Shown piece by piece: positions 1-64,000 of a stretch of DNA of 64,000 nt; within the stretch, counting starts at the first letter, position 1; each line of letters begins with the position of its first letter. The position numbers and the translations under genes are program-made. The stretch is taken from positions 35,317 through 99,316 of the forward strand of contig NZ_RHOC01000008.1 of NCBI RefSeq assembly GCF_003946145.1, in the 5' to 3' direction. The notes beneath the pieces are model-generated. The model was not told where the DNA came from, did no database searches, and saw only the letters and a program-made list of their open reading frames with translations. The stretch comes from Levilactobacillus huananensis (lineage in GTDB: Bacteria; Bacillota; Bacilli; Lactobacillales; Lactobacillaceae).

Positions 1-550
1 TCTGCTCATGCCCCATTAAATATTGAGGGGTGATATACGCGTTGATATCCATGTCATCGATCCCAACAATGCGGTCTCCTTGAGGTTGATTGACGAAGAG
101 ATACATCGACGTGGGCTCATTGGCAATTTGTTTGGCATGGCTAATATCAATCTGATTGGTTAACGCGTCTTCCTTAAAGATTTCGCCGTTACGATCGTCA
201 CCATAGGCCGCGATAAAGTAGGGTTTCACACCCAGCTTGCTGAGGTTGACCGCCACGTTTCGGCCGACACCACCTAACTTGGTATAAATTTTTCCGGAAT
301 AAGAACTCTGATTGGTTACCGTTGTACCGGAGACCCCCAGGATGTCCATATTAATTCCACCGACCACCGTCACGTACTTCGGTGGCGTAATCACGTACCC
401 TTTGCCCTGGATATAACCTTTCTTGACCAGGTTGGAAATATGAGCCGCCACACCAGACCGGGTGATTCCGGCCAACTCTGCTAGCTCATTTTGCGTAATC
501 ATGGGATTCTGTTTGATCCATTCCAGAATCTGCTGCTCGCGGCTTGTCAC
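1..550 (-). CDS. PfkB-family carbohydrate (pseudouridine-type) kinase with N-terminal winged helix, partial
   Basis: The gene runs off the left edge, so only the first ~183 residues are seen. It starts at a GTG (548-550) preceded by an AAGGAAAAGGTG ribosome site. Residues ~1-55 form a winged-helix DNA-binding domain (ITQNELAELAGITRSGVAAH). The ribokinase/PfkB N-lobe follows: VVGGINMDI, then GGVGRNVAVNL, then DDMDIN. The GGVGRN and DDMDI segments resemble pseudouridine kinases of the PsuK/YeiC type, which phosphorylate pseudouridine before PsuG cleaves it. That substrate is an inference from resemblance only; the C-terminal anion hole (GAGD) lies outside the window. The wHTH fusion suggests that the protein may also regulate its own operon. 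Confidence 0.8.
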   Translation of the reverse strand, partial: MTSREQQILEWIKQNPMITQNELAELAGITRSGVAAHISNLVKKGYIQGKGYVITPPKYVTVVGGINMDILGVSGTTVTNQSSYSGKIYTKLGGVGRNVAVNLSKLGVKPYFIAAYGDDRNGEIFKEDALTNQIDISHAKQIANEPTSMYLFVNQPQGDRIVGIDDMDINAYITPQYLMGHEQ

Positions 551-652
551 TGCTGATCACCTTTTCCTTTCGATCTTTGTTATTGTGTTAACCATACCCC
601 AGCACTCCCCGCCTTGCCAACTCATTTGATCGGGATACGGGGAAAATAACAC

Positions 653-685
653 AAAAAAACTGTCAGTCGCAAAACGACTGACAGT
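653..685 (-). terminator. Intrinsic terminator of tRNA-Gln
   Basis: An 11-bp perfect hairpin (ACTGTCAGTCG, loop of five, CGACTGACAGT) is followed on the minus strand by a run of seven T. It lies directly downstream of the tRNA. Confidence 0.85.
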
Positions 686-704
686 TCCTTGTTAAACCTC
701 TGAT

Positions 705-775
705 TGGGCTAGCTGGGTTCGAACCAGCGCATGACAGGATCAAAACCTGTTGCCTTACCACTTGGCTATAGCCCA
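705..775 (-). tRNA. tRNA-Gln (anticodon TTG)
   Basis: On the minus strand the sequence folds as a cloverleaf: acceptor TGGGCTA with TAGCCCA, a D arm with GGTAA, anticodon stem ACAGG/CCTGT with loop TTTTGAT (anticodon TTG, reading CAA), and a T arm GCTGG-TTCGAAC-CCAGC. It is 71 nt long with no encoded CCA. It has its own promoter and terminator and stands alone. Confidence 0.95.
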
Positions 776-808
776 AGAATTCGGTCATCACTGACCCAAC
801 AGGAACTA

Positions 809-838
809 ATTTTAGCATTTATCCCCCTAAAAATGCAA
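809..838 (-). promoter_or_regulatory. Promoter of tRNA-Gln
   Basis: On the minus strand TTGCAT (833-838) and TAAAAT (809-814) are separated by 18 bp, about 35 bp upstream of the mature tRNA. Confidence 0.55.
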
Positions 839-866
839 CCCCTTTTTTTCTTCCACGCAGAATTAG

Positions 867-895
867 TTGACGACCATGCTTCTAACCGCTACGCT
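867..895 (+). promoter_or_regulatory. Likely promoter of the LacI-family regulator
   Basis: TTGACG (867-872) is followed after 17 bp by TACGCT (890-895). The site lies about 110 bp upstream of the start codon. Confidence 0.45.
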
Positions 896-1008
896 AAATA
901 TACAATTACCAGGTGTACCGTTTATTCGATGTTTAGATTTATGGGATAAGATACCTAATCAACAGTCCTTTTGTACCCCATTCTATTTTCAGAAAAGAAG
1001 GAACTGAC

Positions 1009-1998
1009 ATGTCCGGTAAGATTACCATTAAAGATGTTGCCAAACAGGCTGGTGTCTCTGAAGCCACCGTTTCTCGGGCTCTCAATAATAGCCCGCAGGT
1101 GAAACGTGATACCCGCCAAAAGATTCAAAACATTGCGCGTAATCTCGGGTACCATCCCAATGGACTGGCCCGCAGTATTCGCGTCCAACAAACCCACACA
1201 CTGGGCATGATCATTCCCGACATTCTCAATGGCTTTTTCACCCATTTGAGTCGTGCCATTGAAGACCAAGCCGCGAAGTCCGGCTACGATGTTCTGATCG
1301 TCAACACTGACGAAAGCCTGGAAAAGGAAACTAAGGCACTCAACTTGATGTTGGAAAAACAAGTCGATGGCCTCTTAATTGCCAGCGCCGGTGAAGCAAC
1401 CAACTACACCGACATCTTGGGCAACACGCCTGCTGTCTTCGTAGATCGTATGCCACCAGCTGGCACGGCCCCTGAATACGACCGCGTCCTTGTCGACAAT
1501 GGTCAAGGCACCCAGGCCGTGGTGGCCCAACTCATTAATCAAGGGGCTCACCGAATCGGGATCATTAACAGTGCCGTTCCCGCCACTGCCGACGAACGAC
1601 TCCGTGGCTATCACGAGGCGCTGGCTGCTGCCAGCCTTCCCATCGATCCCGCCATCGAGGTCGTCGCTCGCACTGACAACAGCAACGTTGGTCAGATGAC
1701 CCGTCAGCTCCTGGTGAACCAGAAGTGTGATGGCCTCTTCGCAGCAGATAACACCATCATGCGTGCCGTTCTGACAAGGCTAACCACGCTTGATGTGCCG
1801 GACTTCCAGCTAGGTGGTTTCGACGATAGCGATTGGTTCGACTTCTTGGAAAAACCAATTGTCACGGCCCAACAACCCATCACGAGGCTCGGTGAGGTTG
1901 CCGTAAACCACCTGATCGCCAAGATTCAGAATCCACATCAGATCCCCCAAGAGGTGCGGCTCACAGCGACCATTATTCCACGAGCAACAAAACGTTAA
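1009..1998 (+). CDS. LacI-family transcriptional regulator
   Basis: A 329-residue protein of the usual LacI length. Residues 1-60 hold the helix-turn-helix and hinge (KDVAKQAGVSEATVSRALN, then NLGYHPNGLARSI). Residues ~60-329 are a periplasmic-binding-protein-like effector domain (LGMIIPDILNGFF, LIVNTDES, GGFDDSDW). It starts at an ATG behind AGAAGGAA. It most likely represses a sugar operon. The polyol/fructokinase operon at 2.1-5.3 kb and the disaccharide locus at 6.5-11.2 kb are the closest candidates, and the palindrome at 11253-11266 could be its operator. The real effector is not visible in the sequence. The gene is monocistronic, with a strong terminator just after it. Confidence 0.9.
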   Translation: MSGKITIKDVAKQAGVSEATVSRALNNSPQVKRDTRQKIQNIARNLGYHPNGLARSIRVQQTHTLGMIIPDILNGFFTHLSRAIEDQAAKSGYDVLIVNTDESLEKETKALNLMLEKQVDGLLIASAGEATNYTDILGNTPAVFVDRMPPAGTAPEYDRVLVDNGQGTQAVVAQLINQGAHRIGIINSAVPATADERLRGYHEALAAASLPIDPAIEVVARTDNSNVGQMTRQLLVNQKCDGLFAADNTIMRAVLTRLTTLDVPDFQLGGFDDSDWFDFLEKPIVTAQQPITRLGEVAVNHLIAKIQNPHQIPQEVRLTATIIPRATKR

Positions 1999-2014
1999 CT
2001 TTAAACCTCATCAC

Positions 2015-2058
2015 AAAAATCGCCCTACCGTTATCTCAGTAACGGCAGGGCGATTTTC
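2015..2058 (+). terminator. Terminator after the LacI regulator
   Basis: An 18-bp stem (AAAATCGCCCTACCGTTA with TAACGGCAGGGCGATTTT, one G-U pair) has a T run on both strands. It can also stop transcription from the converging minus-strand operon. Confidence 0.85.
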
Positions 2059-2124
2059 ATTTAACGTGTCAATACGTGTGCCAATCAGCCATCGCTTCCG
2101 ACTAACTGCCTATTGTTACACGTT

Positions 2125-2517
2125 TTAATCTAGAATCTGACAGAATTCAATCGTTTCATGATTAGGTCCCAGAATGTTGAAGAACCGGATCCCTTTCTTC
2201 CAAAAAGATGGGATAGACTGAATTTCATCGTTAACCATGGTCAACCCTTGGGCCTTGGCAGCAGCGAAGGCCTGGTCGACGTCGGTCGTGTTTAAGGAAA
2301 TGTGGTTAATGGCGCCGGCCTCTGGATGAGTTGGATCGCCTTCCCACGTTTCGATGGTTAGGTTGCCCAACCGCATGAATGCACACCGATTCTTTCCATT
2401 AGGAAATAGGCCGGCCTGTTCGAAACCTAGAGATTCGTAAAATGCGATAGTCTTGTCTAAATCTGCTGAAGGAATCCCAACGTGTTGGATTCCAGTGATG
2501 AAGTCACTAACTGACAT
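2125..2517 (-). CDS. VOC-family (glyoxalase/dioxygenase fold) protein
   Basis: A 130-residue single VOC domain with paired beta-alpha-beta-beta-beta modules: GIQHVGIPSADLDKTIAFYESLG in the first half and INHISLNTTDVDQAFAAAKAQG in the second. The metal ligands typical of the fold appear to be H11-H12 region, E near residue 57, H near 92 and a late E in ETIEF. It starts at an ATG behind AAGGAGC. It is the last gene of the operon with the fructokinase, dehydrogenase and membrane protein. VOC proteins catalyse isomerisation, epimerisation or detoxification of small carbonyl compounds; a role as sugar-related isomerase or methylglyoxal scavenger is inferred from context only. Confidence 0.8.
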   Translation of the reverse strand: MSVSDFITGIQHVGIPSADLDKTIAFYESLGFEQAGLFPNGKNRCAFMRLGNLTIETWEGDPTHPEAGAINHISLNTTDVDQAFAAAKAQGLTMVNDEIQSIPSFWKKGIRFFNILGPNHETIEFCQILD

Positions 2518-2601
2518 TTTTTTGCTCCTTTTTTAGCTAAGTCGTGCTGGCTATGCTGTAGAAATAGGGATTAAAGGCCACTAACCGTCCTTTAAATTGT
2601 C

Positions 2602-3375
2602 TTATTTTCCGACATCCACTGCCTGATGCTTCAGCTTAGGGAAGATCACCTTGTCGGCAATCCCTGTAATCCCACCTTGTGCCAGAAAGGCAAAGATGGT
2701 CCCCAACCCAAAGTTCGTGAATGACCGCGTAATCAAGAGGGCCACGATAGCCATGATAGTAGGTGGAATGTATGACACCCACATCGCTTTGGCCGCGTTC
2801 CCCTTGAAGTAACGGAATCGCAAAATTTGCATCAGATCATCGGCCGGATGCAAGACCAGGTTGACCCGTTGGTAGATAGAGATGGCCACCGCAATGAAGG
2901 CCACTCCTAAGAAGTTCAGGAAGACGTAGAGCACAATCATCCCCATAGACCGGGCTTCCGGTAACCCCACAAACAAGGCGGGATACTTGCCATTAAAGAA
3001 ATCCTCAAACACCTGAATCAAAGCGGAAAATGGCACCATGAAGATCATGTTTCCGGCAATCCGTTTCCAGTCCCAGTGACGAATCAGAACGGCATTTAGC
3101 ACGGACGTCAGAAAACCCATGATAAGAAACGCCCAGAATAGGTTCCAATGGAAGGCCGTTCCCAGGTTCGCCTCCGCCGCAGACCAGTACGCCGCTCCTA
3201 AGAACGACGGGTGAATCTTGGCGCTCGTCACCAACGTCAGCACGTTTCCGGCAGAGTTGATCACCAGTGATAAGGCGAAGTAGGCAATGGCTTTCCCCAT
3301 CGAAATTGTACGCCCGTTAGCGGTATCCAAAGTTGCCGCTCCGCCGTTTAAATCAGTTGTCGCTTCAACTTTCAC
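2602..3375 (-). CDS. Multi-pass membrane protein of YczE/YitT-like appearance
   Basis: A 257-residue hydrophobic protein with about six to seven membrane segments: ALSLVINSAGNVLTLVT, WAFLIMGFLTSVLNAVLI, NMIFMVPFSALIQV, IVLYVFLNFLGVAFIAVAIS, YIPPTIMAIVALLI and FGLGTIFAFLAQGGITG. It starts at a GTG behind AGGATAGGG and lies 18 bp after the dehydrogenase, so it is cotranscribed. The shape is like the YczE/YyaS/YitT membrane families, whose functions are largely unknown. Because no other transporter is in the operon, it may carry the sugar or polyol handled by its neighbours. That is inference. Confidence 0.65.
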   Translation of the reverse strand: MKVEATTDLNGGAATLDTANGRTISMGKAIAYFALSLVINSAGNVLTLVTSAKIHPSFLGAAYWSAAEANLGTAFHWNLFWAFLIMGFLTSVLNAVLIRHWDWKRIAGNMIFMVPFSALIQVFEDFFNGKYPALFVGLPEARSMGMIVLYVFLNFLGVAFIAVAISIYQRVNLVLHPADDLMQILRFRYFKGNAAKAMWVSYIPPTIMAIVALLITRSFTNFGLGTIFAFLAQGGITGIADKVIFPKLKHQAVDVGK

Positions 3376-3393
3376 AATTATCCCTATCCTTTA

Positions 3394-4395
3394 CTAGTCA
3401 CTGACCTTAACAACAGCCTTGCTGACACCGGCAACCTTGCCATTCAAGACGTCTTCCACTTGTTCCAAGCCAACTTCGTGGCTGATCAAGGATTCAACAT
3501 CCAATTGGCCGCTAGCTAACAGTGCAATGGCATCTTCAAAGGCGTAAGGGTTGATGAAGGCCCCCTGAATCTTCAATTGCTTTTGGTAAACCTCATACGT
3601 GTTCATTGAGAAGGTCTGGTTAGGCTTCCCAACACCGAACATCAAAACCTGGGCGCCCTTTTTGGTAGCTTCAACTGCCTGTTCTTGCGTCTGTGGCAAC
3701 CCAACAGCTTCAATGACAACATCGTAATCAGCGGGAATACTTTCACGCGTGGTGTTGTACGTATTCGTCACCCCAAATTTTTCCTTGTTGAAGGCTAATT
3801 TCTTATCATTCAAGCCGGCAAAATCCACTTGGTGAACACCATAAGCTTGTAATAATTGCACGAAAATTTGCCCCATGAAGCCGTCTCCGATGACCAAAGC
3901 TTTTTGGTATGGTGTTAAGTCCAGTAATTTCACCCCGTGGACTGCACATGAGATAGGTTCTGTCGTGGCAGCTGATTTCAATGAAACGCTGTCAGGCAGT
4001 GGATAAACAACGGATGCTGGTGCAGTAAAGGACTTTTCCAAGCCACCATCACGCGTTACCCCAACAGCAGATAAGTTGTCACAAAGTTCTGGTCGGTCAG
4101 TACGGCAGTATTCGCATTCGCCACAATAGATGTTCGGGTCAACGGTCACGCGGTCGCCAACTTTAACGTTGGTCACTTCGCTCCCAATAGCAGCAACGAT
4201 CCCTGAGTTTTCGTGGCCTAATACAATGGGTGGAACCGCATCAGCTGAGCCAGGAAGGCCGGCGTAAAGCGCACGATCAGTCCCACAAATACCGGCATAG
4301 GCGGTGTTCACTAAAACCTCGTTAGGTTTAACTTCGGGCGTTGGTAAATCTTGAATTTCCATTTTTTTAGTTCCGGTCAATACTAAAGCTTTCAT
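3394..4395 (-). CDS. Zinc-dependent medium-chain (polyol-type) dehydrogenase
   Basis: A 333-residue MDR enzyme. Catalytic zinc ligands are visible in GICGTD (Cys ~40), GHENSG (His ~61 and Glu) and in the later E of TTEPISCA. The structural zinc site is the four-cysteine cluster CGECEYCRTDRPELC (~90-104). A Rossmann segment follows (ALVIGDGFMGQIFVQLLQAYG). The start chosen is the ATG at 4395, which has GAGAGGAAG upstream; an ATG 60 bp further up lacks a good ribosome site. It probably oxidises a sugar alcohol to a ketose with NAD. A neighbouring fructokinase would phosphorylate fructose, so sorbitol or mannitol is a reasonable guess. Confidence 0.85.
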   Translation of the reverse strand: MKALVLTGTKKMEIQDLPTPEVKPNEVLVNTAYAGICGTDRALYAGLPGSADAVPPIVLGHENSGIVAAIGSEVTNVKVGDRVTVDPNIYCGECEYCRTDRPELCDNLSAVGVTRDGGLEKSFTAPASVVYPLPDSVSLKSAATTEPISCAVHGVKLLDLTPYQKALVIGDGFMGQIFVQLLQAYGVHQVDFAGLNDKKLAFNKEKFGVTNTYNTTRESIPADYDVVIEAVGLPQTQEQAVEATKKGAQVLMFGVGKPNQTFSMNTYEVYQKQLKIQGAFINPYAFEDAIALLASGQLDVESLISHEVGLEQVEDVLNGKVAGVSKAVVKVSD

Positions 4396-4423
4396 CAGAT
4401 AAATCTTCCTCTCTTTGTGCTGT

Positions 4424-5299
4424 TCATTTGTTGTATTCTTTGAGCGCGAGGGCAAAGTCCCCGAGCGTGGCTGAGCCGTTATCCTTAACGGAAGGCATCA
4501 CGATGTAATCTTCGAGATTGCCCACGTCAACATAGTTATTCAGTAACTTAGCGAATTCGGCGCGTACCTTCACCAAGAATTCTGGACTGACCACGCCACC
4601 GCCAAAGACAATCTTGTCGGGACGAATCATCAGCGTTTCTTGCAAGGCCGCCTGTGCCACGTAGTAGGCCATAATATCCCACACGTGATCAGTCATTGGC
4701 ACTTCGTGACCATGCTTCCCAGTCCGTGCTTCAAATGTTGGTCCACTGACCAGGCCTTCGAGACAATCCCCATGGAAGGGGCAAATGCCGTCGAAGTCCA
4801 GGTCGTCTGGGTGGCGCTTGACGCGAACGTGACCCATCTCTGGGTGACCCATGCTCCCGACAAACTTGCCATCCACGATAGCGCCGGCACCCACACCAGT
4901 CCCAATCGTGAAGTAAACCAATGACGAAATCTTTTCGTTGAAAAGCGTGGCGACCACATATTCACCGTAAGCCGATCCATTCACATCGGTTGTCCAGTAC
5001 ATCGGCACGTCCAGGTCTTGCTTCAAGCGACCCAAGAAGTCCGTGTTCGCCCAACCCGGCTTGGGTGTATCCGTGACATACCCGTACTTGGGTGAGTTGT
5101 GTCGTAATTCAATCGGACCAAATGATGAAATGGCAATGGCCTTTAAATCCGGATACTGCTTGAAATAGGCAACACACTGACTCAAGGTTTCTTCCGGTGT
5201 CGTGGTGGGAATGATGACCCGGTTGTTCGTGCGATAGTCTTCGTTACCAATTGCACAAACGAACTTTGTTCCACCAGCTTCAATACTTCCAAGTTGCAT
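4424..5299 (-). CDS. ROK-family fructokinase
   Basis: A 291-residue ROK kinase. It shows the N-terminal phosphate loop (GSIEAGGTKF), the DVNGSA and IGTGVGAGAI segments, and the ROK zinc site H-x(n)-CPFHGDCLEG, in the arrangement of ScrK-type fructokinases. It converts fructose to fructose-6-phosphate using ATP. The start at 5299 has GGAGGT eight bases upstream. It is the first gene of a four-gene operon, 28 bp before the dehydrogenase. A perfect cre site lies ~180 bp upstream, and a second weaker cre-like TGAAAGCGATTTAA lies at 5381-5394, so CcpA repression is expected. Confidence 0.85.
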   Translation of the reverse strand: MQLGSIEAGGTKFVCAIGNEDYRTNNRVIIPTTTPEETLSQCVAYFKQYPDLKAIAISSFGPIELRHNSPKYGYVTDTPKPGWANTDFLGRLKQDLDVPMYWTTDVNGSAYGEYVVATLFNEKISSLVYFTIGTGVGAGAIVDGKFVGSMGHPEMGHVRVKRHPDDLDFDGICPFHGDCLEGLVSGPTFEARTGKHGHEVPMTDHVWDIMAYYVAQAALQETLMIRPDKIVFGGGVVSPEFLVKVRAEFAKLLNNYVDVGNLEDYIVMPSVKDNGSATLGDFALALKEYNK

Positions 5300-5478
5300 A
5301 CTCGCTACCTCCATATTTTTGCCGGGGACCGTGACCCGCGGCACCAATTACTAAGCACTGAATGACTGATCTAGTCATTTTTAAATCGCTTTCAGTATAG
5401 CATCGGGTCCAATCTTGAGAAGGCGTTTTCACGCGTCAATATTTTCAGAAAAGTCCGATAAAACAAGTCGCCATCGAA

Positions 5479-5494
5479 ATGCAATCGATTTCAT
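5479..5494. promoter_or_regulatory. cre site (CcpA operator)
   Basis: ATGCAATCGATTTCAT fits the cre consensus WTGNAANCGNWNNCW on both strands. It lies in the divergent region between the fructokinase operon and the guanidine riboswitch. The most likely target is the fructokinase operon, because sugar genes are the usual CcpA targets. Confidence 0.65.
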
Positions 5495-5566
5495 TTTTCG
5501 TGAAATGGGTCACTTTATTGTCGCTAATCACGCGTTTTCAGCCTCACCATCCCGACTATCTCTCGG

Positions 5567-5595
5567 TTGACCCCCGCTAAGATCCGTGCTAATCT
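5567..5595 (+). promoter_or_regulatory. Promoter of the guanidine riboswitch / SMR operon
   Basis: TTGACC (5567-5572) and TAATCT (5590-5595) are spaced by exactly 17 bp. Transcription would begin about 25 nt before the aptamer. Confidence 0.7.
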
Positions 5596-5627
5596 AACCT
5601 TACCGAATCAAATCGCATACTTTGTTT

Positions 5628-5749
5628 TCTAGGGTTCCGCTACATCAGTAGGCCTGGTCCGAGAGAAAACCCGTGGGTGGTCCCACGGACACGGAAGGGA
5701 AAAAGCCTGGGAGATTTTGTCATCACGACAGAATTTCTCAGGCTTTTTC
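5628..5749 (+). promoter_or_regulatory. Guanidine-I (ykkC) riboswitch with intrinsic terminator
   Basis: The leader holds the conserved ykkC segments in order: TCTAGGGTTCCGC (5628-5640), CTGGTCCGAGAG (5654-5665), ACACGGAAGGGA (5690-5700) and AAAGCCTGGGAGA. The last segment is also the 5' arm of a long terminator (5701-5749, AAAGCCTGGGAGATTTTGTC pairing with the matching 3' arm, then T5). This is the usual ON-switch layout: guanidinium binding holds the GCC-GGGAGA strand in the aptamer and lets polymerase read into the exporters. The genes downstream are SMR exporters, which fits the known regulon. Confidence 0.93.
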
Positions 5750-5771
5750 TGAATTTTATAGGAGGAAAACG

Positions 5772-6098
5772 ATGACTAAACATTGGTTTCGCGTGATTAT
5801 TGGTGCCATTTTCGAGGTTAGTTGGGTCGTGGGCTTCAAGCACGCCAATACTTGGTGGGAATGGATTCTAACGGCCGCCGCCGTCTATTTGAGCTTCTAC
5901 TTCCTTATCAAAGCTGGTGAAGTCCTGCCGGCCGGCACGGCCTACGCCGTCTTCGTTGGACTTGGCACGCTAGGAACGACACTGGTCGGCATTCTAGCCT
6001 TCAATGAGCCCGTCAGCGTGGCCAAGGTCGCCCTGGTGGTCTTACTCTTAATTGGAATCGGCGGCCTTCAAACGGTGACAACAAAGGAGGCGGACTAA
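5772..6098 (+). CDS. SMR-family guanidinium exporter subunit (YkkC-like)
   Basis: A 108-residue protein with four membrane helices, the SMR size. The membrane-embedded glutamate lies in helix 1 (GAIFEVSWVVG, Glu ~14) and the loop motif PAGTAYAVFVGLG lies in helix 3. The true start is the ATG at 5772 behind GGAGGAAAAC; the reading frame stays open upstream only because the riboswitch has no stop in this frame. It pairs with the next gene, one base away, so the two probably form a heterodimer as in YkkCD. Guanidine-I control points to guanidinium/proton antiport. Confidence 0.88.
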   Translation: MTKHWFRVIIGAIFEVSWVVGFKHANTWWEWILTAAAVYLSFYFLIKAGEVLPAGTAYAVFVGLGTLGTTLVGILAFNEPVSVAKVALVVLLLIGIGGLQTVTTKEAD

Positions 6099-6099
6099 T

Positions 6100-6414
6100 A
6101 TGGCCTGGATCTGGTTAATCTTCGCCGGCCTTTGTGAGATGTCCGGTGTCACCTTCATGAACTGGGCGATCCATCGCCGCACCTGGTGGTTGTGGACCCT
6201 AATGGTGATCGGTTTTACCTTTAGCTTTGGCGCCCTAGATATTGCCTTACAAACGCTGCCAATGGGTACGGCTTACGCTGTGTGGACCGGGATCGGCGCC
6301 GCTGGAGGCGTCCTCACCGGAATGCTTTTCTTTGGGGAATCCAAGGATTGGCGTAAACTTCTGTGGGTCGCCGTCATCTTAATTGCCGTAATCGGTCTCA
6401 AATTAATTAGCTAA
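6100..6414 (+). CDS. SMR-family guanidinium exporter subunit (YkkD-like)
   Basis: A 104-residue SMR protein with four helices. The key glutamate is in FAGLCEMSGV (Glu ~13), and PMGTAYAVWTGIGAAGG is the helix-3 signature. It starts one base after the stop of the first subunit with AAAGGAGG upstream, so the two are translationally coupled. Two different subunits side by side suggest an antiparallel heterodimer with fixed orientation of each chain. Confidence 0.88.
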   Translation: MAWIWLIFAGLCEMSGVTFMNWAIHRRTWWLWTLMVIGFTFSFGALDIALQTLPMGTAYAVWTGIGAAGGVLTGMLFFGESKDWRKLLWVAVILIAVIGLKLIS

Positions 6415-6416
6415 AA

Positions 6417-6463
6417 AACAAGCCTTACCCCTGAGACTCTCGGTTCTCCAGGTAAGGCTTGTT
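6417..6463. terminator. Bidirectional terminator between SMR operon and GH65 gene
   Basis: AACAAGCCTTACC pairs with GGTAAGGCTTGTT around a ~20-nt loop, with A and T runs on the two sides. It serves both converging units. Confidence 0.8.
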
Positions 6464-6468
6464 TTCGT

Positions 6469-8673
6469 TTAACTGACTTTTTCTAATGAAATGAGCTTGC
6501 CATTAACACTGACACCATACGTCGGAATTGGACCGCTGATAACCGTGACATTGGTCGTCGTCGCCGTCAGATCGATTTCTAAGACGCTCTCCGCAATCTT
6601 CATCCGATAGGTCAGTCGTTGCAGGTTCTGAGGTAAATGATTGGTAAAGTGGACCACTTCGTCCTGAACATAGAATCCAGAGAACCCGGCCACAAGGGCC
6701 AACCAGCTCCCCCCCAGATTTGCCAGGTGTAAGCCATCCGCTGTATTCCCTTGTAAGTTCACCAAGTCCATTCTAGCGGTATCCATGAAGTACTTGTAGG
6801 CCTTCTCTCGGTCATCCATGCGGGCCGCCAAAATGCTGAAGATCGACCGCGACAGAGAAGAATCATGCGTCGTGACACCTTCGTAATAGCGATATTCCCG
6901 TTTCAGTTCCTCAGTCGTCAGATCCTCTGGGAAGAGGTATTCTGCCAACAGCGTATCGGCTTGCTTAGCCACCTGATAACGATAGATCGTCAATGGGTGG
7001 TAGTGCAATAGTAGCGGGAAGTTATCCGGCGTCGACCGGTCCTTAGGCCAGCGTGGCTTGTCGAGAAAACTATCATCCTGCTCGTTAATCTTAAGATCGG
7101 GGCTGTATGGCAGATAGACGTGGTCAGCCAGATTCTGATAAACAGCCAGATCGGACTCACTGACACCAAAACTGTCCAAGCTCCCTGGCGACCGTTTCTG
7201 AATCTCACGAGCCAGATCAACGACTAGCTGAAAGTTATGCTTGGCCAACCGGTTCGTATAGTAATTATTGTTGACCAAGGCCGTGTATTCGTCGGGCCCC
7301 GTCACGGTGTGAAACTCAAATCGACTTTCAGTGCCAATCTGTTGCCAAGATCCAAAATCCTCCCAAAAACGAGCGGTCTCGAGAACCATTTCAAATCCAC
7401 ATTGCAAGATGAAATCCAGATCGCGAGTGATCTCGTAGTACTTGCCAACCGCGTAAGCAATATCCGCATCAATATGGTATTGCGCGGTTCCAGCTGGAAA
7501 GTATGGCGATGCCTCTTCACCATTAATCGTCCGCCAAGCAAACAGCGCCCCCTGACTGGCACCCAAGGTATGCGCCCGTTCTCTGGCCTTAGGTAGAATC
7601 TGATAACGGTAAACCAGAAGTTGTCGTGCCATCTGTTGATTGGTGTAGATGAAGTACGGTAGCATGTACATTTCTGTATCCCAGAAATAGTGACCTTCAT
7701 AACCAGAGCCGCTCAGGCCCTTAGCGGCGATATTGGTGCGACCATCCCGCCCTGCAGCTTGATTCAGTTGGAAGATATTGTAGTGAATGGCCAAATCCAA
7801 CTCATCATTTCCTTCAACGGCAACTTCACTGCGTTGCCAGACGTCTTGCCAAAAATTCTGGCTGTCTGATGTTAACGCATCTAGCGACGTCGCGACGAAC
7901 ATAGCGGACGGATCAATCGTATTCTGCCGGCTAATGTCACCCACATAAGCTTCATACTCCAACGTATGTGGTTGCCGGTCGCTGAGATCAACTGGCTGTT
8001 GCAAGAGACTTGCTTGCGCCGTTAATAAGCCCAGATATAGGGTCACCGCCTGCTTTGTATTGTGGGTCTTGACATGGTAACGTTGCAGGTCGTTGGCCAA
8101 GAAGGTTGTTTCACAGATTGGGACACCAGCTAATCGCGTCTTGCGCGGATCAGCCGAGCTAATGGCCTCTGCTTCGGCAGGTACCGCAATCGATTTGCTA
8201 ACGAGCAACCCGCCAGCGTAATTGCCTGGCGCAAAGGTATACCCGATCGCCCAAAAGTTTGAACGGCTCTGTCCAATCACCGAGGTGACCGTCAGATTAA
8301 CCGTTTCCCCCTGCTCAGTACTCATCAAATAATCTTCGACAAGCTTTCCATTGCTCAGGTCCAAATCCGTCGCCGTACGTTTACTCCGTGTAAAATGGTG
8401 ACCCGTATTCGTCGTCACATGGACATGTCGCAAATCTGGTAAATTCAGAATAGTTTGATGCTTCTGAGCATAGCCGACCCCCGCCTCACCATAGGTAATA
8501 GGGGCAGTCTCATAGAACCCATTGATTAACGTCCCTGAAATTGGATTCCCGTTAATCGGATCGTTGGCTCGAACACCAAAGTGACCGTTCCCCAACGAAA
8601 AGATCGTTTCCAAATATTCCGGCCGCTGATCAGAAACGTCTTGTAAAGTTAAGTGATAATCTCGTAAGTTCAC
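6469..8673 (-). CDS. GH65 family disaccharide phosphorylase
   Basis: A 734-residue protein of full GH65 length: an N-terminal beta-sandwich, an (alpha/alpha)6 barrel with GHYFWDTEMYMLPYF (~330), HIDADIAYAVGKYYE (~405) and the catalytic-acid motif TGPDEYTALVNNNYY (Glu in PDEY, ~460), then THDSSLSRS and TADGLHLANLGGSW near the phosphate site. GH65 enzymes split alpha-glucosides with phosphate to give beta-glucose-1-phosphate. The N-terminus (IFSLGNGHFGVRAND) is unlike classic Lactobacillus maltose phosphorylase and nearer to kojibiose, nigerose or glucosyl-glycerol enzymes, so the substrate is open. The GTG start at 8673 has GGGGGGAGA upstream. No beta-phosphoglucomutase gene is next to it. Confidence 0.88.
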   Translation of the reverse strand: MNLRDYHLTLQDVSDQRPEYLETIFSLGNGHFGVRANDPINGNPISGTLINGFYETAPITYGEAGVGYAQKHQTILNLPDLRHVHVTTNTGHHFTRSKRTATDLDLSNGKLVEDYLMSTEQGETVNLTVTSVIGQSRSNFWAIGYTFAPGNYAGGLLVSKSIAVPAEAEAISSADPRKTRLAGVPICETTFLANDLQRYHVKTHNTKQAVTLYLGLLTAQASLLQQPVDLSDRQPHTLEYEAYVGDISRQNTIDPSAMFVATSLDALTSDSQNFWQDVWQRSEVAVEGNDELDLAIHYNIFQLNQAAGRDGRTNIAAKGLSGSGYEGHYFWDTEMYMLPYFIYTNQQMARQLLVYRYQILPKARERAHTLGASQGALFAWRTINGEEASPYFPAGTAQYHIDADIAYAVGKYYEITRDLDFILQCGFEMVLETARFWEDFGSWQQIGTESRFEFHTVTGPDEYTALVNNNYYTNRLAKHNFQLVVDLAREIQKRSPGSLDSFGVSESDLAVYQNLADHVYLPYSPDLKINEQDDSFLDKPRWPKDRSTPDNFPLLLHYHPLTIYRYQVAKQADTLLAEYLFPEDLTTEELKREYRYYEGVTTHDSSLSRSIFSILAARMDDREKAYKYFMDTARMDLVNLQGNTADGLHLANLGGSWLALVAGFSGFYVQDEVVHFTNHLPQNLQRLTYRMKIAESVLEIDLTATTTNVTVISGPIPTYGVSVNGKLISLEKVS

Positions 8674-8702
8674 ACTGATCTCCCCCCAATGTTGCCTATA
8701 CT

Positions 8703-9755
8703 TTAGATCAACTTTGCCGCCGAGCGCAAGGCGTCTTGAACAGCTGGTACGTTCCCAGTGAAGTTCAGGAAGGCATGGCTGATCCCACCGTAACAGAAGT
8801 AATTGGCGTCCTCATTAGCCCGACCAACTTGCTGGATGAAGGCCTCACCCTGCAAACGGAATGGATCATATTCGCCGACCAAAAGAGTCGTGTGCTTAAA
8901 CATCTGGGGGTTAGCCAGTAGTGGCGACAGAAGTGGTGCCGTCAGATCCAACGGCTGATCCGCCACATAGTAGCCACTCATAATCGTATCGAGTTGCTCA
9001 AATAGCTGATAACTCCGATGCAAGGCGTGCCGCTGTTCCGACACGATGTCGATGCGACTGTCGTCCCACAACTCGCCATCCAGATCCGATCCCTGGATCA
9101 CGGTTGGATAGAATAGCATGTGCGAGGCAATCGTGCAGATGCCCATGGAGTGACAAAGCTGACTGACCGCCAAGGCAATTGATCCCCCGGCCGAATCACC
9201 ACCCAATGAGATGTGGTGATAGTCCTTGGTCATGGCGGCCACCACGGCCAAACCATCCAAGATACCCGCTGGATAAGGTTGTTCCGGTGCTAAAGCGTAG
9301 TCCACGTTATAGACCACACAATTTGCCTGCTCTGCGACATACTTCAGTGCCAGTAAAACATCTTCTGGCGTGCCACCATAATAAGCCCCTCCATGGAAAT
9401 AAATGAGAGCCTTATCTGCCGTCAAGTGGTCCATCCGCGCAATTCGAATGACGCGAACTCGTCGATTCATCGCGACAATCTGTTGCATCTCAACCTTCAT
9501 ATCGACGGTCGTCAAATCCTTTTGCCCAGAGGTTTCTGTCCCTTGCCGCAGGCTAAAAAGATCGGATGGCAAGTGTGGATTTTCTTCAATTGAGGCGACC
9601 GTCTCCCAGACTAAGGGTTCAAACGTATGCAGTGGTTCACGGTCCTTAATCCATTTGGTCACACCATCTTCGACATAGGTGGCTGTCATGCTTTTTAACC
9701 GACGTAATTCGTCTGCATACCCCAGAGATTGCTTGGTTGTTGTGTCATTCAACAT
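8703..9755 (-). CDS. HSL-family alpha/beta hydrolase (esterase)
   Basis: A 350-residue hydrolase of the hormone-sensitive lipase family. Oxyanion motif YFHGGAYYGG (~120), nucleophile elbow GGDSAGGS (Ser ~185), acid residue in GEYDPFR (~300) and histidine in GGISHAF (~330) make a complete triad. The ATG at 9755 follows GAGAGGGG. It lies between a GPH sugar symporter and a GH65 phosphorylase, 29 bp before the latter. It may remove acyl groups from an imported glucoside so that the phosphorylase can act; that is inferred from the neighbours. Confidence 0.8.
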   Translation of the reverse strand: MLNDTTTKQSLGYADELRRLKSMTATYVEDGVTKWIKDREPLHTFEPLVWETVASIEENPHLPSDLFSLRQGTETSGQKDLTTVDMKVEMQQIVAMNRRVRVIRIARMDHLTADKALIYFHGGAYYGGTPEDVLLALKYVAEQANCVVYNVDYALAPEQPYPAGILDGLAVVAAMTKDYHHISLGGDSAGGSIALAVSQLCHSMGICTIASHMLFYPTVIQGSDLDGELWDDSRIDIVSEQRHALHRSYQLFEQLDTIMSGYYVADQPLDLTAPLLSPLLANPQMFKHTTLLVGEYDPFRLQGEAFIQQVGRANEDANYFCYGGISHAFLNFTGNVPAVQDALRSAAKLI

Positions 9756-9831
9756 GATGATTACCCCTCTCATAAGATAACCCGGCAATGGATCAGTGAT
9801 TCCCCCAGATCCCCTGACGGGTCAAAGATTA

Positions 9832-11214
9832 TTAAGCTTCTTCGTGTTCTAATTCAGCCTTTTCTTGTTCGGCCTTTAACGCCGCAACCTTATTTTCATC
9901 CAGCTTGTAGAAGTGCAGAATAACCACAATTCCCAAGGCCAGGATGACTGGTAACCAGATAAAACTGGTACTGATAGCAGTCACCGCCTTGGCTCCTTGA
10001 ATCTTTGCTGCAGCACTGAAGCCACCCCAGGAAAGAATCCAGCCGGCTAAGAAACCACCAAATCCCATCCCTAACTTAGCCCCAACCATTGGGACAGAAG
10101 ACAGAATTCCGGGTTCATCAATCCGCAGCTCAGTCCGAGCATATTCTACCGTATCCGCAATCATCACGAAAGCAATCGAGAAGGCAGCCCCCATGGCGAT
10201 CGTAGCGATGATGTTTCCCGCAAAAAGGAAGAAAAGATTCTTGTGTAACAGTCCAATTGGCATGATAGCTTCTCCAATAGCGAAGGTAACCATGGCGACA
10301 ATCATGACGTACTTGTGTCGCATAATTTTACTTAAGAATGGCACTGACAGGTTCCCAATAACAGCCACAATGACTAAGCCGTTAAACAACCCAATCATAT
10401 CTGTCCGACGATAAACGTAGGTTAAATAGTACACCGCCGTTTGCATCCGAATAACCCAGAAGGTCTGTAAGAGGATAAAACTCAGACTCAGCAGAACCCA
10501 AGGTTTGTTCTTCGCAGCCCCTTTCAAGGATTCCCAAACACCCAGGTGACCCTTGATGGCTTCGCCTTCATTCTTCGATTCTACAATTGGCTTCTCCTTC
10601 AAATTAGCGAAGGCCCCGAAGAATAGAACCATGATGGCAACCCCAATCATGGCCGCCCAAATGGTCCACCCACGTTGCGCATTCTTACCACCCAGAAATG
10701 CGACCATTGGCAGTGAAACGGCCCCGATAACGGCCGTCCCGATGTTGGTCATAACCATCCGGGCACTGGCTAAATTTGTCCGTTCATCTGGGTCGGACGT
10801 CAAACTCGGCAGGATAGCCGTGATAGGCGTATTAGCGCCAGAATAAACCAAACTGAACAGGGTGTAAATGACGGCAATCCAAGTTAACTGAAAAGCCTTG
10901 TTTCCCCCGAACGAAGGGTTAAAGAATAGCAGAATCGTCAAAATTCCCAGTGGAATCCCAAACCATAAGAAGTAAGGCCGAGATTTTCCGTACTTCGAGT
11001 GGGTGTGGTCGATCAAGAAGCCATAAACCACCCCATCAAACGCGTCAATACACCGAACGACCAGGAATAATGTCCCCACGAATGCTGGTGAAATGCCCAT
11101 GACCGTGGTGTAGTAGAACAAGAGATAAAGCCCAACGATCTGCCAAATCAGGTTACCAGCCATATCCGTCGCGCCATAGAAGAAACGCTGTTTCCAGATC
11201 TGTAACTTACTCAT
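9832..11214 (-). CDS. GPH-family glycoside/cation symporter
   Basis: A 460-residue protein with about 12 membrane helices and GPH signatures (FYGATDMAGNLIWQIVGLYL at the start, then DAFDGVVYGFLIDHTHSKYGKSRPY, where Asp residues couple the cation). The C-terminus is short and acidic and lacks an EIIA domain. The start is set at the ATG 11214, behind GGGGGAGGG; an open frame 27 codons longer lacks a ribosome site. It is the first gene of the disaccharide operon. A cre/LacI-type palindrome sits ~40 bp upstream of the start. Confidence 0.85.
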   Translation of the reverse strand: MSKLQIWKQRFFYGATDMAGNLIWQIVGLYLLFYYTTVMGISPAFVGTLFLVVRCIDAFDGVVYGFLIDHTHSKYGKSRPYFLWFGIPLGILTILLFFNPSFGGNKAFQLTWIAVIYTLFSLVYSGANTPITAILPSLTSDPDERTNLASARMVMTNIGTAVIGAVSLPMVAFLGGKNAQRGWTIWAAMIGVAIMVLFFGAFANLKEKPIVESKNEGEAIKGHLGVWESLKGAAKNKPWVLLSLSFILLQTFWVIRMQTAVYYLTYVYRRTDMIGLFNGLVIVAVIGNLSVPFLSKIMRHKYVMIVAMVTFAIGEAIMPIGLLHKNLFFLFAGNIIATIAMGAAFSIAFVMIADTVEYARTELRIDEPGILSSVPMVGAKLGMGFGGFLAGWILSWGGFSAAAKIQGAKAVTAISTSFIWLPVILALGIVVILHFYKLDENKVAALKAEQEKAELEHEEA

Positions 11215-11252
11215 AATAAAACCCTCCCCCAAATATTTTGATCCGCTCAACT

Positions 11253-11266
11253 TGTAACCGCTTACA
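11253..11266. promoter_or_regulatory. cre or LacI-type operator of the disaccharide operon
   Basis: TGTAACCGCTTACA is a palindrome with a central CG, fitting cre (TGTAANCGNTTACA). It sits just upstream of the symporter gene, beside a TATGCT-like -10. CcpA or the LacI regulator at 1009 could bind it. Confidence 0.6.
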
Positions 11267-11521
11267 TATATAGCATACTGGACCGCTGTCCCCACGTGAA
11301 TCCCGATACTTTGCCAACCACTTACCTTTTCTAACCTAAGTGACCGATCTGTGAGGATCCACTGTCAGCTTGACAAACGAACCTAGTTACCGCCCTCATA
11401 ATACCCGATAACTTACTGGATAACTGGTGATGGGACTTAATTAGTAACGCTTCCTAACTCACCCTTATAGTCCAAATTAAAAGCCCAGAACGCCAAGTCC
11501 TAGGCCTAATCGACTATCGCA

Positions 11522-12037
11522 TTACCAATTGTCAAAATCCCAATCCTGAATATCTGCTGCCGTGAAAGCTTGAAGTGCAATTCCCGTAAGTTCCTGTAAT
11601 TGGCGTGCTTGTTTTTCCGGCAGGTTCACCACGGCGTAGCCTTCGTGACCCAAAGCAGCCAAGACCCAATGACCATTCAAATAGAAGGTTAGATCCGATG
11701 GCAATTGATCCGGACTTTCCGAATCTCCACGGCCACCCCATTCGTAGAGACTCGTTGCCGAACGTTTTAGAACACGCGTCGTCGCACTGTTACAGGCAAC
11801 TTGAAAAACCGTGATACCATGGTGCCGCAGACTATCATTCATCGCATTGCGCGTCACCTGACGAGTCTTTAAAATATCAGGTTTCAACTGCGTCATAACG
11901 TGCTGGTAGGAGGCCGCATATGGCACCCCACCGATATTATAGTGTGAAAGTTCAATATAGTCGGTATGTTCACCAAGTACCTGAATCAATCGTCGATACA
12001 CCTGTCCCGCTGGATTCGTTAACACGTGATAATACAT
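11522..12037 (-). CDS. Conserved hypothetical protein cotranscribed with padR
   Basis: A 171-residue soluble protein that I do not recognise. It has no signal peptide or membrane helix; notable segments are LSHYNIGGVPYAASYQ, FQVACNSATTRVLKRSATSLYEWGG and a short acidic end (DIQDWDFDNW). The start has GAGGGG upstream. It follows padR by 11 bp, so both are made from one message. The link to phenolic acid response is by position only. Confidence 0.7.
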   Translation of the reverse strand: MYYHVLTNPAGQVYRRLIQVLGEHTDYIELSHYNIGGVPYAASYQHVMTQLKPDILKTRQVTRNAMNDSLRHHGITVFQVACNSATTRVLKRSATSLYEWGGRGDSESPDQLPSDLTFYLNGHWVLAALGHEGYAVVNLPEKQARQLQELTGIALQAFTAADIQDWDFDNW

Positions 12038-12048
12038 GGTCTACCCCT

Positions 12049-12594
12049 CTAATCTGTTAGGTATTTGGTCAACCACGCCACATAATCTCGTTCCCGTTCG
12101 ATGGCATGATCCAGAATCAAATAGTGGCCGTATGCCTGTTCCTTAGCGTCATCTGTTGAAAAGACCGTTTTACGGCGACTCTCCAAATGATCAAGTTGGG
12201 TCTGATGCAGACGCAATTGTTCGCGCAACATTGGCTGAATTCGGGGGTCCGTATCCGTTTTGATAAAGTACAGTTTAAGAATAAATTCATCCTTGCTGGG
12301 CGTCAATTCTGGCGAAGGTTCGCTGACCCACGCCACTAGCTTATCATGTCCACTGGGTGTGAGCGTATACTGCTTCTTGGCCAGTTTTTCGCCCGCAACC
12401 GTATCCTCGTGGGTAATTTCTCCCGCCGCTTCCATTCGTCGTAATAACGGGTAAATTTGGCTGTGCTGGGCCTGCCAGAATTCCCCAATCTCATTTTCAA
12501 ATGCCTTGGCCAAGTCGTAGCCGGTCTGTGGTCGCTGATTCAGTAACCCCAAAATAATATATTGTAGTCGATTTCGCTGTCCGATACTGGCCAT
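12049..12594 (-). CDS. padR: PadR-family repressor of phenolic acid decarboxylase
   Basis: A 181-residue PadR protein. Residues ~10-85 form the winged helix (LQYIILGLLNQRPQTGYDLAKAFE, then HSQIYPLLRRMEAAGEI), followed by the C-terminal dimerisation helices (vinculin-like PadR domain). It is divergent from padC, with a clear operator in between. Phenolic acids such as p-coumarate release it from DNA in related bacteria. The only in-frame start has its AGGGGG directly touching the ATG, unusually close for a ribosome site. Confidence 0.9.
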   Translation of the reverse strand: MASIGQRNRLQYIILGLLNQRPQTGYDLAKAFENEIGEFWQAQHSQIYPLLRRMEAAGEITHEDTVAGEKLAKKQYTLTPSGHDKLVAWVSEPSPELTPSKDEFILKLYFIKTDTDPRIQPMLREQLRLHQTQLDHLESRRKTVFSTDDAKEQAYGHYLILDHAIERERDYVAWLTKYLTD

Positions 12595-12664
12595 CCCCCT
12601 TGATTTCGCGCGGTTTACTTACTTTCATTGAACCAGTTTCGCCGCCAAACATCAAGAAAAATTG

Positions 12665-12693
12665 TTGACAGCACGTGCCGATCGTCTTATAGT
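12665..12693 (+). promoter_or_regulatory. padC promoter
   Basis: TTGACA (12665-12670) and TATAGT (12688-12693) with a 17-bp spacer, followed by the PadR operator. Confidence 0.8.
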
Positions 12694-12709
12694 AATTCCA
12701 TCGACTTAA

Positions 12710-12729
12710 ACATGTAATTAATTACATGT
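12710..12729. promoter_or_regulatory. PadR operator
   Basis: A perfect 20-bp palindrome, ACATGTAATTAATTACATGT, flanked by AA and TT, lies 17 bp downstream of the padC -10 box, across the start region of transcription. It matches the ATGTAA-N-TTACAT pattern known for PadR. Confidence 0.85.
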
Positions 12730-12761
12730 TTTAAATATCATAATTTAAGGAGTGGCGACAC

Positions 12762-13298
12762 ATGACGAAACAATTCAAAACCCTTGACGACTTCTTGGGA
12801 ACTCACTTTATCTACACCTACGACAATGGTTGGGAATACGAATGGTACGCTAAGAACGACCACACCGTTGACTACCGGATCCACGGCGGCATGGTTGCCG
12901 GCCGTTGGGTAACCGATCAAGAGGCCAACATCGTCATGCTGACCGAAGGCATCTACAAGGTTGCTTGGACAGAACCAACTGGGACCGACGTGGCCCTGGA
13001 TTTCCTGCCTAACGAAAATAAGGTCAACGGCACGATCTTCTTCCCCAAGTGGGTTCAAGAACATCCTGAAATCACGGTAACTTACCAAAACGAACACATC
13101 GACGTCATGGAAGCCGCTCGGGAAAAGTACGCGACTTATCCTAAGATGGTCGTTCCTGAATTCGCCACCATCACTTACATTGGTGACGCTGGTCAGAACA
13201 ACGAAGACGTTATCGACGAAGCCCCTTATGCTGGCTTACCTGACGAAATCCGCGATGGCCGATACTTCGATAGCGACTACAAACGGGTAAACAAGTAG
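12762..13298 (+). CDS. padC: Phenolic acid decarboxylase
   Basis: A 178-residue enzyme of the usual PAD length with the family core: [31 protein letters not shown] and [18 protein letters not shown]. The lipocalin-like barrel binds p-coumaric, ferulic or caffeic acid and releases CO2 to give 4-vinylphenols, which lowers phenolic stress. The start follows AAGGAGTGGCGAC. Codon use is strongly biased, as in highly expressed genes. It is repressed by the divergent PadR. Confidence 0.96.
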
Positions 13299-13402
13299 GT
13301 CCGGCGTTAAATCGTAACGGGCCATCTGTAACGACGCTTGTTCTTAATCAAAGCCCTTGGCTGAGCACAGTTGCCGCTATAACATTGATCAAGTTCATTT
13401 AA

Positions 13403-13443
13403 AAGAATGGCGCCGTCCTCCCAAAAGGGTACACGACGCCATT
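13403..13443 (+). terminator. Likely padC terminator
   Basis: An imperfect hairpin (AATGGCG...CGCCATT with a mismatched middle) ends in TTTT about 105 bp after padC. The rest of the 13299-13645 gap holds no gene; a TATAAT at 13609-13614 probably serves the Nudix gene. Confidence 0.6.
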
Positions 13444-13645
13444 TTGATATTCTCAATTAAAGCCAACCCTTTCGAGATATTGCAGGGATCATCTTAGATA
13501 CTGACTATCCTGTGAGCTTCTTGATGGGTTTCCTTCTAGCGGCTATGACTATCGTGACCACCTAACGTGTTCCCCGCCATACCACTCTTGCTGGAACGAC
13601 CTTGCGCTATAATGAACGTAACTCTTCGAGAAAGGTGGTCATCCC

Positions 13646-14107
13646 ATGGCCAATTACATTCAAGAAATCCGACAACTGGTCGGTCATCGTCCGCTCATCT
13701 TAAATGCCGCCGGGGCCATTCTGGTCAACGCTAAGCAAGAGGTGCTACTCAACCTGCGAACCGATACGCACAATTGGAGCCTCCCCGGAGGATTCCTCGA
13801 ATACGGCGAAACTTTTGACACCGCCTGCATTCGTGAATACAAAGAAGACGCTGGGATCGATGTCGAACTCATCCAACCACTGGGGATCTTCGATCAAGGC
13901 TTCACGACCTACCCTAACGGCGATCAGACCCAAGTGATTTGTCGTCTCTACCTGGTCAAACAGGTTGGCGGTCGGCCCCTTGAGACGGCTACGGACGAAA
14001 CCCTCGATCTAAAATACTTTCCGTTCGACCAGCTCCCACCCCTATTAAATCAACAGACGGCGGATATGCTAGCAGCCGGAAAAGCTTACTTTGAACAGAA
14101 TAATTAG
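13646..14107 (+). CDS. Nudix hydrolase
   Basis: A 153-residue Nudix protein. The Nudix box spans ~48-70 (GGFLEYGETFDTACIREYKE, then DAGI); the last acidic residue of the RExxEE core is Asp instead of Glu. The protein hydrolyses a nucleoside diphosphate linked to some moiety (NDP-sugar, oxidised nucleotide or similar); the substrate cannot be told from sequence. The ATG follows AGAAAGGTGG, and a strong terminator lies two bases after the stop. Confidence 0.88.
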   Translation: MANYIQEIRQLVGHRPLILNAAGAILVNAKQEVLLNLRTDTHNWSLPGGFLEYGETFDTACIREYKEDAGIDVELIQPLGIFDQGFTTYPNGDQTQVICRLYLVKQVGGRPLETATDETLDLKYFPFDQLPPLLNQQTADMLAAGKAYFEQNN

Positions 14108-14108
14108 A

Positions 14109-14144
14109 TAAATAGGGTGATGCCAATGGCATCACCCTATTTAT
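14109..14144. terminator. Bidirectional terminator
   Basis: AAATAGGGTGATGCC-AAT-GGCATCACCCTATTT is a perfect 15-bp stem between the converging Nudix and LepA-like genes. Confidence 0.88.
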
Positions 14145-14152
14145 TACGCTAT

Positions 14153-15949
14153 TTATTTTTCAAGATCCAATACGGCATTGAAAACTTCCTGTGGCAACTC
14201 AATATCACTGTGAGCGGCCTGACGCTTGTTGGCACTCTGGCGCCGCAACTGCGCAGCTTTCTTCGAGGCACTCTTCTTCTCACCGTTAGCCGCTGCATTC
14301 TTGCGCAACGGTGGTACGTCGACTCTGGCCAAGGCCTTCCCCTCAACCACCGACTGCACTGGCATCGGATAAAGCTTCCGAGGAATCACGAATTTTAACT
14401 TGTGAACCAGCTCCTGGGCAACGCGTGGGGCATCTTCGCGGTGAACTACGAACGACAGGGCATCGACTCTGGCATAGTTGACGTGCACTTCAATCTTAAC
14501 GACGTCCGCCAAATCATATCCAGCCAAAGCCGTCGTCAACGTGGCATAACCATGTGAAACGGACTTTAGCGCATTGAAGAAGTCGTAGGCAATCTCAGCA
14601 AATGGCAATTCATAGTTCAAAACCACCAGGTCACCTTGATTGTTCATATCCTGGAGCGTTCCCCGATGCTGATCGGCTAGCTTCATCACTGGCCCTAAGC
14701 TTTCGCTAGTCGTGGTAATCGTTGCTTTAGCCAGGGGTTCCTCGACAAAATCAATCTTCGAATAATCGGGAAACTTGATGGGATTATTGACAACGATCGG
14801 GTCATCGGTGTTCTTGAGATGCACGCGGTAGGTCACGTTAGGTGCAGTCGTCAAGACATCCAGCCCGTACTCATCGTGCAGACGTTCACGGATAATTTGT
14901 AAGTGAAAGATTCCTAAGAATCCACACCGGAAGCCAGCACCCAAGGCCTCGGAATTCTCCGGGCGGTAATGGAAGGACGTGTCATTTAACGCGAGCTTCT
15001 CCACGGCCAACTGGAGATCGTGATAATGATCCCCTTGCGGATAGAAACCGGCAAAGACCATTGATTGGGCTGGCTCATAGCCGGGAAGCGCCGTCTCCGT
15101 GGGATTGGCAGCCAATGTCAGGGTATCCCCTACGCGTAAGGCCTGTGGGTCCTTCAGACCAGTAACCACATACCCAACATCGCCGACTCCCAGCTGCTTA
15201 GCGGGCACCCGGGCTGGAGCAAAGATCCCAATCTCATTAGCCGCGACGGCCTGTTGGTTCGCCATCAAAACAAGGTTGTCGTTGGCCTTTAGCTGACCAT
15301 CTACCAACCGAACATAAGCAATGATCCCCTTAAAAGCATCGTATTGAGAGTCAAATACCAACGCTTTGAGTGGGGCCTTGGCATCACCGACTGGAGCAGG
15401 AATGGTCGTGTGGATGGCCTCCATCACGTCATGGACGTTCAGGCCAGTCTTAGCCGAAATTTTGAGAACGGGTACGTCCACAAATTCCGGCGAAAGGTCT
15501 CTAATCTGCGCAATCGTTCGATCGACATCGGCCGCAGCCGCATCAATCTTGTTCACAACCGGAATGACCACCAAATGGTTATCCTGGGCCAAACGAAGAT
15601 TAGCCACCGTCTGGGCCTGAACCCCTTGCGTCGCGTCGACTAAGAGAATGGCCCCATCGCTGGCGGCTAAACTTTTGGAAACCTCATAGGTAAAATCAAC
15701 GTGTCCTGGGGTATCGATAAAGTTGTATTCGTACTCCTGACCATCGTCGGCTCGATAGTAGTTCCGTACCGTTCGGGACTTGACGGTCACGCCATGTGCC
15801 TGCTCAACCTGGAGATCATCCAGCAGTTGTGCCTTACTTTGACGGTCATTAACCGTTTGCGTCTGTTCCATAATGCGATCGGCCAACGTCGACTTTCCGT
15901 GGTCGATATGCGCAATAATCGCAAAATTTCTGATGTGACTGGGATTCAT
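14153..15949 (-). CDS. Elongation factor 4 (LepA) paralogue, divergent
   Basis: A 598-residue translational GTPase of LepA length and order: G1 AHIDHGKST, G3 DTPGHVDF, G4 NKID, G5 SAKTG, then EF-G-like domains (LGAGFRCGFLGIFHLQI) and the LepA C-terminal domain (PPLRKN ... IELPQEVFNAVL). The ATG at 15949 follows AAGGAGGAG. It differs from housekeeping LepA: the switch region reads VEQAHGVTVK rather than ERERGITIK, and the normally fixed CYGGDxxRKRK loop of the tail is replaced by a shorter basic NGEKKSASKK. Thus it is likely a second, specialised copy (a lepA2 type); the housekeeping gene should be elsewhere. Confidence 0.88.
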   Translation of the reverse strand: MNPSHIRNFAIIAHIDHGKSTLADRIMEQTQTVNDRQSKAQLLDDLQVEQAHGVTVKSRTVRNYYRADDGQEYEYNFIDTPGHVDFTYEVSKSLAASDGAILLVDATQGVQAQTVANLRLAQDNHLVVIPVVNKIDAAAADVDRTIAQIRDLSPEFVDVPVLKISAKTGLNVHDVMEAIHTTIPAPVGDAKAPLKALVFDSQYDAFKGIIAYVRLVDGQLKANDNLVLMANQQAVAANEIGIFAPARVPAKQLGVGDVGYVVTGLKDPQALRVGDTLTLAANPTETALPGYEPAQSMVFAGFYPQGDHYHDLQLAVEKLALNDTSFHYRPENSEALGAGFRCGFLGIFHLQIIRERLHDEYGLDVLTTAPNVTYRVHLKNTDDPIVVNNPIKFPDYSKIDFVEEPLAKATITTTSESLGPVMKLADQHRGTLQDMNNQGDLVVLNYELPFAEIAYDFFNALKSVSHGYATLTTALAGYDLADVVKIEVHVNYARVDALSFVVHREDAPRVAQELVHKLKFVIPRKLYPMPVQSVVEGKALARVDVPPLRKNAAANGEKKSASKKAAQLRRQSANKRQAAHSDIELPQEVFNAVLDLEK

Positions 15950-16150
15950 ATTTGTGCTCCTCCTTAAGGATGCCACCAAGAACGTCGTGGATCTCGGCTT
16001 CTAGTCTGATCATGATCACCGATTCGTGAGATTTATCAACCCATCCCCAACCGTTAGACCTTTTTTACTATCATACACTGTTTCCGTTCCATCTTCGCGA
16101 CTAAAAATGTGGTATTCTAACAAAGTAATCTTTTTTAAGGAGGTCATCAT

Positions 16151-16675
16151 TTGAGTCTAATTTTCATCAAACGCGCGACACGTCGTGATCTCTCAACAAT
16201 TATGGCGTTGATTGACCGCGCCAAGGAACAATTGAAAGCTGCGGGAAGCCCTCAGTGGCAAGATGGCTATCCCGATCTGGCAACACTCACCGCGGACGTC
16301 GATGCCCAGCACTGCTGGCTATTAGACGTCGACGGTCAGGTAGCCGGCACAGCAACCATGATCATCGGCGACGATCCCAATTACCAACACATTGAAAATG
16401 GCCAGTGGCAGAACAACCAGGAACCCTATGCCACAATTCACCGCATTGCGATCGGCCCCGGTTTTCGTGGTCAGCATCTGAGCCATTATTTCTTTTCTAA
16501 TTTAATCAGTGCCGCCTACCGAGAAGGCATTCGTAACTTCCGCGTGGACACACACGAACAGAACCAACAGATGCAGGCAATTGCCACTAATTTTGGATAC
16601 AAGTATCGCGGGACTGTCTACGTCAACGATGGGCCTAACGGCGACCGCCGCGCTTATGAACTGAATTTGGATTAA
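16151..16675 (+). CDS. GNAT-family N-acetyltransferase
   Basis: A 174-residue GNAT with the beta4-alpha3 acetyl-CoA site (IHRIAIGPGFRGQHLSHYFFSNL, ~97-119) and beta5 segment FRVDTHEQNQQMQ. The start is a TTG at 16151 behind a strong AAGGAGGT. The substrate is unknown. It stands alone with a -10-like TATTCT upstream and a terminator downstream. Confidence 0.85.
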   Translation: MSLIFIKRATRRDLSTIMALIDRAKEQLKAAGSPQWQDGYPDLATLTADVDAQHCWLLDVDGQVAGTATMIIGDDPNYQHIENGQWQNNQEPYATIHRIAIGPGFRGQHLSHYFFSNLISAAYREGIRNFRVDTHEQNQQMQAIATNFGYKYRGTVYVNDGPNGDRRAYELNLD

Positions 16676-16753
16676 GGAATCCGAATCCAGGTCACCATCC
16701 CTTTTGGGGGGGAGGCCATTAGCGCCTCAGGATTTACCCATTACGACAAAATA

Positions 16754-16791
16754 AGAACCTCGTAACCCTTTCAATCGGGTTACGAGGTTCT
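16754..16791. terminator. Bidirectional terminator
   Basis: AGAACCTCGTAACCC pairs with GGGTTACGAGGTTCT around an 8-nt loop. It lies between the converging GNAT and dehydrogenase genes. Confidence 0.85.
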
Positions 16792-16796
16792 CTTCG

Positions 16797-17798
16797 TTAA
16801 ATGTGAATGGCGTTACGCGTCTTCCCCGTCGTCAAGTAATCGTGGAAGTTCTGGTAACTGACGCTGATCATATCCTGCAGTGCTGGTTCTGTATACGACC
16901 CCATGTGTGGCGTAATCAGGACTTGTGGGTAACGCGCCAGGAGTTGTTGAACTTGGTCGTTGGGCACGTCGCGAACTTGGTCAAATTGCTTACCGAAGAT
17001 GGCGCCCTCGTTCAAGATCACATCGGCACCGTAACCTGTCAGCTTCCCGGTATCCAAGCCTTGAAGAATGGCGGGAATAGCCGCCAACTCACCTCTAGCA
17101 GTGTTGATCAGTACCGCACCCGGCTTCATCTGTTCGACGAATTTGGCGTCGATCAGATTGTCATTCTTACCAGGGAAGTAAGGGACGTGAACCGACACGA
17201 TGTCCGCTTGACCCAGCATGGTTGGCAGGTCACACAGCGTTACCGTCTCCTTAGCAGCTGGACTCGGGTACGGATCGTACGCCACCACGTTAGCCCCCAG
17301 GCCTTGGTAAAGCTTGGCTTCGGTCAATCCAATTCGCCCGACACCCATAATACCCACGGTTGCGGTGTGGATCTCCTTACTGAAGAGATCGGTCCCCACG
17401 GTAAAGTTGGCCTGATGCGTCCGATCCACGGCCAGATTGACGTGCCGGAAGAGCGTCATCCCCATAGTCAGAGCCAATTCAGCTACGGCAAATGGTGAGT
17501 ACGCTGGAACCCGCGCCATGGCAATGCCCAAGTCGCTCGCGGCCTGTAGATCCATATGATTATACCCAACGGTCCGGGTGAAAACCATTTTTATTCCCCA
17601 GTCAGCGAACTTTTGTAAGTTTTGACGATCGACAACACAATTACCCCGTACCAGGACCCCATCAGCCCCCTTAGAAGCGTCGACATTGTCGTGGGTCAAC
17701 ATTTCCGGAACGTAGGTCATGTCAAAGCCAAACTGGTTGAGACGGTCGAAATAGGGCTCCTCGATGGGCCGAACCCCGTAAGACGTAATTTTTACCAT
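16797..17798 (-). CDS. D-2-hydroxyacid dehydrogenase (D-lactate dehydrogenase type)
   Basis: A 333-residue NAD-dependent enzyme. It shows the NAD motif GIMGVGRIGLTEAKLYQGLGA (~148), the substrate Arg in NTARGELA (~235), the Glu in the DVILNEG region and the catalytic His in ITPHMGSYTEPA (~297). The start is the ATG at 17798 behind AAGGAGTG. It reduces a 2-oxoacid to the D-hydroxyacid; D-lactate or D-hydroxyisocaproate enzymes are closest in form. It is the second gene after an AEC carrier, 24 bp away, so its substrate or product may be carried by that protein. Confidence 0.87.
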   Translation of the reverse strand: MVKITSYGVRPIEEPYFDRLNQFGFDMTYVPEMLTHDNVDASKGADGVLVRGNCVVDRQNLQKFADWGIKMVFTRTVGYNHMDLQAASDLGIAMARVPAYSPFAVAELALTMGMTLFRHVNLAVDRTHQANFTVGTDLFSKEIHTATVGIMGVGRIGLTEAKLYQGLGANVVAYDPYPSPAAKETVTLCDLPTMLGQADIVSVHVPYFPGKNDNLIDAKFVEQMKPGAVLINTARGELAAIPAILQGLDTGKLTGYGADVILNEGAIFGKQFDQVRDVPNDQVQQLLARYPQVLITPHMGSYTEPALQDMISVSYQNFHDYLTTGKTRNAIHI

Positions 17799-17822
17799 AA
17801 TCAAAAAACACTCCTTTTTGGA

Positions 17823-18896
17823 TTAATGGAAGATACCTAAGCCGTTCAAGACCTCCATGATGGCAATCCAGACCGGCATCATCACAACAGCCGCAATTGT
17901 TGAGATGAACGACGCATTGGAGGACAAGACCGCCTCACGATCAAAACTAATGGCATAGGCAGAAGCCACGGCAGCAGTTGGCGTCGCCATCATCACGACA
18001 ATGGTCGCAACCGCCACGTAACTCAGAGAAAGAATGCCCGTGACGTTCAACAGATACAAAATCACTAAATTCAATAATGGCACAATGATAACCTTGTTGA
18101 AGGCGTAGTACCAGGGGGTCTTGTCGGCAGCGGCATCTTTGAAGGAAATAGATCCTAAGGTAACCCCGATTGACAACCAAGCCAGCGGTGACGCCAAGTT
18201 AGCCAGATAGCTCAGTGGCTTGTAGAGCCAGAGAGCTGTTTGGTCAATTCGATAGAAAGCCACTGCGGCAACCCCGGTTGTCTGAACCCCGTTAACTGCG
18301 ACCGGCACCGTGACTTGGGGCACTAGGTGTTGACCCAGCCACATGAACAACCCTAAGAAGGTCGCGATGACAATAGGATTCAGGAACATCTTCTTGACGT
18401 TCTTGGCTTCCATCTTCAGGCCAGACATCTTGATGTAAGCGTAAGAATACAGGAAGATCCGATACCCAATATTGAAGATGGAACTATACATGACCCCTTT
18501 GGCCCCGTAAACTGCCCCAACAATTGGAATCCCGAAGAACGTGGTCGATCCAAAAGTTGTCAGAATTGCCAGCACGTCACGTTGTTCTTTGACATAGCGC
18601 TGGTAAAGAAATGGCGTAACGAAGATGAGGAGAATATAGATAACAATCCCCCAAACCAATACCCCCATCCCTTGCTTAAAGGCATCCCCATTCATCGGTT
18701 GCATGAAGGAATTAAATGCCAGTGCAGGAATAGCCACACTCAAGACAACCTTTGTTAACACTTTCCCAAAGTTTTCCCCGAAGGTCCCTCTGCGTCGCAG
18801 GTAAAACCCTAACAGAATAATGAAAACAGTTGAGGTAATTGAACTAATAATTGCAGCGTTGGTAAAGGTCGTCGTGACAGCTTTCATGACTCCCAT
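17823..18896 (-). CDS. AEC-family organic acid carrier
   Basis: A 357-residue membrane protein with ten predicted helices in two repeats; the discontinuous helices show SVAIPALAFNSF and TPTAAVASAYA-type prolines. AEC proteins in lactobacilli move malate, lactate or similar acids. The start codon at 18896 follows GGGGGC; a second ATG nine bases on is possible. It leads the operon with the D-hydroxyacid dehydrogenase, which suggests uptake of an oxo- or hydroxyacid. It is distinct from the malolactic permease at 57.5 kb. Confidence 0.83.
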   Translation of the reverse strand: MGVMKAVTTTFTNAAIISSITSTVFIILLGFYLRRRGTFGENFGKVLTKVVLSVAIPALAFNSFMQPMNGDAFKQGMGVLVWGIVIYILLIFVTPFLYQRYVKEQRDVLAILTTFGSTTFFGIPIVGAVYGAKGVMYSSIFNIGYRIFLYSYAYIKMSGLKMEAKNVKKMFLNPIVIATFLGLFMWLGQHLVPQVTVPVAVNGVQTTGVAAVAFYRIDQTALWLYKPLSYLANLASPLAWLSIGVTLGSISFKDAAADKTPWYYAFNKVIIVPLLNLVILYLLNVTGILSLSYVAVATIVVMMATPTAAVASAYAISFDREAVLSSNASFISTIAAVVMMPVWIAIMEVLNGLGIFH

Positions 18897-19441
18897 AATA
18901 ATGCCCCCTATTACTAGAATTGGTACTGTGTCTATAGTACTCGTTTCAGCGTAAAACCGGGCTTTTGACGACTCGTAAGGAAGGTGAACTATTGGAATGA
19001 TCCCTCTAAAAAAGTCGCTGAATTCTTTTGAATAAATATTTATTTTTTCGATTTTTATTCAAAAATGACGATCATCATATTCTGGCATTCTCCCCATATT
19101 CAGTCTAAAGCATTCAAAATTTATCAAGCTGCATCGACACATCATGTTCTCTTATTCACAATAAAATTCTTAAAGATCCCACGTTATCAACTTTAAAAAA
19201 GTTCACACTTTATAACTACCGACTACTCCAATGATCTGACGGGGTGTTAAACCCGGTCCCTTAACTTGCCGCCAGAGAAACAGCAGAATTAGCCGAGTCG
19301 ATTTGAATAAAAAGTCAGCGCAACAGCAACCTATGCCGACCCGATTATTCATTCCGCATATAATCAGATCTCCCATCAATTGTTCTACTATATGCTCACA
19401 GATCGCCGCCACACCGCGGTTTAACTTTTTGAAATTCAGAG
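18897..19441. other. Gene-poor stretch upstream of the T-box
   Basis: This 545-bp region is AT-rich at 19015-19200 and contains no supported gene. A TACTATAGA sequence near 18930 may be part of the AEC carrier promoter on the minus strand. The piece CCACACCGCGGTTTAAC at 19411-19427 resembles a damaged T-box sequence, but no matching terminator follows. Confidence 0.4.
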
Positions 19442-19755
19442 TTGACAAACCGAAATCCCGCGACTATTATTAGAGCCAAGTTAGAAATATACAGGAACGC
19501 ATTACCAGGAAGAGTAGTCGTACCCGCTAAGATGCAGAGACCACCGGTAGCTGAAAAGGTGGCTTACAACGGTACAACGAAGATGAGCCTGGTTGCTAGT
19601 AGTCGGTGCAAGCTGCCTACCCGGATTGAAGCACGTTACCGCTTCCGACTTTTGGCAACAGAAGTTACGGAGGCACTGGGCGTGAGTTCAGTGTAAATCA
19701 AGGTGGTACCGCGAGTAAATCGTCCTTATGTTTAAGCATAAGGACGATTTTTTTT
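19442..19755 (+). promoter_or_regulatory. T-box leader (probable Met specifier) of the first oppA gene
   Basis: A promoter, TTGACA-17-TATTAT (19442-19470), is followed by a ~270-nt leader. Stem I pairs ACCAGG with CCTGGT; its specifier-loop strand reads ACGAAGATGAG (19576-19587 area), and by alignment with glyQS the codon is ATG (19583-19585), i.e. methionine. The CAGAGA motif is at 19543. The T-box AAGGTGGTACCGCG (19700-19713) pairs with the uncharged tRNA end. A 14-bp terminator follows (19717-19755). Uncharged tRNA would switch on the peptide-binding protein. The T-box itself is certain; the specifier is less so. Confidence 0.88.
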
Positions 19756-19777
19756 ACTTTCAGAGGAGATGTTTGGG

Positions 19778-21430
19778 ATGCACCAAAAACATGCAATTTA
19801 TACGATTTTAACCCTGTCAGCACTCAGTCTTGTCACCCTCGCGGGGTGTGGTAACCAGTCCACCGCCGCTGGTCACAGTGGCCAATACGCGGCCAACCAA
19901 GTCTTGAATTGGACCGAATCCTCAGACTTGGCCTCCGCTGACCTGTCTAAGGCCACGGATACACTGAGTTTCACCGTTTTACAGAATACTCAGGAAGGCC
20001 TCTACAGGCTCAACAGCAAGGGAACCCCGGCCAATGCCCTAGCCACTTCGACGAAGTTAACCGACGGCGGAAAGACTTACACCTTTAACCTTCGCCACGG
20101 CGTGAAGTGGAGTAACGGCGACCCCGTGACAGCCAAAGACTTCGTCTATTCCTGGCAAAGAACGGTTGATCCAAAGACGGCCTCGCAAGATGCCTTCTAC
20201 CTCTTCCCCGTGAAAAACGCCGAAGCCATCAACCAGGGCAAGCAACCCCTGAACAACCTAGGGATCAAGGCCACCGGCAAGTATCAATTGACGGTTTCGT
20301 TAACCCGTCCTGTCTCGTACTTCAAGAAACTTCTGGCCTGGCCACTGTTCTACCCGATTAATCAAAATGCTGTGAACAAGTATGGCAAGCGTTACGGTAC
20401 CAGCTCCGCGACCATCGTTTCCGACGGGCCTTACCGTCTAACCAAATGGAGTGGCACGTCTGGCACCTGGACGTTAGCCAAGAACCCAACCTACTGGGAC
20501 AAATCCCACGTTCACCTCACTAAAATTAACGAGGTCGTCACCAAGAGTCCCACGACCAGCTACAATCTCTTCAATGCTCAGAAGACCGACGAAACCCTTC
20601 TCAGTGGCCAGCAAGTCAAGAATAACTTGAACAATGAGAACTTCGTTAAGCGGCTGCCATCCGGAACACAACGCCTGGATCTGAATACCAAGAAAGTTCC
20701 CGCCTTTAAGAACCTCGACGTCCGCCGAGCCCTCTCACTGGCCATCAACCGTCAAGACTTGGTCAAAAACGTCTTGCAAGACGGCTCCGTCGCCTCCAAT
20801 GGTTTCGTCCCATCCGGCATGGGCAATAACCCTAAGACCGGACAGGCATTTAATCAAGAGGCGGCTGTCTCCAGCGCCACTAGCTACAACCTCACGCAGG
20901 CTAAGCAACTCCTGGCTAAGGGCCTTAAACAGACCAAGGACAAGTCGCTAGATGTGACCCTGTCGGTTTCCGACACGGACTCCTCCAAGCAGACCGCCGA
21001 GTTCCTACAGAGTTCCCTTCAGAAGTTGCCCGGCGTCAAGATTGCCATCAAGACCGTTCCTTACGTTCAGTTAATGACCCAACAGAATAACGGCGATTAC
21101 GACCTAACCATGAGTGGCTGGCAATCCGTCTTCGCTGATCCTATCAACTTCCTAGAGGTCTTCGAATCTGACTCGACGTTCAATACCACTGGCTGGAAGA
21201 ATTCACAATTTGACCAACTCCTGGATCACGCCGAGAACCGTGACGGTAATCAACCAAACAAGCGTTGGTCCGAATTAGTCCAAGCGGAAAAGGTCTTGAT
21301 GAACGACCAAGGCACTATTCCTCTGTACCAAGGGGCCAAATCACAACTCCTGCGAAAAAATGTCAAAAATATCAACTACAATCCTGCCGGTGTGCCTTAT
21401 GACTTCAAGACGACCTATATTGCCAAGTAA
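19778..21430 (+). CDS. oppA: Oligopeptide-binding lipoprotein (OppA family, SBP_bac_5)
   Basis: A 550-residue extracellular solute-binding protein. The N-terminus has a signal with lipobox LAGC (~residues 22-25), so it is lipid-anchored. The SBP_bac_5 core is visible: LRHGVKWSNGDPVTAKDFVYSWQRT (~95-119) and VRRALSLAINRQDLV (~315). The start is taken as the ATG at 19778, nine bases after GAGGAG; the ATG at 19769 overlaps that site. No permease or ATPase genes are near, so it must serve an Opp system elsewhere. A T-box leader controls it, so it answers to amino-acid starvation. Confidence 0.92.
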   Translation: MHQKHAIYTILTLSALSLVTLAGCGNQSTAAGHSGQYAANQVLNWTESSDLASADLSKATDTLSFTVLQNTQEGLYRLNSKGTPANALATSTKLTDGGKTYTFNLRHGVKWSNGDPVTAKDFVYSWQRTVDPKTASQDAFYLFPVKNAEAINQGKQPLNNLGIKATGKYQLTVSLTRPVSYFKKLLAWPLFYPINQNAVNKYGKRYGTSSATIVSDGPYRLTKWSGTSGTWTLAKNPTYWDKSHVHLTKINEVVTKSPTTSYNLFNAQKTDETLLSGQQVKNNLNNENFVKRLPSGTQRLDLNTKKVPAFKNLDVRRALSLAINRQDLVKNVLQDGSVASNGFVPSGMGNNPKTGQAFNQEAAVSSATSYNLTQAKQLLAKGLKQTKDKSLDVTLSVSDTDSSKQTAEFLQSSLQKLPGVKIAIKTVPYVQLMTQQNNGDYDLTMSGWQSVFADPINFLEVFESDSTFNTTGWKNSQFDQLLDHAENRDGNQPNKRWSELVQAEKVLMNDQGTIPLYQGAKSQLLRKNVKNINYNPAGVPYDFKTTYIAK

Positions 21431-21487
21431 GTCTATGTCCTGGCTGTGATTACTATAGAAGAAACTTGTTTACTGAATCTAAAGATA

Positions 21488-21520
21488 ACGGGACCGTGCT
21501 AGTAGCACGGTCCCGTTTTT
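21488..21520 (+). terminator. Terminator of oppA unit
   Basis: ACGGGACCGTGCTA-G-TAGCACGGTCCCGT followed by TTTTT. Confidence 0.88.
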
Positions 21521-21527
21521 GGCTAAT

Positions 21528-21566
21528 CATAATCCCCCAACTTACACATCAGGTTGGGGGATTGTG
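21528..21566 (-). terminator. Terminator of the purine salvage operon
   Basis: AATCCCCCAAC pairs with GTTGGGGGATT around an 11-nt loop, right after the stop of the minus-strand phosphoribosyltransferase gene. Confidence 0.65.
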
Positions 21567-21569
21567 ATC

Positions 21570-22121
21570 TTAATCGGTAATCGGAAACAGCGGTAATTCG
21601 GCGAGATAATGAATGTCGGTCCGGTCCACCGCATCCCCTTCTGCCAGAATGGCGACCTGACTAACAACGGTAGCTCCGGCACGCTCGACCAGTTCTTTGG
21701 CGGCCTGAAGCGATCCACCACTACTGATGACGTCGTCTACGATGACCACTTTTTTGGCGACCAAGCGATCGGCATCCGTGCCATCAAGGACCAGTTGTTG
21801 TGGTGCACTGGTCGTGATGGCTGATACCGGTACCGTTTGTGGGGCGCGCATGTAGTCCTTGACACTCTTGCGCAACACCACGTACTGCGCATGATTGGTA
21901 CAACGACTGAGTTCCTGAGCTAGTGGAATTCCCTTGCTCTCCAAAGTTACCAGGTAATCGAAATCCGTTGGCACGCGTTTAGCCAGTTCACTGGCGGCGT
22001 AGTCGGTAAGTTCGGCATCCCCCAGCAAGACGAACGACGCAATCGCTAACGTGTCGCTGATGGGCATGATAGGTAATTGCCGCGTCAACGGCCCAACCTG
22101 TAACTCAAACTGTTTTTGCAT
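21570..22121 (-). CDS. Purine phosphoribosyltransferase (adenine/xanthine type)
   Basis: A 183-residue type I phosphoribosyltransferase. The PRPP loop is VVIVDDVISSGGSLQAAKEL (~127-146); the hood includes LESKGIPLAQELS and VVLRKSVKDYM. This layout resembles Apt/Xpt enzymes, which join adenine, xanthine or guanine to PRPP. It starts 3 bp after the permease stop with GGGGG upstream, so the two are coupled: the permease imports the base and this enzyme traps it. Confidence 0.8.
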   Translation of the reverse strand: MQKQFELQVGPLTRQLPIMPISDTLAIASFVLLGDAELTDYAASELAKRVPTDFDYLVTLESKGIPLAQELSRCTNHAQYVVLRKSVKDYMRAPQTVPVSAITTSAPQQLVLDGTDADRLVAKKVVIVDDVISSGGSLQAAKELVERAGATVVSQVAILAEGDAVDRTDIHYLAELPLFPITD

Positions 22122-22124
22122 CGC

Positions 22125-23201
22125 TTAAACCCCCAGTCCCAGAAGTGGCAACATGAATTTCAAAACAGCCCCCGTCAACAGCCCCGCGAACGGATCGGCT
22201 ACCGCGGTAATCACCAAAGTGATAGCGGCAATGGTTCCTGTCGGTCCCTGCAAGGCGGTGGTCGCGTTAACTGGGAAGATCACAACCGTCCCCAAGATGA
22301 ACAGAAACCCTGCGATAGAAGCACTTGGTACATACTTTCCCAACTTTGGCAACCAGCCCAAGGCGAGGATAGCAGCCATGATGAGCATCATCATGATCCC
22401 TGCCACGACTGGCTCCGGGGCACTCCCAGTCGCCGAGATAATGGCTTCTACCGGAGCCCCACCCAAGAGACTGGTCCCCATATCCGCGACGGACTGGGTG
22501 ATCGTTAACAGATTCAGGTTCACCGGATTGGGCTTGATTCCCGTCATCTGACCGGTAATCAACCCATAAGAGATGTTGGCCCCAACGTTTAAGCACGCAA
22601 GGCTCAGTGCCCCACGAACGACCCGTACATTAACCATAGGCTTGGTAAAGACAAACCGCCGTGCGGTCACGTGTTCCGGTAATTCTGCACGGTAGTGTTC
22701 GATAAAAACAGCCGTCAGACTGGACCCCACCACGGAAATCACAATCGTCCAAACCAGATCCTTACTGACCAAGTAAGTTGCCGCTGCTAAGCCAACAGAA
22801 ACCCAACCCGTGAGACGTTCCTTTTTGGCCATGCCCAGTGCAATCTTGGCAAGCATCAGGCCAACCCCGGCCATCATCCCGGCCATGATCCCGTTGCCCA
22901 GAATGGCCACAATCTTGGTTAACGTCCCCGTCACCCCGATCAGAAGCATCACGATCGATCCCCCAAGAATAATGGACGTCCGTTCACGTAAGTCGCGACC
23001 AAGGCTACCAGTCAGGGCCAGTGACTCCGCTTGAAAGGAAAGCGGTGCGACGGCCCCAAAGGCGCCATTGACCGCAGATGCAAATAGAAATGAAAACATA
23101 GTTGGAAAAATAGCAAATCCCAACGACATCGCCATGATCCCTTGTGGAATGCCGTTTAATACAACTCCGATGGCTGCTAACAGATCGGCTAGCCAATGCA
23201 T
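22125..23201 (-). CDS. NCS2-like purine permease
   Basis: A 358-residue membrane protein with ~10-12 helices. A conserved half-helix region reads GGAPVEAIISATGSAPEP (~245-262), with Glu as expected for base binding in the NCS2/AzgA group. It is shorter than most NCS2 carriers (430-500 residues). The start is the ATG at 23201 behind GGAGG; a GTG 15 bases upstream overlaps that site. An inverted pair of CGAA/TTCG elements upstream (23296-23318) could be a PurR site, but I am not sure. Confidence 0.72.
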   Translation of the reverse strand: MHWLADLLAAIGVVLNGIPQGIMAMSLGFAIFPTMFSFLFASAVNGAFGAVAPLSFQAESLALTGSLGRDLRERTSIILGGSIVMLLIGVTGTLTKIVAILGNGIMAGMMAGVGLMLAKIALGMAKKERLTGWVSVGLAAATYLVSKDLVWTIVISVVGSSLTAVFIEHYRAELPEHVTARRFVFTKPMVNVRVVRGALSLACLNVGANISYGLITGQMTGIKPNPVNLNLLTITQSVADMGTSLLGGAPVEAIISATGSAPEPVVAGIMMMLIMAAILALGWLPKLGKYVPSASIAGFLFILGTVVIFPVNATTALQGPTGTIAAITLVITAVADPFAGLLTGAVLKFMLPLLGLGV

Positions 23202-23407
23202 AGACTTGTCCTCCACTTCAATTAACTTGATATTCGTCTTTCAATCAACATCATACGGTATTAAGTCGATATAGTCTATTACAATTGCTTATTAGGCGAA
23301 CATTCTGTATAATTTTCGTTATTAAATTCGCTTTAGTTTAAGTGCTTGAACTATCACGGTTCAGATCAGTTTAGCCCCACAACGTCCCCAAAACAGGGGC
23401 CAAATTC

Positions 23408-23436
23408 TTGCGACGTTAGCCATTTTACCGTATGCT
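23408..23436 (+). promoter_or_regulatory. Promoter of the MerR gene
   Basis: TTGCGA (23408-23413), 17 bp, TATGCT (23431-23436). A small inverted repeat, GCCTTCGT/ACGAAGGC, lies between it and the start codon. Confidence 0.6.
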
Positions 23437-23490
23437 AGGACTACTTGCCTTCGTGTTAGACGAAGGCGTTCGTTTAAGGAGGATCCTAAC

Positions 23491-23907
23491 TTGACTTATA
23501 CCATCCACGAAGTTGCCGAAAAGCTTGGCATTTCGACCTACAGCATCCGTTATTACAACGATCACGGCATGTTACCATTCGTTCAACGCGACGCCAATAA
23601 TAACCGTGTCTTTCATGACACCGACCTCGAGTGGTTGTCTATGATCGTTTGTCTCCGCGAGACAGGGATGTCCGTGAAACGCATCAAACACTATCAGGAG
23701 CTGATTCAAGAGGGAGACGCCACCATCAACGAGCGCTATGCCATGATGTGCGCCCAACAAGAGCAAACCTTGGCCGAAATTGCCGACTTGAAAAAGCACT
23801 TGGCCACCATTAATTACAAGGTAGCGCACTATGCCAGCATCCTCGAAAACAACGAACCTGATAGCTTCATCCCATCCAACCTGCGAACTGAGACGGTTGG
23901 CAAATAA
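23491..23907 (+). CDS. MerR-family regulator
   Basis: A 138-residue protein. Residues 1-70 are the winged HTH (YTIHEVAEKLGISTYSIRYYNDHGMLPF, given here in two parts: YTIHEVAEKLGIS and TYSIRYYNDHGML), then a long coiled-coil dimer helix. There is no metal-binding cysteine tail, so it is of the small-molecule or redox MerR group. The TTG start follows AAGGAGGATCC. The next gene is an MFS exporter with its own promoter; the target is not certain. Confidence 0.85.
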   Translation: MTYTIHEVAEKLGISTYSIRYYNDHGMLPFVQRDANNNRVFHDTDLEWLSMIVCLRETGMSVKRIKHYQELIQEGDATINERYAMMCAQQEQTLAEIADLKKHLATINYKVAHYASILENNEPDSFIPSNLRTETVGK

Positions 23908-23919
23908 CCTGTCATCGCT

Positions 23920-23952
23920 TTTAGGCTAGAGATCTGTTCTCTGGCCTTTTTT
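23920..23952 (+). terminator. Terminator of the MerR gene
   Basis: AGGCTAGAGA-TCTGT-TCTCTGGCCT followed by TTTTTT. Confidence 0.8.
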
Positions 23953-23979
23953 GGCGGCAAATGAAACAAGCGGTGTATC

Positions 23980-24008
23980 TTGATCCCCCTCAACTAGAAT
24001 GCTAATAT
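23980..24008 (+). promoter_or_regulatory. Promoter of the MFS exporter
   Basis: TTGATC (23980-23985), 17 bp, TAATAT (24003-24008), about 30 bp before the start codon. Confidence 0.65.
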
Positions 24009-24038
24009 AAATCATCTGCTAAATTACTAAGGGGGCTT

Positions 24039-25298
24039 ATGATGACTACAACACTGCCGCATTGGCGGCGTAACATCTACCTGTTTCTAACCAGCCAATT
24101 TCTCTCTGGAATTACCAGTATGGTGGTGCAATACGCTATCATCTGGTATCTCACCAAGCAGACCGGATCAGCAACCGTCCTGAGTTTTGCCACTCTGTTG
24201 GGTATGATTCCCATGGTCGTGCTCAGCCCCTTCGTCGGCCCTTTCGTCGATCGGCTCAATAAGAAACGCTTATTGATTGTGCCAGACATTGTCGCTGCCG
24301 TTTTTGCAATTATTCTTTCCATCTCCGGAACCCTTCAGGATCACTTTCCCCTGTGGTTAGTCTTCGTCTCCCTGTTTGTTCGGGCAGTCGCCCAGACCTT
24401 CCAGATGCCAACTGTTCAGGCAATTATGCCGACCATGATTCCGGCAAACCAACTGACCAAGCTTAACGGCCAGCTGGGCATGGTCCAATCAGCCAATATG
24501 ATTATTGCGCCTGCTCTAGGCGCTTTCCTCTTTGCTATCATTCCCATCAATTATTTAATTCTACTGGATGTTGTCGGCGCCATCATCGGCATCAGCATTC
24601 TCTGGGCCGTGCGGATTCCCGAACATCCAGTCATTGACGACCCGGTTCGCGTCCTCAGCGATGCCAGATTTGGTCTGACTCGTCTCCGGCAAACCCGAGG
24701 TCTGTGGGCAATCACATTACTCGGCGCCCTTTTCACCTTGTTTTTCATGCCAGCAGCCAGCCTCTATCCGCTGATGACCATGGGGTACTTTCACGGAACC
24801 GTGGGTCAGGCTGGCCTCATTGAAGTCATTTTCTCGGCGGGAATGTTAGCTGGCGGAGCCATTATTGGGATTTTCGGTAACTGGCAAGATCGCATGAAGC
24901 CGATTATTGGGTCCACAATTATTCTTGGAATTGCGTTCGGTGCCGGCGGCTTTCTACCCGGTAATCAGCGTGGATTCGTCTGGTTCGTCGCTTTCAATGG
25001 ACTAGCGGGTATTATGGGCCCGTTCTTTAATACCCTGCTCATGGCTATGATTCAACAAACCTTCCCCTCCGTCGAACTGGGCCGCGTCTTGGGCGTCTTA
25101 AATTCAATCATGAGTCTCACCGGCCCGGTCGGTCTGATTTTTGGTGGCCCGCTCGCCGATAGGATCGGGGTCCAAAAGCTCTTCATTATCGGTGGTATTG
25201 GTGCTCTACTCTGTGGACTAATAATGTTTTTCATGCCCAGTGTCCGGACCTATGATCGACGTCTTCATGAAAAAATGTATCAGAAATCTAATTCCTAA
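24039..25298 (+). CDS. MFS drug exporter (macrolide-efflux type)
   Basis: A 419-residue MFS protein with 12 helices. It has the loop 2-3 motif (GPFVDRLNKKRLLI) and opens with FLTSQFLSGITSMVVQYAIIW, as in MefA-like exporters of the DHA3 group. A weak hairpin with a T8 run (25297-25327) ends the unit. Role: probable proton-driven export of drugs or similar compounds; substrate unknown. Confidence 0.8.
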   Translation: MMTTTLPHWRRNIYLFLTSQFLSGITSMVVQYAIIWYLTKQTGSATVLSFATLLGMIPMVVLSPFVGPFVDRLNKKRLLIVPDIVAAVFAIILSISGTLQDHFPLWLVFVSLFVRAVAQTFQMPTVQAIMPTMIPANQLTKLNGQLGMVQSANMIIAPALGAFLFAIIPINYLILLDVVGAIIGISILWAVRIPEHPVIDDPVRVLSDARFGLTRLRQTRGLWAITLLGALFTLFFMPAASLYPLMTMGYFHGTVGQAGLIEVIFSAGMLAGGAIIGIFGNWQDRMKPIIGSTIILGIAFGAGGFLPGNQRGFVWFVAFNGLAGIMGPFFNTLLMAMIQQTFPSVELGRVLGVLNSIMSLTGPVGLIFGGPLADRIGVQKLFIIGGIGALLCGLIMFFMPSVRTYDRRLHEKMYQKSNS

Positions 25299-25354
25299 AA
25301 CGGCTGCCTCTGGCGACCGTTTTTTTTCGCTTTCCAGCCGATCAAGCGTTGGAC

Positions 25355-25392
25355 TTGACAAAATGAACGAATGATCATAATATTCATTCATT
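25355..25392 (+). promoter_or_regulatory. tetR promoter with overlapping operator
   Basis: TTGACA (25355-25360), 17 bp, TAATAT (25378-25383). The inverted repeat AATGAACGAATG / TATTCATTCATT (25362-25392) covers the spacer and -10 box. The same half-site ATTCATTCA returns before the downstream gene. Confidence 0.8.
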
Positions 25393-25412
25393 AGGAAGAG
25401 GAGTGATTTGGT

Positions 25413-25979
25413 ATGGATGACAAGGAACAGCGGTTGGCCCGTAGTGCGCGTGCCCTTTTTTTACAGCAAGGCTTTAAACACACCAGCATTGCACAGATCG
25501 CTCGTCACGCCGACGTGGCCGTGGGAACTTTCTACAACTTCTATACTTCTAAGGACGACATCTTTGTCCGCATCTACAACGCTGAAAATGAACGCGTCAA
25601 GGCTAAGATCATGGCCCACGTCGACCTAACCGGCGATCCTGCTACCGTAGTCAAAACAGTCGTTCAGGAGATTTTTACGGAATCTGCCGACAATCAAATC
25701 CTCCAGGAATGGTTCACCAATCCCAAGCTCAACAATATCATTGCACAAACCAATCAGTCTGCCGTTGAGGAAAGCCTGGTCTATGCCACTCTGATGCGGC
25801 TGATTGACCAATGGCGCCAATCAGGACAGTTGAAGGACGATTTGGACCAAGACCGCGTTATCAGTCTCTTCAATGCCCTCACGGTCGTTGATTTTCATCA
25901 AAGTGAGATCCAAACCGATAGTTATTATCAACTACTCAATGACCTGATTGCTAGCATTCTGTTATTTATCCTAAAATAG
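25413..25979 (+). CDS. TetR-family regulator
   Basis: A 188-residue TetR protein: HTH at ~28-48 (SIAQIARHADVAVGTFYNFY, a motif with GTFYxYF form), followed by an all-helical ligand domain. The start follows AGAGGAG. It most likely represses its own promoter and the next gene, since both carry the same palindrome. A short hairpin with T7 (25975-25998) separates the two genes. Confidence 0.88.
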   Translation: MDDKEQRLARSARALFLQQGFKHTSIAQIARHADVAVGTFYNFYTSKDDIFVRIYNAENERVKAKIMAHVDLTGDPATVVKTVVQEIFTESADNQILQEWFTNPKLNNIIAQTNQSAVEESLVYATLMRLIDQWRQSGQLKDDLDQDRVISLFNALTVVDFHQSEIQTDSYYQLLNDLIASILLFILK

Positions 25980-26007
25980 CCGTTTCGGTTATTTTTTTAA
26001 ATTAAAA

Positions 26008-26034
26008 TGAATGAATTTAAATTATATTCATTCA
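26008..26034. promoter_or_regulatory. Second operator of the TetR regulator
   Basis: TGAATGAAT and ATTCATTCA form an inverted repeat around 9 bp, 21 bp before the next start codon. It matches the operator at 25362-25392. Confidence 0.72.
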
Positions 26035-26054
26035 ATTCGGAGGTATTCTCTTTC

Positions 26055-26735
26055 ATGAAAAAGCTATTCCTCATCATCACGATTACCATTTTAGGCCTCG
26101 TTATCAGTCTCCTGGGAATCACGGCCAGCCAACACCGGCTCACCGTCAATACCGGTCAATTAGAACGTCTCACCCATCAGACCATTCCTCTAGAAGAGCA
26201 GCCCCACCAGTTACGGCTGGCTGTTCGAACCGCTCGCGTGACGATTCGAACCGGAACCACACCGGCTGTCTCTCTGAACCAAGTGGCCAAAGCTCAGTAC
26301 AAGGTCGTGAACACACCCGACCATCTCAGCATCACTGAGCCACTGGCGCACCAACATCAACTGACCATCGGCCACACGCCAATCATTACAATCACGCTAC
26401 CAGCTAAACGACTCAAACATCTGCAGATCACCCAACTTAACGGAACCCTTCATCTGCACCCACTGATCGTCAATACCGGCCAAATTACCCATCAGAATGG
26501 GACGACCATTGCTAAGCATCTGACCATTCATCAAGGGGGACAATTCACCAAGTGCAATGGGGCGACAACCCTCACTAACCTTTCTGTACAAGGACTTCAA
26601 GTTTCAGTTAAAAACGGTCAAGCCAAGCTCAACGGTCGCCGTATCGCTGAAAATCATCATGCTTATCGTCGGGCCGGACAACACCCCTTCATCATTCGTA
26701 GCGGCAATGGCCAAGTAAATCTGACGACCAATTAA
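26055..26735 (+). CDS. Membrane-anchored beta-strand-repeat protein (DUF4097-like)
   Basis: A 226-residue protein. One N-terminal helix (LFLIITITILGLVISLLGI) anchors it, and the rest is a run of short beta strands rich in Thr, His and Asn (ITLPAKRLKHLQITQLNGTL, TTLTNLSVQGLQVSVKNGQ), like the DUF4097 putative adhesin fold. The chosen ATG at 26055 has GGAGGT upstream. It is controlled by the neighbouring TetR. Members of this group are often part of envelope-stress units; the exact function is unknown. Confidence 0.7.
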   Translation: MKKLFLIITITILGLVISLLGITASQHRLTVNTGQLERLTHQTIPLEEQPHQLRLAVRTARVTIRTGTTPAVSLNQVAKAQYKVVNTPDHLSITEPLAHQHQLTIGHTPIITITLPAKRLKHLQITQLNGTLHLHPLIVNTGQITHQNGTTIAKHLTIHQGGQFTKCNGATTLTNLSVQGLQVSVKNGQAKLNGRRIAENHHAYRRAGQHPFIIRSGNGQVNLTTN

Positions 26736-26833
26736 GTAAACTTAATAACCTTCCGGTGGTCAATAGCAGCCAATAGCTTTACTTTTAAGCCGTTCAAGCT
26801 AAACTAAGCCATTAACGGAAAGAAGGTCTTTAC

Positions 26834-27199
26834 ATGGATCCAAATGCTGAAATCATTCGGCGTTACTTTCGTCTATCAGACTTGGCATCACACGACCCGC
26901 AAGCGCTCAGCGAGCTAATTGGCCTGTTCGCAAGTCATGCTATTGTTAAGGATGCTAACGGGTTTGTTGCTGATAATCCGACTAAAGTGGCCGCCTTCTT
27001 CAGCCATTTCTTCAAGGATAATCAAGAATTACATCATCTTTGCCAAGTCATGACCGGCCCCGATCACAGCTATCGCGCCGAATGGGCAGTCGCCGGTCGT
27101 AAAAGTAGCGGTAAACTGTTCGCATTTCACGGCTTTGACACCTACCACTTCGATCAAGCGCATAAAATTAGCGCCTTACAAGTCGAGATTGGGCATTAA
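26834..27199 (+). CDS. NTF2-like (SnoaL/ketosteroid-isomerase fold) protein
   Basis: A 121-residue single-domain protein. The opening helices (EIIRRYFRLSDLASHD) and strands (LFAFHGFDTYHFDQAHKISAL) fit the NTF2 cone fold. The ATG follows AAGAAGGTC. No catalytic residues can be assigned; the family includes isomerases, dehydratases and binding proteins. Confidence 0.72.
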   Translation: MDPNAEIIRRYFRLSDLASHDPQALSELIGLFASHAIVKDANGFVADNPTKVAAFFSHFFKDNQELHHLCQVMTGPDHSYRAEWAVAGRKSSGKLFAFHGFDTYHFDQAHKISALQVEIGH

Positions 27200-27231
27200 C
27201 CATCAGTTTCAGCTAGCTATAACTTCATAAA

Positions 27232-27275
27232 AAAAGAGGGCCTAGAAATCTGTCTTGATTTCTAGGGCCTCTTTT
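27232..27275. terminator. Bidirectional terminator
   Basis: AAAGAGGGCCTAGAAATC pairs with GATTTCTAGGGCCTCTTT around a 6-nt loop. Confidence 0.88.
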
Positions 27276-27294
27276 GATCACTGGAAAAATATTT

Positions 27295-27564
27295 TCACTG
27301 TCTCTCGTCTGTAATACAGGATTGAATCGCCTGTAACACCGGCCGCAAGCTCTCGCCGTCAGCCGTTAGTTGCCATCGCCATTGTTTCACATGAAACATG
27401 ACCAGATGGTGCTGCCACAATCGCCACAAATCACGCCGTGGTCCCAACAAGCGAAGTTGACTCCCCGTCGCTGGACCGGTAGCCAAGCACAACAGTAGCT
27501 GCCATTGCGCTGGTGATGTCACCATCTGTTGGGTACGTTGCATGCCCAAAATTCTGGTTTCCAT
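27295..27564 (-). CDS. Short HxlR-like winged-helix protein
   Basis: An 89-residue protein. Its pattern (SPAQWQLLLCLATGPATGSQL, then WRWQLTADGESLRPVLQAI) follows the HxlR fold, but it is shorter than the usual 105-125 residues and lacks the core CPV/KWxxxIL region. It directly follows a normal HxlR gene (22 bp). It may be a degenerate duplicate or a partner that forms heterodimers. A parS-like 16-mer lies within it and encodes MFHVKQ. The start codon (ATG 27564) is preceded by GTGGGG. Confidence 0.55.
   Translation of the reverse strand: METRILGMQRTQQMVTSPAQWQLLLCLATGPATGSQLRLLGPRRDLWRLWQHHLVMFHVKQWRWQLTADGESLRPVLQAIQSCITDERQ
27383..27398 (+). other. parS-like ParB binding site 1
   Basis: TGTTTCACATGAAACA, a near-perfect palindrome that differs from the parS consensus TGTTTCACGTGAAACA at one central base. 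It is inside a coding sequence. The same 16-mer occurs at four places in this window. Confidence 0.8.
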
Positions 27565-27586
27565 GGGTATCCCCACTTTCGTTGAC

Positions 27587-27961
27587 CTAGATGGTCTCTA
27601 AGAGATGGTTGAATCCGGCGTGACCATTTTCAATCTCCATATTCGGCAATTCATTGGCGCGTTGTTCCCCCCAGAGCGACATCTGAAGGAGAATTTTCCC
27701 CAACGATCGTCCTGTCTCTGTCAGACTGTAGACCACCTTAAATGGTGCCCGATCGCCCAGAACCTGCCGATCGATGATGCCATCCTCTTCTAATTCACGT
27801 AGCTGTTGCGTCAACACCTTTTGCGAAATATCGGGTAACATCTGCCGTAAGTCACAGGTCCGCTGCGGCTGAACGCTCAAGTGGCACAGTAACTGTGGTT
27901 TCCATTTTCCACTAATCACGGCTAGTGTGGCCTCGACACCTAAGTTATACGTTTTCTTCAT
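27587..27961 (-). CDS. HxlR-family transcriptional regulator
   Basis: A 124-residue HxlR protein: VEATLAVISGKWKPQLLCHL, DLRQMLPDISQKVLTQQLREL and DRQVLGDRAPFKVVYSLTETG are the standard winged-helix parts. It has no clear redox cysteine near the N-terminus. The start follows GGAGGG. The target is unknown; the CDF gene is 316 bp away in the same direction. Confidence 0.88.
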   Translation of the reverse strand: MKKTYNLGVEATLAVISGKWKPQLLCHLSVQPQRTCDLRQMLPDISQKVLTQQLRELEEDGIIDRQVLGDRAPFKVVYSLTETGRSLGKILLQMSLWGEQRANELPNMEIENGHAGFNHLLETI

Positions 27962-28276
27962 CCCACGGACCCTCCTCGATAATTTTACTCATTGTACACG
28001 ATAAATTACTTTTTGGACAGTAGGCACCTTTTGGTAACCATCACTTAGCCGGCAAAACCAGCAGGCATCATTTTAAAATTAATTATTATTAATGATTACT
28101 AAATTAATAATTAGAGTTGGCGATGATCATAAAAAAGGATCCTGGACCTCACTCAAAAATCAGCTTTTTCAGAAGGATTTTCTTCTGAAAAAACTGATTT
28201 TATTTTTTCATTATAGTGTCGAAGCGTGCGCCACACGGCAGTTTGCGAGTCTTATGTCCCACTCTCCTCATCTTTC
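27962..28276. other. Intergenic stretch with terminator
   Basis: Apart from the promoter of the HxlR gene and the hairpin at 28155-28207, nothing is seen. 28070-28115 is a very AT-rich TTAATTATTATTAATG tract with imperfect symmetry. Confidence 0.5.
28155..28207. terminator. Long hairpin terminator of the CDF gene
   Basis: AAAATCAGcTTTTTCAGAAG pairs with CTTCTGAAAAAaCTGATTTT, with T-rich ends on both strands; it lies 70 bp after the CDF stop. Confidence 0.75.
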
Positions 28277-29254
28277 CTAATCCTTTGGTACCGCCATCAC
28301 ATCTGTATCCACAATGCCAAATTGGTGACGCATCGTGGCCTCAATCTCTTCACCCAGCCGATAACTATCCTGAACCTCCATGTGCGGGTCCACTTCAATA
28401 ATCAGATCTAACGTCACGACGTTCCCATTATAATGTGCATTCAGCTCGCGAACCCCTTGTACCTCAGAAAAAGCCATCACCGCTTGACGAAATTGTTCCT
28501 CGGCCTGTGGATCAAAGTAGTCCGCCAGATTTAAACTGCTCTCACGGAAGATCTTCACACCAGCCGTCAGAATGAAGATGCCCACCACGATACTCGCAGC
28601 ACCATCCAACCATTCAAAGCGAAAGAGAAGTGCTCCAGCAATTGCGATCAGCGTTCCCACACTTGTCACGGCATCACTCAGACTATCCTGTGCAGCCGCC
28701 GTTAATGACGCATTTTGTAGCTTGCGACCGGCTCGACGGTTGGACCACCAGACAATCAACATGATCACAGCAGCAATCCCTGCCCCAACTAGGGTGACCG
28801 GCTGCGGGATTGTCTGTTTACCCGTATGCAGCAGGCTCTTCACCCCGCTGAACATGACACTTCCGGCGATAGCCACCATCACAATTCCGGTAATGAGCGT
28901 GAAGACCGTCTCATAGCGAAAACGTGTCAGCTGTAAGCGTTGATCGTCCTGCTGTAATGCTGCGGATAGTGGCTGCCCAATCAAGTCATCGTCGTCAATA
29001 TCACTGGCAATGTGGTTGCCCATTAACAGCAATGCAGTGGAAATGATTCCGGATAAATTATTCAAGGCATCTGCTCGTAAAGTCTGTGAACGCCCCACAA
29101 TTGCCAAGTAAAACTCGACGACCGAGATCCCAACATAGGCGACGACGTTCATAGACAGATGCCATCGTGCGCCCTTTAGTTTCTTCAATTCAGCAGCCTG
29201 ACGTTCCTCCCACGCGATTTGCTCGGATTGACGGTGTGCCTTTAAATCTTTCAT
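28277..29254 (-). CDS. Cation diffusion facilitator metal exporter (Mn type likely)
   Basis: A 325-residue CDF protein with six helices and a cytoplasmic C-terminal ferredoxin-like domain. Site A is built from ADALNNLSG in helix 2 (Asp, Asn) and QDSLSD in helix 5 (Asp, Asp). The Asn/Asp set lacks the His of zinc CDFs and is like manganese or iron exporters. Four Asp in DIDDDDLIG form an acidic loop. It probably protects against metal excess by proton-coupled export; the metal is inferred. Confidence 0.83.
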   Translation of the reverse strand: MKDLKAHRQSEQIAWEERQAAELKKLKGARWHLSMNVVAYVGISVVEFYLAIVGRSQTLRADALNNLSGIISTALLLMGNHIASDIDDDDLIGQPLSAALQQDDQRLQLTRFRYETVFTLITGIVMVAIAGSVMFSGVKSLLHTGKQTIPQPVTLVGAGIAAVIMLIVWWSNRRAGRKLQNASLTAAAQDSLSDAVTSVGTLIAIAGALLFRFEWLDGAASIVVGIFILTAGVKIFRESSLNLADYFDPQAEEQFRQAVMAFSEVQGVRELNAHYNGNVVTLDLIIEVDPHMEVQDSYRLGEEIEATMRHQFGIVDTDVMAVPKD

Positions 29255-29487
29255 GTTCCAACCCCCTGATCCTAATTCACAACTCTTATTATAGTATTTT
29301 TCATCGAAAGGGATCGTCTCACCGGCGCATTCAACGGTAAAATTGTGAAACTTGTTCGACTTTTCATTAATTAATTTTTCTTATTGGAAACGACTGATCC
29401 GGATTTCAACGACACTCACAAAACAAGTTGTACCAACGTCTCACCATCAATTGTTAACGAACCGAACGAATCTTTCTAGAAAAGCTA

Positions 29488-29516
29488 TTGCAAACTGTAA
29501 GTGCCTACGTTATAAT
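29488..29516 (+). promoter_or_regulatory. Promoter of the iron alcohol dehydrogenase
   Basis: TTGCAA (29488-29493), 17 bp, TATAAT (29511-29516). A half Rex-like sequence, TTGTGAAATAG, follows at 29521, and TTGTGAAAC occurs at 29344; redox control is possible but not shown. The rest of 29255-29487 has no gene. Confidence 0.7.
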
Positions 29517-29573
29517 TACTTTGTGAAATAGGTGTTAAAGATTTTCAAAACTTCTGAAAGAAGGCATTTTATT

Positions 29574-30746
29574 ATGGCTGAACGTAGTTATGATTTTCTG
29601 ATGCCCAGTGTCAACTTCTTTGGCCCTGGCGTAATTAACAAGATTGGTGACCGTGCAAAGATGCTTGGCATGAAGAAACCCGTTATTGTGACGGATAAGT
29701 TCTTGGAAAGCATGAAGAACGGTGCTGTTCAACAAACCTTGGACTCACTCAAGGCTGCTGGTGTCGACTACGTCATCTACAACAACGTCGAACCGAACCC
29801 TAAGATTCGGAATATTAAAGAAGTCAAGAAGCTCTACGAAGAATCTGGTGCCGACTCTATTATTACGGTTGGTGGGGGATCTGCCCACGATACCGGTAAG
29901 GGTGCCGGAATCATTTTGACCAACGGTGATGACATTACCAAATTAGCAGGTATTGAAACCCTCGACAAAGCCTTACCACCATTAATCGCGGTCAACACAA
30001 CTGCTGGGACTGGCTCAGAATTAACCCGTCATGCTGTGATTACCAATGAAGAAACCCACTTGAAGTTTGTCGTCGTTTCATGGCGAAACATTCCACTGGT
30101 CTCCTTCAATGACCCAACTCTGATGTTGGAAGTTCCTAAGGGCTTAACCGCTGCTACGGGAATGGATGCCTTTGTTCAATCCATTGAACCTTACGTTTCA
30201 GTGGACCACAACCCTATCACTGACTCACAATGTATCGAAGCCATTAAATTAATTGAAACTTCATTGAGAGAAGCCGTTGCCAACGGCCATAATCTAGAAG
30301 CTCGGACTAAGATGGTTGAAGCCGAAATGTTAGCCGGAATGGCCTTCAACAATGCCAACCTAGGCTACGTCCACGCCATGGCTCACCAACTCGGTGGTCA
30401 ATACGACGCCCCACACGGTGTCTGCTGTGCCCTACTCCTGCCTTATGTTGAAGAATACAACATCATTGCTTGCCCAGAACGTTTTGCTGAATTAGCAGAA
30501 ATCATGGGTGAAAACACCGAGGGCTTATCAACTCGAGATGCTGCTGAATTGTCCATCAAGGCCATGAAGCAGATGTCTGAAGACGTTGGTATTCCTAAGT
30601 CCATCAAGGATATCGGTGCCAAGCCTGAAGACTTCGAACTTATGGCAGAAAATGCCTTGAAGGACGGGAATGCCTTCTCCAACCCACGTAAGGGCACCAA
30701 GGAAGATATCGTTAAGATTTTCCAAGCCGCTTACGACGCTGAATAA
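29574..30746 (+). CDS. dhaT: Iron-containing alcohol dehydrogenase (1,3-propanediol dehydrogenase type)
   Basis: A 390-residue group III ADH. It has the dinucleotide loop TVGGGSAHDTGKGAG (~95), the TTAGTGSE segment and the Fe ligands D (GMDAFVQSIE), H (YVHAMAHQLGG, two His) and H (APHGVC). The family converts 3-hydroxypropionaldehyde to 1,3-propanediol with NADH and so recycles NAD in heterofermenters. The ATG at 29574 follows AAAGAAGG. Codon bias suggests high expression. Diol dehydratase genes are not in this window. Confidence 0.87.
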   Translation: MAERSYDFLMPSVNFFGPGVINKIGDRAKMLGMKKPVIVTDKFLESMKNGAVQQTLDSLKAAGVDYVIYNNVEPNPKIRNIKEVKKLYEESGADSIITVGGGSAHDTGKGAGIILTNGDDITKLAGIETLDKALPPLIAVNTTAGTGSELTRHAVITNEETHLKFVVVSWRNIPLVSFNDPTLMLEVPKGLTAATGMDAFVQSIEPYVSVDHNPITDSQCIEAIKLIETSLREAVANGHNLEARTKMVEAEMLAGMAFNNANLGYVHAMAHQLGGQYDAPHGVCCALLLPYVEEYNIIACPERFAELAEIMGENTEGLSTRDAAELSIKAMKQMSEDVGIPKSIKDIGAKPEDFELMAENALKDGNAFSNPRKGTKEDIVKIFQAAYDAE

Positions 30747-30811
30747 GCCGTACCGTTCTCAATGTTTTACCAACAACTCATGCGAAGGCTATGCGTCTAA
30801 CCGCCACATAG

Positions 30812-30871
30812 CTGTTGGTTCCATGACTTGCGAACCAACCTTGAATGCCACCTTGCCAGGTGGCATTTTTT
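30812..30871 (+). terminator. Tandem hairpins and terminator after dhaT
   Basis: A first hairpin, GTTGGTTC/GAACCAAC, is followed by a second, GAATGCCACCT-TGCC-AGGTGGCATT, and a T6 run. The second is the terminator. Confidence 0.85.
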
Positions 30872-30958
30872 GTTACATACTGAGAATGTGCAGGGATATC
30901 GTTTTCCTTTTGGATCAGGCGATATTCCCCTGTCAAATTCATCAAAGGAAGCTTTGTG

Positions 30959-31615
30959 ATGACTAAATACTTAACGTTTGACTGCTATGGCACCCTATTA
31001 CGAGAAGAGGATACCTACGCCAAAGTTGCCGAAATTGCTCAGAAATTAGGGGTCGATCCCCAGTTGGCTCGCCGACGCTTCGCCAACTATCAGAGCGATC
31101 GAAATAATATGCACCCTTACTTAGACTATGATCTTCTGACCCGAAATAATCTGATTCACCTGGATTACCAGTTCGGACTCACACATCAATTTGAACGCTA
31201 CTTCGTTGATGTCCTAACGGCCCATCGCTCACTCAAGCCCTTCCCCGAGGTGATCGCGACACTCAAGACCTTGCGAGAGCGCGGCTACCACCTCATCATG
31301 ATGTCGAATTCTTCCTGGGACATCATTCCAGCTAACGTGGCAGCCCTTCAGGTACCATTCAACGTTTGGACGGCGGAGGACGTTCACGCCTACAAGCCAG
31401 ATCATCACTTCTTCAATACCGTCGCACAACACTACGGTCTGACTCCGGAAAATCACTGGCATATCGCTGAAGGCTACATGAGTGACATCGTTCCCGCTGA
31501 CGCCCTAGGCTGGCCATCGATCTGGGTCAACCGAGATAACGAGGCACCAACCGCAACGGCCACGCCAACCCATACTGTCTCAACTTTAGACCAAGTTCTT
31601 CAATGGTTAGATTAA
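30959..31615 (+). CDS. HAD-superfamily hydrolase (haloacid dehalogenase type II-like)
   Basis: A 218-residue HAD enzyme. Motif I is FDCYGTL (Asp nucleophile ~8), motif II MMSNSSW (~118), Lys in AYKPD (~147) and motif IV acidic residues in EGYMSDIVPADALGW. The Tyr after the nucleophile is typical of the L-2-haloacid dehalogenase branch, though in lactobacilli such enzymes are mostly phosphatases. ATG 30959 is preferred to the GTG just before it because AAAGGAAG is better spaced. Confidence 0.83.
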   Translation: MTKYLTFDCYGTLLREEDTYAKVAEIAQKLGVDPQLARRRFANYQSDRNNMHPYLDYDLLTRNNLIHLDYQFGLTHQFERYFVDVLTAHRSLKPFPEVIATLKTLRERGYHLIMMSNSSWDIIPANVAALQVPFNVWTAEDVHAYKPDHHFFNTVAQHYGLTPENHWHIAEGYMSDIVPADALGWPSIWVNRDNEAPTATATPTHTVSTLDQVLQWLD

Positions 31616-31674
31616 TTTAAAATGCGTGTGATAAGCGCGGAATTGACCGCCTTTGAGCGTACGTTCGGATCACC

Positions 31675-31711
31675 AAAAGGGGTCTGAGACTTTTGTCTCA
31701 GACCCCTTTTT
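31675..31711. terminator. Bidirectional terminator
   Basis: AAAAGGGGTCTGAGAC-TTTT-GTCTCAGACCCCTTTT, a perfect 16-bp stem between converging genes. Confidence 0.9.
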
Positions 31712-31721
31712 CACGCCCTAT

Positions 31722-32351
31722 CTAATCTTTAGCTGCCAAACGGTAACGCAACACCGTCTTAGCCTTCTCTGGCGCCGTTCGCCGAGCATCTGTCAAATAA
31801 ATTTCACGATGCCAATAGTCGCCCATCGTTGGTATGATCTGTTCGTGCTGCTCGCTGACAATAGCCTGCATCTTCGCAAAGGTTGCGGGTTCCTCATCAA
31901 AGGAACCTTGATGCATTGCCTGGATGACTCGGCCTTCCGTATATGAGGTCCATTTTAACTTCGATAACCAGGGATTAGCCTTCTTGTGCATCACCCGTTC
32001 TAAACTCGCCTGAAAATCCGCTGCCGTCAGTCGATCCGGTTGGCGCAACATAATCTGATAACGTAAAGCGGTCTTATTTAGGTCGGCTCCCTTAGATCCA
32101 TCATCGGTCGTCCAGACCCCTTCTAAGGGGTAAACCGTGTATTCGTAGGGATCGCCCAGTTCACCGCGTTTCAACGTCATTCGCAAATCGTAAGCGATTG
32201 GATACAAGGCCCCAATCTGATCGCTGAATTCGGGCCGATTCGGATCGCCAACCCCCGCCAGGGTAATGAAGTTCATCTGGGGTAACGTTAAGATCGTCGG
32301 TTGTTTAGGGAAATACCACTCTTTTTCGGCTTTTCGCCACTCATGTTTCAC
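31722..32351 (-). CDS. GyrI-like small-molecule-binding protein
   Basis: A 209-residue protein of the GyrI-like/YdhN type, with the SHS2-fold pattern (QPTILTLPQMNFITLAGVG, YPIAYDLRMTLK, YPLEGVWTT). Such proteins bind small molecules or drugs. The start is a GTG at 32351 behind GGAGGG. The GTG lies inside a parS-like palindrome, so ParB binding there could affect the gene. It is next to a second GyrI-like gene and a divergent WYL regulator. Confidence 0.8.
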   Translation of the reverse strand: MKHEWRKAEKEWYFPKQPTILTLPQMNFITLAGVGDPNRPEFSDQIGALYPIAYDLRMTLKRGELGDPYEYTVYPLEGVWTTDDGSKGADLNKTALRYQIMLRQPDRLTAADFQASLERVMHKKANPWLSKLKWTSYTEGRVIQAMHQGSFDEEPATFAKMQAIVSEQHEQIIPTMGDYWHREIYLTDARRTAPEKAKTVLRYRLAAKD

Positions 32352-32359
32352 GTGAAACC
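32344..32359 (+). other. parS-like ParB binding site 2
   Basis: TGTTTCACGTGAAACC has the full consensus centre (CACGTG) and differs from the consensus only at the last base. It overlaps the GTG start of the GyrI-like gene. Confidence 0.75.
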
Positions 32360-32409
32360 CTCCGTTTCATTCGATACCAGTGTCTGGCGTTAAATTCCAG
32401 ACTTTTAGT

Positions 32410-32880
32410 TTACTTTTCAACTAAAGGAACTAACATCTCACCGTGCACACCGGTAGCGTCCTGCCCCGTCATATAGGATGTATTGGGCCCGCCCACATAA
32501 GCGTAGTCCTTGAGTTGCGGTAAGATCTCACCGAAGGCCGGTCCCTCTAACGCATTATACAACCCCATCTGATCGCTCGCTGTTCCCTCAATGACCAGGT
32601 ACTTTCCGGCTGGAAAGGCAATCAACCGTTGCCCCGTCGTAACTGTCGTGTCGGGAGCGACCTGCTTGCCAGCGTAGTAATGAAATTCACCGTTAACGGC
32701 TTCGTTGACTGCATATGGATAATCGGTGATACCGGCTAAATCATCCAACGCATGGTCCGCATTGATCTTCTGCCAGAAATCTGCCTTCTGTTGTCCCATT
32801 TCAGAGAAGCCGCCAGTTAACACCATCCCAATCCCTAAAACTGTAAAAGCTGGTTTATCTTCAATTGTATAAGTTGTCAT
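32410..32880 (-). CDS. GyrI/AraC effector-binding-domain protein
   Basis: A 156-residue stand-alone effector-binding domain (YTIEDKPAFTVLGIGMVL, HYYAGKQVAPD, LIAFPAGKYLVIEGTA). The family binds amphipathic drugs or acts as a partner of a regulator. ATG 32880 follows GGAGG. It is divergent from the WYL-domain regulator 77 bp away, a common pairing. Confidence 0.8.
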   Translation of the reverse strand: MTTYTIEDKPAFTVLGIGMVLTGGFSEMGQQKADFWQKINADHALDDLAGITDYPYAVNEAVNGEFHYYAGKQVAPDTTVTTGQRLIAFPAGKYLVIEGTASDQMGLYNALEGPAFGEILPQLKDYAYVGGPNTSYMTGQDATGVHGEMLVPLVEK

Positions 32881-32957
32881 GTTCGTGACCTCCATTTCTT
32901 GATACACTGAGTATAATCGTTAATCGTACCAAAAACTGACACTATTTGGAGGTAACC

Positions 32958-33917
32958 ATGACTAAAACATCACGAATCAATACCATGATGCGTTATATCA
33001 ATAATCGACAGGTTTTCACGATTCGTGACCTGATGACCCAATTTAAGGTCTCACGAAGCACCGTCATTCGCGACCTCAACAGCATTCAAGAACTGGGGAT
33101 GCCGCTGACTGCCACCGTAGGGCGTGACGGCGGTTATGCCGTTCTTGCCAATCGCCTTCTGCCGGCCGTTCAGTTCAACAATGAGGAACTTAAGGCGCTC
33201 TTCGTGAGTTTTCTCGCCACCCTTAACACACAACTTCCCTATTTGGAGAATCGAAATACGTTGACTGAGAAACTCGTCGCCATTGCCTCGCAAACCCAAC
33301 AGGACGATCTGCTCACGCTTCAAGAACTTCTGGTTTTCGATCATACGAATCCCCGCAATCCTAAGCTAACCGAGCTTACTGACTTCGCTCCGGCCCTCTT
33401 AAAACCCCTGATCAACACCTGCCTGCGAACACGTCAGCTGGTCATCACAGATACGACTGGTACTCGTACGGTCTGGGTCCAACACGTCTTTACCCGCCAA
33501 GCCACCTGGTACGTCGCTGCCTGGGATCTAACAACCCAGCGTTTCTGCCAATTGGCCGTCGCTGACATACAAGACGTCCAGCCGGTTGCCAAAGAACAGA
33601 CACTCGATCCCGCTGCGATTACCGCGGCCATAAGAAAAGCTCGACCGGCGGTAAACATTCGTATCCGCCTGACAGCCGCGGCCATTCAGCAATTCCACCA
33701 GCATCCCCACCCCACGGCCGTTCTCCAGTATCGTGATCCCTTTCAACAGACCGCCTTACTGACATGTACCGTCGACGCCACAAATGCCCAAGCCGTCCGC
33801 GATTTCTCGAATTGGTTCCGTTATTTGGGACCAGCCGCTCATCTGGAGCTGGCCCCAACCACCGTCACCGACGACCTACGCCAGCTGGCCAATGACCTAT
33901 TGGCTAGCCTTCCCTAG
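32958..33917 (+). CDS. HTH and WYL domain regulator (YafY family)
   Basis: A 319-residue protein: HTH_11 at ~1-60 (INTMMRYINNRQVFTIRDLM, FKVSRSTVIRDLNSIQELGM), then a WYL-like ligand domain around residues 145-230 (VWVQHVFTRQATWYVAAWDL) and a C-terminal WCX-type extension. ATG 32958 has GGAGG upstream. It probably controls the divergent GyrI-like genes and itself. Confidence 0.85.
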   Translation: MTKTSRINTMMRYINNRQVFTIRDLMTQFKVSRSTVIRDLNSIQELGMPLTATVGRDGGYAVLANRLLPAVQFNNEELKALFVSFLATLNTQLPYLENRNTLTEKLVAIASQTQQDDLLTLQELLVFDHTNPRNPKLTELTDFAPALLKPLINTCLRTRQLVITDTTGTRTVWVQHVFTRQATWYVAAWDLTTQRFCQLAVADIQDVQPVAKEQTLDPAAITAAIRKARPAVNIRIRLTAAAIQQFHQHPHPTAVLQYRDPFQQTALLTCTVDATNAQAVRDFSNWFRYLGPAAHLELAPTTVTDDLRQLANDLLASLP

Positions 33918-33919
33918 AC

Positions 33920-33935
33920 TGTTTCATGTGAAACA
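33920..33935 (-). other. parS-like ParB binding site 3
   Basis: TGTTTCATGTGAAACA, exact reverse complement of sites 1 and 5. It lies between the stop of the WYL regulator and its terminator. Confidence 0.8.
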
Positions 33936-33979
33936 AAAACGCTCAGCAACCGCGCTAATTCACGGTCACTGAGCGTTTT
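33936..33979. terminator. Bidirectional terminator
   Basis: AAAACGCTCAG pairs with CTGAGCGTTTT around a 22-nt loop; it ends both converging units. Confidence 0.75.
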
Positions 33980-34649
33980 AATTTAATGTCATCTGCCCAT
34001 CCATAATCGCATAAGTACGGTCAGCAAATTCCTGCAAACGTAGATCATGCGTCACCACCACAATGGCCTTGTTGTGGGTCTTAGCTAAATCGTGGAGGAG
34101 TTGCCCCACTACTTTTACCCGGGCACTATCTAGGGCCGCGGTGGGTTCGTCGGCCAATACGATGTCGGGGTTCTGGTAGAGCGCTCTGGCGATGGCAACT
34201 CGCTGCGTTTGCCCGCCAGACAGTTCCGCTGGATATTGGTCAATCAAGGCGGCAATCCCCAGTTGCTCCAAAAGGTGCCGCAGAGCCGATTCATTCAAAT
34301 TATCGGCTGGTTTCACCCGATCAACCAGTGTGAACTGATCACGCACCGTCAGATAGGGAACCAGATTATAAGCTTGCAAGACAAAGCCAATTCGATTCAA
34401 CCGTAGCGCATCGCGATCTTTACCGGATAGTGCATTTAATGCCTGTCCTTGCACCACCACAGACCCTGAAGTTGGGGTCTGAATCCCCCCGGCGATCGTC
34501 AAGAAGGTACTCTTGCCGGAACCCGAAGGTCCAATCACTAAGCTAACCTCGCCACTGGCAGCTTCGAAGTTGATGTCATTAAGCACCGTCACCTCGTTAG
34601 TCGCGTGGCCAAAAACCTTTTTGACGTGTTGTAACGCTAATGCTGGCAT
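33978..34649 (-). CDS. ABC transporter ATP-binding protein (MacB/LolD type)
   Basis: A 223-residue ATPase: Walker A GPSGSGKST (~42), signature LSGGQTQRVAIARAL (~141) and Walker B VLADEPTAALD (~163), with the H-loop THD. It follows the FtsX permease by 3 bp and forms one exporter with it. The start has GGGAGG upstream. The last bases overlap the terminator stem. Confidence 0.9.
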   Translation of the reverse strand: MPALALQHVKKVFGHATNEVTVLNDINFEAASGEVSLVIGPSGSGKSTFLTIAGGIQTPTSGSVVVQGQALNALSGKDRDALRLNRIGFVLQAYNLVPYLTVRDQFTLVDRVKPADNLNESALRHLLEQLGIAALIDQYPAELSGGQTQRVAIARALYQNPDIVLADEPTAALDSARVKVVGQLLHDLAKTHNKAIVVVTHDLRLQEFADRTYAIMDGQMTLN

Positions 34650-34652
34650 AAT

Positions 34653-35708
34653 CTAACCTCCCATAACGCTGACGGGGTCAACGTTCAAAATGACTTTGAC
34701 GGGAATCAAGGCCCCAACGACCCCCGTTAATAGAATTCCCCCGGTAGCCGCACTTAACAACGGTAAATTGAAACTCATAGGCACGCCAGTTGGCACCGTC
34801 AGAACGGTTGCCAATGTTAGTCCAGCGCCGATGACCAATCCCGCAATCACCAACAGTAAGGCTTGCGTAACAGTAGTCGTCACCAATACCTTAGCCGGGA
34901 TTCCCTGGGCCCGTAAGACGGCATAGTTTGGCAACTTCTGCATTGTGAGAATGTAGAGGAAGACCGCGATGACGACCATGGCGATCACCATAAGGAAGCC
35001 AATCATAAAGGAAAAGGTCGTGTTCTGTGCAGAATAGCCCGGCAATTTATTGATGAATTTGTTCATTGATAAGGTGCTCAGACCTTTGGCCTTGAAATTG
35101 GTTTGTGTCGAGACAATGCCGCTGGCCTGAAAGTCTGCAGTCAGGTGACTCAGGGTGCGCCAAGTTCCCAACGATCCATAAATAACCGGAGCCACGCTGA
35201 GCTTGGCGTTATGGGTGAAGCCCACGATGCGATACTGGCCGTCGGCGGCATTCAGTGTCACCTTGTCTCCCAGACGATAGCCGTTATCTTGGAAACTGTC
35301 ATCAACTAAGATCTGATTGGCCTTGGTGGGCTTGTGCCCAGCGGTAACCCTGAGGCGTCGGTAGATCAGTTGGGTGCGGTCAATTCCCAAGAATTGGGCC
35401 GATAGTTTGGCTTGCCCCTTTGCCTTAGCGACGACACCGGTCTGTCCCAGGTAAGCTTCGTGCTCGGTCAACTTGACCTTATCCGCGTCCTGCTTCGTAA
35501 TCACGGACTGAGACAGACTATCGTTGGCGTCCTTGTTAAGGGCAATCTTATCAACTCGCCAACTGCTGATGGCTTGGGTGTTTTGTTGTGCCAAACCGTA
35601 CGCCAAGCCACTTAAAATGAACACCAGATAACTCACCAGGACAATCATACCAATGATAAGTCCGTAACGTAATTTCTCATGTCGGATCTCTCTTAAGGCT
35701 AAAAACAT
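34653..35708 (-). CDS. FtsX-like ABC permease
   Basis: A 351-residue permease with one N-terminal helix, a ~200-residue outer domain and three C-terminal helices (MIGFLMVIAMVVIAVFLYIL, LLVIAGLVIGAGLTLATVL, GGILLTGVVGALI), the FtsX/MacB arrangement. With the ATPase it probably moves a hydrophobic or peptide substrate out of the membrane. It is nine bases after a tetR gene and cotranscribed with it. Confidence 0.87.
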   Translation of the reverse strand: MFLALREIRHEKLRYGLIIGMIVLVSYLVFILSGLAYGLAQQNTQAISSWRVDKIALNKDANDSLSQSVITKQDADKVKLTEHEAYLGQTGVVAKAKGQAKLSAQFLGIDRTQLIYRRLRVTAGHKPTKANQILVDDSFQDNGYRLGDKVTLNAADGQYRIVGFTHNAKLSVAPVIYGSLGTWRTLSHLTADFQASGIVSTQTNFKAKGLSTLSMNKFINKLPGYSAQNTTFSFMIGFLMVIAMVVIAVFLYILTMQKLPNYAVLRAQGIPAKVLVTTTVTQALLLVIAGLVIGAGLTLATVLTVPTGVPMSFNLPLLSAATGGILLTGVVGALIPVKVILNVDPVSVMGG

Positions 35709-35717
35709 AGGGCTCTC

Positions 35718-36227
35718 CTAACCCGCCAGTAACGTTAGGGCTTGGCGGAAACGTGCCAGGGCCGCATTCTGCTGGGCTGGCTGTAACATAATCTCTTTAA
35801 TCGTGGCGTGACTCAGCGTCATTGCCGCCCAATCAGCGACAGGTAACTCATCTGGTAAGGGACGCGTCGGAATCAAGCTCTCGTTCTCCCGGTAGTGGCG
35901 TCTAATAAGCTGGTCATAAGGACTAGCCGTCACGTGGTCGACGAAGCTGGCCACTGCCTCGTAGTAGCTGTCGGGATTGAACGCCTTACCAGTCGGTCGG
36001 CCAAACTCATGGTGAATATGCGTGAGTGCCACGCCGTAGAGATACTGATAGGCGTCAGTCAGATCGGCAAAGTATTTGTAGAAGGCCCCGCGGGCAATAT
36101 CGGCTCCCGTAACGATCCGGGCGACCTGAGCTTCAGCTAGGCTGTGGGTCGAAAATTCGGTCAATAACGCCGCCGTGATACGGTCTTTTTTAGGTTGTGG
36201 TAAATTTTCAAAGGTAGGTAATGGCAT
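35718..36227 (-). CDS. TetR-family regulator of the ABC exporter
   Basis: A 169-residue TetR-like protein: HTH (LAEAQVARIVTGADIARGAFYKYF, in short AQVARI...GAFYKYF) near residues 25-50 and a helical C-terminal part. ATG 36227 has AGGAG at eight bases. It heads the operon tetR-permease-ATPase. Two identical-core palindromes flank its promoter, so it is autoregulated and should control the exporter. Confidence 0.85.
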   Translation of the reverse strand: MPLPTFENLPQPKKDRITAALLTEFSTHSLAEAQVARIVTGADIARGAFYKYFADLTDAYQYLYGVALTHIHHEFGRPTGKAFNPDSYYEAVASFVDHVTASPYDQLIRRHYRENESLIPTRPLPDELPVADWAAMTLSHATIKEIMLQPAQQNAALARFRQALTLLAG

Positions 36228-36251
36228 CCATAAAACTCCTTTCCCCAATTG

Positions 36252-36304
36252 GTGACATCGTGTCACTTTTAAGCGAGTCTATCACGCAAGTGACACTGTG
36301 TCAA
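36252..36304 (-). promoter_or_regulatory. Promoter and twin operators of the tetR-ABC operon
   Basis: On the minus strand TTGACA (36299-36304), 17 bp, TAGACT (36276-36281). Two palindromes, TGACACTGTGTCA (36291-36303, over the -35) and GTGACATCGTGTCAC (36252-36266, past the -10), share TGACA-N3-TGTCA and lie 38 bp apart centre to centre. Confidence 0.85.
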
Positions 36305-36315
36305 TATTTAATCAT

Positions 36316-36341
36316 TAAAAAGGCCCTACCACGATGGTAAG
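36316..36341 (-). terminator. Terminator of the MFS gene
   Basis: On the minus strand GGTCTTACCA-TCG-TGGTAGGGCC is followed by TTTTT. Confidence 0.75.
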
Positions 36342-36354
36342 ACCAGAAGATAAC

Positions 36355-37539
36355 CTAATCCTGTGCTAATTTCTTCGGTTCGCCGATCAGCCAGTGACCC
36401 AGTAAGGCCAAGAATAAGAAGGCCATGGCCACACCACAGACTCCCGTCCAGCCTGCATGTCCCCACGCCCAAGTAGCCGACAATGTTCCCATTGAGCCAC
36501 CCAGAAAGTAGCTAAACATGAAGACGGAATTGTTTCGGCTACTCTGCTGGCGATTTAGAGACTGTACGATGGCCTGATTAGAGACCTGACTGAACTGCGT
36601 CCCCAGATCCAGAAGAATGATACCGGCGATGAGTCCAATCATCCAGTGGCCAATTAGCCAGAAGATGACAAAGGCGACCCCCGAAAAAACCATCCCTAGG
36701 CCCACTGTCAACCGTGGTGATCGTTGATCGACCAAATTACCGATCATTGGCGCCGCCAACACTCCAGCGATACCTAAGAGTCCTAGAAGCCCTGCAACGC
36801 TGCTTCCTAAGTGGTAAGTATCCGCCAGATAAAAGGCTAGCGTCGACCACAAAACATTCGACATTCCAAACAGACAGAAGCCATTAATAGCCGATCCCCG
36901 TAATTCCCGTTGACTGGTAAAGAGCTTCGGTAACATCCCAATTACCTTTAAATAGCTCAAACTTTGATGACCCCGTTCATCCTTGGGTAGTTTTGCATGC
37001 ACAATCAAGAGAAAGATCAGATCGATCCCAGCGGCTAACAGATAGATATATTGCCACGGCATAACGCTCCCTAGGAGGCCACTGAATGACCGTGACAACA
37101 GAATCCCCGTCAGCAGGCCACTGAGTACAATCCCTAAAAATTTCCCCCGTTGAAGTGCTGGCGCGAGATACCCGGCATAAGGAATAATGATTTGGGGTGC
37201 CACTGAGGTGATTCCGACTAATGCCGTCGCAACGGCAAAGACGCCGGCTGTCGGCGCCCAGAACGCCAACAATAGTGAGCCAATTGAAAGGATCATCATG
37301 ACTTGAATAAGATGATAGCGATCAAAGATATCGCCCAAAGGCACGATCAGCAACAGACCAAAGGCATAGCCTAGCTGGGTCACCATAGCTAACGTCCCTA
37401 CCGCCGCTTTTGACAGATTAAAGTCCGCCGCAATCAGGTTCTCAATTGGTTGAATAAAGTTTAAGTTGGCAACGATGACCCCAGTCACCACTGCCATGAG
37501 CAGGACTGTCTTTTTCGACAGTGTTGTTTGTGTATTCAC
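36355..37539 (-). CDS. MFS transporter (DHA1-type)
   Basis: A 394-residue, 12-helix MFS protein with loop motif VPLGDIFDRYHLI (~65). The start is taken as the GTG at 37539, eight bases after GAGGAGG; a longer open frame of 37 codons is not plausible as a membrane start. The protein is of the group often annotated as arabinose- or drug-efflux permeases. Substrate unknown. Confidence 0.8.
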   Translation of the reverse strand: MNTQTTLSKKTVLLMAVVTGVIVANLNFIQPIENLIAADFNLSKAAVGTLAMVTQLGYAFGLLLIVPLGDIFDRYHLIQVMMILSIGSLLLAFWAPTAGVFAVATALVGITSVAPQIIIPYAGYLAPALQRGKFLGIVLSGLLTGILLSRSFSGLLGSVMPWQYIYLLAAGIDLIFLLIVHAKLPKDERGHQSLSYLKVIGMLPKLFTSQRELRGSAINGFCLFGMSNVLWSTLAFYLADTYHLGSSVAGLLGLLGIAGVLAAPMIGNLVDQRSPRLTVGLGMVFSGVAFVIFWLIGHWMIGLIAGIILLDLGTQFSQVSNQAIVQSLNRQQSSRNNSVFMFSYFLGGSMGTLSATWAWGHAGWTGVCGVAMAFLFLALLGHWLIGEPKKLAQD

Positions 37540-37669
37540 TAGAAAAACCTCCTCATAGCAGTTTAGCCTTTTTTTCAGTAAATGAAAACCGTCGACGGGT
37601 CCATGAAAACGAAAAAAAGCTGAAAAATAATCAGTTTTTTCATAATTCATCTAATGATCCGACCCAGCC

Positions 37670-38026
37670 CTAGCGTGCTAGTCGCTTATCGGCCATCTCC
37701 TCAACGCTCGATTTTAGTTGACTAGCACGCTTGACCAGTTTGTCAGCCGTGCGATTACCTTCCGCGGGTAATGACATGGGTTGCGGCATCTCTGCGGCGA
37801 TAGGCGCTTTCACCATGAACACGTGTGGGCCATCATCCGTAGCAATTTCCAATTGCTGGCGTAATTCCGTCGCGGTAAGTGTCAGCAAGGCGATATTCAC
37901 CGAACTCGACATTGGACGTGGTACTCCAGTCGTTGTCGCCGCAATAAAGGTCCGCGGCCCACCTAATCCCGCCAACGTCAACGTGACCCACACCAATCCC
38001 AATGAACGTAAGACTGAGCTTTTCAT
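37670..38026 (-). CDS. Small secreted hypothetical protein
   Basis: A 118-residue protein with a signal peptide (residues ~1-25, SVLRSLGLVWVTLTLAGLGG) and a likely cleavage after TFIA. The mature part has no cysteine and ends with a basic, helical tail. ATG 38026 has AGGAGGG. I do not recognise the family. Confidence 0.6.
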   Translation of the reverse strand: MKSSVLRSLGLVWVTLTLAGLGGPRTFIAATTTGVPRPMSSSVNIALLTLTATELRQQLEIATDDGPHVFMVKAPIAAEMPQPMSLPAEGNRTADKLVKRASQLKSSVEEMADKRLAR

Positions 38027-38161
38027 CAGTACCCTCCTAAGGTTGAGCCCCAACATTATTTTCAGCCTTAGTGTAGCAAGTTCAGATCACTTTTCAGCAA
38101 ATTCTCTGTATTTTATTGGTAAAGGTCTCGCTTTCAGACTAGTCTTTCAACAAAATCTATT

Positions 38162-38200
38162 TAAAAAGGACCACTTGACGTTAAACGAGTGGCCCTAAAA
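38162..38200. terminator. Terminator-like hairpin
   Basis: GGACCACT and AGTGGCCC pair around a 13-nt loop and are flanked by A and T runs. It could be the old terminator of the pseudogene at 38235. Confidence 0.55.
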
Positions 38201-38234
38201 ACCAGCTATTATTCTGTCTATCTAGCAGACAACA

Positions 38235-38609
38235 TTAACGCTCTGCGACCCGCAACCGGATCCAGGTTTGTTGCCACCGTTTAACTGCCAGACGCTACTG
38301 ATAAAAGGAGATCGAGCGTATTACTGTAATTATAATGCGCCATGTAGACCCCATTTTTCACCTGCTACTAGTAGTACTACGGGGGCAGCCACTCGTAACG
38401 CTTCAAGTCATCGCTAACTGTTCGCTCAGGGTCAAAGGAAACAACAGTAACTGAAACGGTTGCCCACCCAAAGGTTGCCAGACAATATTACAAATACTCC
38501 CGCTGCCAGTGCCCCCTTGATTAAGGTGACAATCGCGGATAATTCGAAGAACTTGCGTGAGTTCTAGATTGGCTGTGATAATAATTTGGAGTTAAGATTC
38601 GAGTGTCAT
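38235..38609 (-). pseudogene. Decayed paralogue of the nucleotidyltransferase at 42313
   Basis: Reading the minus strand, this piece follows the intact gene at 42313-42873 from start to stop. It begins MTLES (intact MTPES), then has an in-frame stop. The middle shares ATTATAATGCGCCATGTA and the segment around GTCAAA, and the end reads KRWQQTWIRLRV against KQWQSIWPRLEV. About 190 bp of the middle are missing (375 against 561 bp). Stops and indels make it non-coding. Confidence 0.8.
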
Positions 38610-38667
38610 TGATGTGAGCCCTTCTTGCTATTGATCAACTCAGAATATCTTTAAACCTAAAATCCGT

Positions 38668-39513
38668 TTATCCACCTACTGTGACATTTAATAACTCAGC
38701 ATATGCTAAAGCATCATTCACAATTGCACCTAATCGATACTGTTGTTCTTCCGTAAGATGCGAATAGTTTCGAGTATAATCACTTAACTCATTATCAAAT
38801 TGTCTTACGTTGTGTGTAGCCTCTATTGTCCTTTCTCCAAGATTTTCAATTTCCTTCAAAGTTCCATCGATAATCCTCATCTGCGCAATTAACTTTTGCG
38901 ATGCATCATTCGCTTTTTTTGTTACCTTTTTATTTTTACTGTTCTCCAATGCACTTCCTGTAGCTATTCCAACTGCAGCTAGAGCCCATCCCGCAGGACC
39001 GCTCAGTGCCAATAAAGCACTTCCGCCAGCCATGCCACCACCACCTGCACTTAAAGTCCCGCCACCAAGCCAAGCTAATGCCGCACCATCAGCTGCCGCA
39101 CCATTCAAAGCTGAAATTGCCACACCAGTAGAAGCTGTGCCAAAAGTCGATGCAATTGACATTGCCACAGTTGGTGCCAAAGCAGCTACCCCAGCGCCAG
39201 CAATAATCCCACCACCCATTGCAGTTCCAGCTTTAACATTTAGTTCCTCACTGCTAACTTTAACGTCCTCGATTAATTTTTCGTATCTTGTATACTCAAC
39301 TCTCACTTTTTCTAATTTTACTTTCATGTCAACTGGCTTGTTACGAAAATCATTTATTTTTTCCCATAATCGATTTACATGATCCTTTAGTGCATGCCGT
39401 TTTGTGTACAAGTTTGTAGCTCGTACTACAACTTTATCTCCCTTCTCTTTAAGTTGCGAGTTGATCTCATTCATTCTGGCTACAGCCTTCTTTTTTTCCT
39501 TAAAGTTAAGCAT
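38668..39513 (-). CDS. Unknown protein with coiled coils and a glycine-rich membrane core
   Basis: A 281-residue protein. Residues 1-90 are charged and helical (coiled coil). Residues ~95-190 are a long Gly/Ala-rich hydrophobic stretch (GTASTGVAISALNGAAADGA, then LAWLGGGTLSAGGGGMAGGS and GPAGWALAAVGIATGS) that could form a membrane hairpin or a glycine-zipper pore. Residues 195-281 are again helical. The start has AGGAGAGA. It follows the 440-residue gene by 11 bp, so both form a unit. Base composition is far more AT-rich than the neighbours. I recall similar Gly-rich motifs in many uncharacterised bacterial proteins, but no function can be named. Confidence 0.75.
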   Translation of the reverse strand: MLNFKEKKKAVARMNEINSQLKEKGDKVVVRATNLYTKRHALKDHVNRLWEKINDFRNKPVDMKVKLEKVRVEYTRYEKLIEDVKVSSEELNVKAGTAMGGGIIAGAGVAALAPTVAMSIASTFGTASTGVAISALNGAAADGAALAWLGGGTLSAGGGGMAGGSALLALSGPAGWALAAVGIATGSALENSKNKKVTKKANDASQKLIAQMRIIDGTLKEIENLGERTIEATHNVRQFDNELSDYTRNYSHLTEEQQYRLGAIVNDALAYAELLNVTVGG

Positions 39514-39524
39514 AAAATCTCTCC

Positions 39525-40847
39525 TTAATTATTGAAAAAATCATCAATAGCCGACTTAGATTGTAATGTTTTATTCACATTATTTAAGTGTGCGAACTGG
39601 ATACTATTAGTAAACATCTCTTTACCAGAGCCATCTAAGTCTACCGCTAATTTTTCCAACCTAGAATATTCCAAGTATTCGTTTTGCATCTGTTGAATAA
39701 TTTTTCGATATTTTCTATCAATATTTTCAATGTTTATTTTAAAATCATTTTCTATACTAACCGCATCGTTTTGAACATTAAACTTTAGATTATCCCAAAT
39801 ATGTGTTAACCCCTTAAGCTCGTTTTTAAATTCATCAGATTCTTGGATTTTTTTGACTGTTACAAGTAAACCGCCCCAATCTAATTCTCGTAATCCTTCA
39901 ATTGGATGACCGAGCGTTATCTGACTTAAACTAACAGCGAGATCTTCCGAACTAGCCATTGCATTTGCAATGGCTAATACTTTTTGCCTTTTTGCTATCA
40001 CAAACTCTTCCGACTCATTTGAGTCTCTATATAATAGGAATCTATACATATATCCTGCGATCGCATTAATCAATTCTGATAAACCAGCCTGCGCAAAAAT
40101 ATCCGCAAACCAAACAAAATCGAATTCATTATCTAACAACCATGAATTTATTTCTGCTCCTTTAATTTTCTTTAGATTAGGCAACGCTGATAGACCCGGA
40201 ATAACAAGTCCTTGCTTGGTTCCAATATCAGATGCCAAATGTAGAAGGTGCTTAATAATTGCATCAGGTAACGCTGCCTTATCCTCATTCACAGTTCTAA
40301 CTGCTTTAACAACTGCTCTGGGAAAAGAACTTGGCGTACTAACATAATAGCTGGTGCCCGGATTATCAGGCTCGTATGGTAAAGCCTTGGACGTCCCCAG
40401 TACTAGTTTCGTATTATACGTTACTGTATTGCTCAACAAATTAATCGGTCCAACTAGTAGTCCGATCAACGGATCATGTGCAAGTGTTGTATACCTGTGA
40501 TTACGGCCCCCAATTCCCACCTTTTTGAAGTATGTCGATGATCTTTTAATTGCATCATAAGATGTGGGTCCCAAAATCCACTCTACACGGTCACCGTTAC
40601 TCTTTTCGATATTTTTCATTAACTTATTGTGCTTTATCTTATCTGCACTATCCTGGTCGCTTAACCTATTTCTATTAAGAATATTTTTCTTATTCAACCA
40701 TTGTCTTACTATTTGTAGTCCGGAAATTAGTCCAATAAATAAAACGTCGTCCCGGTTCAGTGCCATTTTCTGAGATTCATTAATATTATGTATAAGCTTT
40801 TGCAAATCTTCATTACCTGGAATGTCAAAATAAACTTTATCGTTCAT
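39525..40847 (-). CDS. Unknown 440-residue protein, partner of the Gly-rich protein
   Basis: A soluble, mostly helical protein without signal peptide. Notable parts: NRDDVLFIGLISGLQIVRQWL (~32-52), a conserved-looking HRYTTLAHDPLIGLLVGPIN (His, His-Asp, ~118-137), KHLLHLASDIGTKQGL (~205) and a C-terminal coiled coil (~350-410). I do not recognise a named domain. The His/Asp-rich block could be a catalytic site. The start has GGTGAGGAA. Low GC and a decayed surrounding suggest lateral transfer. Confidence 0.75.
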   Translation of the reverse strand: MNDKVYFDIPGNEDLQKLIHNINESQKMALNRDDVLFIGLISGLQIVRQWLNKKNILNRNRLSDQDSADKIKHNKLMKNIEKSNGDRVEWILGPTSYDAIKRSSTYFKKVGIGGRNHRYTTLAHDPLIGLLVGPINLLSNTVTYNTKLVLGTSKALPYEPDNPGTSYYVSTPSSFPRAVVKAVRTVNEDKAALPDAIIKHLLHLASDIGTKQGLVIPGLSALPNLKKIKGAEINSWLLDNEFDFVWFADIFAQAGLSELINAIAGYMYRFLLYRDSNESEEFVIAKRQKVLAIANAMASSEDLAVSLSQITLGHPIEGLRELDWGGLLVTVKKIQESDEFKNELKGLTHIWDNLKFNVQNDAVSIENDFKINIENIDRKYRKIIQQMQNEYLEYSRLEKLAVDLDGSGKEMFTNSIQFAHLNNVNKTLQSKSAIDDFFNN

Positions 40848-41215
40848 GTTCGTTCCTCACCTTTTCATACAACTACTTATGACTAATCAATAATTTCCTG
40901 ACGACCGTTCTAAAAAACGATATGTTAGCATCTCATGAGAAGTTTAATTAATGACATCTTCAAAACTATTGAAAGTAACTTCTTGATTTATCCTAGCAAC
41001 TAAGACAGTCATCCTGACTAACACATTATTCGTTCTGAAAACACCTGTAGCATTGTCGCAGTTCAACTACAACGAGCTGTCATCGTTTAAGCTCTGGTGA
41101 CTCATTATCCACGATCTTCACCCCATCTTCTGATTTATTAAGCAAAACATTCTGATACTATAAATATAATTCTTTCAGTCCGTAAATAAAAGAAAACATT
41201 GGGTCTCACGGTGAT

Positions 41216-41383
41216 TCACCAAACACGTTTCTTTTTCTCTTGTCTCCTCTGAATCATCTGCCGTATCCAACGCTGTGAATAGCCATATTTTCTCGTCAAT
41301 TCTCTTCTGTTAGGACTTGCTTGGCTACTTTCTCTCGAGTGTAAAGGTACAGGGGAAATGAGACCTGCTGGCCGCGATATCAT
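41216..41383 (-). CDS. Possible small ORF or gene remnant (55 aa)
   Basis: The frame reads from ATG 41383 to TGA 41216. Its end (RRELTRKYGYSQRWIRQMIQ, then a basic KKKR tail) looks like a helix-turn-helix piece, which is why I keep it. It has no ribosome site and lies in a decayed region, so it is probably a fragment of a lost gene rather than a working one. Confidence 0.2.
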   Translation of the reverse strand: MISRPAGLISPVPLHSRESSQASPNRRELTRKYGYSQRWIRQMIQRRQEKKKRVW

Positions 41384-41529
41384 TGCTAAATGTTTTCAGT
41401 CAGCTTCTCCCCGACCAAAGGCGAGATGAATGACACCCTCGATAGTCTGCTCCAACTCATACCTCTCACCTTTTTGGCCACACATTGCAAGTGAAATCGT
41501 TTTAACCGCCAACAAACTCAAAATAATCC

Positions 41530-41558
41530 TTACGACAGGTTTAAAAACGTGGTATGCT
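41530..41558 (+). promoter_or_regulatory. Promoter of the DUF2798 gene
   Basis: TTACGA (41530-41535), 17 bp, TATGCT (41553-41558). Confidence 0.55.
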
Positions 41559-41594
41559 AGCATCTCGTGGGAAATTTAAACGAGGAGCAACACA

Positions 41595-42101
41595 ATGCCT
41601 AAAAATTTCAAAGAAGAATTACTTTTCACTGCCGTTATGGCGGGACTGATGGTCCTGGTCATGGCTGGCTACAATATCGCTTTAGCCGATGGCTTTTCCA
41701 ACCACTTCATTCGCGAGGTCTTGACGGGGTATCCGCTGGCCTTATTGGTGGCCGCCATCTGTGACCTGGGGATTATCGGACCTGGGGTTAAATACATCTT
41801 TTTCCACTTCATTATTAATGATTATATGAAAAAGAAGCAGATCCGAATTACCTTGACGATCTCTGTCATGATGGTTGCCGGGATGGTCACCCTGATGTCC
41901 CTCTTCGGGATTATCGTAACCCAAAACTTTGGCGGGAACTTTTTCCTGACCTACCTACACACTTGGATCTTCAATTTGTTTATGGCCTTACCACTACAAC
42001 TTATTGTGGTCGGCCCCATCGCCCGAACAATTCTGGGTGCCGTTCAAAAGAAATCAGCTGCCAAGGCAGCTGCAATGGAAACCAAATCAGTAGAAGAATA
42101 A
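41595..42101 (+). CDS. DUF2798-family membrane protein
   Basis: A 168-residue protein with four helices in two similar halves (LLFTAVMAGLMVLVMAGYNIAL and ITLTISVMMVAGMVTLMSLFG), the DUF2798 repeat. The tail is charged. ATG follows GAGGAGC. The function of the family is unknown. A degenerate copy of its promoter lies 630 bp upstream. Confidence 0.82.
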   Translation: MPKNFKEELLFTAVMAGLMVLVMAGYNIALADGFSNHFIREVLTGYPLALLVAAICDLGIIGPGVKYIFFHFIINDYMKKKQIRITLTISVMMVAGMVTLMSLFGIIVTQNFGGNFFLTYLHTWIFNLFMALPLQLIVVGPIARTILGAVQKKSAAKAAAMETKSVEE

Positions 42102-42109
42102 CCCTAACT

Positions 42110-42148
42110 AAACGTCGCCGCTACCAATCAGTAGTGGCGACGTTTTTA
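42110..42148 (+). terminator. Terminator of the DUF2798 gene
   Basis: AAACGTCGCCGCTAC-CAATCA-GTAGTGGCGACGTTT followed by T's. Confidence 0.88.
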
Positions 42149-42240
42149 TCTTTTCAGTGGTCCCACGCCAACGAAAAATAAAGGGAGCGAAACGAGCCGC
42201 CATTGGGCACACGTTTCAGCTATATGAGTTTGGAGACACA

Positions 42241-42307
42241 AACATACTAAGATTTACTCTGTAAAAATCGGTTTGGTTTTACAGAATTAATCTTAGTATG
42301 TTTTTTT
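42241..42307. repeat. Long imperfect hairpin
   Basis: AACATACTAAGATT and TGTAAAA pair with TTTTACA and AATCTTAGTATGTT, with an internal loop, ending in T7. It may be the terminator for the nucleotidyltransferase gene or the end of an unannotated small RNA (42150-42307). Confidence 0.6.
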
Positions 42308-42312
42308 GGATC

Positions 42313-42873
42313 TTAAGCTGGTTGTACTTCGAGACGTGGCCATATCGACTGCCACTGCTTAGCGGCCATCCGTTGCCGATAAATGGCCAAATGCCGTTCA
42401 TCCTGTTGGTAAAACGGAATCGGCTGGCACCGAAGATTGAGTAAGTCATCAACCCCGTGGGGCGCAATCAATCTCAACTCTTCTCCGTCCAGATAGGCAC
42501 CCACACAGGTCGGTACCTCCACAAAATGACCAATGGCATCGACCACTGAGCTGAACTCGGGCGTATCACTAAAATTATAATGCGCCATGTAAACTTCATT
42601 CTTCACCTGCCACTGATATTGGGGCGCCAATCGTGTGAGCTGCGCATAAATCTCAAGATCATCGCTCGCAGGCCGATCGGGGTCAAAAAAAACGACATCA
42701 ATGTCACTAAGCAATTGAACGGCTTGTCCACTGCGTACTTGCCAGACCGTGTTGCGGATACTACCAGCAGCAACCGCTCCCTGCCTGAGATGGCAGTCGC
42801 GAACCAGTTCAAGGATAGACATAAGCTCTGGTGTTGTTTGAATAATTTTTAAAACTTGGGACTCTGGTGTCAT
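42313..42873 (-). CDS. Nucleotidyltransferase family protein (COG3575-like)
   Basis: A 186-residue protein with the minimal nucleotidyltransferase signature: GSIRNTVWQ (~37) followed by SDIDVVFFD (~56), where the two Asp bind metal. The C-terminal part (HGVDDLLNLRCQPIP) is shared by the family. The start follows GAGGAGGG. Substrate unknown. A dead copy lies at 38235-38609. Confidence 0.8.
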   Translation of the reverse strand: MTPESQVLKIIQTTPELMSILELVRDCHLRQGAVAAGSIRNTVWQVRSGQAVQLLSDIDVVFFDPDRPASDDLEIYAQLTRLAPQYQWQVKNEVYMAHYNFSDTPEFSSVVDAIGHFVEVPTCVGAYLDGEELRLIAPHGVDDLLNLRCQPIPFYQQDERHLAIYRQRMAAKQWQSIWPRLEVQPA

Positions 42874-43059
42874 AAGAACCCTCCTCTATAACGTCAATTC
42901 AGTATACGCCTAATCAAGCCCGATTCTCCTTAAAAAATACCACTTACCACGTCTAACTTGACTATTAAAAGCTGACCTAGCCACCACCCCTACCATTTTT
43001 CGCCAACCAGGCGTATCATTAAAACCGTTAATTAATAATCCACATGGAGGAGAGTCAAC

Positions 43060-43752
43060 ATGCTATCAAAAAGAAAATTAGGTTTAATGGTGGGGCTTTT
43101 GTTTGCTCTGCCAATCGCGCTTGGCACAACTACCCTCGTGACCGCAAGTGCTGCCACGACCAAAACAACCACTAAGGTTGCTAAAGCAACCCCCAAAAAG
43201 AAAAAGGCTAAACACACCTATCTCATCGTCATGGGACATGGGGCCGGCGATCCCGGCGCTCGAGGCAATGGGACTAACGAGGCCAAATTCTTACGAAAAT
43301 ACTACTTACCTCAGTTGAAAAAATATGCCAAGCAAATTAAGAACAGCAAGGTTGTCTTCTACAACTCAAAACATGATATCGTCCGTGATACCCTAGTTCA
43401 TCACAAGGGATCCTATAAGATTAATAAGAAAACGACTGTCATCATGTTCCATCTCGATGCCCCTTATGGTCGTGGCGGTCACGTCATCATCCATAAGAAA
43501 CATCCAACGGCTCGTGACAAGCGGATGGCCAAAGTCATCAAGAAGTATGTTGGCTTGAACCGCGCCTACAATGGCTACAGCTACCGAACCGATCTTAAAA
43601 ATTGTAACGTCTTGCGCCACCGACACGTTGACTACAGTTTGGTTGAAATGGGATTCATCACTAACAAATCCAACTTCAAGCATCTCAAGAAGAACCGGGC
43701 TAAGATCGCAAAAGCGTACATCGAAGCCATCACCAATGAAAATATCAAGTAA
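43060..43752 (+). CDS. Secreted N-acetylmuramoyl-L-alanine amidase (Amidase_3)
   Basis: A 230-residue protein with a signal peptide (LGLMVGLLFALPIALGTTTLV, cleavage near TASA-ATT), a Lys/Thr-rich linker and a catalytic domain. Zinc ligands: His in MGHGAGDPGARG, Glu in NEAKFLRK, His in FHLDAPYG; catalytic Glu in VEMGFITN. It should cut the bond between muramic acid and L-Ala in peptidoglycan. The very basic charge fits wall binding. The ATG follows GGAGGAGAG. Confidence 0.83.
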   Translation: MLSKRKLGLMVGLLFALPIALGTTTLVTASAATTKTTTKVAKATPKKKKAKHTYLIVMGHGAGDPGARGNGTNEAKFLRKYYLPQLKKYAKQIKNSKVVFYNSKHDIVRDTLVHHKGSYKINKKTTVIMFHLDAPYGRGGHVIIHKKHPTARDKRMAKVIKKYVGLNRAYNGYSYRTDLKNCNVLRHRHVDYSLVEMGFITNKSNFKHLKKNRAKIAKAYIEAITNENIK

Positions 43753-43759
43753 TCCTTTC

Positions 43760-43794
43760 AAAACCACCTTGACCGAACCGGTCGAGGTGGTTTT
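43760..43794 (+). terminator. Terminator of the amidase gene
   Basis: AAAACCACCTTGACC pairs with GGTCGAGGTGGTTTT. Confidence 0.8.
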
Positions 43795-44203
43795 GATCTG
43801 TAACAAAAAAATTATTGTGAAATAAATATCATACTAGATATTTATTGGACGCGTCAAGTGTTTCACAATTATATTAATCTGTATTTCCATCCCACACTAT
43901 TTTTAACCGCATCACAGCTTAGATCGCTAAGTTTAGCAAGTTTGCTACCTAACCTCCTCAAGTTTAAACTCACGGGCCACAGTCCTGATCACCAAATCAC
44001 TGAGAAACAATTCTTTGTGATATATTTTGCAATATGCCGTTTTTCACGTTATAACTAGTTATGGGTAAGCAGATAGACGGGTGATCTATTAACAACCATA
44101 ATCGCCCATCTTTAAACCCGATCGGTTGACAGACCTTTGGTTACAATCGATCCTGTTGGCAGTTGTTTTCGTTCTCGATTTTGGAAAGGAAGGCTTCTAG
44201 CTT
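43795..44203. other. Leader region of the aldehyde dehydrogenase gene
   Basis: No gene is seen. It holds two symmetrical elements that may be operators: AATAAATATC-ATACTA-GATATTTATT (43821-43846) and ATAACTAGTTAT (44051-44062). A TTGACA occurs at 44127, without a well-spaced -10. Confidence 0.45.
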
Positions 44204-45685
44204 ATGTCACAGTCACAAAATGCCTTATCTTTAAAACACTATCAAATGTATATCAACGGTGAGTTCAGAGACTCCGCTTCCGGTAATCTTATCACCGTCA
44301 TCAATCCCGCTACTGGTAACCCCATCTCAACGGTGCCAAGCGCTACTTTAGCCGAGACTCGTGAGGCTATCGATGCCGCTTACGAGGCTCAAAAATCCTG
44401 GAAACAGGTACCAGCCGCAACTCGGGGACAATATCTCCACGACTGTGCCACTGAAATTCGCAAGGACCAAGATCACCTCATCGCTATGCTCCAAGAGGAA
44501 CAAGGAAAGATTAAGTCGCTGGCAACCACCGAAATCCTCTTCTCCGCGGATTATTTTGATTACATGGCCAGTGCCTCCCGAACCTACGAGGGTGAAATCG
44601 TTCAATCAGACAATCCCCATGAAAATATCATGATTGCCAAACAACCAATTGGGGTTGCCGCCGGAATTCTTCCATGGAACTTCCCATTCTTCCTCATTGC
44701 CAGAAAAATGGGCCCAGCTCTTGTAACTGGAAATACCATTGTGATGAAACCAAGTACCGATACCCCTAACTTAGGACTAGAATTTGGGAAGATCTGTGAT
44801 CGCGTTGGCATCCCTAAAGGGGTCGTCAACATCATCACGGGCCCCGGGGCTGTGATCGGGGACGAGCTCTCCAAGAACAAGAAGATCGGTATCATTAGTC
44901 TGACCGGATCTGTCAACTCCGGAAAGCGCGTCATGGCCGCAGCCGCGACCCACATGGCTAAAGTCTCTCTAGAACTCGGTGGGAAAGCACCAGCCATCGT
45001 CTGCAAGGACGCCGACATCGACCTAGCCGTCCAAGCCATCATTGACTCACGAATCGACAATAACGGTCAGCTCTGCAACAATTGTGAACGCATTTACGTT
45101 CAAGAAGACGTCGCTGAAGAATTCACCCAGAAGTTAGCGACCAAGATGGCAGCTGTTACAGTAGGCGACCCGATGGCTGATGAGTCCGTCGGCATGGGAC
45201 CACTGATCAATCAGGCTGCGCTAGATAAGGTATCTGGCATGGTCGACCGCGCCGTTCAAGCTGGTGGGAAGATCGTCGCCGGTGGCCACGTCTTAAACAT
45301 TGCCAATGGATTCTATTACGAACCAACGGTGATTACCAATGTGACCCAGGACTCCGAGATCGTCCAAGATGAAATCTTCGGGCCCGTTCTGCCTGTCCTG
45401 ACCTTTAAGACCTTAGATGACGCGATTAACATGGCCAACGACAGCGACTTCGGGTTAACCTCATCCATCTTCACCCAGAACCTCGACAATGCGATGCGTG
45501 CTGCCAACGAGCTGGAAGACGGGGAAACCTATATCAACCGCTTCAATTTTGAAGCCATGAATGGTTCTCACTCTGGTTGGAAGGAATCTGGAATTGGTGG
45601 AGACGACGGGAAACACGGTATCGAAGAATTTCTGAACACCCACGTTATCTACCTGCAAGGTCACCCTGAGAAGGCACAAGGTTAA
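44204..45685 (+). CDS. NAD(P)-dependent aldehyde dehydrogenase (lactaldehyde/glycolaldehyde type)
   Basis: A 493-residue ALDH. Cofactor motif TGSVNSGKRVM (~233), catalytic Glu in SLELGGKAPA (~263) and catalytic Cys in NNGQLCNNCERI (~297). The NNCER context is that of AldA (lactaldehyde dehydrogenase) enzymes, which oxidise lactaldehyde or glycolaldehyde to the acid. ATG follows AAAGGAAGG. The next gene is an aryl/alcohol dehydrogenase with its own promoter; together they could interconvert alcohol, aldehyde and acid. Confidence 0.85.
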   Translation: MSQSQNALSLKHYQMYINGEFRDSASGNLITVINPATGNPISTVPSATLAETREAIDAAYEAQKSWKQVPAATRGQYLHDCATEIRKDQDHLIAMLQEEQGKIKSLATTEILFSADYFDYMASASRTYEGEIVQSDNPHENIMIAKQPIGVAAGILPWNFPFFLIARKMGPALVTGNTIVMKPSTDTPNLGLEFGKICDRVGIPKGVVNIITGPGAVIGDELSKNKKIGIISLTGSVNSGKRVMAAAATHMAKVSLELGGKAPAIVCKDADIDLAVQAIIDSRIDNNGQLCNNCERIYVQEDVAEEFTQKLATKMAAVTVGDPMADESVGMGPLINQAALDKVSGMVDRAVQAGGKIVAGGHVLNIANGFYYEPTVITNVTQDSEIVQDEIFGPVLPVLTFKTLDDAINMANDSDFGLTSSIFTQNLDNAMRAANELEDGETYINRFNFEAMNGSHSGWKESGIGGDDGKHGIEEFLNTHVIYLQGHPEKAQG

Positions 45686-45693
45686 ATTGTTTT

Positions 45694-45724
45694 AAAAAGT
45701 TTGGGTGTAATCCCCAAACTTTTT
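45694..45724 (+). terminator. Terminator of the aldehyde dehydrogenase gene
   Basis: AAAAAGTTTGGG-TGTAATC-CCCAAACTTTTT. Confidence 0.85.
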
Positions 45725-45836
45725 CTATGAAACCACGCATTTTTAATCGAGTTTGTGAATTTTTCCCATTAAATTTCACGCGATATAAGCGCTATTATAA
45801 CGGGCATTGTCGCCAAACAAGGCTCTGAAACCCGTT

Positions 45837-45875
45837 TTGAAAGCGCTTGCTTTTTCATCTGTTTGTGTGATAATG
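45837..45875 (+). promoter_or_regulatory. cre site overlapping the alcohol dehydrogenase promoter
   Basis: TTGAAAGCGCTTGCT (45837-45851) fits WTGNAANCGNWNNCW exactly. TTGCTT (45847-45852) and ATAATG (45870-45875) with 17 bp form the promoter, so CcpA would cover the -35. Confidence 0.72.
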
Positions 45876-45922
45876 ATCATTGTACAGGCAAATACTAAAA
45901 TCTACTAAACGAGGTGCCAATT

Positions 45923-47047
45923 ATGAAGATTCAAGCTGCAGTTGTTGATAAGCAAAATGCTGATTTTGAAATTCGTGATGACGTTGAACTGACGGACATG
46001 GGTCCCGATGATATTCAAGTCCACATGGTTGCTAGTGGAATTTGCCACTCCGATGAAGCTTTACGGACCGGGGTTGCCGTTATCGACTACCCTATCGTCT
46101 TAGGCCATGAAGGTTCTGGGATCGTCGAAAAGGTGGGTCCTGAAGTGACCCAGTTCAAGCCCGGCGACCATGTCGTACTGAGTTTCTACGGCTGTGGGAA
46201 CTGTAAGAGTTGTCTCAAGGGCATTCCAACCCAATGTGAAAACTACGCGGCCAACAACCTCTCTGGGGTTCGTCCCGACGGTAGTGCGCACTTTACGGAA
46301 AACGGCAAGAAAGTTGCCGACATGTTTGACCAAAGTTCCTTCACCTCCACGACCGTGGTTCGTGAACGAAACGCCGTTAAGGTTGATAAAGACCTCGACT
46401 TACGAAAACTTGGGCCACTGGGCTGTGGGTACGTTACTGGTTCCGGGACTGTGCTCAACACCTTGAAACCAAAGCCTGGTGACACGATCGCCGTCTTCGG
46501 GACGGGTGCCGTTGGGTTAGCTGCCATGATGGCCGGCCGCATTTCCGGCTGTACAAAAGTAATTGCCATCGATATCGTCGATTCTCGTTTGGAATTAGCG
46601 AAGGAACTTGGCGCGACCGATGTCATCAACAGTAAGAACGTTGATGACGTGGTCAAGGCCGTTCAAGACTTAACTGGTGGCTACGGGGTTAACTACGCCG
46701 TCGACACGACCGGGGTTGCCAGTGTCATCTCCAACTCCATCGCTGCCTTGGCTCAAGGTGGGACTTCGGCTGCTATTGCCGTTACCAACCACCACATTGA
46801 CCTCGATACTTGGAATGACCTTTGTGTCAACGACAAGAGTGTCATCGGGGTTAACATGGGTGATTCCATTCCTCAAATCGACATTCCACGCTTGATCGAA
46901 TTCTACAAGCTCGGCATGTTCGACTTTGACAAGACTGAAAAGTTCTACAAGTTCAGTCAAATTAACGAAGCCAACGCCGACTCTGTTTCTGGGAAGACCA
47001 TCAAACCCGTTCTGGTGATTGATGATAGCTACATTCCTGGTAAATAA
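45923..47047 (+). CDS. Zinc-dependent alcohol dehydrogenase (aryl-alcohol type)
   Basis: A 374-residue MDR enzyme. Catalytic zinc: Cys in GICHSDE (~43), His in GHEGSG (~66), Cys in LGCGYVTGSGTV (~170). Structural zinc: GCGNCKSCLKGIPTQC (~95-110). Rossmann motif VFGTGAVGLAAMM (~195). The GCGYVTGSG form is that of benzyl-alcohol dehydrogenase-like enzymes. The ATG at 45923 follows GAGGTGCC. Codon bias suggests high expression. CcpA control is indicated by the cre site. Confidence 0.87.
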   Translation: MKIQAAVVDKQNADFEIRDDVELTDMGPDDIQVHMVASGICHSDEALRTGVAVIDYPIVLGHEGSGIVEKVGPEVTQFKPGDHVVLSFYGCGNCKSCLKGIPTQCENYAANNLSGVRPDGSAHFTENGKKVADMFDQSSFTSTTVVRERNAVKVDKDLDLRKLGPLGCGYVTGSGTVLNTLKPKPGDTIAVFGTGAVGLAAMMAGRISGCTKVIAIDIVDSRLELAKELGATDVINSKNVDDVVKAVQDLTGGYGVNYAVDTTGVASVISNSIAALAQGGTSAAIAVTNHHIDLDTWNDLCVNDKSVIGVNMGDSIPQIDIPRLIEFYKLGMFDFDKTEKFYKFSQINEANADSVSGKTIKPVLVIDDSYIPGK

Positions 47048-47062
47048 GCGTTAAAAATTTAG

Positions 47063-47105
47063 TCACCAAAAATCGGGATATCCTGTGAGGTATCTCGTTT
47101 TTTGT
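47063..47105 (+). terminator. Terminator of the alcohol dehydrogenase gene
   Basis: CGGGATATCC-TGTGA-GGTATCTCG followed by T6. Confidence 0.82.
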
Positions 47106-47132
47106 GATCATTTGAATGGACTTATTCAATCG

Positions 47133-48146
47133 CTAGTTCACTTCTTGCAGACTAGCTAAAGCTGCCAAAACAGCCTGGCGGCTATTGCTAACTGGTTGCC
47201 AGTTCAACAATTGCCGTGCGCGTTGATTGCTGACCCGATGACTGACCCGCATCATCAGTTGCGCCTCCTTCACTGCTCGGTTAAAGGGGGCAAGACCATT
47301 TACCAGCCAGGTTGGCAGCAGCCTGTGAGGTAATGTCGCAGCCATTTCCGGATAATGACGTCGAATCAAGGTGATAATCTCCTGCATAGAAATTGGCGTA
47401 TCTTCGACAGCCAGGATACGCTGTCCAGCAGCTTCTGGTATTTCCATGGCCCGGACATGGATAGCCGCCACATCGCGAACATCGACGACGTTGACGACGA
47501 GATTGGGTGTGGGCTTGCCCGCAATCAGTCGTGTCAAGAGACCAAAACTACTGGTGATGTGGCCACCTAACGCTGGACCTAGCATGGCGCCAGCGTTAAC
47601 CGTAACAAGCTCAGGGGATGCCGGATGGCGTTGCGTATACTGCCAAGCCGCACGTTCCGCAAGGAGTTTGCTCCGTTCATAAGCGGAAAGTCCAGCTTGT
47701 TCGGGGTCCGTCCAATCCGCTTCGGTGACAATATGATCGGCAAAACGACTAAAACCCACCGCTCCCAAATTAGCCGTCATGACCACTCGCTTAACACCGG
47801 CGGCTTCTGCTGCTTGCAAGATGCGGTGCGTCCCAACTTCAGCTGCTGTCGCCACCTGATTTGTCACGTTAGTATCGTTGACAAAGACTGGTGCAGCAAC
47901 GCTCATAACCGTTGTTACCCCGGCCATTGCTGTCGCCCAACCGGTATTCTGAGTGAGATCGGCGGCCACAAAGGATAGTCGATCGAGATGTGGTGTCCTA
48001 GCAATTCTCAAATCTGTTCGAACAGTTTCCGCCTGATCCAAGGACCGGAGTGTTGCCCGCACGGCATGTCCCTGACGTAGTAACTCACGAATAATGTGAC
48101 GGGCTAAGAAGCCATTCCCGCCGGTAACTAAAACCAATGATTGCAT
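47133..48146 (-). CDS. Extended SDR (dihydroflavonol-4-reductase-like)
   Basis: A 337-residue NAD(P)-dependent reductase. TGGNGFLARH (~8-17) binds the cofactor and YERSK (Tyr ~154, Lys ~158) is the catalytic pair. These enzymes reduce aldehydes or ketones. The start has AGGAGAG. It is divergent from a MerR regulator, and its promoter has the 19-bp spacer of MerR-activated promoters. Confidence 0.83.
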   Translation of the reverse strand: MQSLVLVTGGNGFLARHIIRELLRQGHAVRATLRSLDQAETVRTDLRIARTPHLDRLSFVAADLTQNTGWATAMAGVTTVMSVAAPVFVNDTNVTNQVATAAEVGTHRILQAAEAAGVKRVVMTANLGAVGFSRFADHIVTEADWTDPEQAGLSAYERSKLLAERAAWQYTQRHPASPELVTVNAGAMLGPALGGHITSSFGLLTRLIAGKPTPNLVVNVVDVRDVAAIHVRAMEIPEAAGQRILAVEDTPISMQEIITLIRRHYPEMAATLPHRLLPTWLVNGLAPFNRAVKEAQLMMRVSHRVSNQRARQLLNWQPVSNSRQAVLAALASLQEVN

Positions 48147-48192
48147 CGTTAACTCTCCTTATTTGCTTATTTCGGTCATTTTAATTATGATC

Positions 48193-48223
48193 AGCCTAAA
48201 CCCTAGACCATACTCTATGGCAA
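48193..48223 (-). promoter_or_regulatory. MerR-type promoter of the SDR gene
   Basis: On the minus strand TTGCCA (48218-48223), a 19-bp spacer with a TAGAG/TCTAG dyad, and TAGGCT (48193-48198). The spacer is 2 bp over optimum, as in promoters that MerR proteins untwist. Confidence 0.75.
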
Positions 48224-48242
48224 GTGGAAAGAAGGAATTTTT

Positions 48243-48686
48243 GTGACTTATACAATCAAACAGGTGGCAGAAAAGACGCACTTATCAATTTACACGCTCC
48301 GTTTTTATGATAAACAGGGCCTGCTCCCCTTTGTCAGCCGGGATCGGTCCGGGTACCGAGCATTCACTGATGGTGACTTACTTCTCTTACACACCCTCAG
48401 CTGTCTCAAGGATACCGGAATGAAAATCAGTGATATTCGTCAGTATATGGCCCTAGTTATGCAAGGACCATCCTCGATTCCCCAACGCCAACAGTTATTG
48501 CGGGCCCACCGTAACGCGGTTCTGGTACAACAGCACGCGATTGAACGCAATCTGCAAGAAGTCGACCGTAAACTCCGTCTCTATGACTCGCCGATGGCCA
48601 CCGACCTGGTTGGTCTGGAACTTGCAACCGCCCGAGAAGAAAAGATTGCCAATGGTCTACCGGACCCCTTTCCTAAACACATATAA
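48243..48686 (+). CDS. MerR-family regulator, divergent from the SDR
   Basis: A 147-residue protein: winged HTH (YTIKQVAEKTHLSIYTLRFY, then DKQGLLPF) and a coiled-coil helix; no cysteine-based metal site. GTG start behind GAAGGAA. It probably activates the divergent SDR in answer to an electrophile or aldehyde. It resembles the MerR at 23491 in layout. Confidence 0.85.
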   Translation: MTYTIKQVAEKTHLSIYTLRFYDKQGLLPFVSRDRSGYRAFTDGDLLLLHTLSCLKDTGMKISDIRQYMALVMQGPSSIPQRQQLLRAHRNAVLVQQHAIERNLQEVDRKLRLYDSPMATDLVGLELATAREEKIANGLPDPFPKHI

Positions 48687-48722
48687 AAAGACGGGAAAAT
48701 CAGTAAAGCATCCCGCTCTTTA
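48685..48722 (+). terminator. Weak terminator after the MerR gene
   Basis: GACGGGA and TCCCGC pair around a 14-nt loop before TCTTTATAT. The rest of the gap to 48960 shows nothing clear. Confidence 0.45.
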
Positions 48723-48982
48723 TATAACTTTAGAAGAAGCGTTTTAAATGTTGTCTCACCACTAATCACTTATCCTGTTTACCCCACCTGCAAAGCGTCA
48801 CGAACAGATTTAGGTGCCATAATTTGACGCTTAGCTGTAACCTTAACCACCGCTAAGTGCTGTCGTTTTTTACTGCCAACTTTTTATCTCCCACATCTAT
48901 CAGCTTGTCGATCGTAAGGGATTATAAGCTTTGTTATTTTCACAAGGCCTCCAAAACAATGTCGAAAAAGCGACTTAAAATC

Positions 48983-49015
48983 TTGTCTTAATGATATCAC
49001 GGTGATATCATTAAG
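48983..49015 (+). promoter_or_regulatory. Promoter and perfect palindromic operator of the RHH-SPFH operon
   Basis: TTGTCT (48983-48988), 17 bp, TATCAT (49006-49011). A 29-bp palindrome (48987-49015) with 14-bp arms CTTAATGATATCAC and GTGATATCATTAAG and one central base fills the promoter. Confidence 0.8.
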
Positions 49016-49037
49016 CTATCATCAGGAGGCACTTATC

Positions 49038-49367
49038 ATGGCAAAAGAATCACAGAAACGTTTTCTCTTACGGCTAGATGAAGGCCTATTCAAGCGCGTT
49101 TCAGATGCCGCGGACGCCGATGGTCGGAGCATCAACGCCTACATCGTTCAGGTGCTCTCTAAGGCCGCTCCAGCGGGGAACTGGGAACAGCGGCAATTGA
49201 TCGGTCGTGCCATCCCAGGCAAGGAATTAGACGCTAAATCCGGACTGGTCTTAGTCGCCGGAATTTACTATCGGTATCTATTGGAGTCACCAGAGAAACC
49301 AGATAAGACTGCAACGTATACAATCATCGAGAGCCACGGGAATATTCTGACGTTGAAAAAAATCTAG
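49038..49367 (+). CDS. Ribbon-helix-helix (Arc-type) regulator
   Basis: A 109-residue protein. Residues 1-45 are an RHH domain (QKRFLLRLDEGLFKRVSDAA, then GRSINAYIVQVLSKA). The C-terminal ~60 residues (RAIPGKELDAKSGLVLVAGI, YRYLLESPEK) form a small beta-rich domain that may bind a partner or ligand. ATG 49038 follows AGGAGG. It most likely represses its own operon by binding the 29-bp palindrome. It lies 11 bp before the SPFH gene. Confidence 0.8.
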   Translation: MAKESQKRFLLRLDEGLFKRVSDAADADGRSINAYIVQVLSKAAPAGNWEQRQLIGRAIPGKELDAKSGLVLVAGIYYRYLLESPEKPDKTATYTIIESHGNILTLKKI

Positions 49368-49378
49368 GGGGAATGAAC

Positions 49379-50218
49379 ATGTTCGGTATTCGAATTGTTC
49401 GACAAAATAACGAGGGTTTAGTAGAAACATTGGGGAAGTACAAACACACTGTCTTACCAGGAATTCACTTTTACATCCCTGGCATCCAAAGGATTCGAAC
49501 GGTCAGCCTGGCCATGTCACCACTAGCGCTGCCAAATTACTCAGTCATTACCAAGGATAATGCCGACGTTTCGGCCAGCCTGACACTGAATTATCACGTC
49601 ACTAACGCCGTCAAATACCAATACGAAAACACCGACTCCGTCGAATCCATGGCCCAACTGGTACGTGGACACCTGCGGGACATCATCGGTCGGATGGACT
49701 TGAATCAAGCCCTGGGATCGACGGCCAAAATCAATCAAGAGTTGGCCACGGCCATTGGTGATCTGACCGATACCTATGGCATCAACGTTGACCGGACTAA
49801 TATTGACGAATTGACCCCATCCAAGGCCATCCAATCCGCCATGGATAAGCAACTGACGGCCGATCGAGAACGAATCGCTGCCATCGCTAAAGCCGAGGGG
49901 GAAGCCAAATCCATCGAGCTGACCACCAAGGCTAAAAACGACGCCCTGATGGCCACTGCCACGGCCCAAGCTACGGCTACGCGAACTCGTGCCGACGCCG
50001 AAAAATATCGGATCGACACGGTGAATTCTAGTCTGAGCTCAGCAACCAAAGAATTCTTCGAAAACCAATCGATCTCAGCCTTCAGCGACCTCGCTAATTC
50101 ACCAGCTAACGTTGTCGTCGTCCCAAGTGACCATGTGGCCGACCTGGGTCAGATTCCCGCCATCGGCGCCGCCCTAAAGAGTGGTCTCGCCGATGTTACC
50201 CCTAAGCCTAAGAAGTAA
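49379..50218 (+). CDS. SPFH/band-7 (prohibitin-like) protein
   Basis: A 279-residue SPFH protein: band-7 domain (~5-165; VETLGKYKHTVLPGIHFYIP, SVITKDNADVSASLTLNYHV) and a long coiled coil (~150-230; KAEGEAKSIELTTKAKNDAL). There is no obvious N-terminal membrane helix, so attachment would be peripheral. SPFH proteins build large rings on membranes. The start is taken at the second ATG (49379), seven bases from AGGGGG. It shares an operon with the RHH regulator. Confidence 0.85.
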   Translation: MFGIRIVRQNNEGLVETLGKYKHTVLPGIHFYIPGIQRIRTVSLAMSPLALPNYSVITKDNADVSASLTLNYHVTNAVKYQYENTDSVESMAQLVRGHLRDIIGRMDLNQALGSTAKINQELATAIGDLTDTYGINVDRTNIDELTPSKAIQSAMDKQLTADRERIAAIAKAEGEAKSIELTTKAKNDALMATATAQATATRTRADAEKYRIDTVNSSLSSATKEFFENQSISAFSDLANSPANVVVVPSDHVADLGQIPAIGAALKSGLADVTPKPKK

Positions 50219-50223
50219 TCTAG

Positions 50224-50258
50224 AAAAAGCTGACGACCACCTGGCCGCCAGTTTTTTT
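50224..50258 (+). terminator. Terminator of the RHH-SPFH operon
   Basis: AAGCTGACG pairs imperfectly with CGCCAGTTT; T7 follows. Confidence 0.6.
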
Positions 50259-50344
50259 CTTGACTCTCGCTACTCTCGCTTCGTTGCCCTCTCCCTGCCT
50301 GCGCGGTAAACTGGAGTCAGTTAAACGCATGAGGAGGTTTTGAG

Positions 50345-50704
50345 ATGGTTACGCGCGACGAAATTTTTGCTTATACAGAAGATAACTACGGTGTCACCCC
50401 GGAATATCCCTTCAAGTCTTACCCTAAATATGCGGCTCTCAAGAATCGCCAGGGCAAATGGTTTGGGCTAGTCATGAATGTTCCCCTAAACAAATTGGGA
50501 CTAGCAGGAACTGACGTGGTTGACATCCTCGACGTCAAGGTCGATCCCGAACTTGGGAGCATCTTACGCAGCAAACCTGGTTACCTGCCGGGTTACCACA
50601 TGAACAAGGAACACTGGATCTCAATCATTCTGGAGCAGGACACGGATCAAGACACCTTGTTCCAGCTACTGGATAGCAGTTATCAATCAGTTATTAAATA
50701 TTAA
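50345..50704 (+). CDS. MmcQ/YjbR-family protein
   Basis: A 119-residue protein of the CyaY-like YjbR fold: RDEIFAYTEDNYGVTPEYPF at the start and KPGYLPGYHMNKEHWISIIL near the end are the family marks. Often annotated as DNA-binding, with little proof. Start behind GAGGAGG. Confidence 0.83.
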   Translation: MVTRDEIFAYTEDNYGVTPEYPFKSYPKYAALKNRQGKWFGLVMNVPLNKLGLAGTDVVDILDVKVDPELGSILRSKPGYLPGYHMNKEHWISIILEQDTDQDTLFQLLDSSYQSVIKY

Positions 50705-50867
50705 TAATTAAAAATAATTAATTATTATGTTCAGATGTGGCTTGCATTCACACAAAACTGTCAGGCCCCACCACACGCTGTGTCCTCTCCCAGAAAGATT
50801 GAAGCTTCATTTATCACGACTCGTATCAGATTGAAGGCACGGTCACCAACAAATTTATAATTTCTAG

Positions 50868-51192
50868 TTGACACATTTTTTTCTCAGGGGTACACTAGCC
50901 TCAATTCAATAAATCGTCCGAAACAAACCATTGAAGTGGAGATCAAGATTATCGTGCACGTCAAGAGAGCCGTCGTTGCTGAGAGTACGGCCGAACGCAG
51001 ATAGTTAAATGGACCACCGAGGGCTTCCCCGAACCATTAGAAGTACGGGAAGACGTGCGACATACGTCAGTTGTCAGGGAAATGTTAGTTTCCTGTGGAG
51101 AGGGGCGCGGTCTCTTTTCGGGATCCGTCTAATTAAGGTGGCACCGCGGTTAAAACCGTCCTTAACACATTGGCTGTTGAGGGCGGTTTTTT
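50868..51192 (+). promoter_or_regulatory. T-box leader (probable Trp specifier) of the second oppA-like gene
   Basis: Promoter TTGACA-17-TACACT (50868-50896). Stem I pairs GTGG (50936-50939) with CCAC; its specifier strand reads GTTAAATGGA, and by alignment the codon is TGG (51010-51012), tryptophan; ATG, shifted by one base, is the alternative. The AGAGAG motif is at 50963. T-box AAGGTGGCACCGCGG (51135-51149), then terminator AAACCGTCCTTAAC with GTTGAGGGCGGTTT and T6. It is shorter than the first leader and of a different arrangement, so the two are not a recent copy. Confidence 0.87.
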
Positions 51193-51293
51193 GTATCCAA
51201 ATTTAACCGAGGGGGATTCACTTATGTTGATACGATGGCAAAGCTCATTATTTTTTCTAAACCAAACTAAACTAACTTTTGGAGGAATTTATA

Positions 51294-52934
51294 ATGAGTC
51301 TATTAACCAAGAAACAAGTCTTACTACTTTGCGGTATCATCCTAGTTGGCGGCGGCATCTTCGCCGTTACGGCACACTCTAAGACGACCAAGTCGGCAAC
51401 CCAACAAACCTTGAACCTGTCGCAAACGGCGCCAATCACCAGCCTCGATGTCGCCAAAATTACCGATAGCGTCTCCAGTACCGCTTTGAGTCAAGTTGGT
51501 GAAGGTCTTTACCGTTTGAATGCCAAGAGCCAAGCAGAGAATGCCCTAGCAACCAAGACCAAGATTTCTGATCACGGCCATCGCTACACGATTGACCTGC
51601 GTCACGATGGCAAATGGAGCAATGGTGACCCCGTAACGGCTCAGGACTTTGTCTACTCATGGGAACGAACCCTGAACCCGCAATCCAAGTCGGAGTTCAC
51701 CTACCAATTCGCCAACATTAAGAATGCCACGGCCATCGCCGCCGGCAAGAAATCCCCATCAACACTCGGGGTCAAGGCCGTGGGCAAGTATCGCCTGGCA
51801 ATCACCCTCAGCCAACCAGCCGCTTATTTCAAACAAATGCTGGCCAGCACCACCTACTATCCCTTGAATGAAAAAGCTGTGAACAAGTATGGCAAAAAGT
51901 ACGGGTCGTCCGCTAAAACCACCCTTTACAATGGGCCATTCGTCCTGACTAACTGGACTGGAACTAGCGACACTTGGACTTTAAAGAAGAACGTCCGTTA
52001 CGCTAACGCCAAGGCAGTTAAACTTCAACAACTCAACTACAAGGTCATTAAATCAACGGCGACGGCCTACAACCTTTACCAATCCAAACGACTGGACGCC
52101 GTCACTCTGGATGGTGAACAAACCACTCAGAACAAGAACAACCCTAATTTGAAGTCCCTCTCACAAGGTCGAATTGGATTCATGCAGTACAATGAAAAAG
52201 ACAAGGTTGCTGCTAACCGCGATCTCCGAACCGCAATTTCACTGGCCATTAATCGGAAACAGTTGGCGAACCAAGTCTTAAAGAACGGCTCGCTTCCTGC
52301 CAAGACCTTTGGCATTAAGAGCATGCTCAAGAACCCTAAGACTGGTGCCGACTTCACCCAAGACGCCGCGGAAACCAGTACTGTGAGTTATCAACCAACC
52401 AAGGCTAAAGCCCTTTACCAACAAGCCTTAAAGCAACTAGGTAAGAAGAATCTGACGGTCACTATCACCTGTGGCGACGATGACGCCAGCAAGAAGCTTT
52501 CTGAATTCATCCAGAGCGCCCTGTCGACTAAGTTGGGATTAAAGGTTACCGTACAATCCATGCCATTTACCTCGATGCTCAGCAACGTTTCCAAGGGGAA
52601 CTTCCAGATCAATTTAACTAGCTGGAGCATGGACTACGCCGATCCGATTCAGTCTCTACAAATTCTAGAGTCGACGAACAATTCCAACATGGGTCACTAC
52701 AGTAGTAAAGCCTACGATAGTGCCTTGGATGCCGCTGAAGGTGCCGACGCCCTCAAGCCAACGGCTCGATACGCTGACCTGGTTAAAGCTGCGCACATCG
52801 CACTTAAGGATCAAGCAGTCACCCCACTCTACGAAGGGCGTACTGGTGTCTTGGTCAACCCTAAACTAAAGGGTGTCGTCTATAATCAATTTAACGGGAG
52901 TGCCGACTATCGGACGGCTTCCGTTACGAAATAA
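51294..52934 (+). CDS. OppA-like peptide-binding protein without a standard lipobox
   Basis: A 546-residue SBP_bac_5 protein, clearly a paralogue of the one at 19778 (LRHDGKWSNGDPVTAQDFVY, LRTAISLAINRKQL). The N-terminus is a hydrophobic helix (VLLLCGIILVGGGIFAVTA); the only Cys sits early in it and there is no L-x-G-C box, so the protein may stay attached by an uncleaved helix. ATG 51294 follows GGAGG. Controlled by a T-box. No other Opp genes are adjacent. Confidence 0.87.
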   Translation: MSLLTKKQVLLLCGIILVGGGIFAVTAHSKTTKSATQQTLNLSQTAPITSLDVAKITDSVSSTALSQVGEGLYRLNAKSQAENALATKTKISDHGHRYTIDLRHDGKWSNGDPVTAQDFVYSWERTLNPQSKSEFTYQFANIKNATAIAAGKKSPSTLGVKAVGKYRLAITLSQPAAYFKQMLASTTYYPLNEKAVNKYGKKYGSSAKTTLYNGPFVLTNWTGTSDTWTLKKNVRYANAKAVKLQQLNYKVIKSTATAYNLYQSKRLDAVTLDGEQTTQNKNNPNLKSLSQGRIGFMQYNEKDKVAANRDLRTAISLAINRKQLANQVLKNGSLPAKTFGIKSMLKNPKTGADFTQDAAETSTVSYQPTKAKALYQQALKQLGKKNLTVTITCGDDDASKKLSEFIQSALSTKLGLKVTVQSMPFTSMLSNVSKGNFQINLTSWSMDYADPIQSLQILESTNNSNMGHYSSKAYDSALDAAEGADALKPTARYADLVKAAHIALKDQAVTPLYEGRTGVLVNPKLKGVVYNQFNGSADYRTASVTK

Positions 52935-52959
52935 CCCGCAAAATTAAAGGGGCGTTGCA

Positions 52960-52987
52960 TTGCAGTGGCCGTAAATTACGGTATAAT
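52960..52987 (+). promoter_or_regulatory. Promoter of the gtrA-like gene
   Basis: TTGCAG (52960-52965), 16 bp, TATAAT (52982-52987). The ~100-nt leader has a hairpin of AACGTTTTC with GAAAAAACGTT (53037-53075). Confidence 0.65.
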
Positions 52988-53094
52988 TAGCTGTGGTACG
53001 ACAATTACGCGTTTTCATAACTTCGGTGAGCCGCTAACGTTTTCTTACACGGTTTCACCCGGCGAAAAAACGTTACAGAAAGGTTCCTAAAGTT

Positions 53095-53607
53095 ATGAAT
53101 GATCAAACCCCTTTACGCCACGACCATTACCCAACGACGGAAGCGGAGTATGAAGCCGAACTGACCGAAACAGAGAACGAACACGCAGCCGAGCTCCAAA
53201 AGGTTGAACAAAAAGTTCAGGGACAAGTCTCCCGGTATCTCTTATTCGGGGCCGTCTCAGTAGTCGTTAACATCGTTTTGTTCTACCTGTTCTACCACAC
53301 TATGGGCATCGAATATCAAATCGCCAACTTCATTGACTGGCTGATTAGTGTTCAGGTCTCCTTTTGGTTAGACCGACAATTCGTCTTCATGCACAAATCC
53401 GACAAACCGATAAAGGAAATGGGCACATTCTACATGACGCGTGTTATTACCTTCTTAATCGAAACAGTCTTGCTATGGTTCGGTGTTTCCGTTCTCAGTG
53501 GTAACAAGACCATCGTGAAGGTCATCGGCCACATCATTGCGTTAGTTCTGAACTTCTTTGTTTCCAAAAAGTTAGTCTTCAAGAACCAGCCCGCACCTGC
53601 CGACTAA
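53095..53607 (+). CDS. GtrA-family membrane protein
   Basis: A 170-residue protein: acidic N-terminal tail (~1-45), then four helices with GtrA marks (YLLFGAVSVVVNIVLFYLFY, FWLDRQFVF, LNFFVSKKLVFK). GtrA proteins help move lipid-linked sugars used to glycosylate wall polymers. The acidic tail is longer than usual. Start behind GAAAGG. Confidence 0.85.
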   Translation: MNDQTPLRHDHYPTTEAEYEAELTETENEHAAELQKVEQKVQGQVSRYLLFGAVSVVVNIVLFYLFYHTMGIEYQIANFIDWLISVQVSFWLDRQFVFMHKSDKPIKEMGTFYMTRVITFLIETVLLWFGVSVLSGNKTIVKVIGHIIALVLNFFVSKKLVFKNQPAPAD

Positions 53608-53619
53608 ATCTAATCATAC

Positions 53620-53650
53620 AAAACCGAGACCTTTGGGCCTCGGTTTTTTT
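53620..53650 (+). terminator. Terminator of the gtrA-like gene
   Basis: AAAACCGAG and CTCGGTTTT with T6. Confidence 0.8.
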
Positions 53651-53726
53651 ATTCCATTTTTGTATAAAATCAGTCTGATAACTGGTGTATGATAGAAGGT
53701 ATTCAAAACAGAAGGACTGTGTAGCC

Positions 53727-54308
53727 ATGTCTCTAATGTCTCTAACGTTTCTCCTCACCAGCATTGGCGTCTTCTTCGTTACCGACACCGATGACCTCAT
53801 CGTCTTACTCCTGCTTTGGTTGACAGCCAAAAATCCCCGGCAGAAACATGCCGTCGTAGCCGGTCAATATCTGGGTATCATGACTCTCATTGCGGTCGCC
53901 TGGATTATCAGCCGAGGAATCATTCACTTTAACGTGGTTCATTGGGCCCGATGGTTTGGCCTCATCCCCTTATTTCTCGGGATTTGGGGTCTAAAGACCT
54001 GGTGGCAACATCGCGATGCCACTGGCCTCCCCTCACAGCTCACGAAATCCATTCGTTGGCCCCTTGTTTGGGCCCTCACTGTCAGTAATGGTGGCGACAA
54101 TCTCAGCATCTACATTCCTTACTTCACTCACCTCACCACGCCGCAATTTATCAGCGTGTGCTTTGTTTTCCTGATTATGGTGGGACTATGGCTTTTGCTG
54201 AGTCACCAACTGGCCAAGTCAACCATTGCCAGTCGCTTCTTCGCGCGCTTCGGGGCCTGGCTATCCCCTCTCCTCTTTATCGGGATTGGGTTATTAATTC
54301 TACTATAA
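53727..54308 (+). CDS. cadD: CadD-family cadmium resistance transporter
   Basis: A 193-residue, six-helix protein with the CadD marks FVTDTDDLIVLLLL (~16) and SNGGDNLSIYIPYF (~115), two acidic repeats that likely bind the metal. It exports Cd2+ or related cations. ATG 53727 follows AGAAGGA. A parS-like site and a second small gene follow directly. Confidence 0.83.
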   Translation: MSLMSLTFLLTSIGVFFVTDTDDLIVLLLLWLTAKNPRQKHAVVAGQYLGIMTLIAVAWIISRGIIHFNVVHWARWFGLIPLFLGIWGLKTWWQHRDATGLPSQLTKSIRWPLVWALTVSNGGDNLSIYIPYFTHLTTPQFISVCFVFLIMVGLWLLLSHQLAKSTIASRFFARFGAWLSPLLFIGIGLLILL

Positions 54309-54317
54309 AGACAACAT

Positions 54318-54333
54318 GTTTCATGTGAAACAT
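54318..54333 (-). other. parS-like ParB binding site 4
   Basis: TGTTTCATGTGAAACA, identical to site 3. It lies in the 39-bp gap between cadD and the next gene. Confidence 0.8.
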
Positions 54334-54347
54334 CCAAGGAGGCCCAC

Positions 54348-54671
54348 ATGCCAACGTCTACCATCACATTAACTGGCACTAACGTCCGGTCGAGACGTCC
54401 CGACCGCGTCACCCTGACACTGACTAATCTTCGACTATTGACCGGTGACCAACAGCTCGCACACCTGACACTCCAGGATCACGTGCTCGGTATCATCTCG
54501 GGCCGAGCCTACCAGACGGCGCAGCAGACGCTGGGAATCCGGGACTTTCGCTATTTCTTAGATGAAGCAAATCTCACCTTAGCCCTGAGTGACACGGCTC
54601 GCAATCGTCAGGCCGTGGCCGAGCTCTTCACCTTCGCAAACAAGCACCATCTCTGGACAACTAAACATTAA
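54348..54671 (+). CDS. Small unknown protein downstream of cadD
   Basis: A 107-residue protein with no membrane helix, no cysteine and a beta-rich start (TSTITLTGTNVRSRRPDRVT). AAGGAGG is well placed. It is in the cadD operon but has no recognised domain; a role in metal response is not supported by any visible ligand set. Confidence 0.65.
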   Translation: MPTSTITLTGTNVRSRRPDRVTLTLTNLRLLTGDQQLAHLTLQDHVLGIISGRAYQTAQQTLGIRDFRYFLDEANLTLALSDTARNRQAVAELFTFANKHHLWTTKH

Positions 54672-54678
54672 CGACAAG

Positions 54679-54718
54679 AAACCGCGCGATCACTAGCATT
54701 GGTGATCGCGCGGTTTTA
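54679..54718. terminator. Bidirectional terminator
   Basis: AAACCGCGCGATCAC pairs with GTGATCGCGCGGTTT, T-rich on both sides. Confidence 0.88.
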
Positions 54719-54750
54719 TTTCGCCTTTTTTTAGAATTTCGGATCTTCCA

Positions 54751-55635
54751 TTATTCTTCCAACGTCTCACGTAGAACCTTCAGCACTTGTTGTTGCGTCG
54801 GCGTTAAAACATGGGACGTCCGGGTAACAATGCTCGTAATAAACGCGGGCTGCTCATCATCCAACAATTCTAGTCGCACGACGTCATTCCGATGCTGGTC
54901 CACGATATCCGTCAGAAAGGTCACCCCGACGTTTTCCGCAACTAAGTTCATGATGACGTGGGTATCGGCAGCCCGAAAGACCACGTCGGGTCGAAAATGA
55001 TTCCGGCGAGTAAGTTTGTTAAAGGCGGTATTGTGCACGAAACTACTGGTAAAGAGCACAAATTTTTCACGTTTTAACTCACTAAAGTAGACGCGCTTGC
55101 GGTTGGCCAGTGGATGCTGAGCAGACACGAAGATGTTAAAAGGCTTGCGATCAAACTCCTCGGCCAACAGTGTCTGATAGGACAAGGGTTCGGCTGACCC
55201 CAACAAAGCGATATCCGCCTGACCATCTCGCAACGCGTTTCGGAGCCACACGGACCCTCCCTCTAACGTCTGAATACGCTCAAGCATTCCCAATTCCTGT
55301 AGCCGCGCCGCCACCCGTGGGAAGTAGTGATTTTCAATAATTGGTGGTAACCCCAGCACTATCCGTTGTTGGGTCAAGTGATCCAGCTCTTGATGGGCAA
55401 TATCTAACTCACCCAAGATGGCCTGCGCATGCGTTGCCAGTTGTTGGCCACTGTCCGTCACAATCAATTCATGATGGGCCCGGTCACGTAAAAAGAGTTT
55501 AGTGTTGAATTCCGTTTCCAGACGCTTCACCGCCATCGTAATCGTCGGTTGTGTCACGCCAAATGAAGCGGCCACTTTAGAAAAGTTTTTTTGTTTAATT
55601 AATTCATCGAAATATGCCAAGTCCTTTGTGTTCAC
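54751..55635 (-). CDS. mleR: LysR-family regulator of the malolactic locus
   Basis: A 294-residue LysR protein: HTH at ~15-40 (FSKVAASFGVTQPTITMAVK) and a substrate-binding domain. It is divergent from the malolactic gene, the classic MleR position; malate would be the inducer. GTG start behind AAAGGAAAAATC. The intergenic ATAA/TTAT symmetry at 55660-55690 is a likely binding site. Confidence 0.87.
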   Translation of the reverse strand: MNTKDLAYFDELIKQKNFSKVAASFGVTQPTITMAVKRLETEFNTKLFLRDRAHHELIVTDSGQQLATHAQAILGELDIAHQELDHLTQQRIVLGLPPIIENHYFPRVAARLQELGMLERIQTLEGGSVWLRNALRDGQADIALLGSAEPLSYQTLLAEEFDRKPFNIFVSAQHPLANRKRVYFSELKREKFVLFTSSFVHNTAFNKLTRRNHFRPDVVFRAADTHVIMNLVAENVGVTFLTDIVDQHRNDVVRLELLDDEQPAFITSIVTRTSHVLTPTQQQVLKVLRETLEE

Positions 55636-55701
55636 GATTTTTCCTTTCTATATCAACATTTATAAGGCCATTATAAATTATTCTTATGATGGCTGCCACA
55701 T

Positions 55702-55731
55702 TTGACTATACTTTCGTGAGCGCTTTATAGT
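55702..55731 (+). promoter_or_regulatory. Promoter of the malolactic operon
   Basis: TTGACT (55702-55707), 18 bp, TATAGT (55726-55731). Confidence 0.65.
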
Positions 55732-55771
55732 ATGACTCGTAAACTTAATTCGTGATTGGAGGAAACAATTT

Positions 55772-57409
55772 ATGACAAACACAGCCTCAATTTTAAATAA
55801 CCCCTTCTTAAATAAGGGAACTGCTTTCACTCAAGCCGAACGCAAGGCCTTAGGCATCGTCGGGACGCTTCCAAGCCACGTCCAAACCTTAGACGAACAA
55901 GCCACACAAGCCTACGCCCAATTCCAAAGTAAGGCCAATGACTTAGAAAAACGGCTCTTCTTGACGAATCTGTTCAATGAAAATCGGACCCTGTTCTTCC
56001 GTTTAATGGATGATCACGTGGTTGAATTAATGCCAATCGTCTACGATCCAACGGTTGCAGATTCGATCGAACAATACAGCCACCTCTTCACCGATCCTCA
56101 AAACGCCGCCTTCATCTCTATCGATGACCCCGACAACATTGAAGCATCCCTGAAGAACGCCGCTGATGGCCGCGACATCCGCTTAGTTGTCGTCACTGAT
56201 GCCGAAGGAATCCTCGGCATGGGTGACTGGGGGGTCAACGGCGTAGATATCGCCGTTGGTAAACTGATGGTTTACACTGCCGCAGCCGGTATTGACCCTG
56301 CACAAGTCTTACCCGTAAGTATCGATGCTGGAACCAACAATCAAACCTTATTGGATGACCCACTGTACTTAGGTAACCACCACAAGCGGGTCTACGGTGA
56401 TGCTTACTACGATGTTATCGACCGCTTCGTTACCGCAGAACAGAAGTTGTTCCCTGAATCACTCCTGCACTGGGAAGATTTTGGCCGCTCCAACGCACAA
56501 GTTATCTTAGATAAGTACAAGGACCAATTTGCCACTTTCAACGATGATATCCAAGGAACTGGGATGGTTGTTTTAGCAGGTATCCTGGGTGCCCTGAACA
56601 TCTCTAAGGAAGACATCAAAGACCAAAAGTTCTTAACCTTCGGGGCTGGGACTGCCGGCATGGGAATTGCCAACCAAATTCTCGACGAGTTGAAGCGCGC
56701 CGGCCTGTCTGATGAAGAAGCTCGAAAGCACTTCTACGCTGTCGACAAGCAAGGGTTACTCTTTGACGACACCCCTGACTTAACGGCTGCCCAAAAGGAA
56801 TTCACGCGTCAACGTAGCGAATTCGACAACGCCGATGAGCTGACTAACCTGGCTGCCGTCGTGAAGACAGTGCACCCAACGGTTATGATCGGAACTTCTA
56901 CTCAGCCCGGTACCTTTACGAAAGAAATTGTGACCGACATGGCTGCTCATACGGAACGCCCAATCATCTTCCCACTGTCTAACCCAACCAAGTTGGCAGA
57001 GGCAACTGCTGCCGACCTGATCAAGTGGACCGACGGTAAGGCCCTCATTGCGACTGGAATTCCAGCCGACGACGTTGACTACAAGGGGGTTACTTACCAC
57101 ATTGGTCAAGGAAACAACGCCCTGATGTACCCTGGTTTAGGCTTCGGACTAATTGCGTCAACGGCCAAGGTCTTAAATGGTGAAACGCTCTCTGCTGCCT
57201 GCCACGCCCTCGGTGGAATCGTGGACACCACGCAAGCCGGTGCCGCTGTCTTACCACCCGTTTCCCAGCTAACCAGTTTCTCACAAAAATTAGCTGAAAT
57301 CGTGGCCCAAAGCGTCCTCGACCAGAAGCTGAACAAGGAACCTATCGCTAATGCCAAGCAAGCCGTTGCTGACATGAAGTGGGTGCCAGAATACAAGAGC
57401 ATCGACTAG
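55772..57409 (+). CDS. mleA: Malolactic enzyme
   Basis: A 545-residue enzyme of the malic enzyme fold and length. Substrate region: [17 protein letters not shown] (~150); metal and Lys region: [17 protein letters not shown] (~255); NAD loop: [14 protein letters not shown] (~290). It converts L-malate to L-lactate and CO2, which helps pH homeostasis and makes proton-motive force with MleP. ATG follows TTGGAGGAAAC. Strong codon bias. Confidence 0.95.
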
Positions 57410-57541
57410 GACGCCTCGTCTCTAGCATTAGGTTCATCTAAAACTGAATAGTAATCCTTCACGTGCTCGTTAGCTGGCGCCCCTTCGCTGACTACCGGCA
57501 CGTGAATTCATCTAAAATTACTTGAAAGAAGGACGTCTCTC

Positions 57542-58513
57542 GTGGCTGTTTTATGGAACTCAATTCAAAGTGTCCTCGTCGTTGTTTTAATCATGATTCT
57601 TGGTTATATTCTGCGGCGGCAAGGTTGGTTCGACGACAAGTTCGGCGGTACCATCTCTAAATTCATCAAGAACATCGCACTGCCAGCATCAATCTTCGTT
57701 TCGGTGCTGAGTCGGCTAACTCGGGGCCAACTGGTCTCCTTCTCTGGCTACCTGGTCTACGCTTTTATCGCCGTTATCATCGGCTATATCATCGCATTTG
57801 GCCTCGTTCGCATCATGCATGTAAAGCCTGGTCGTAAAGGAATCTTCGTCAACGCTATCGTCAATGCCAACACCATCTTTATTGGATTACCCTTGAACAT
57901 CGCGTTGTTCGGGGATAAGAGTATGACTTACTTCCTGGTCTACTACATTGTCAACACCGTTTCAACGTGGGCTTTCGGGGTCTTCCTGATCTCCAACGAC
58001 GATCCAACACTGCCTAAGGAAAAGCATCACAACAAGATCGACTGGAAAAAAGTTATCCCAATGCCACTGGTTGGTTTCTTAGTGGCCTTAATCTTCTTGC
58101 TCCTCAACATTCCAATCTTAAAGATCAGCTTCGTTAACTCGACGTTGACTTACGTTGGAAACCTGGTAACCCCGCTTTCTCTGATCTACATCGGGATTGT
58201 CTTGGCGGACGCTGGGCTGAAGAGTATTCACTTTGATCGTGACACGATCGTGGCCCTCTTGGGTCGGTTCGTTATGTCACCCATCTTGATGGTCGCGGTT
58301 CTGTTGGCTGCCGGTCACTTCGGTGCCAGCTTCCCAACGATGGCTTCTCAAACCTTAATTGTGCAATCCGCAACGCCAATGCTTGCGGTCTTGCCAATCC
58401 TGGCTAATGAAGCTCACGGTGACGTGGAATATGCCACGAACATCGTGACAACCAGTACCGTGTTATTCATCATCGTGGTACCGATTCTGATGTCATTGAT
58501 TCAATTTATCTAG
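57542..58513 (+). CDS. mleP: Malate permease (AEC family)
   Basis: A 323-residue, ten-helix carrier with the discontinuous-helix segments IALPASIFVSVL and IVQSATPMLAVLPIL. It takes in malate (and may release lactate). GTG start at 57542 behind AGAAGGACG. It is 132 bp after the malolactic gene, with no terminator between, so one operon. Confidence 0.88.
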   Translation: MAVLWNSIQSVLVVVLIMILGYILRRQGWFDDKFGGTISKFIKNIALPASIFVSVLSRLTRGQLVSFSGYLVYAFIAVIIGYIIAFGLVRIMHVKPGRKGIFVNAIVNANTIFIGLPLNIALFGDKSMTYFLVYYIVNTVSTWAFGVFLISNDDPTLPKEKHHNKIDWKKVIPMPLVGFLVALIFLLLNIPILKISFVNSTLTYVGNLVTPLSLIYIGIVLADAGLKSIHFDRDTIVALLGRFVMSPILMVAVLLAAGHFGASFPTMASQTLIVQSATPMLAVLPILANEAHGDVEYATNIVTTSTVLFIIVVPILMSLIQFI

Positions 58514-58526
58514 ATTTCACCACGCG

Positions 58527-58562
58527 AGCCCAACTTCAGTAAGAAGTTGGGCTTTTCTTTTC
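58527..58562 (+). terminator. Terminator of the malolactic operon
   Basis: GCCCAACTT-CAGTAAG-AAGTTGGGC, then TTTTCTTTT. Confidence 0.85.
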
Positions 58563-58572
58563 TCGATAAATC

Positions 58573-58680
58573 TGCTATAGTAATGGCAATCAAACTTCCG
58601 AAAGCGGGTTTTATCACCCGTCATGTTACTAGTCAGAACACTTCTACTAGGCTGGAATAGCCTAAGGAGTGTTCTATTTT
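58573..58680 (+). promoter_or_regulatory. Attenuator-like leader of the CynX-type MFS gene
   Basis: A TATAGT (58575-58580) begins a ~95-nt leader. It has a hairpin CGGGT-TTTATC-ACCCG (58605-58620) and then a terminator-like structure: AGAACACT with AGTGTTCT (around an inner AGGCT/AGCCT stem) and TATTTTT, right up against the ATG. The 3' arm holds the AAGGAG ribosome site. ACTAGT and ACTAGG could form the competing hairpin. It looks like a riboswitch or attenuator, but I match no known class. Confidence 0.6.
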
Positions 58681-58681
58681 T

Positions 58682-59815
58682 ATGTTCAAAAACTCTAAAA
58701 TCATTTTAATTCTCGTTACCGCCATGAACCTTCGCCTAGCAATAACAGCCATCACGCCACTCTTTTCAGCGATCCAACAAGCGTTGCACGTTGCTAGCGC
58801 CTACACTGCCCTGCTGGTGACCATTCCCTTACTATGCTTCTCACTAGGGGCTATCGCGGCGCCAAAACTGATTCAGCATCTAGGCATTCTACCGTTAATT
58901 CTGATGACGACCGGTATTTTAATCATCGCCAACCTTATTCGACCGCTAACCACCGCCACAATGCTGTTAGGGACGCTGCTGATTGGCCTCGCCATTGCTC
59001 TACTCAACGTGTTGGTTCCCACCATGATCGCTCAAGTCACAACAACTCACGTTACCCGTCTAACCAGTTACTACGCCGTAACAATGAACGTCGTCGCTGC
59101 GATGGGAACGGCTGGTGCAATGCCACTGGCGGGACTATGGGGGTGGCGCGCCGTCCTCATGGGCTTTGCCCTTCCTGCTGTGTTGACGTTGGTTATCGCT
59201 AGTCGGTTGCCTCGCCACAGCTTCCATCAGCAAGCTACCACTACCCCACCTCTCAGCCTCACGACCACCCTACGTCACGATCCTCAGGCTTGGAAATTAA
59301 CCGTGTTCATGGGGCTTCAATCTTTAATCTTCTACAGCCTAACGACCTGGCTGCCAACGATTTTCCAAGCGTTAGGTGCCTCTGATACCACCGCTGGAAC
59401 CCTGCTTGCGGTCTTCCAATTAGTTGGCATTCCGGCTGCCCTCTTCCTCAATATGTTCACTAACCTTCGACAGCTGTTAGCCGGCTTACTCGTCGGCTAC
59501 CTCGCTGGGGTCCTCTGTCTCGCGTGGTCCGGAATTGGCTGGTGGCTTGCCGCCATCCTCCTAGGTTTCACCAGTGCCCTCATCTTTACTCTAGCGTTGA
59601 CACTCATTGCCACCAGTAGTCAAGACGTGGCAACCATCGCCAATCGTTCGGCTATTGCCCAATCCTTAGGGTATTTGCTAGCCGCTGTTGGCCCCTTTAT
59701 CTTTGGTGAAGTCCACGATATCTTTGGCAACTGGTCGGTTGTTTTAATGGCCTTGATTGTCCTGATGGTGGTAACCATCGGGAGTGGCCTACTGGTCGCC
59801 CCTTCCTCAAAATAA
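58682..59815 (+). CDS. MFS transporter of the CynX/NimT type
   Basis: A 377-residue, 12-helix MFS protein. MNLRLAITAITPLFSAIQQ at the start is typical of CynX (cyanate), NimT (nitroimidazole) and related carriers. Loop 2-3 (PKLIQHLGILPLI) is short. The substrate is unknown; the leader before it suggests control by a small molecule. Confidence 0.8.
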   Translation: MFKNSKIILILVTAMNLRLAITAITPLFSAIQQALHVASAYTALLVTIPLLCFSLGAIAAPKLIQHLGILPLILMTTGILIIANLIRPLTTATMLLGTLLIGLAIALLNVLVPTMIAQVTTTHVTRLTSYYAVTMNVVAAMGTAGAMPLAGLWGWRAVLMGFALPAVLTLVIASRLPRHSFHQQATTTPPLSLTTTLRHDPQAWKLTVFMGLQSLIFYSLTTWLPTIFQALGASDTTAGTLLAVFQLVGIPAALFLNMFTNLRQLLAGLLVGYLAGVLCLAWSGIGWWLAAILLGFTSALIFTLALTLIATSSQDVATIANRSAIAQSLGYLLAAVGPFIFGEVHDIFGNWSVVLMALIVLMVVTIGSGLLVAPSSK

Positions 59816-59859
59816 ACAAAGTGGCGTTCCTAAAATTTCTGGGAATGCCACTTTTGTTT
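59813..59859 (+). terminator. Terminator of the MFS gene
   Basis: ACAAAGTGGCGTTCC pairs with GGGAATGCCACTTTTGT. Its end overlaps the parS-like site. Confidence 0.82.
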
Positions 59860-59870
59860 CACATGAAACA
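59855..59870 (+). other. parS-like ParB binding site 5
   Basis: TGTTTCACATGAAACA, identical to site 1; it is intergenic, fused to a terminator. Confidence 0.8.
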
Positions 59871-59929
59871 TCCTACTCTACCAGCATTGGTCTCTTGACG
59901 GACTGCTTGCTTCCCGCATTTACGACACT

Positions 59930-59973
59930 AAAAATGTCCAGTTGCCTGTGAAATCCAACTGGACATTTTTATA
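59930..59973. terminator. Terminator of the SDR/NTF2 unit
   Basis: AAAAATGTCCAGTTG pairs with CAACTGGACATTTTT, perfect 15-bp stem. Confidence 0.85.
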
Positions 59974-59982
59974 GTTGTGAAT

Positions 59983-60306
59983 CTAGTAAGTCGTCACTAC
60001 GGCCTCCATAATCTTCAAATCACCATTGATACGTTGAACTGTCATGTCGGTAGTCAAGGACCACTCGTGCCGGTCACTTCCATGAATGCTACCTACGACG
60101 CGGTTCTGACCAATAATGTGCCAACCACCGGCCCCGGACGTCACCGCCACATGATCTTCCATCGATGAGAAGTAATACATCGTCCCCTGTTACAATTCGC
60201 CTAGCCATTCGCTTCGAGGTTGAACATCTCCGGTCATGTGGGTCAACATAAAATCTGGGGCAAGCAAGCGAGCCAAGGCCACAACACCATCGGCTGCCAT
60301 GGCCAT
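59983..60306 (-). pseudogene. NTF2/SnoaL-like gene broken by an in-frame stop
   Basis: The frame from ATG 60306 reads DGVVALARLLAPDFMLTHMT, then WLGEL and a TAA (60190-60192), then goes on as QGTMYYFSSMEDHVAVTSGA and ends LKIMEAVVTTY. The whole is a normal NTF2-like domain of the kind that reads LTHMTG...EW, so a CAA to TAA change is the likely break. The N-terminus is also short. It lies 29 bp after the SDR gene. Confidence 0.75.
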
Positions 60307-60335
60307 ATTATAGGCCCGATATTTAATCGACTTCC

Positions 60336-60941
60336 TTACTTTCGGTTAATTCCCAAACTATCACGGGAACCCAAGGTCTCATCATGAGCCAACCGAACCA
60401 CTAAATCCGCAATACTCTTGCGAGAAACGTCATGGCCGCCGAAGGGCTCCCCCTTCTTAGTCACTTCGTAATCGGTATCGTTGCCACTGTCAAACCAGCC
60501 AGGACGGATGACCGTATAGTTCAGGTCAGAGGCTTCAATCACATCCGCGGCAACTCGGTAACCCCGCAGCATTGGATTGCTTTGTAAGTTGCCACTCGCA
60601 CCCAAACTAGCTGGAATTTCGTTATAAATTCCCATCGATGCGATGAACAGTAAACGCTTGACGCCAACTTCATCCATGCCAGAAACTAGACTCTGTGCCA
60701 TACCACCCAGATTGCCACTCAGTGCTGCGAAGACGACATCCTGCCCCGCTAAGGCACCTTTTAAGACTGTGGCATCGGTCACACTCCCCGTGATAGCTTG
60801 TTCCCGATCGGCATTCAAACGGCCTAATCGACTGACGTTCCGAGCCATTAAGGTGAGGTGATCAGCCGTGTTTTCTAAGAAATACTGGCGAGTGACGCTG
60901 CCAACAGAACCCGTTGCGCCAATAATTAAAACGTTTGTCAT
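60336..60941 (-). CDS. NAD(P)-binding SDR (NmrA/SDR_a5-like)
   Basis: A 201-residue atypical SDR: IIGATGSVGSVTRQYF (~6-20) binds the dinucleotide; LLFIASMGIYNEI replaces the usual catalytic motif and there is no YxxxK. Such proteins act as redox sensors or reductases. The start has GGAGGAAG. Its promoter is of the 19-bp-spacer type shared with the MFS gene upstream. Confidence 0.82.
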   Translation of the reverse strand: MTNVLIIGATGSVGSVTRQYFLENTADHLTLMARNVSRLGRLNADREQAITGSVTDATVLKGALAGQDVVFAALSGNLGGMAQSLVSGMDEVGVKRLLFIASMGIYNEIPASLGASGNLQSNPMLRGYRVAADVIEASDLNYTVIRPGWFDSGNDTDYEVTKKGEPFGGHDVSRKSIADLVVRLAHDETLGSRDSLGINRK

Positions 60942-60977
60942 GATTAACTTCCTCCAATTAATTTAATTGATACACAC

Positions 60978-61008
60978 AGTGTAGACCCTTGCACTTACTT
61001 CAAGGCAA
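60978..61008 (-). promoter_or_regulatory. MerR-type promoter of the SDR gene
   Basis: On the minus strand TTGCCT (61003-61008), 19-bp spacer starting TGAAGT and ending GGGTC, TACACT (60978-60983). Confidence 0.78.
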
Positions 61009-61030
61009 GACCCATTTTTTAAAATAACGA

Positions 61031-62368
61031 TTATTTTTGATGCTCTCCTGGAACAATCAGGAAAATTGCGGCGATTAAGGCCAATAATAAGAGCCCCGCT
61101 CCCATCAGAATAGCGTGTTGAAACCCGGTTACCTGACCACTAAAAAGACTTTGAACCGTGACCAGAATTGATAATCCGACAGAGCCGCCAATCTGATGCA
61201 TCACGTTGACAACTCCGGAGGCCGCCCCGGCATCGGTACCCTGGGTATGTGCCACTCCGGCCGCCGTGAAGGGACTCAGTGAGAATCCTTGCCCGATGCC
61301 GACGATGACCATCGGCGCGGCAATTCCCCACCAATAGCCAACAACCGGCGTAAAGAAACTCATCCAAAACATGCCAACTGCCGTCAGAGCGATCCCAATC
61401 ACCAACAGGCCACCATTGCCCCATTTTACTGTTAAGCGGGCAACCTGTAGGGCCACGATGAAGTTCACGATAGTTAAGGGGAAGAAGGCCACACCAGCCA
61501 TTAGGGCGCTAAAACCGAGTTGATTCTGCATCAACTGTGGTGTGATGAACCAAAAGCCCATCATTGCTCCCAGATAAAGAAACCGACCCACGTAAGCCCC
61601 AATACGTTCACGATCGACAAAAATCCGTAGCGGCATAATCGGTTGTCCGGTCCGATATTCCTGGTAGACGAAGCTAACCAAGAACACCACAGCTAAGATC
61701 AAGGCTGGTAGTTTAGCCCAATTCCCAATAATGCTGTAAACCAGCGCACTCATACCAACCAGCGACGTCAGCGTGCCGATCCAGTCTAATTTTCCAGATT
61801 GGGCATTGTCAGCCCGTAAATATTTAACTGCTAGATAAAACATCCAGATACTAATTGGGACATTAATAAAGAATCCAACCCGCCAAGTTAATAGACTAGC
61901 GAAAATGCCGCCGATCACTAGGCTGACACTGGCTCCGATACCAGCCATGGCCCCATAGTAAGCGATGGCTTTAGTTCTTTCAGCACCCTCATAGGTATCC
62001 ATGAGAATGGCCAGCGTCGTTGGGGCTAAGATAGCCGAACCAATCCCTTGAAAGGCCCGTGAGGCAATGATCATCGGGGCATTGACCGCGAGGCCCACCA
62101 ACAGCGACCCCAAGCCAAAAATCACCAACCCAATCTGGAAGACACGCCGCCGACCAAACAGGTCCCCGGCCCGACCACCCAGTAACAGGAATCCCCCAAA
62201 TGTCAGTGAGTAAGCACTGCTGACCCAGGACAACGTGGTTTGATTAAGGTTCAAGTCTTGGGCAATCTTCACCGTCCCGGTAAAGATAATCGAATTGTCC
62301 AGTAAAATCATAAAGTAACTCATGAGAATGACCAGCAAAATCCAGTCAAAACGCTTATTCTTCGTCAT
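61031..62368 (-). CDS. MFS multidrug exporter (DHA2, EmrB/QacA type)
   Basis: A 445-residue exporter with 14-helix DHA2 features: motif A GGRAGDLFGRRRVF (~65), motif C near GAMAGIGASVSLVIGG, and DNSIIFTGTVKIAQDL in helix 1 with its Asp. It pumps out hydrophobic or cationic drugs. The start has GAGGAGA. The promoter matches that of the SDR, so both are probably induced together. Confidence 0.87.
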   Translation of the reverse strand: MTKNKRFDWILLVILMSYFMILLDNSIIFTGTVKIAQDLNLNQTTLSWVSSAYSLTFGGFLLLGGRAGDLFGRRRVFQIGLVIFGLGSLLVGLAVNAPMIIASRAFQGIGSAILAPTTLAILMDTYEGAERTKAIAYYGAMAGIGASVSLVIGGIFASLLTWRVGFFINVPISIWMFYLAVKYLRADNAQSGKLDWIGTLTSLVGMSALVYSIIGNWAKLPALILAVVFLVSFVYQEYRTGQPIMPLRIFVDRERIGAYVGRFLYLGAMMGFWFITPQLMQNQLGFSALMAGVAFFPLTIVNFIVALQVARLTVKWGNGGLLVIGIALTAVGMFWMSFFTPVVGYWWGIAAPMVIVGIGQGFSLSPFTAAGVAHTQGTDAGAASGVVNVMHQIGGSVGLSILVTVQSLFSGQVTGFQHAILMGAGLLLLALIAAIFLIVPGEHQK

Positions 62369-62406
62369 TTGTGTATTTTCTCCTCGTCTTTAAATGAATG
62401 ATTAGG

Positions 62407-62437
62407 AGTTTAGACCTTCATCTACACTTCAAGGCAA
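62407..62437 (-). promoter_or_regulatory. MerR-type promoter of the MFS exporter
   Basis: On the minus strand TTGCCT (62432-62437), 19-bp spacer starting TGAAGT and ending AGGTC, TAAACT (62407-62412). CTTGCCTTGAAGT is identical to the SDR promoter. Confidence 0.78.
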
Positions 62438-62461
62438 GGAAATTTCCAAATTATTTTTTGA

Positions 62462-62503
62462 AATTAAAAAGTCGCGGTTTGTAGGGATCCGCGACTAAAA
62501 AAA
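62462..62503. terminator. Terminator of the Crp-type regulator unit
   Basis: AGTCGCGG and CCGCGACT around an 11-nt loop, T-rich on both strands. Confidence 0.8.
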
Positions 62504-62522
62504 CAGGTTATGTCACTTCAAG

Positions 62523-62630
62523 CTAGTTACTCTCTTCGTTGACATACTTTAGCGTCCCAAATTGCTTGGCAGCCAATAGGTCTTTAAACTGATACCGGCG
62601 GCTTCCAATCGAAAACTCGGGATTTGACAC
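62523..62630 (-). CDS. Small ORF (35 aa) behind the Crp-type regulator
   Basis: GTG 62630 to TAG 62523, one base past the stop of the regulator, with GGGGAG six bases before the start. The peptide has a plausible folded pattern (SNPEFSIGSRRYQFKDLLAA, KQFGTLKYVNEES). It may be a real small protein or the last part of a lost gene. No similar family is known to me. Confidence 0.5.
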   Translation of the reverse strand: MSNPEFSIGSRRYQFKDLLAAKQFGTLKYVNEESN

Positions 62631-63200
62631 CTAGTTCTCCCCTAGTCGTGTCCGAATCCGACTCAGCGACACCGGCGTAATGCCCAGGTAAGAGGCAACC
62701 AATCGTAACGGCACCCGTTCGAGAATCTCGGGATCGTCGACTACCAACTGGCGATACCGATCCTCCGGTGAATCCTGAAGCTGGGTGAAAAAGATGTTGC
62801 GATAGGCAATGAATCGTTCACAAATAAACCGTGTGATGGCGGGTTCAATCGACGGATAAGTGTGTCGCAACCGATTGAAGTCAGCCTTACGCAACATCAA
62901 CACCTGTGTCTCCTCGAAACTCTCGATTGAAAAAGCACTGGGTTGGTCGAGATAAAAGCTTTCAAACGACGAGACAATCTGATTTTCAAAGAAGAATTGT
63001 AAGGTCACGTCGCGTCCTTCACTATTGTGCCACAGGCGCAGAGCACCTTTCATCACGAAGAAGAGGTCGGTTGCAACTTCCCCCTCTGCCAGTAGCGTGC
63101 TCTCTGCCGGCACGGTCTTCGCCACAAAGAGCGGACCCAGTTTGTCCCAATGTGCCGCAATTTCCGGAAACTTCTGTGCTAAATAAGCCGACAATGCCAT
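62631..63200 (-). CDS. Crp/Fnr-family regulator
   Basis: A 189-residue protein: cNMP-binding fold (~20-110; LLAEGEVATDLFFVMKGALR) and a short C-terminal HTH (VPLRLVASYLGITPVSLSRI). There is no Cys cluster, so it is not an oxygen sensor of the Fnr kind. ATG 63200 follows GGAGGGG. It is divergent from a quinone reductase gene and may control it. Confidence 0.85.
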   Translation of the reverse strand: MALSAYLAQKFPEIAAHWDKLGPLFVAKTVPAESTLLAEGEVATDLFFVMKGALRLWHNSEGRDVTLQFFFENQIVSSFESFYLDQPSAFSIESFEETQVLMLRKADFNRLRHTYPSIEPAITRFICERFIAYRNIFFTQLQDSPEDRYRQLVVDDPEILERVPLRLVASYLGITPVSLSRIRTRLGEN

Positions 63201-63298
63201 CTTTTCCCCTCCTCTGACGAGCAATTAACATTTGTTAATGCCGCCCCATTCCCCCGCGACTATACTCAACTTATCAATTAAAAAACGAGGGCTTAAAA

Positions 63299-63889
63299 AT
63301 GAAAACAGTTATTATCTTTGATCATCCATACACTGCCACCGCCGGTGATAACGTCCCACACCACCGATCCTTCTTGGCTGCTTTGCTCAAGACTGTCATG
63401 GCACAACAGCGCCAGGCAAATCACGACGTCGATCTCATCGACCTTCACGCTGATGGCTTTAACCCCGTCATGTCCGCCGACGATCTTTCAAACTGGCGGC
63501 GAGGTCAGAGCACAGATCCCATGGTGGCCGACTACCAGCGGCGGTTGTTAACGGCAGACCGTATTATCTTCATGTTCCCCGTTTGGTGGGAAGTCATGCC
63601 CGCCATGACCAAGGGCTTTCTCGACAAAGTTTACGCCAAGGGTCAACTCTACCAGGCCGATACTATGCAAACAAAGCTGACTAAGCAACCCCGGATTGAC
63701 ATCATCACCACCATGAGCACGCCCAATTGGATTTACCGTCTAATCTTCGGTGCCCCACTGGCCAAACTCCTCTTCCGGGGAACCTTCCTCAAGACCCGTC
63801 TCTGGCATTTCAAATGGCACAACTTCGCTCAGGTGGAAAAGAAGACCCCGGCCCAACGGGAGGCTATTCTCCATAACTTCACGCTTTAG
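63299..63889 (+). CDS. NAD(P)H:quinone oxidoreductase (flavodoxin-like fold)
   Basis: A 196-residue MdaB/NQO-type flavoprotein. FMN binding: HPYTATAGDNVPHHRSFL (~9), MFPVWWEVMPAMTKGFLDKV (~97) and TTMSTPNWI (~140). It reduces quinones or nitro compounds. The start has GAGGGC. Divergent from the Crp-type regulator. Confidence 0.85.
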   Translation: MKTVIIFDHPYTATAGDNVPHHRSFLAALLKTVMAQQRQANHDVDLIDLHADGFNPVMSADDLSNWRRGQSTDPMVADYQRRLLTADRIIFMFPVWWEVMPAMTKGFLDKVYAKGQLYQADTMQTKLTKQPRIDIITTMSTPNWIYRLIFGAPLAKLLFRGTFLKTRLWHFKWHNFAQVEKKTPAQREAILHNFTL

Positions 63890-63924
63890 ACCCAAAAGGA
63901 CACCCGCCAACCCTGAGTGCTATA

Positions 63925-63981
63925 GTCCCCTTAAGGTTGACAGATGAAAAAGTATAATTCATCTGTTAACTTTGAGGGGAC
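63925..63981 (+). repeat. Large inverted repeat before the last gene
   Basis: GTCCCCTTAAGGTTGACAGA and the mirrored TCTGTTAACTTTGAGGGGAC form a ~24-bp imperfect hairpin with a 9-nt loop. The right arm holds the GAGGGGAC ribosome site of the gene that starts at 63988. It could hide that site or be the left end of an insertion sequence. Confidence 0.5.
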
Positions 63982-63987
63982 TTTATT

Positions 63988-64000
63988 ATGCCTAGAACTA
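63988..64000 (+). CDS. Start of a gene cut by the right edge
   Basis: ATG 63988 follows GAGGGGAC at six bases; only MPRT is seen. The family cannot be told. Confidence 0.4.

Follow-up and report, generated by a model that had tools for sequence, protein, structure and literature searches.

Two adjacent genes, A and B, were identified in a 64,000-nucleotide stretch of DNA from Levilactobacillus huananensis (the window), and we read them as a two-gene candidate anti-phage system. Judged from profile matches, protein B is a chimera of a BnzB-type core, as in the Bunzi system, and the C-terminal tail of PDC-M09B. The chimeric B would likely trigger A, a PDC-M09A protein, which would then enter the membrane of the infected cell and damage it, a reading to which we assign a probability of about 0.6. 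A preliminary description had proposed a pair of the anti-phage type, a membrane effector with a larger partner, and this candidacy fits the PADLOC families matched, the partnering at 78 of 80 loci and the defence-rich flanks of homologues.

Layout and composition of the gene pair

Both open reading frames are present as first described, on the same (minus) strand in the order B then A with 11 bases between them. GGAGAGATTTT is the spacer between the stop codon of B and the ATG of A, and the ribosome-binding site of A consequently touches the stop codon of B. The pair comprises the following features:

38668-39513, minus strand: gene A, 281 aa, PDC-M09A; a Gly/Ala hydrophobic core flanked on both sides by helical segments
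38959-39231, minus strand: Gly/Ala-rich hydrophobic core of A (residues ~95-185), the predicted membrane-active part
39525-40847, minus strand: gene B, 440 aa; BnzB-type His/Asp core (residues ~27-345) and PDC-M09B-type C-terminal tail (residues ~364-440)
39528-39758, minus strand: C-terminal tail of B (residues 364-440), of M09B type and proposed to dock A
40227-40241, minus strand: HLASD block of B (residues 203-207), with H203 and D207 kept in 32/32 chosen sequences
40470-40499, minus strand: HRYTTLAHDP block of B (residues 117-126); H117, H124 and P126 invariant in 32/32 sequences

The two genes had been called much more AT-rich than their neighbours, and among the 59 genes of the window, called with our own open reading frame picker, they are indeed the two lowest in GC (B 35.4%, A 41.3%; median 50.2%, sd 3.1). 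They are also lowest in third-position GC, with 31% for B and 29% for A against 45% for the next-lowest gene and a median of 56%. Promoter and terminator scans gave no more than was found in shuffles, and Rfam gave no match. The statement that neither protein has a recognised domain held for Pfam, NCBIfam and PHROGs, where nothing passed a curated cut-off or was convincing, and failed for PADLOC, which matches both proteins.

Protein A

Protein A is a full-length PDC-M09A (PADLOC 1.6e-82, residues 1-279 aligned to 1-280 of 282). The Gly/Ala hydrophobic core noted earlier is borne out by composition and conservation. Across residues 101-180, Gly and Ala make up 45-65% of each 20 residues with a single charged residue overall, and 19 of the 21 invariant columns in 42 aligned sequences fall within this stretch. 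Its hydrophobicity is modest (best 21-residue mean 1.69). The predicted model has long helices at 4-54 and 190-244, with pLDDT below 50 over residues 70-189, and solved structures returned generic coiled-coil or long-helix matches only. No PADLOC match of A to BnzA was found at E up to 1, and the A-family profile matched the glycine-rich part of true BnzA weakly (hhalign probability 53% over 53 columns).

Relatives of A are numerous, with 3698 at E 0.001 among 7996 candidates scored. In public records, five of these M09A homologues (P0019, P0035, P0050, P0060 and P0130) bear the name 'DNA polymerase III subunit gamma/tau', apparently in error. No match to A was found by tblastn in collections of plasmids and phages, a search in which the low-complexity filter may hide matches. 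Kinship with ISG12/IFI6, suggested by the look of the Gly/Ala motif, was rejected, there being no PF06140 (Ifi-6-16) match in the window's own genome at E up to 10.

The core of protein B

Residues 34-296 of B correspond to positions 179-434 of the 504 in BnzB (PADLOC 1.1e-22), and BnzB positions 1-178 and 435-504 are unmatched by B. Across 32 chosen core sequences (8 of the HDP kind with tail, 9 core-only, 5 of the 450-470-aa kind and 10 BnzB-like), the residues D34, H117, H124, P126, G129, H203, D207 and P217 are invariant in all 32. The conserved-looking HRYTT-x2-HDP block singled out in the preliminary description, residues 117-126 of B, holds three of them and is thus conserved in fact among these chosen relatives. 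The two far halves of the core family were aligned by MAFFT, with modest profile evidence between them (probabilities 18% to 88%); they are joined by the PADLOC BnzB model, which matches both.

The predicted model of B has a mean pLDDT of 80.7 and drops to low confidence at 346-357, where the core gives way to the helical tail. For the core, no known enzyme fold was found above cut-off in Pfam or NCBIfam, and its profile matched no solved structure at E up to 10; in another search the best match of B had an E of 0.46 and lay in the tail. Full-length relatives are rare: 11 others at 45-62% identity and three more that are core-only (7998 candidates scored, 5.8 billion proteins), to which a profile search added one further relative of the core kind.

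One tail on three classes of partner protein

Residues 364-439 of B match positions 402-479 of the 480 in PDC-M09B (PADLOC 9.6e-7), and the rest of M09B is unmatched. An adjacent partner bearing this tail was present at 78 of the best 80 of 384 places where relatives of A lie in named genomes. At threshold, it was missing from L043, where the contig ends ~1 kb past A, and from L058, where the neighbour has a sub-threshold tail match (E 0.77). The tail model used here started from 12 window-clade tails; its iteration over 4727 open reading frames (six frames, at least 60 aa) from 89 loci gave 81 matches at E 0.001. Every one of the 81 adjoins A and carries the tail at its C-terminal end; they comprise the 78 above, the window and two same-genus loci, one of them being L005, which is the same contig as L016. 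A model made from class I tails only (classes defined below), without iteration and without any window-clade sequence, recovered all 81 partners and nothing else at E 0.01, including the four HDP-core partners, with window B at 4.3e-11. The reverse test with window-clade tails alone was weaker, finding 35 of 59 class I partners, 4/4 HDP-core, 2 of the 9 BnzB-like and 9/9 class III.

By BLAST the 81 partners fall into clusters of 59 (class I), 13 (class II) and 9 (class III). The class I members tested are PDC-M09B and the class III members tested are PDC-M40B-like (L013 5.2e-76, L061 2e-25). Class II is of BnzB type. It consists of nine loci closer to true BnzB and four with an HDP core like that of the window, namely the window itself, Lactiplantibacillus modestisalitolerans (L010), Ligilactobacillus animalis (L011) and Furfurilactobacillus rossiae (L012). 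A and B lie side by side in 4/4 of these HDP-core-plus-tail loci read, so the two genes do co-occur elsewhere. The nine BnzB-like loci match BnzB as a group at 100% by profile, and the gene beside M09A in L046 matches both BnzB (1.4e-103) and the M09B tail (1.9e-5). A profile of mixed type II sequences contains window-clade rows, so that its 100% match to the window clade tests nothing.

Profile comparisons of the N-terminal halves gave probabilities of 0.3% for classes I and II, 0.4% for II and III, and 16% for I and III (E 0.0016, 108 columns). For the tails, the corresponding values are 98-99% between class I, HDP-type class II and class III, and 91-96% when these are compared with the BnzB-like group. 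Three unrelated-looking N-terminal halves on one tail are what would be expected of a dock. Pairs of M09A with a tail-bearing partner are spread over many phyla.

In a tree of A from which L043 and L058 were left out, the four HDP-core rows grouped with support 89, beside class III. This tree splits the two type II groups, as two independent captures of BnzB-type cores by M09A would, yet a tree holding all 13 type II rows together was not rejected (p-AU 0.476), and independent captures are therefore not claimed. A second type of chimera was seen at L013 (10868-12475) and L061 (8302-9966), where an M40B-type half is joined to the M09 tail beside M09A.

Core genes with other partners

The B profile matched 8 of the 395 genomes of the window's order. 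Core and tail occur together in two genes (G000 and G308), both adjoining A, and the core matches in the six other genomes have no tail. The partners of core-only genes share a common N-terminal segment of ~200 residues in four genomes of the family and on the lactococcal plasmid pNP40. TerB was suspected by eye in such partners and was dropped when Pfam gave no match; a table in PMC10952713 pairs TerB with Shango and Bunzi.

Core genes were also seen in other settings. On the Lactococcus plasmid pLLI11B (L007, 5845-10340) a core-only gene directly adjoins a true BnzA-BnzB pair. On pNP40 (L008, 7053-8510) a WYL-domain gene is followed by a BnzB-type core gene and then by a gene whose product contains EF-Tu domain 3 (PF03143, 7.1e-23) and may act as a decoy or as a sensor linked to translation. 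In a plasmid record of Eubacterium eligens (L009, 4807-9622) four genes follow one another: a WYL gene, a core gene, a dynamin-family gene (PF00350, 1.9e-18) and an uncharacterised one of 251 aa. At five further loci of the order (L159 9463-11435, L160 8418-10391, L161 8753-10710, L162 690-2644 and L163 3050-4927) the core gene is preceded by a Gly/Ala-rich protein of 171-185 aa. The one from L159, which was the one tested of the five, matches BnzA 304-403 at 6.3e-10. These small proteins and their core genes are possibly a minimal Bunzi without the N-terminal half of BnzA.

Distribution and genomic neighbourhood

M09A is sparse in the window's order (Lactobacillales), with 27 of 395 genomes positive, a distribution at odds with constant residence in core loci. 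A tail-bearing neighbour was found at 22 of these 27 M09A loci (the others being L132, L135, L137, L141 and L142), which are not all independent since L121-L125 look alike. The neighbours of homologues were checked for defence genes, and the M09A flanks proved rich in them where controls did not: 141 flanking genes of the 27 loci match 113 PADLOC models at 1e-20 and 132 control genes match 7, a tally that counts models and not proteins. Among the first 25 of the 113 models listed are BrxL, PglZ, GajB, Cas3e, Cas8e, AbiEi, AbiEii, type IIG RM, TmtA and RTasHel. The 7 control models (mad3, C3a214, four IetA models and LmuB) are, in our judgement, of kinds with many housekeeping relatives. The flanking set was 143 genes less two removed before the scan (the BnzB-like partner in L141 and an open reading frame in L143). 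Control genes were taken ~6 to 100 kb away on the same contigs, in 22 of the 27 genomes; the control set left out G071, G422, G129 and G275, whose contigs are too short, and the window's own genome. At the window pair itself, none of the immediate neighbours was recognised as a defence gene.

Among the 35 genomes searched in the window's genus, full-length B occurs only in its own genome, core-only genes in three and a class III M09A pair in two. In the three nearest relatives the pair is absent, the alignment stopping between 38159 and 38610 and resuming between 41067 and 41476. The pair is likely acquired DNA. Two further features border the variable slot or lie near it:

38312-38610, minus strand: decayed nucleotidyltransferase remnant with stops and a frame change, just downstream of A at the edge of the slot
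42313-42873: intact nucleotidyltransferase homologue (PF06042, 5e-45)

The remnant has a blastn match to genome G012 and a translated match (9e-28) to the nucleotidyltransferase of that genome. In G012, G002, G013 and G006 a protein of 718-740 aa is encoded directly upstream of the intact nucleotidyltransferase, and in G007 this place just upstream holds a core gene, its partner and a 113-aa open reading frame. From these varied genes beside the nucleotidyltransferase we conclude that the neighbourhood takes different cargo in different species. A single insertion junction shared across the genus was considered and rejected, since the cargo found just upstream of the nucleotidyltransferase in G007 lies near an ADH gene in G022; the neighbourhood is the same, the junction is not. 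The flanking-gene labels MFS, TetR, ABC and ADH were read from sequence by eye. The 718-740-aa protein (L186 5624-7780; L193 10214-12388) has no family match and appears as an alternative cargo; homology to M09B, M40B-like or core modules was rejected (probability at most 2.6%).

Proposed function and alternative explanations

In the mechanism that we propose, the core of B, with D34, H117, H124, H203 and D207 as perhaps a metal site, would sense infection or make the triggering change, and the tail of B would hold A through its helical flanks. Once triggered, the Gly/Ala core of A would oligomerise in the membrane, and the cell would stop before phage release, as in abortive infection. We give the role of trigger to the core in view of the diversity of its partners elsewhere, several of which look membrane-linked, and that of effector to A on account of its conserved Gly/Ala core. 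The core is constant in one set of combinations and A in another; the window holds both.

The roles could be reversed. A would then serve as a membrane-bound scaffold or sensor, and the effector would be the core of B, working at the membrane as a metal-dependent enzyme whose substrates might, for instance, be lipid or nucleotide phosphoesters. The five invariant His/Asp residues, conserved in 32/32 chosen relatives, are more suggestive of an active site than of a surface that senses a ligand, and the constancy of A beside three types of B would suit a common anchor with exchangeable effectors. Yet the same core occurs with very different partners (Gly/Ala-rich, dynamin-family and EF-Tu domain 3 proteins), which suits a common trigger with exchangeable effectors, and the core profile had no solved-structure match at E up to 10. 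We regard the reversed arrangement as unlikely.

We consider it improbable that the genes are a toxin-antitoxin or addiction pair, selfishly maintained, in which A is a membrane toxin restrained by B and any defence is incidental. Tight linkage of the two genes, a hydrophobic product, patchy distribution and probable acquisition would all agree with such a pair; B, however, is large with a conserved polar core and not built like an inhibitor, homologues cluster with defence families, and tblastn found no M09A in the plasmid and phage collections, subject to the filter mentioned above. A membrane or stress function in lactobacilli outside defence would account for the lack of a recognised defence gene directly beside the window pair, but the sparse and patchy occurrence (27/395 genomes), the absence from close relatives and the defence-rich flanks elsewhere make it very improbable.

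Returning to the reading of B as trigger and A as effector, a wider scheme can be put forward tentatively, at slightly less than even odds. Bunzi, PDC-M09 and PDC-M40 may be one kit, in which a membrane effector (M09A or the glycine-rich part of BnzA) is combined with exchangeable triggers, through a C-terminal dock of ~78 residues in the M09A pairs. The window pair would then connect a Bunzi trigger with an M09 effector, and the BnzB core would represent a new class of metal enzymes or sensors built on His/Asp residues. The natural chimera would show which parts interchange. From it follow the predictions that the BnzB core serves as a trigger for different membrane partners, that the short tail is a plug and that the five invariant His/Asp residues are the working site. 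Results on the chimera would also apply to Bunzi and to M09; the A protein of the latter occurs in many phyla.

Comparison with known systems

LeoBC is a dynamin-like defence protein. Its likeness to the pair is confined to a weak PADLOC match (3.5e-6) with A 150-230, the Gly/Ala end and the following helix, and a Pfam search of A and B at E up to 1 found no GTPase family. The likeness to PDC-M40 lies elsewhere than in the window, at L013 and L061, where an M40B-like half sits on the same tail beside M09A; window B itself has no PADLOC match to PDC-M40B at E up to 1.

Bunzi was reportedly shown to be anti-phage by Millman et al. in 2022. What the pair has in common with Bunzi is the BnzB match of the core of B, the invariant His/Asp residues, which are also present in a true BnzB, and a partner, A, with a Gly/Ala-rich part, as in BnzA. 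Unlike Bunzi, the window has no adjoining BnzA, and B lacks the N-terminal ~178 positions of BnzB and carries the M09 tail instead. The mechanism of Bunzi is listed as unknown in a review (PMC12926258).

PDC-M09 is a phage defence candidate of PADLOC only, and the term was not found in the literature searched. The N-terminal ~345 residues of window B show no relation to those of M09B (hhalign probability 0.3%), and the gene order is B-A in the window versus A-B in the canonical class. Like PDC-M09, however, the window pair has a full-length M09A, two genes side by side and a B protein that ends in the M09B tail.
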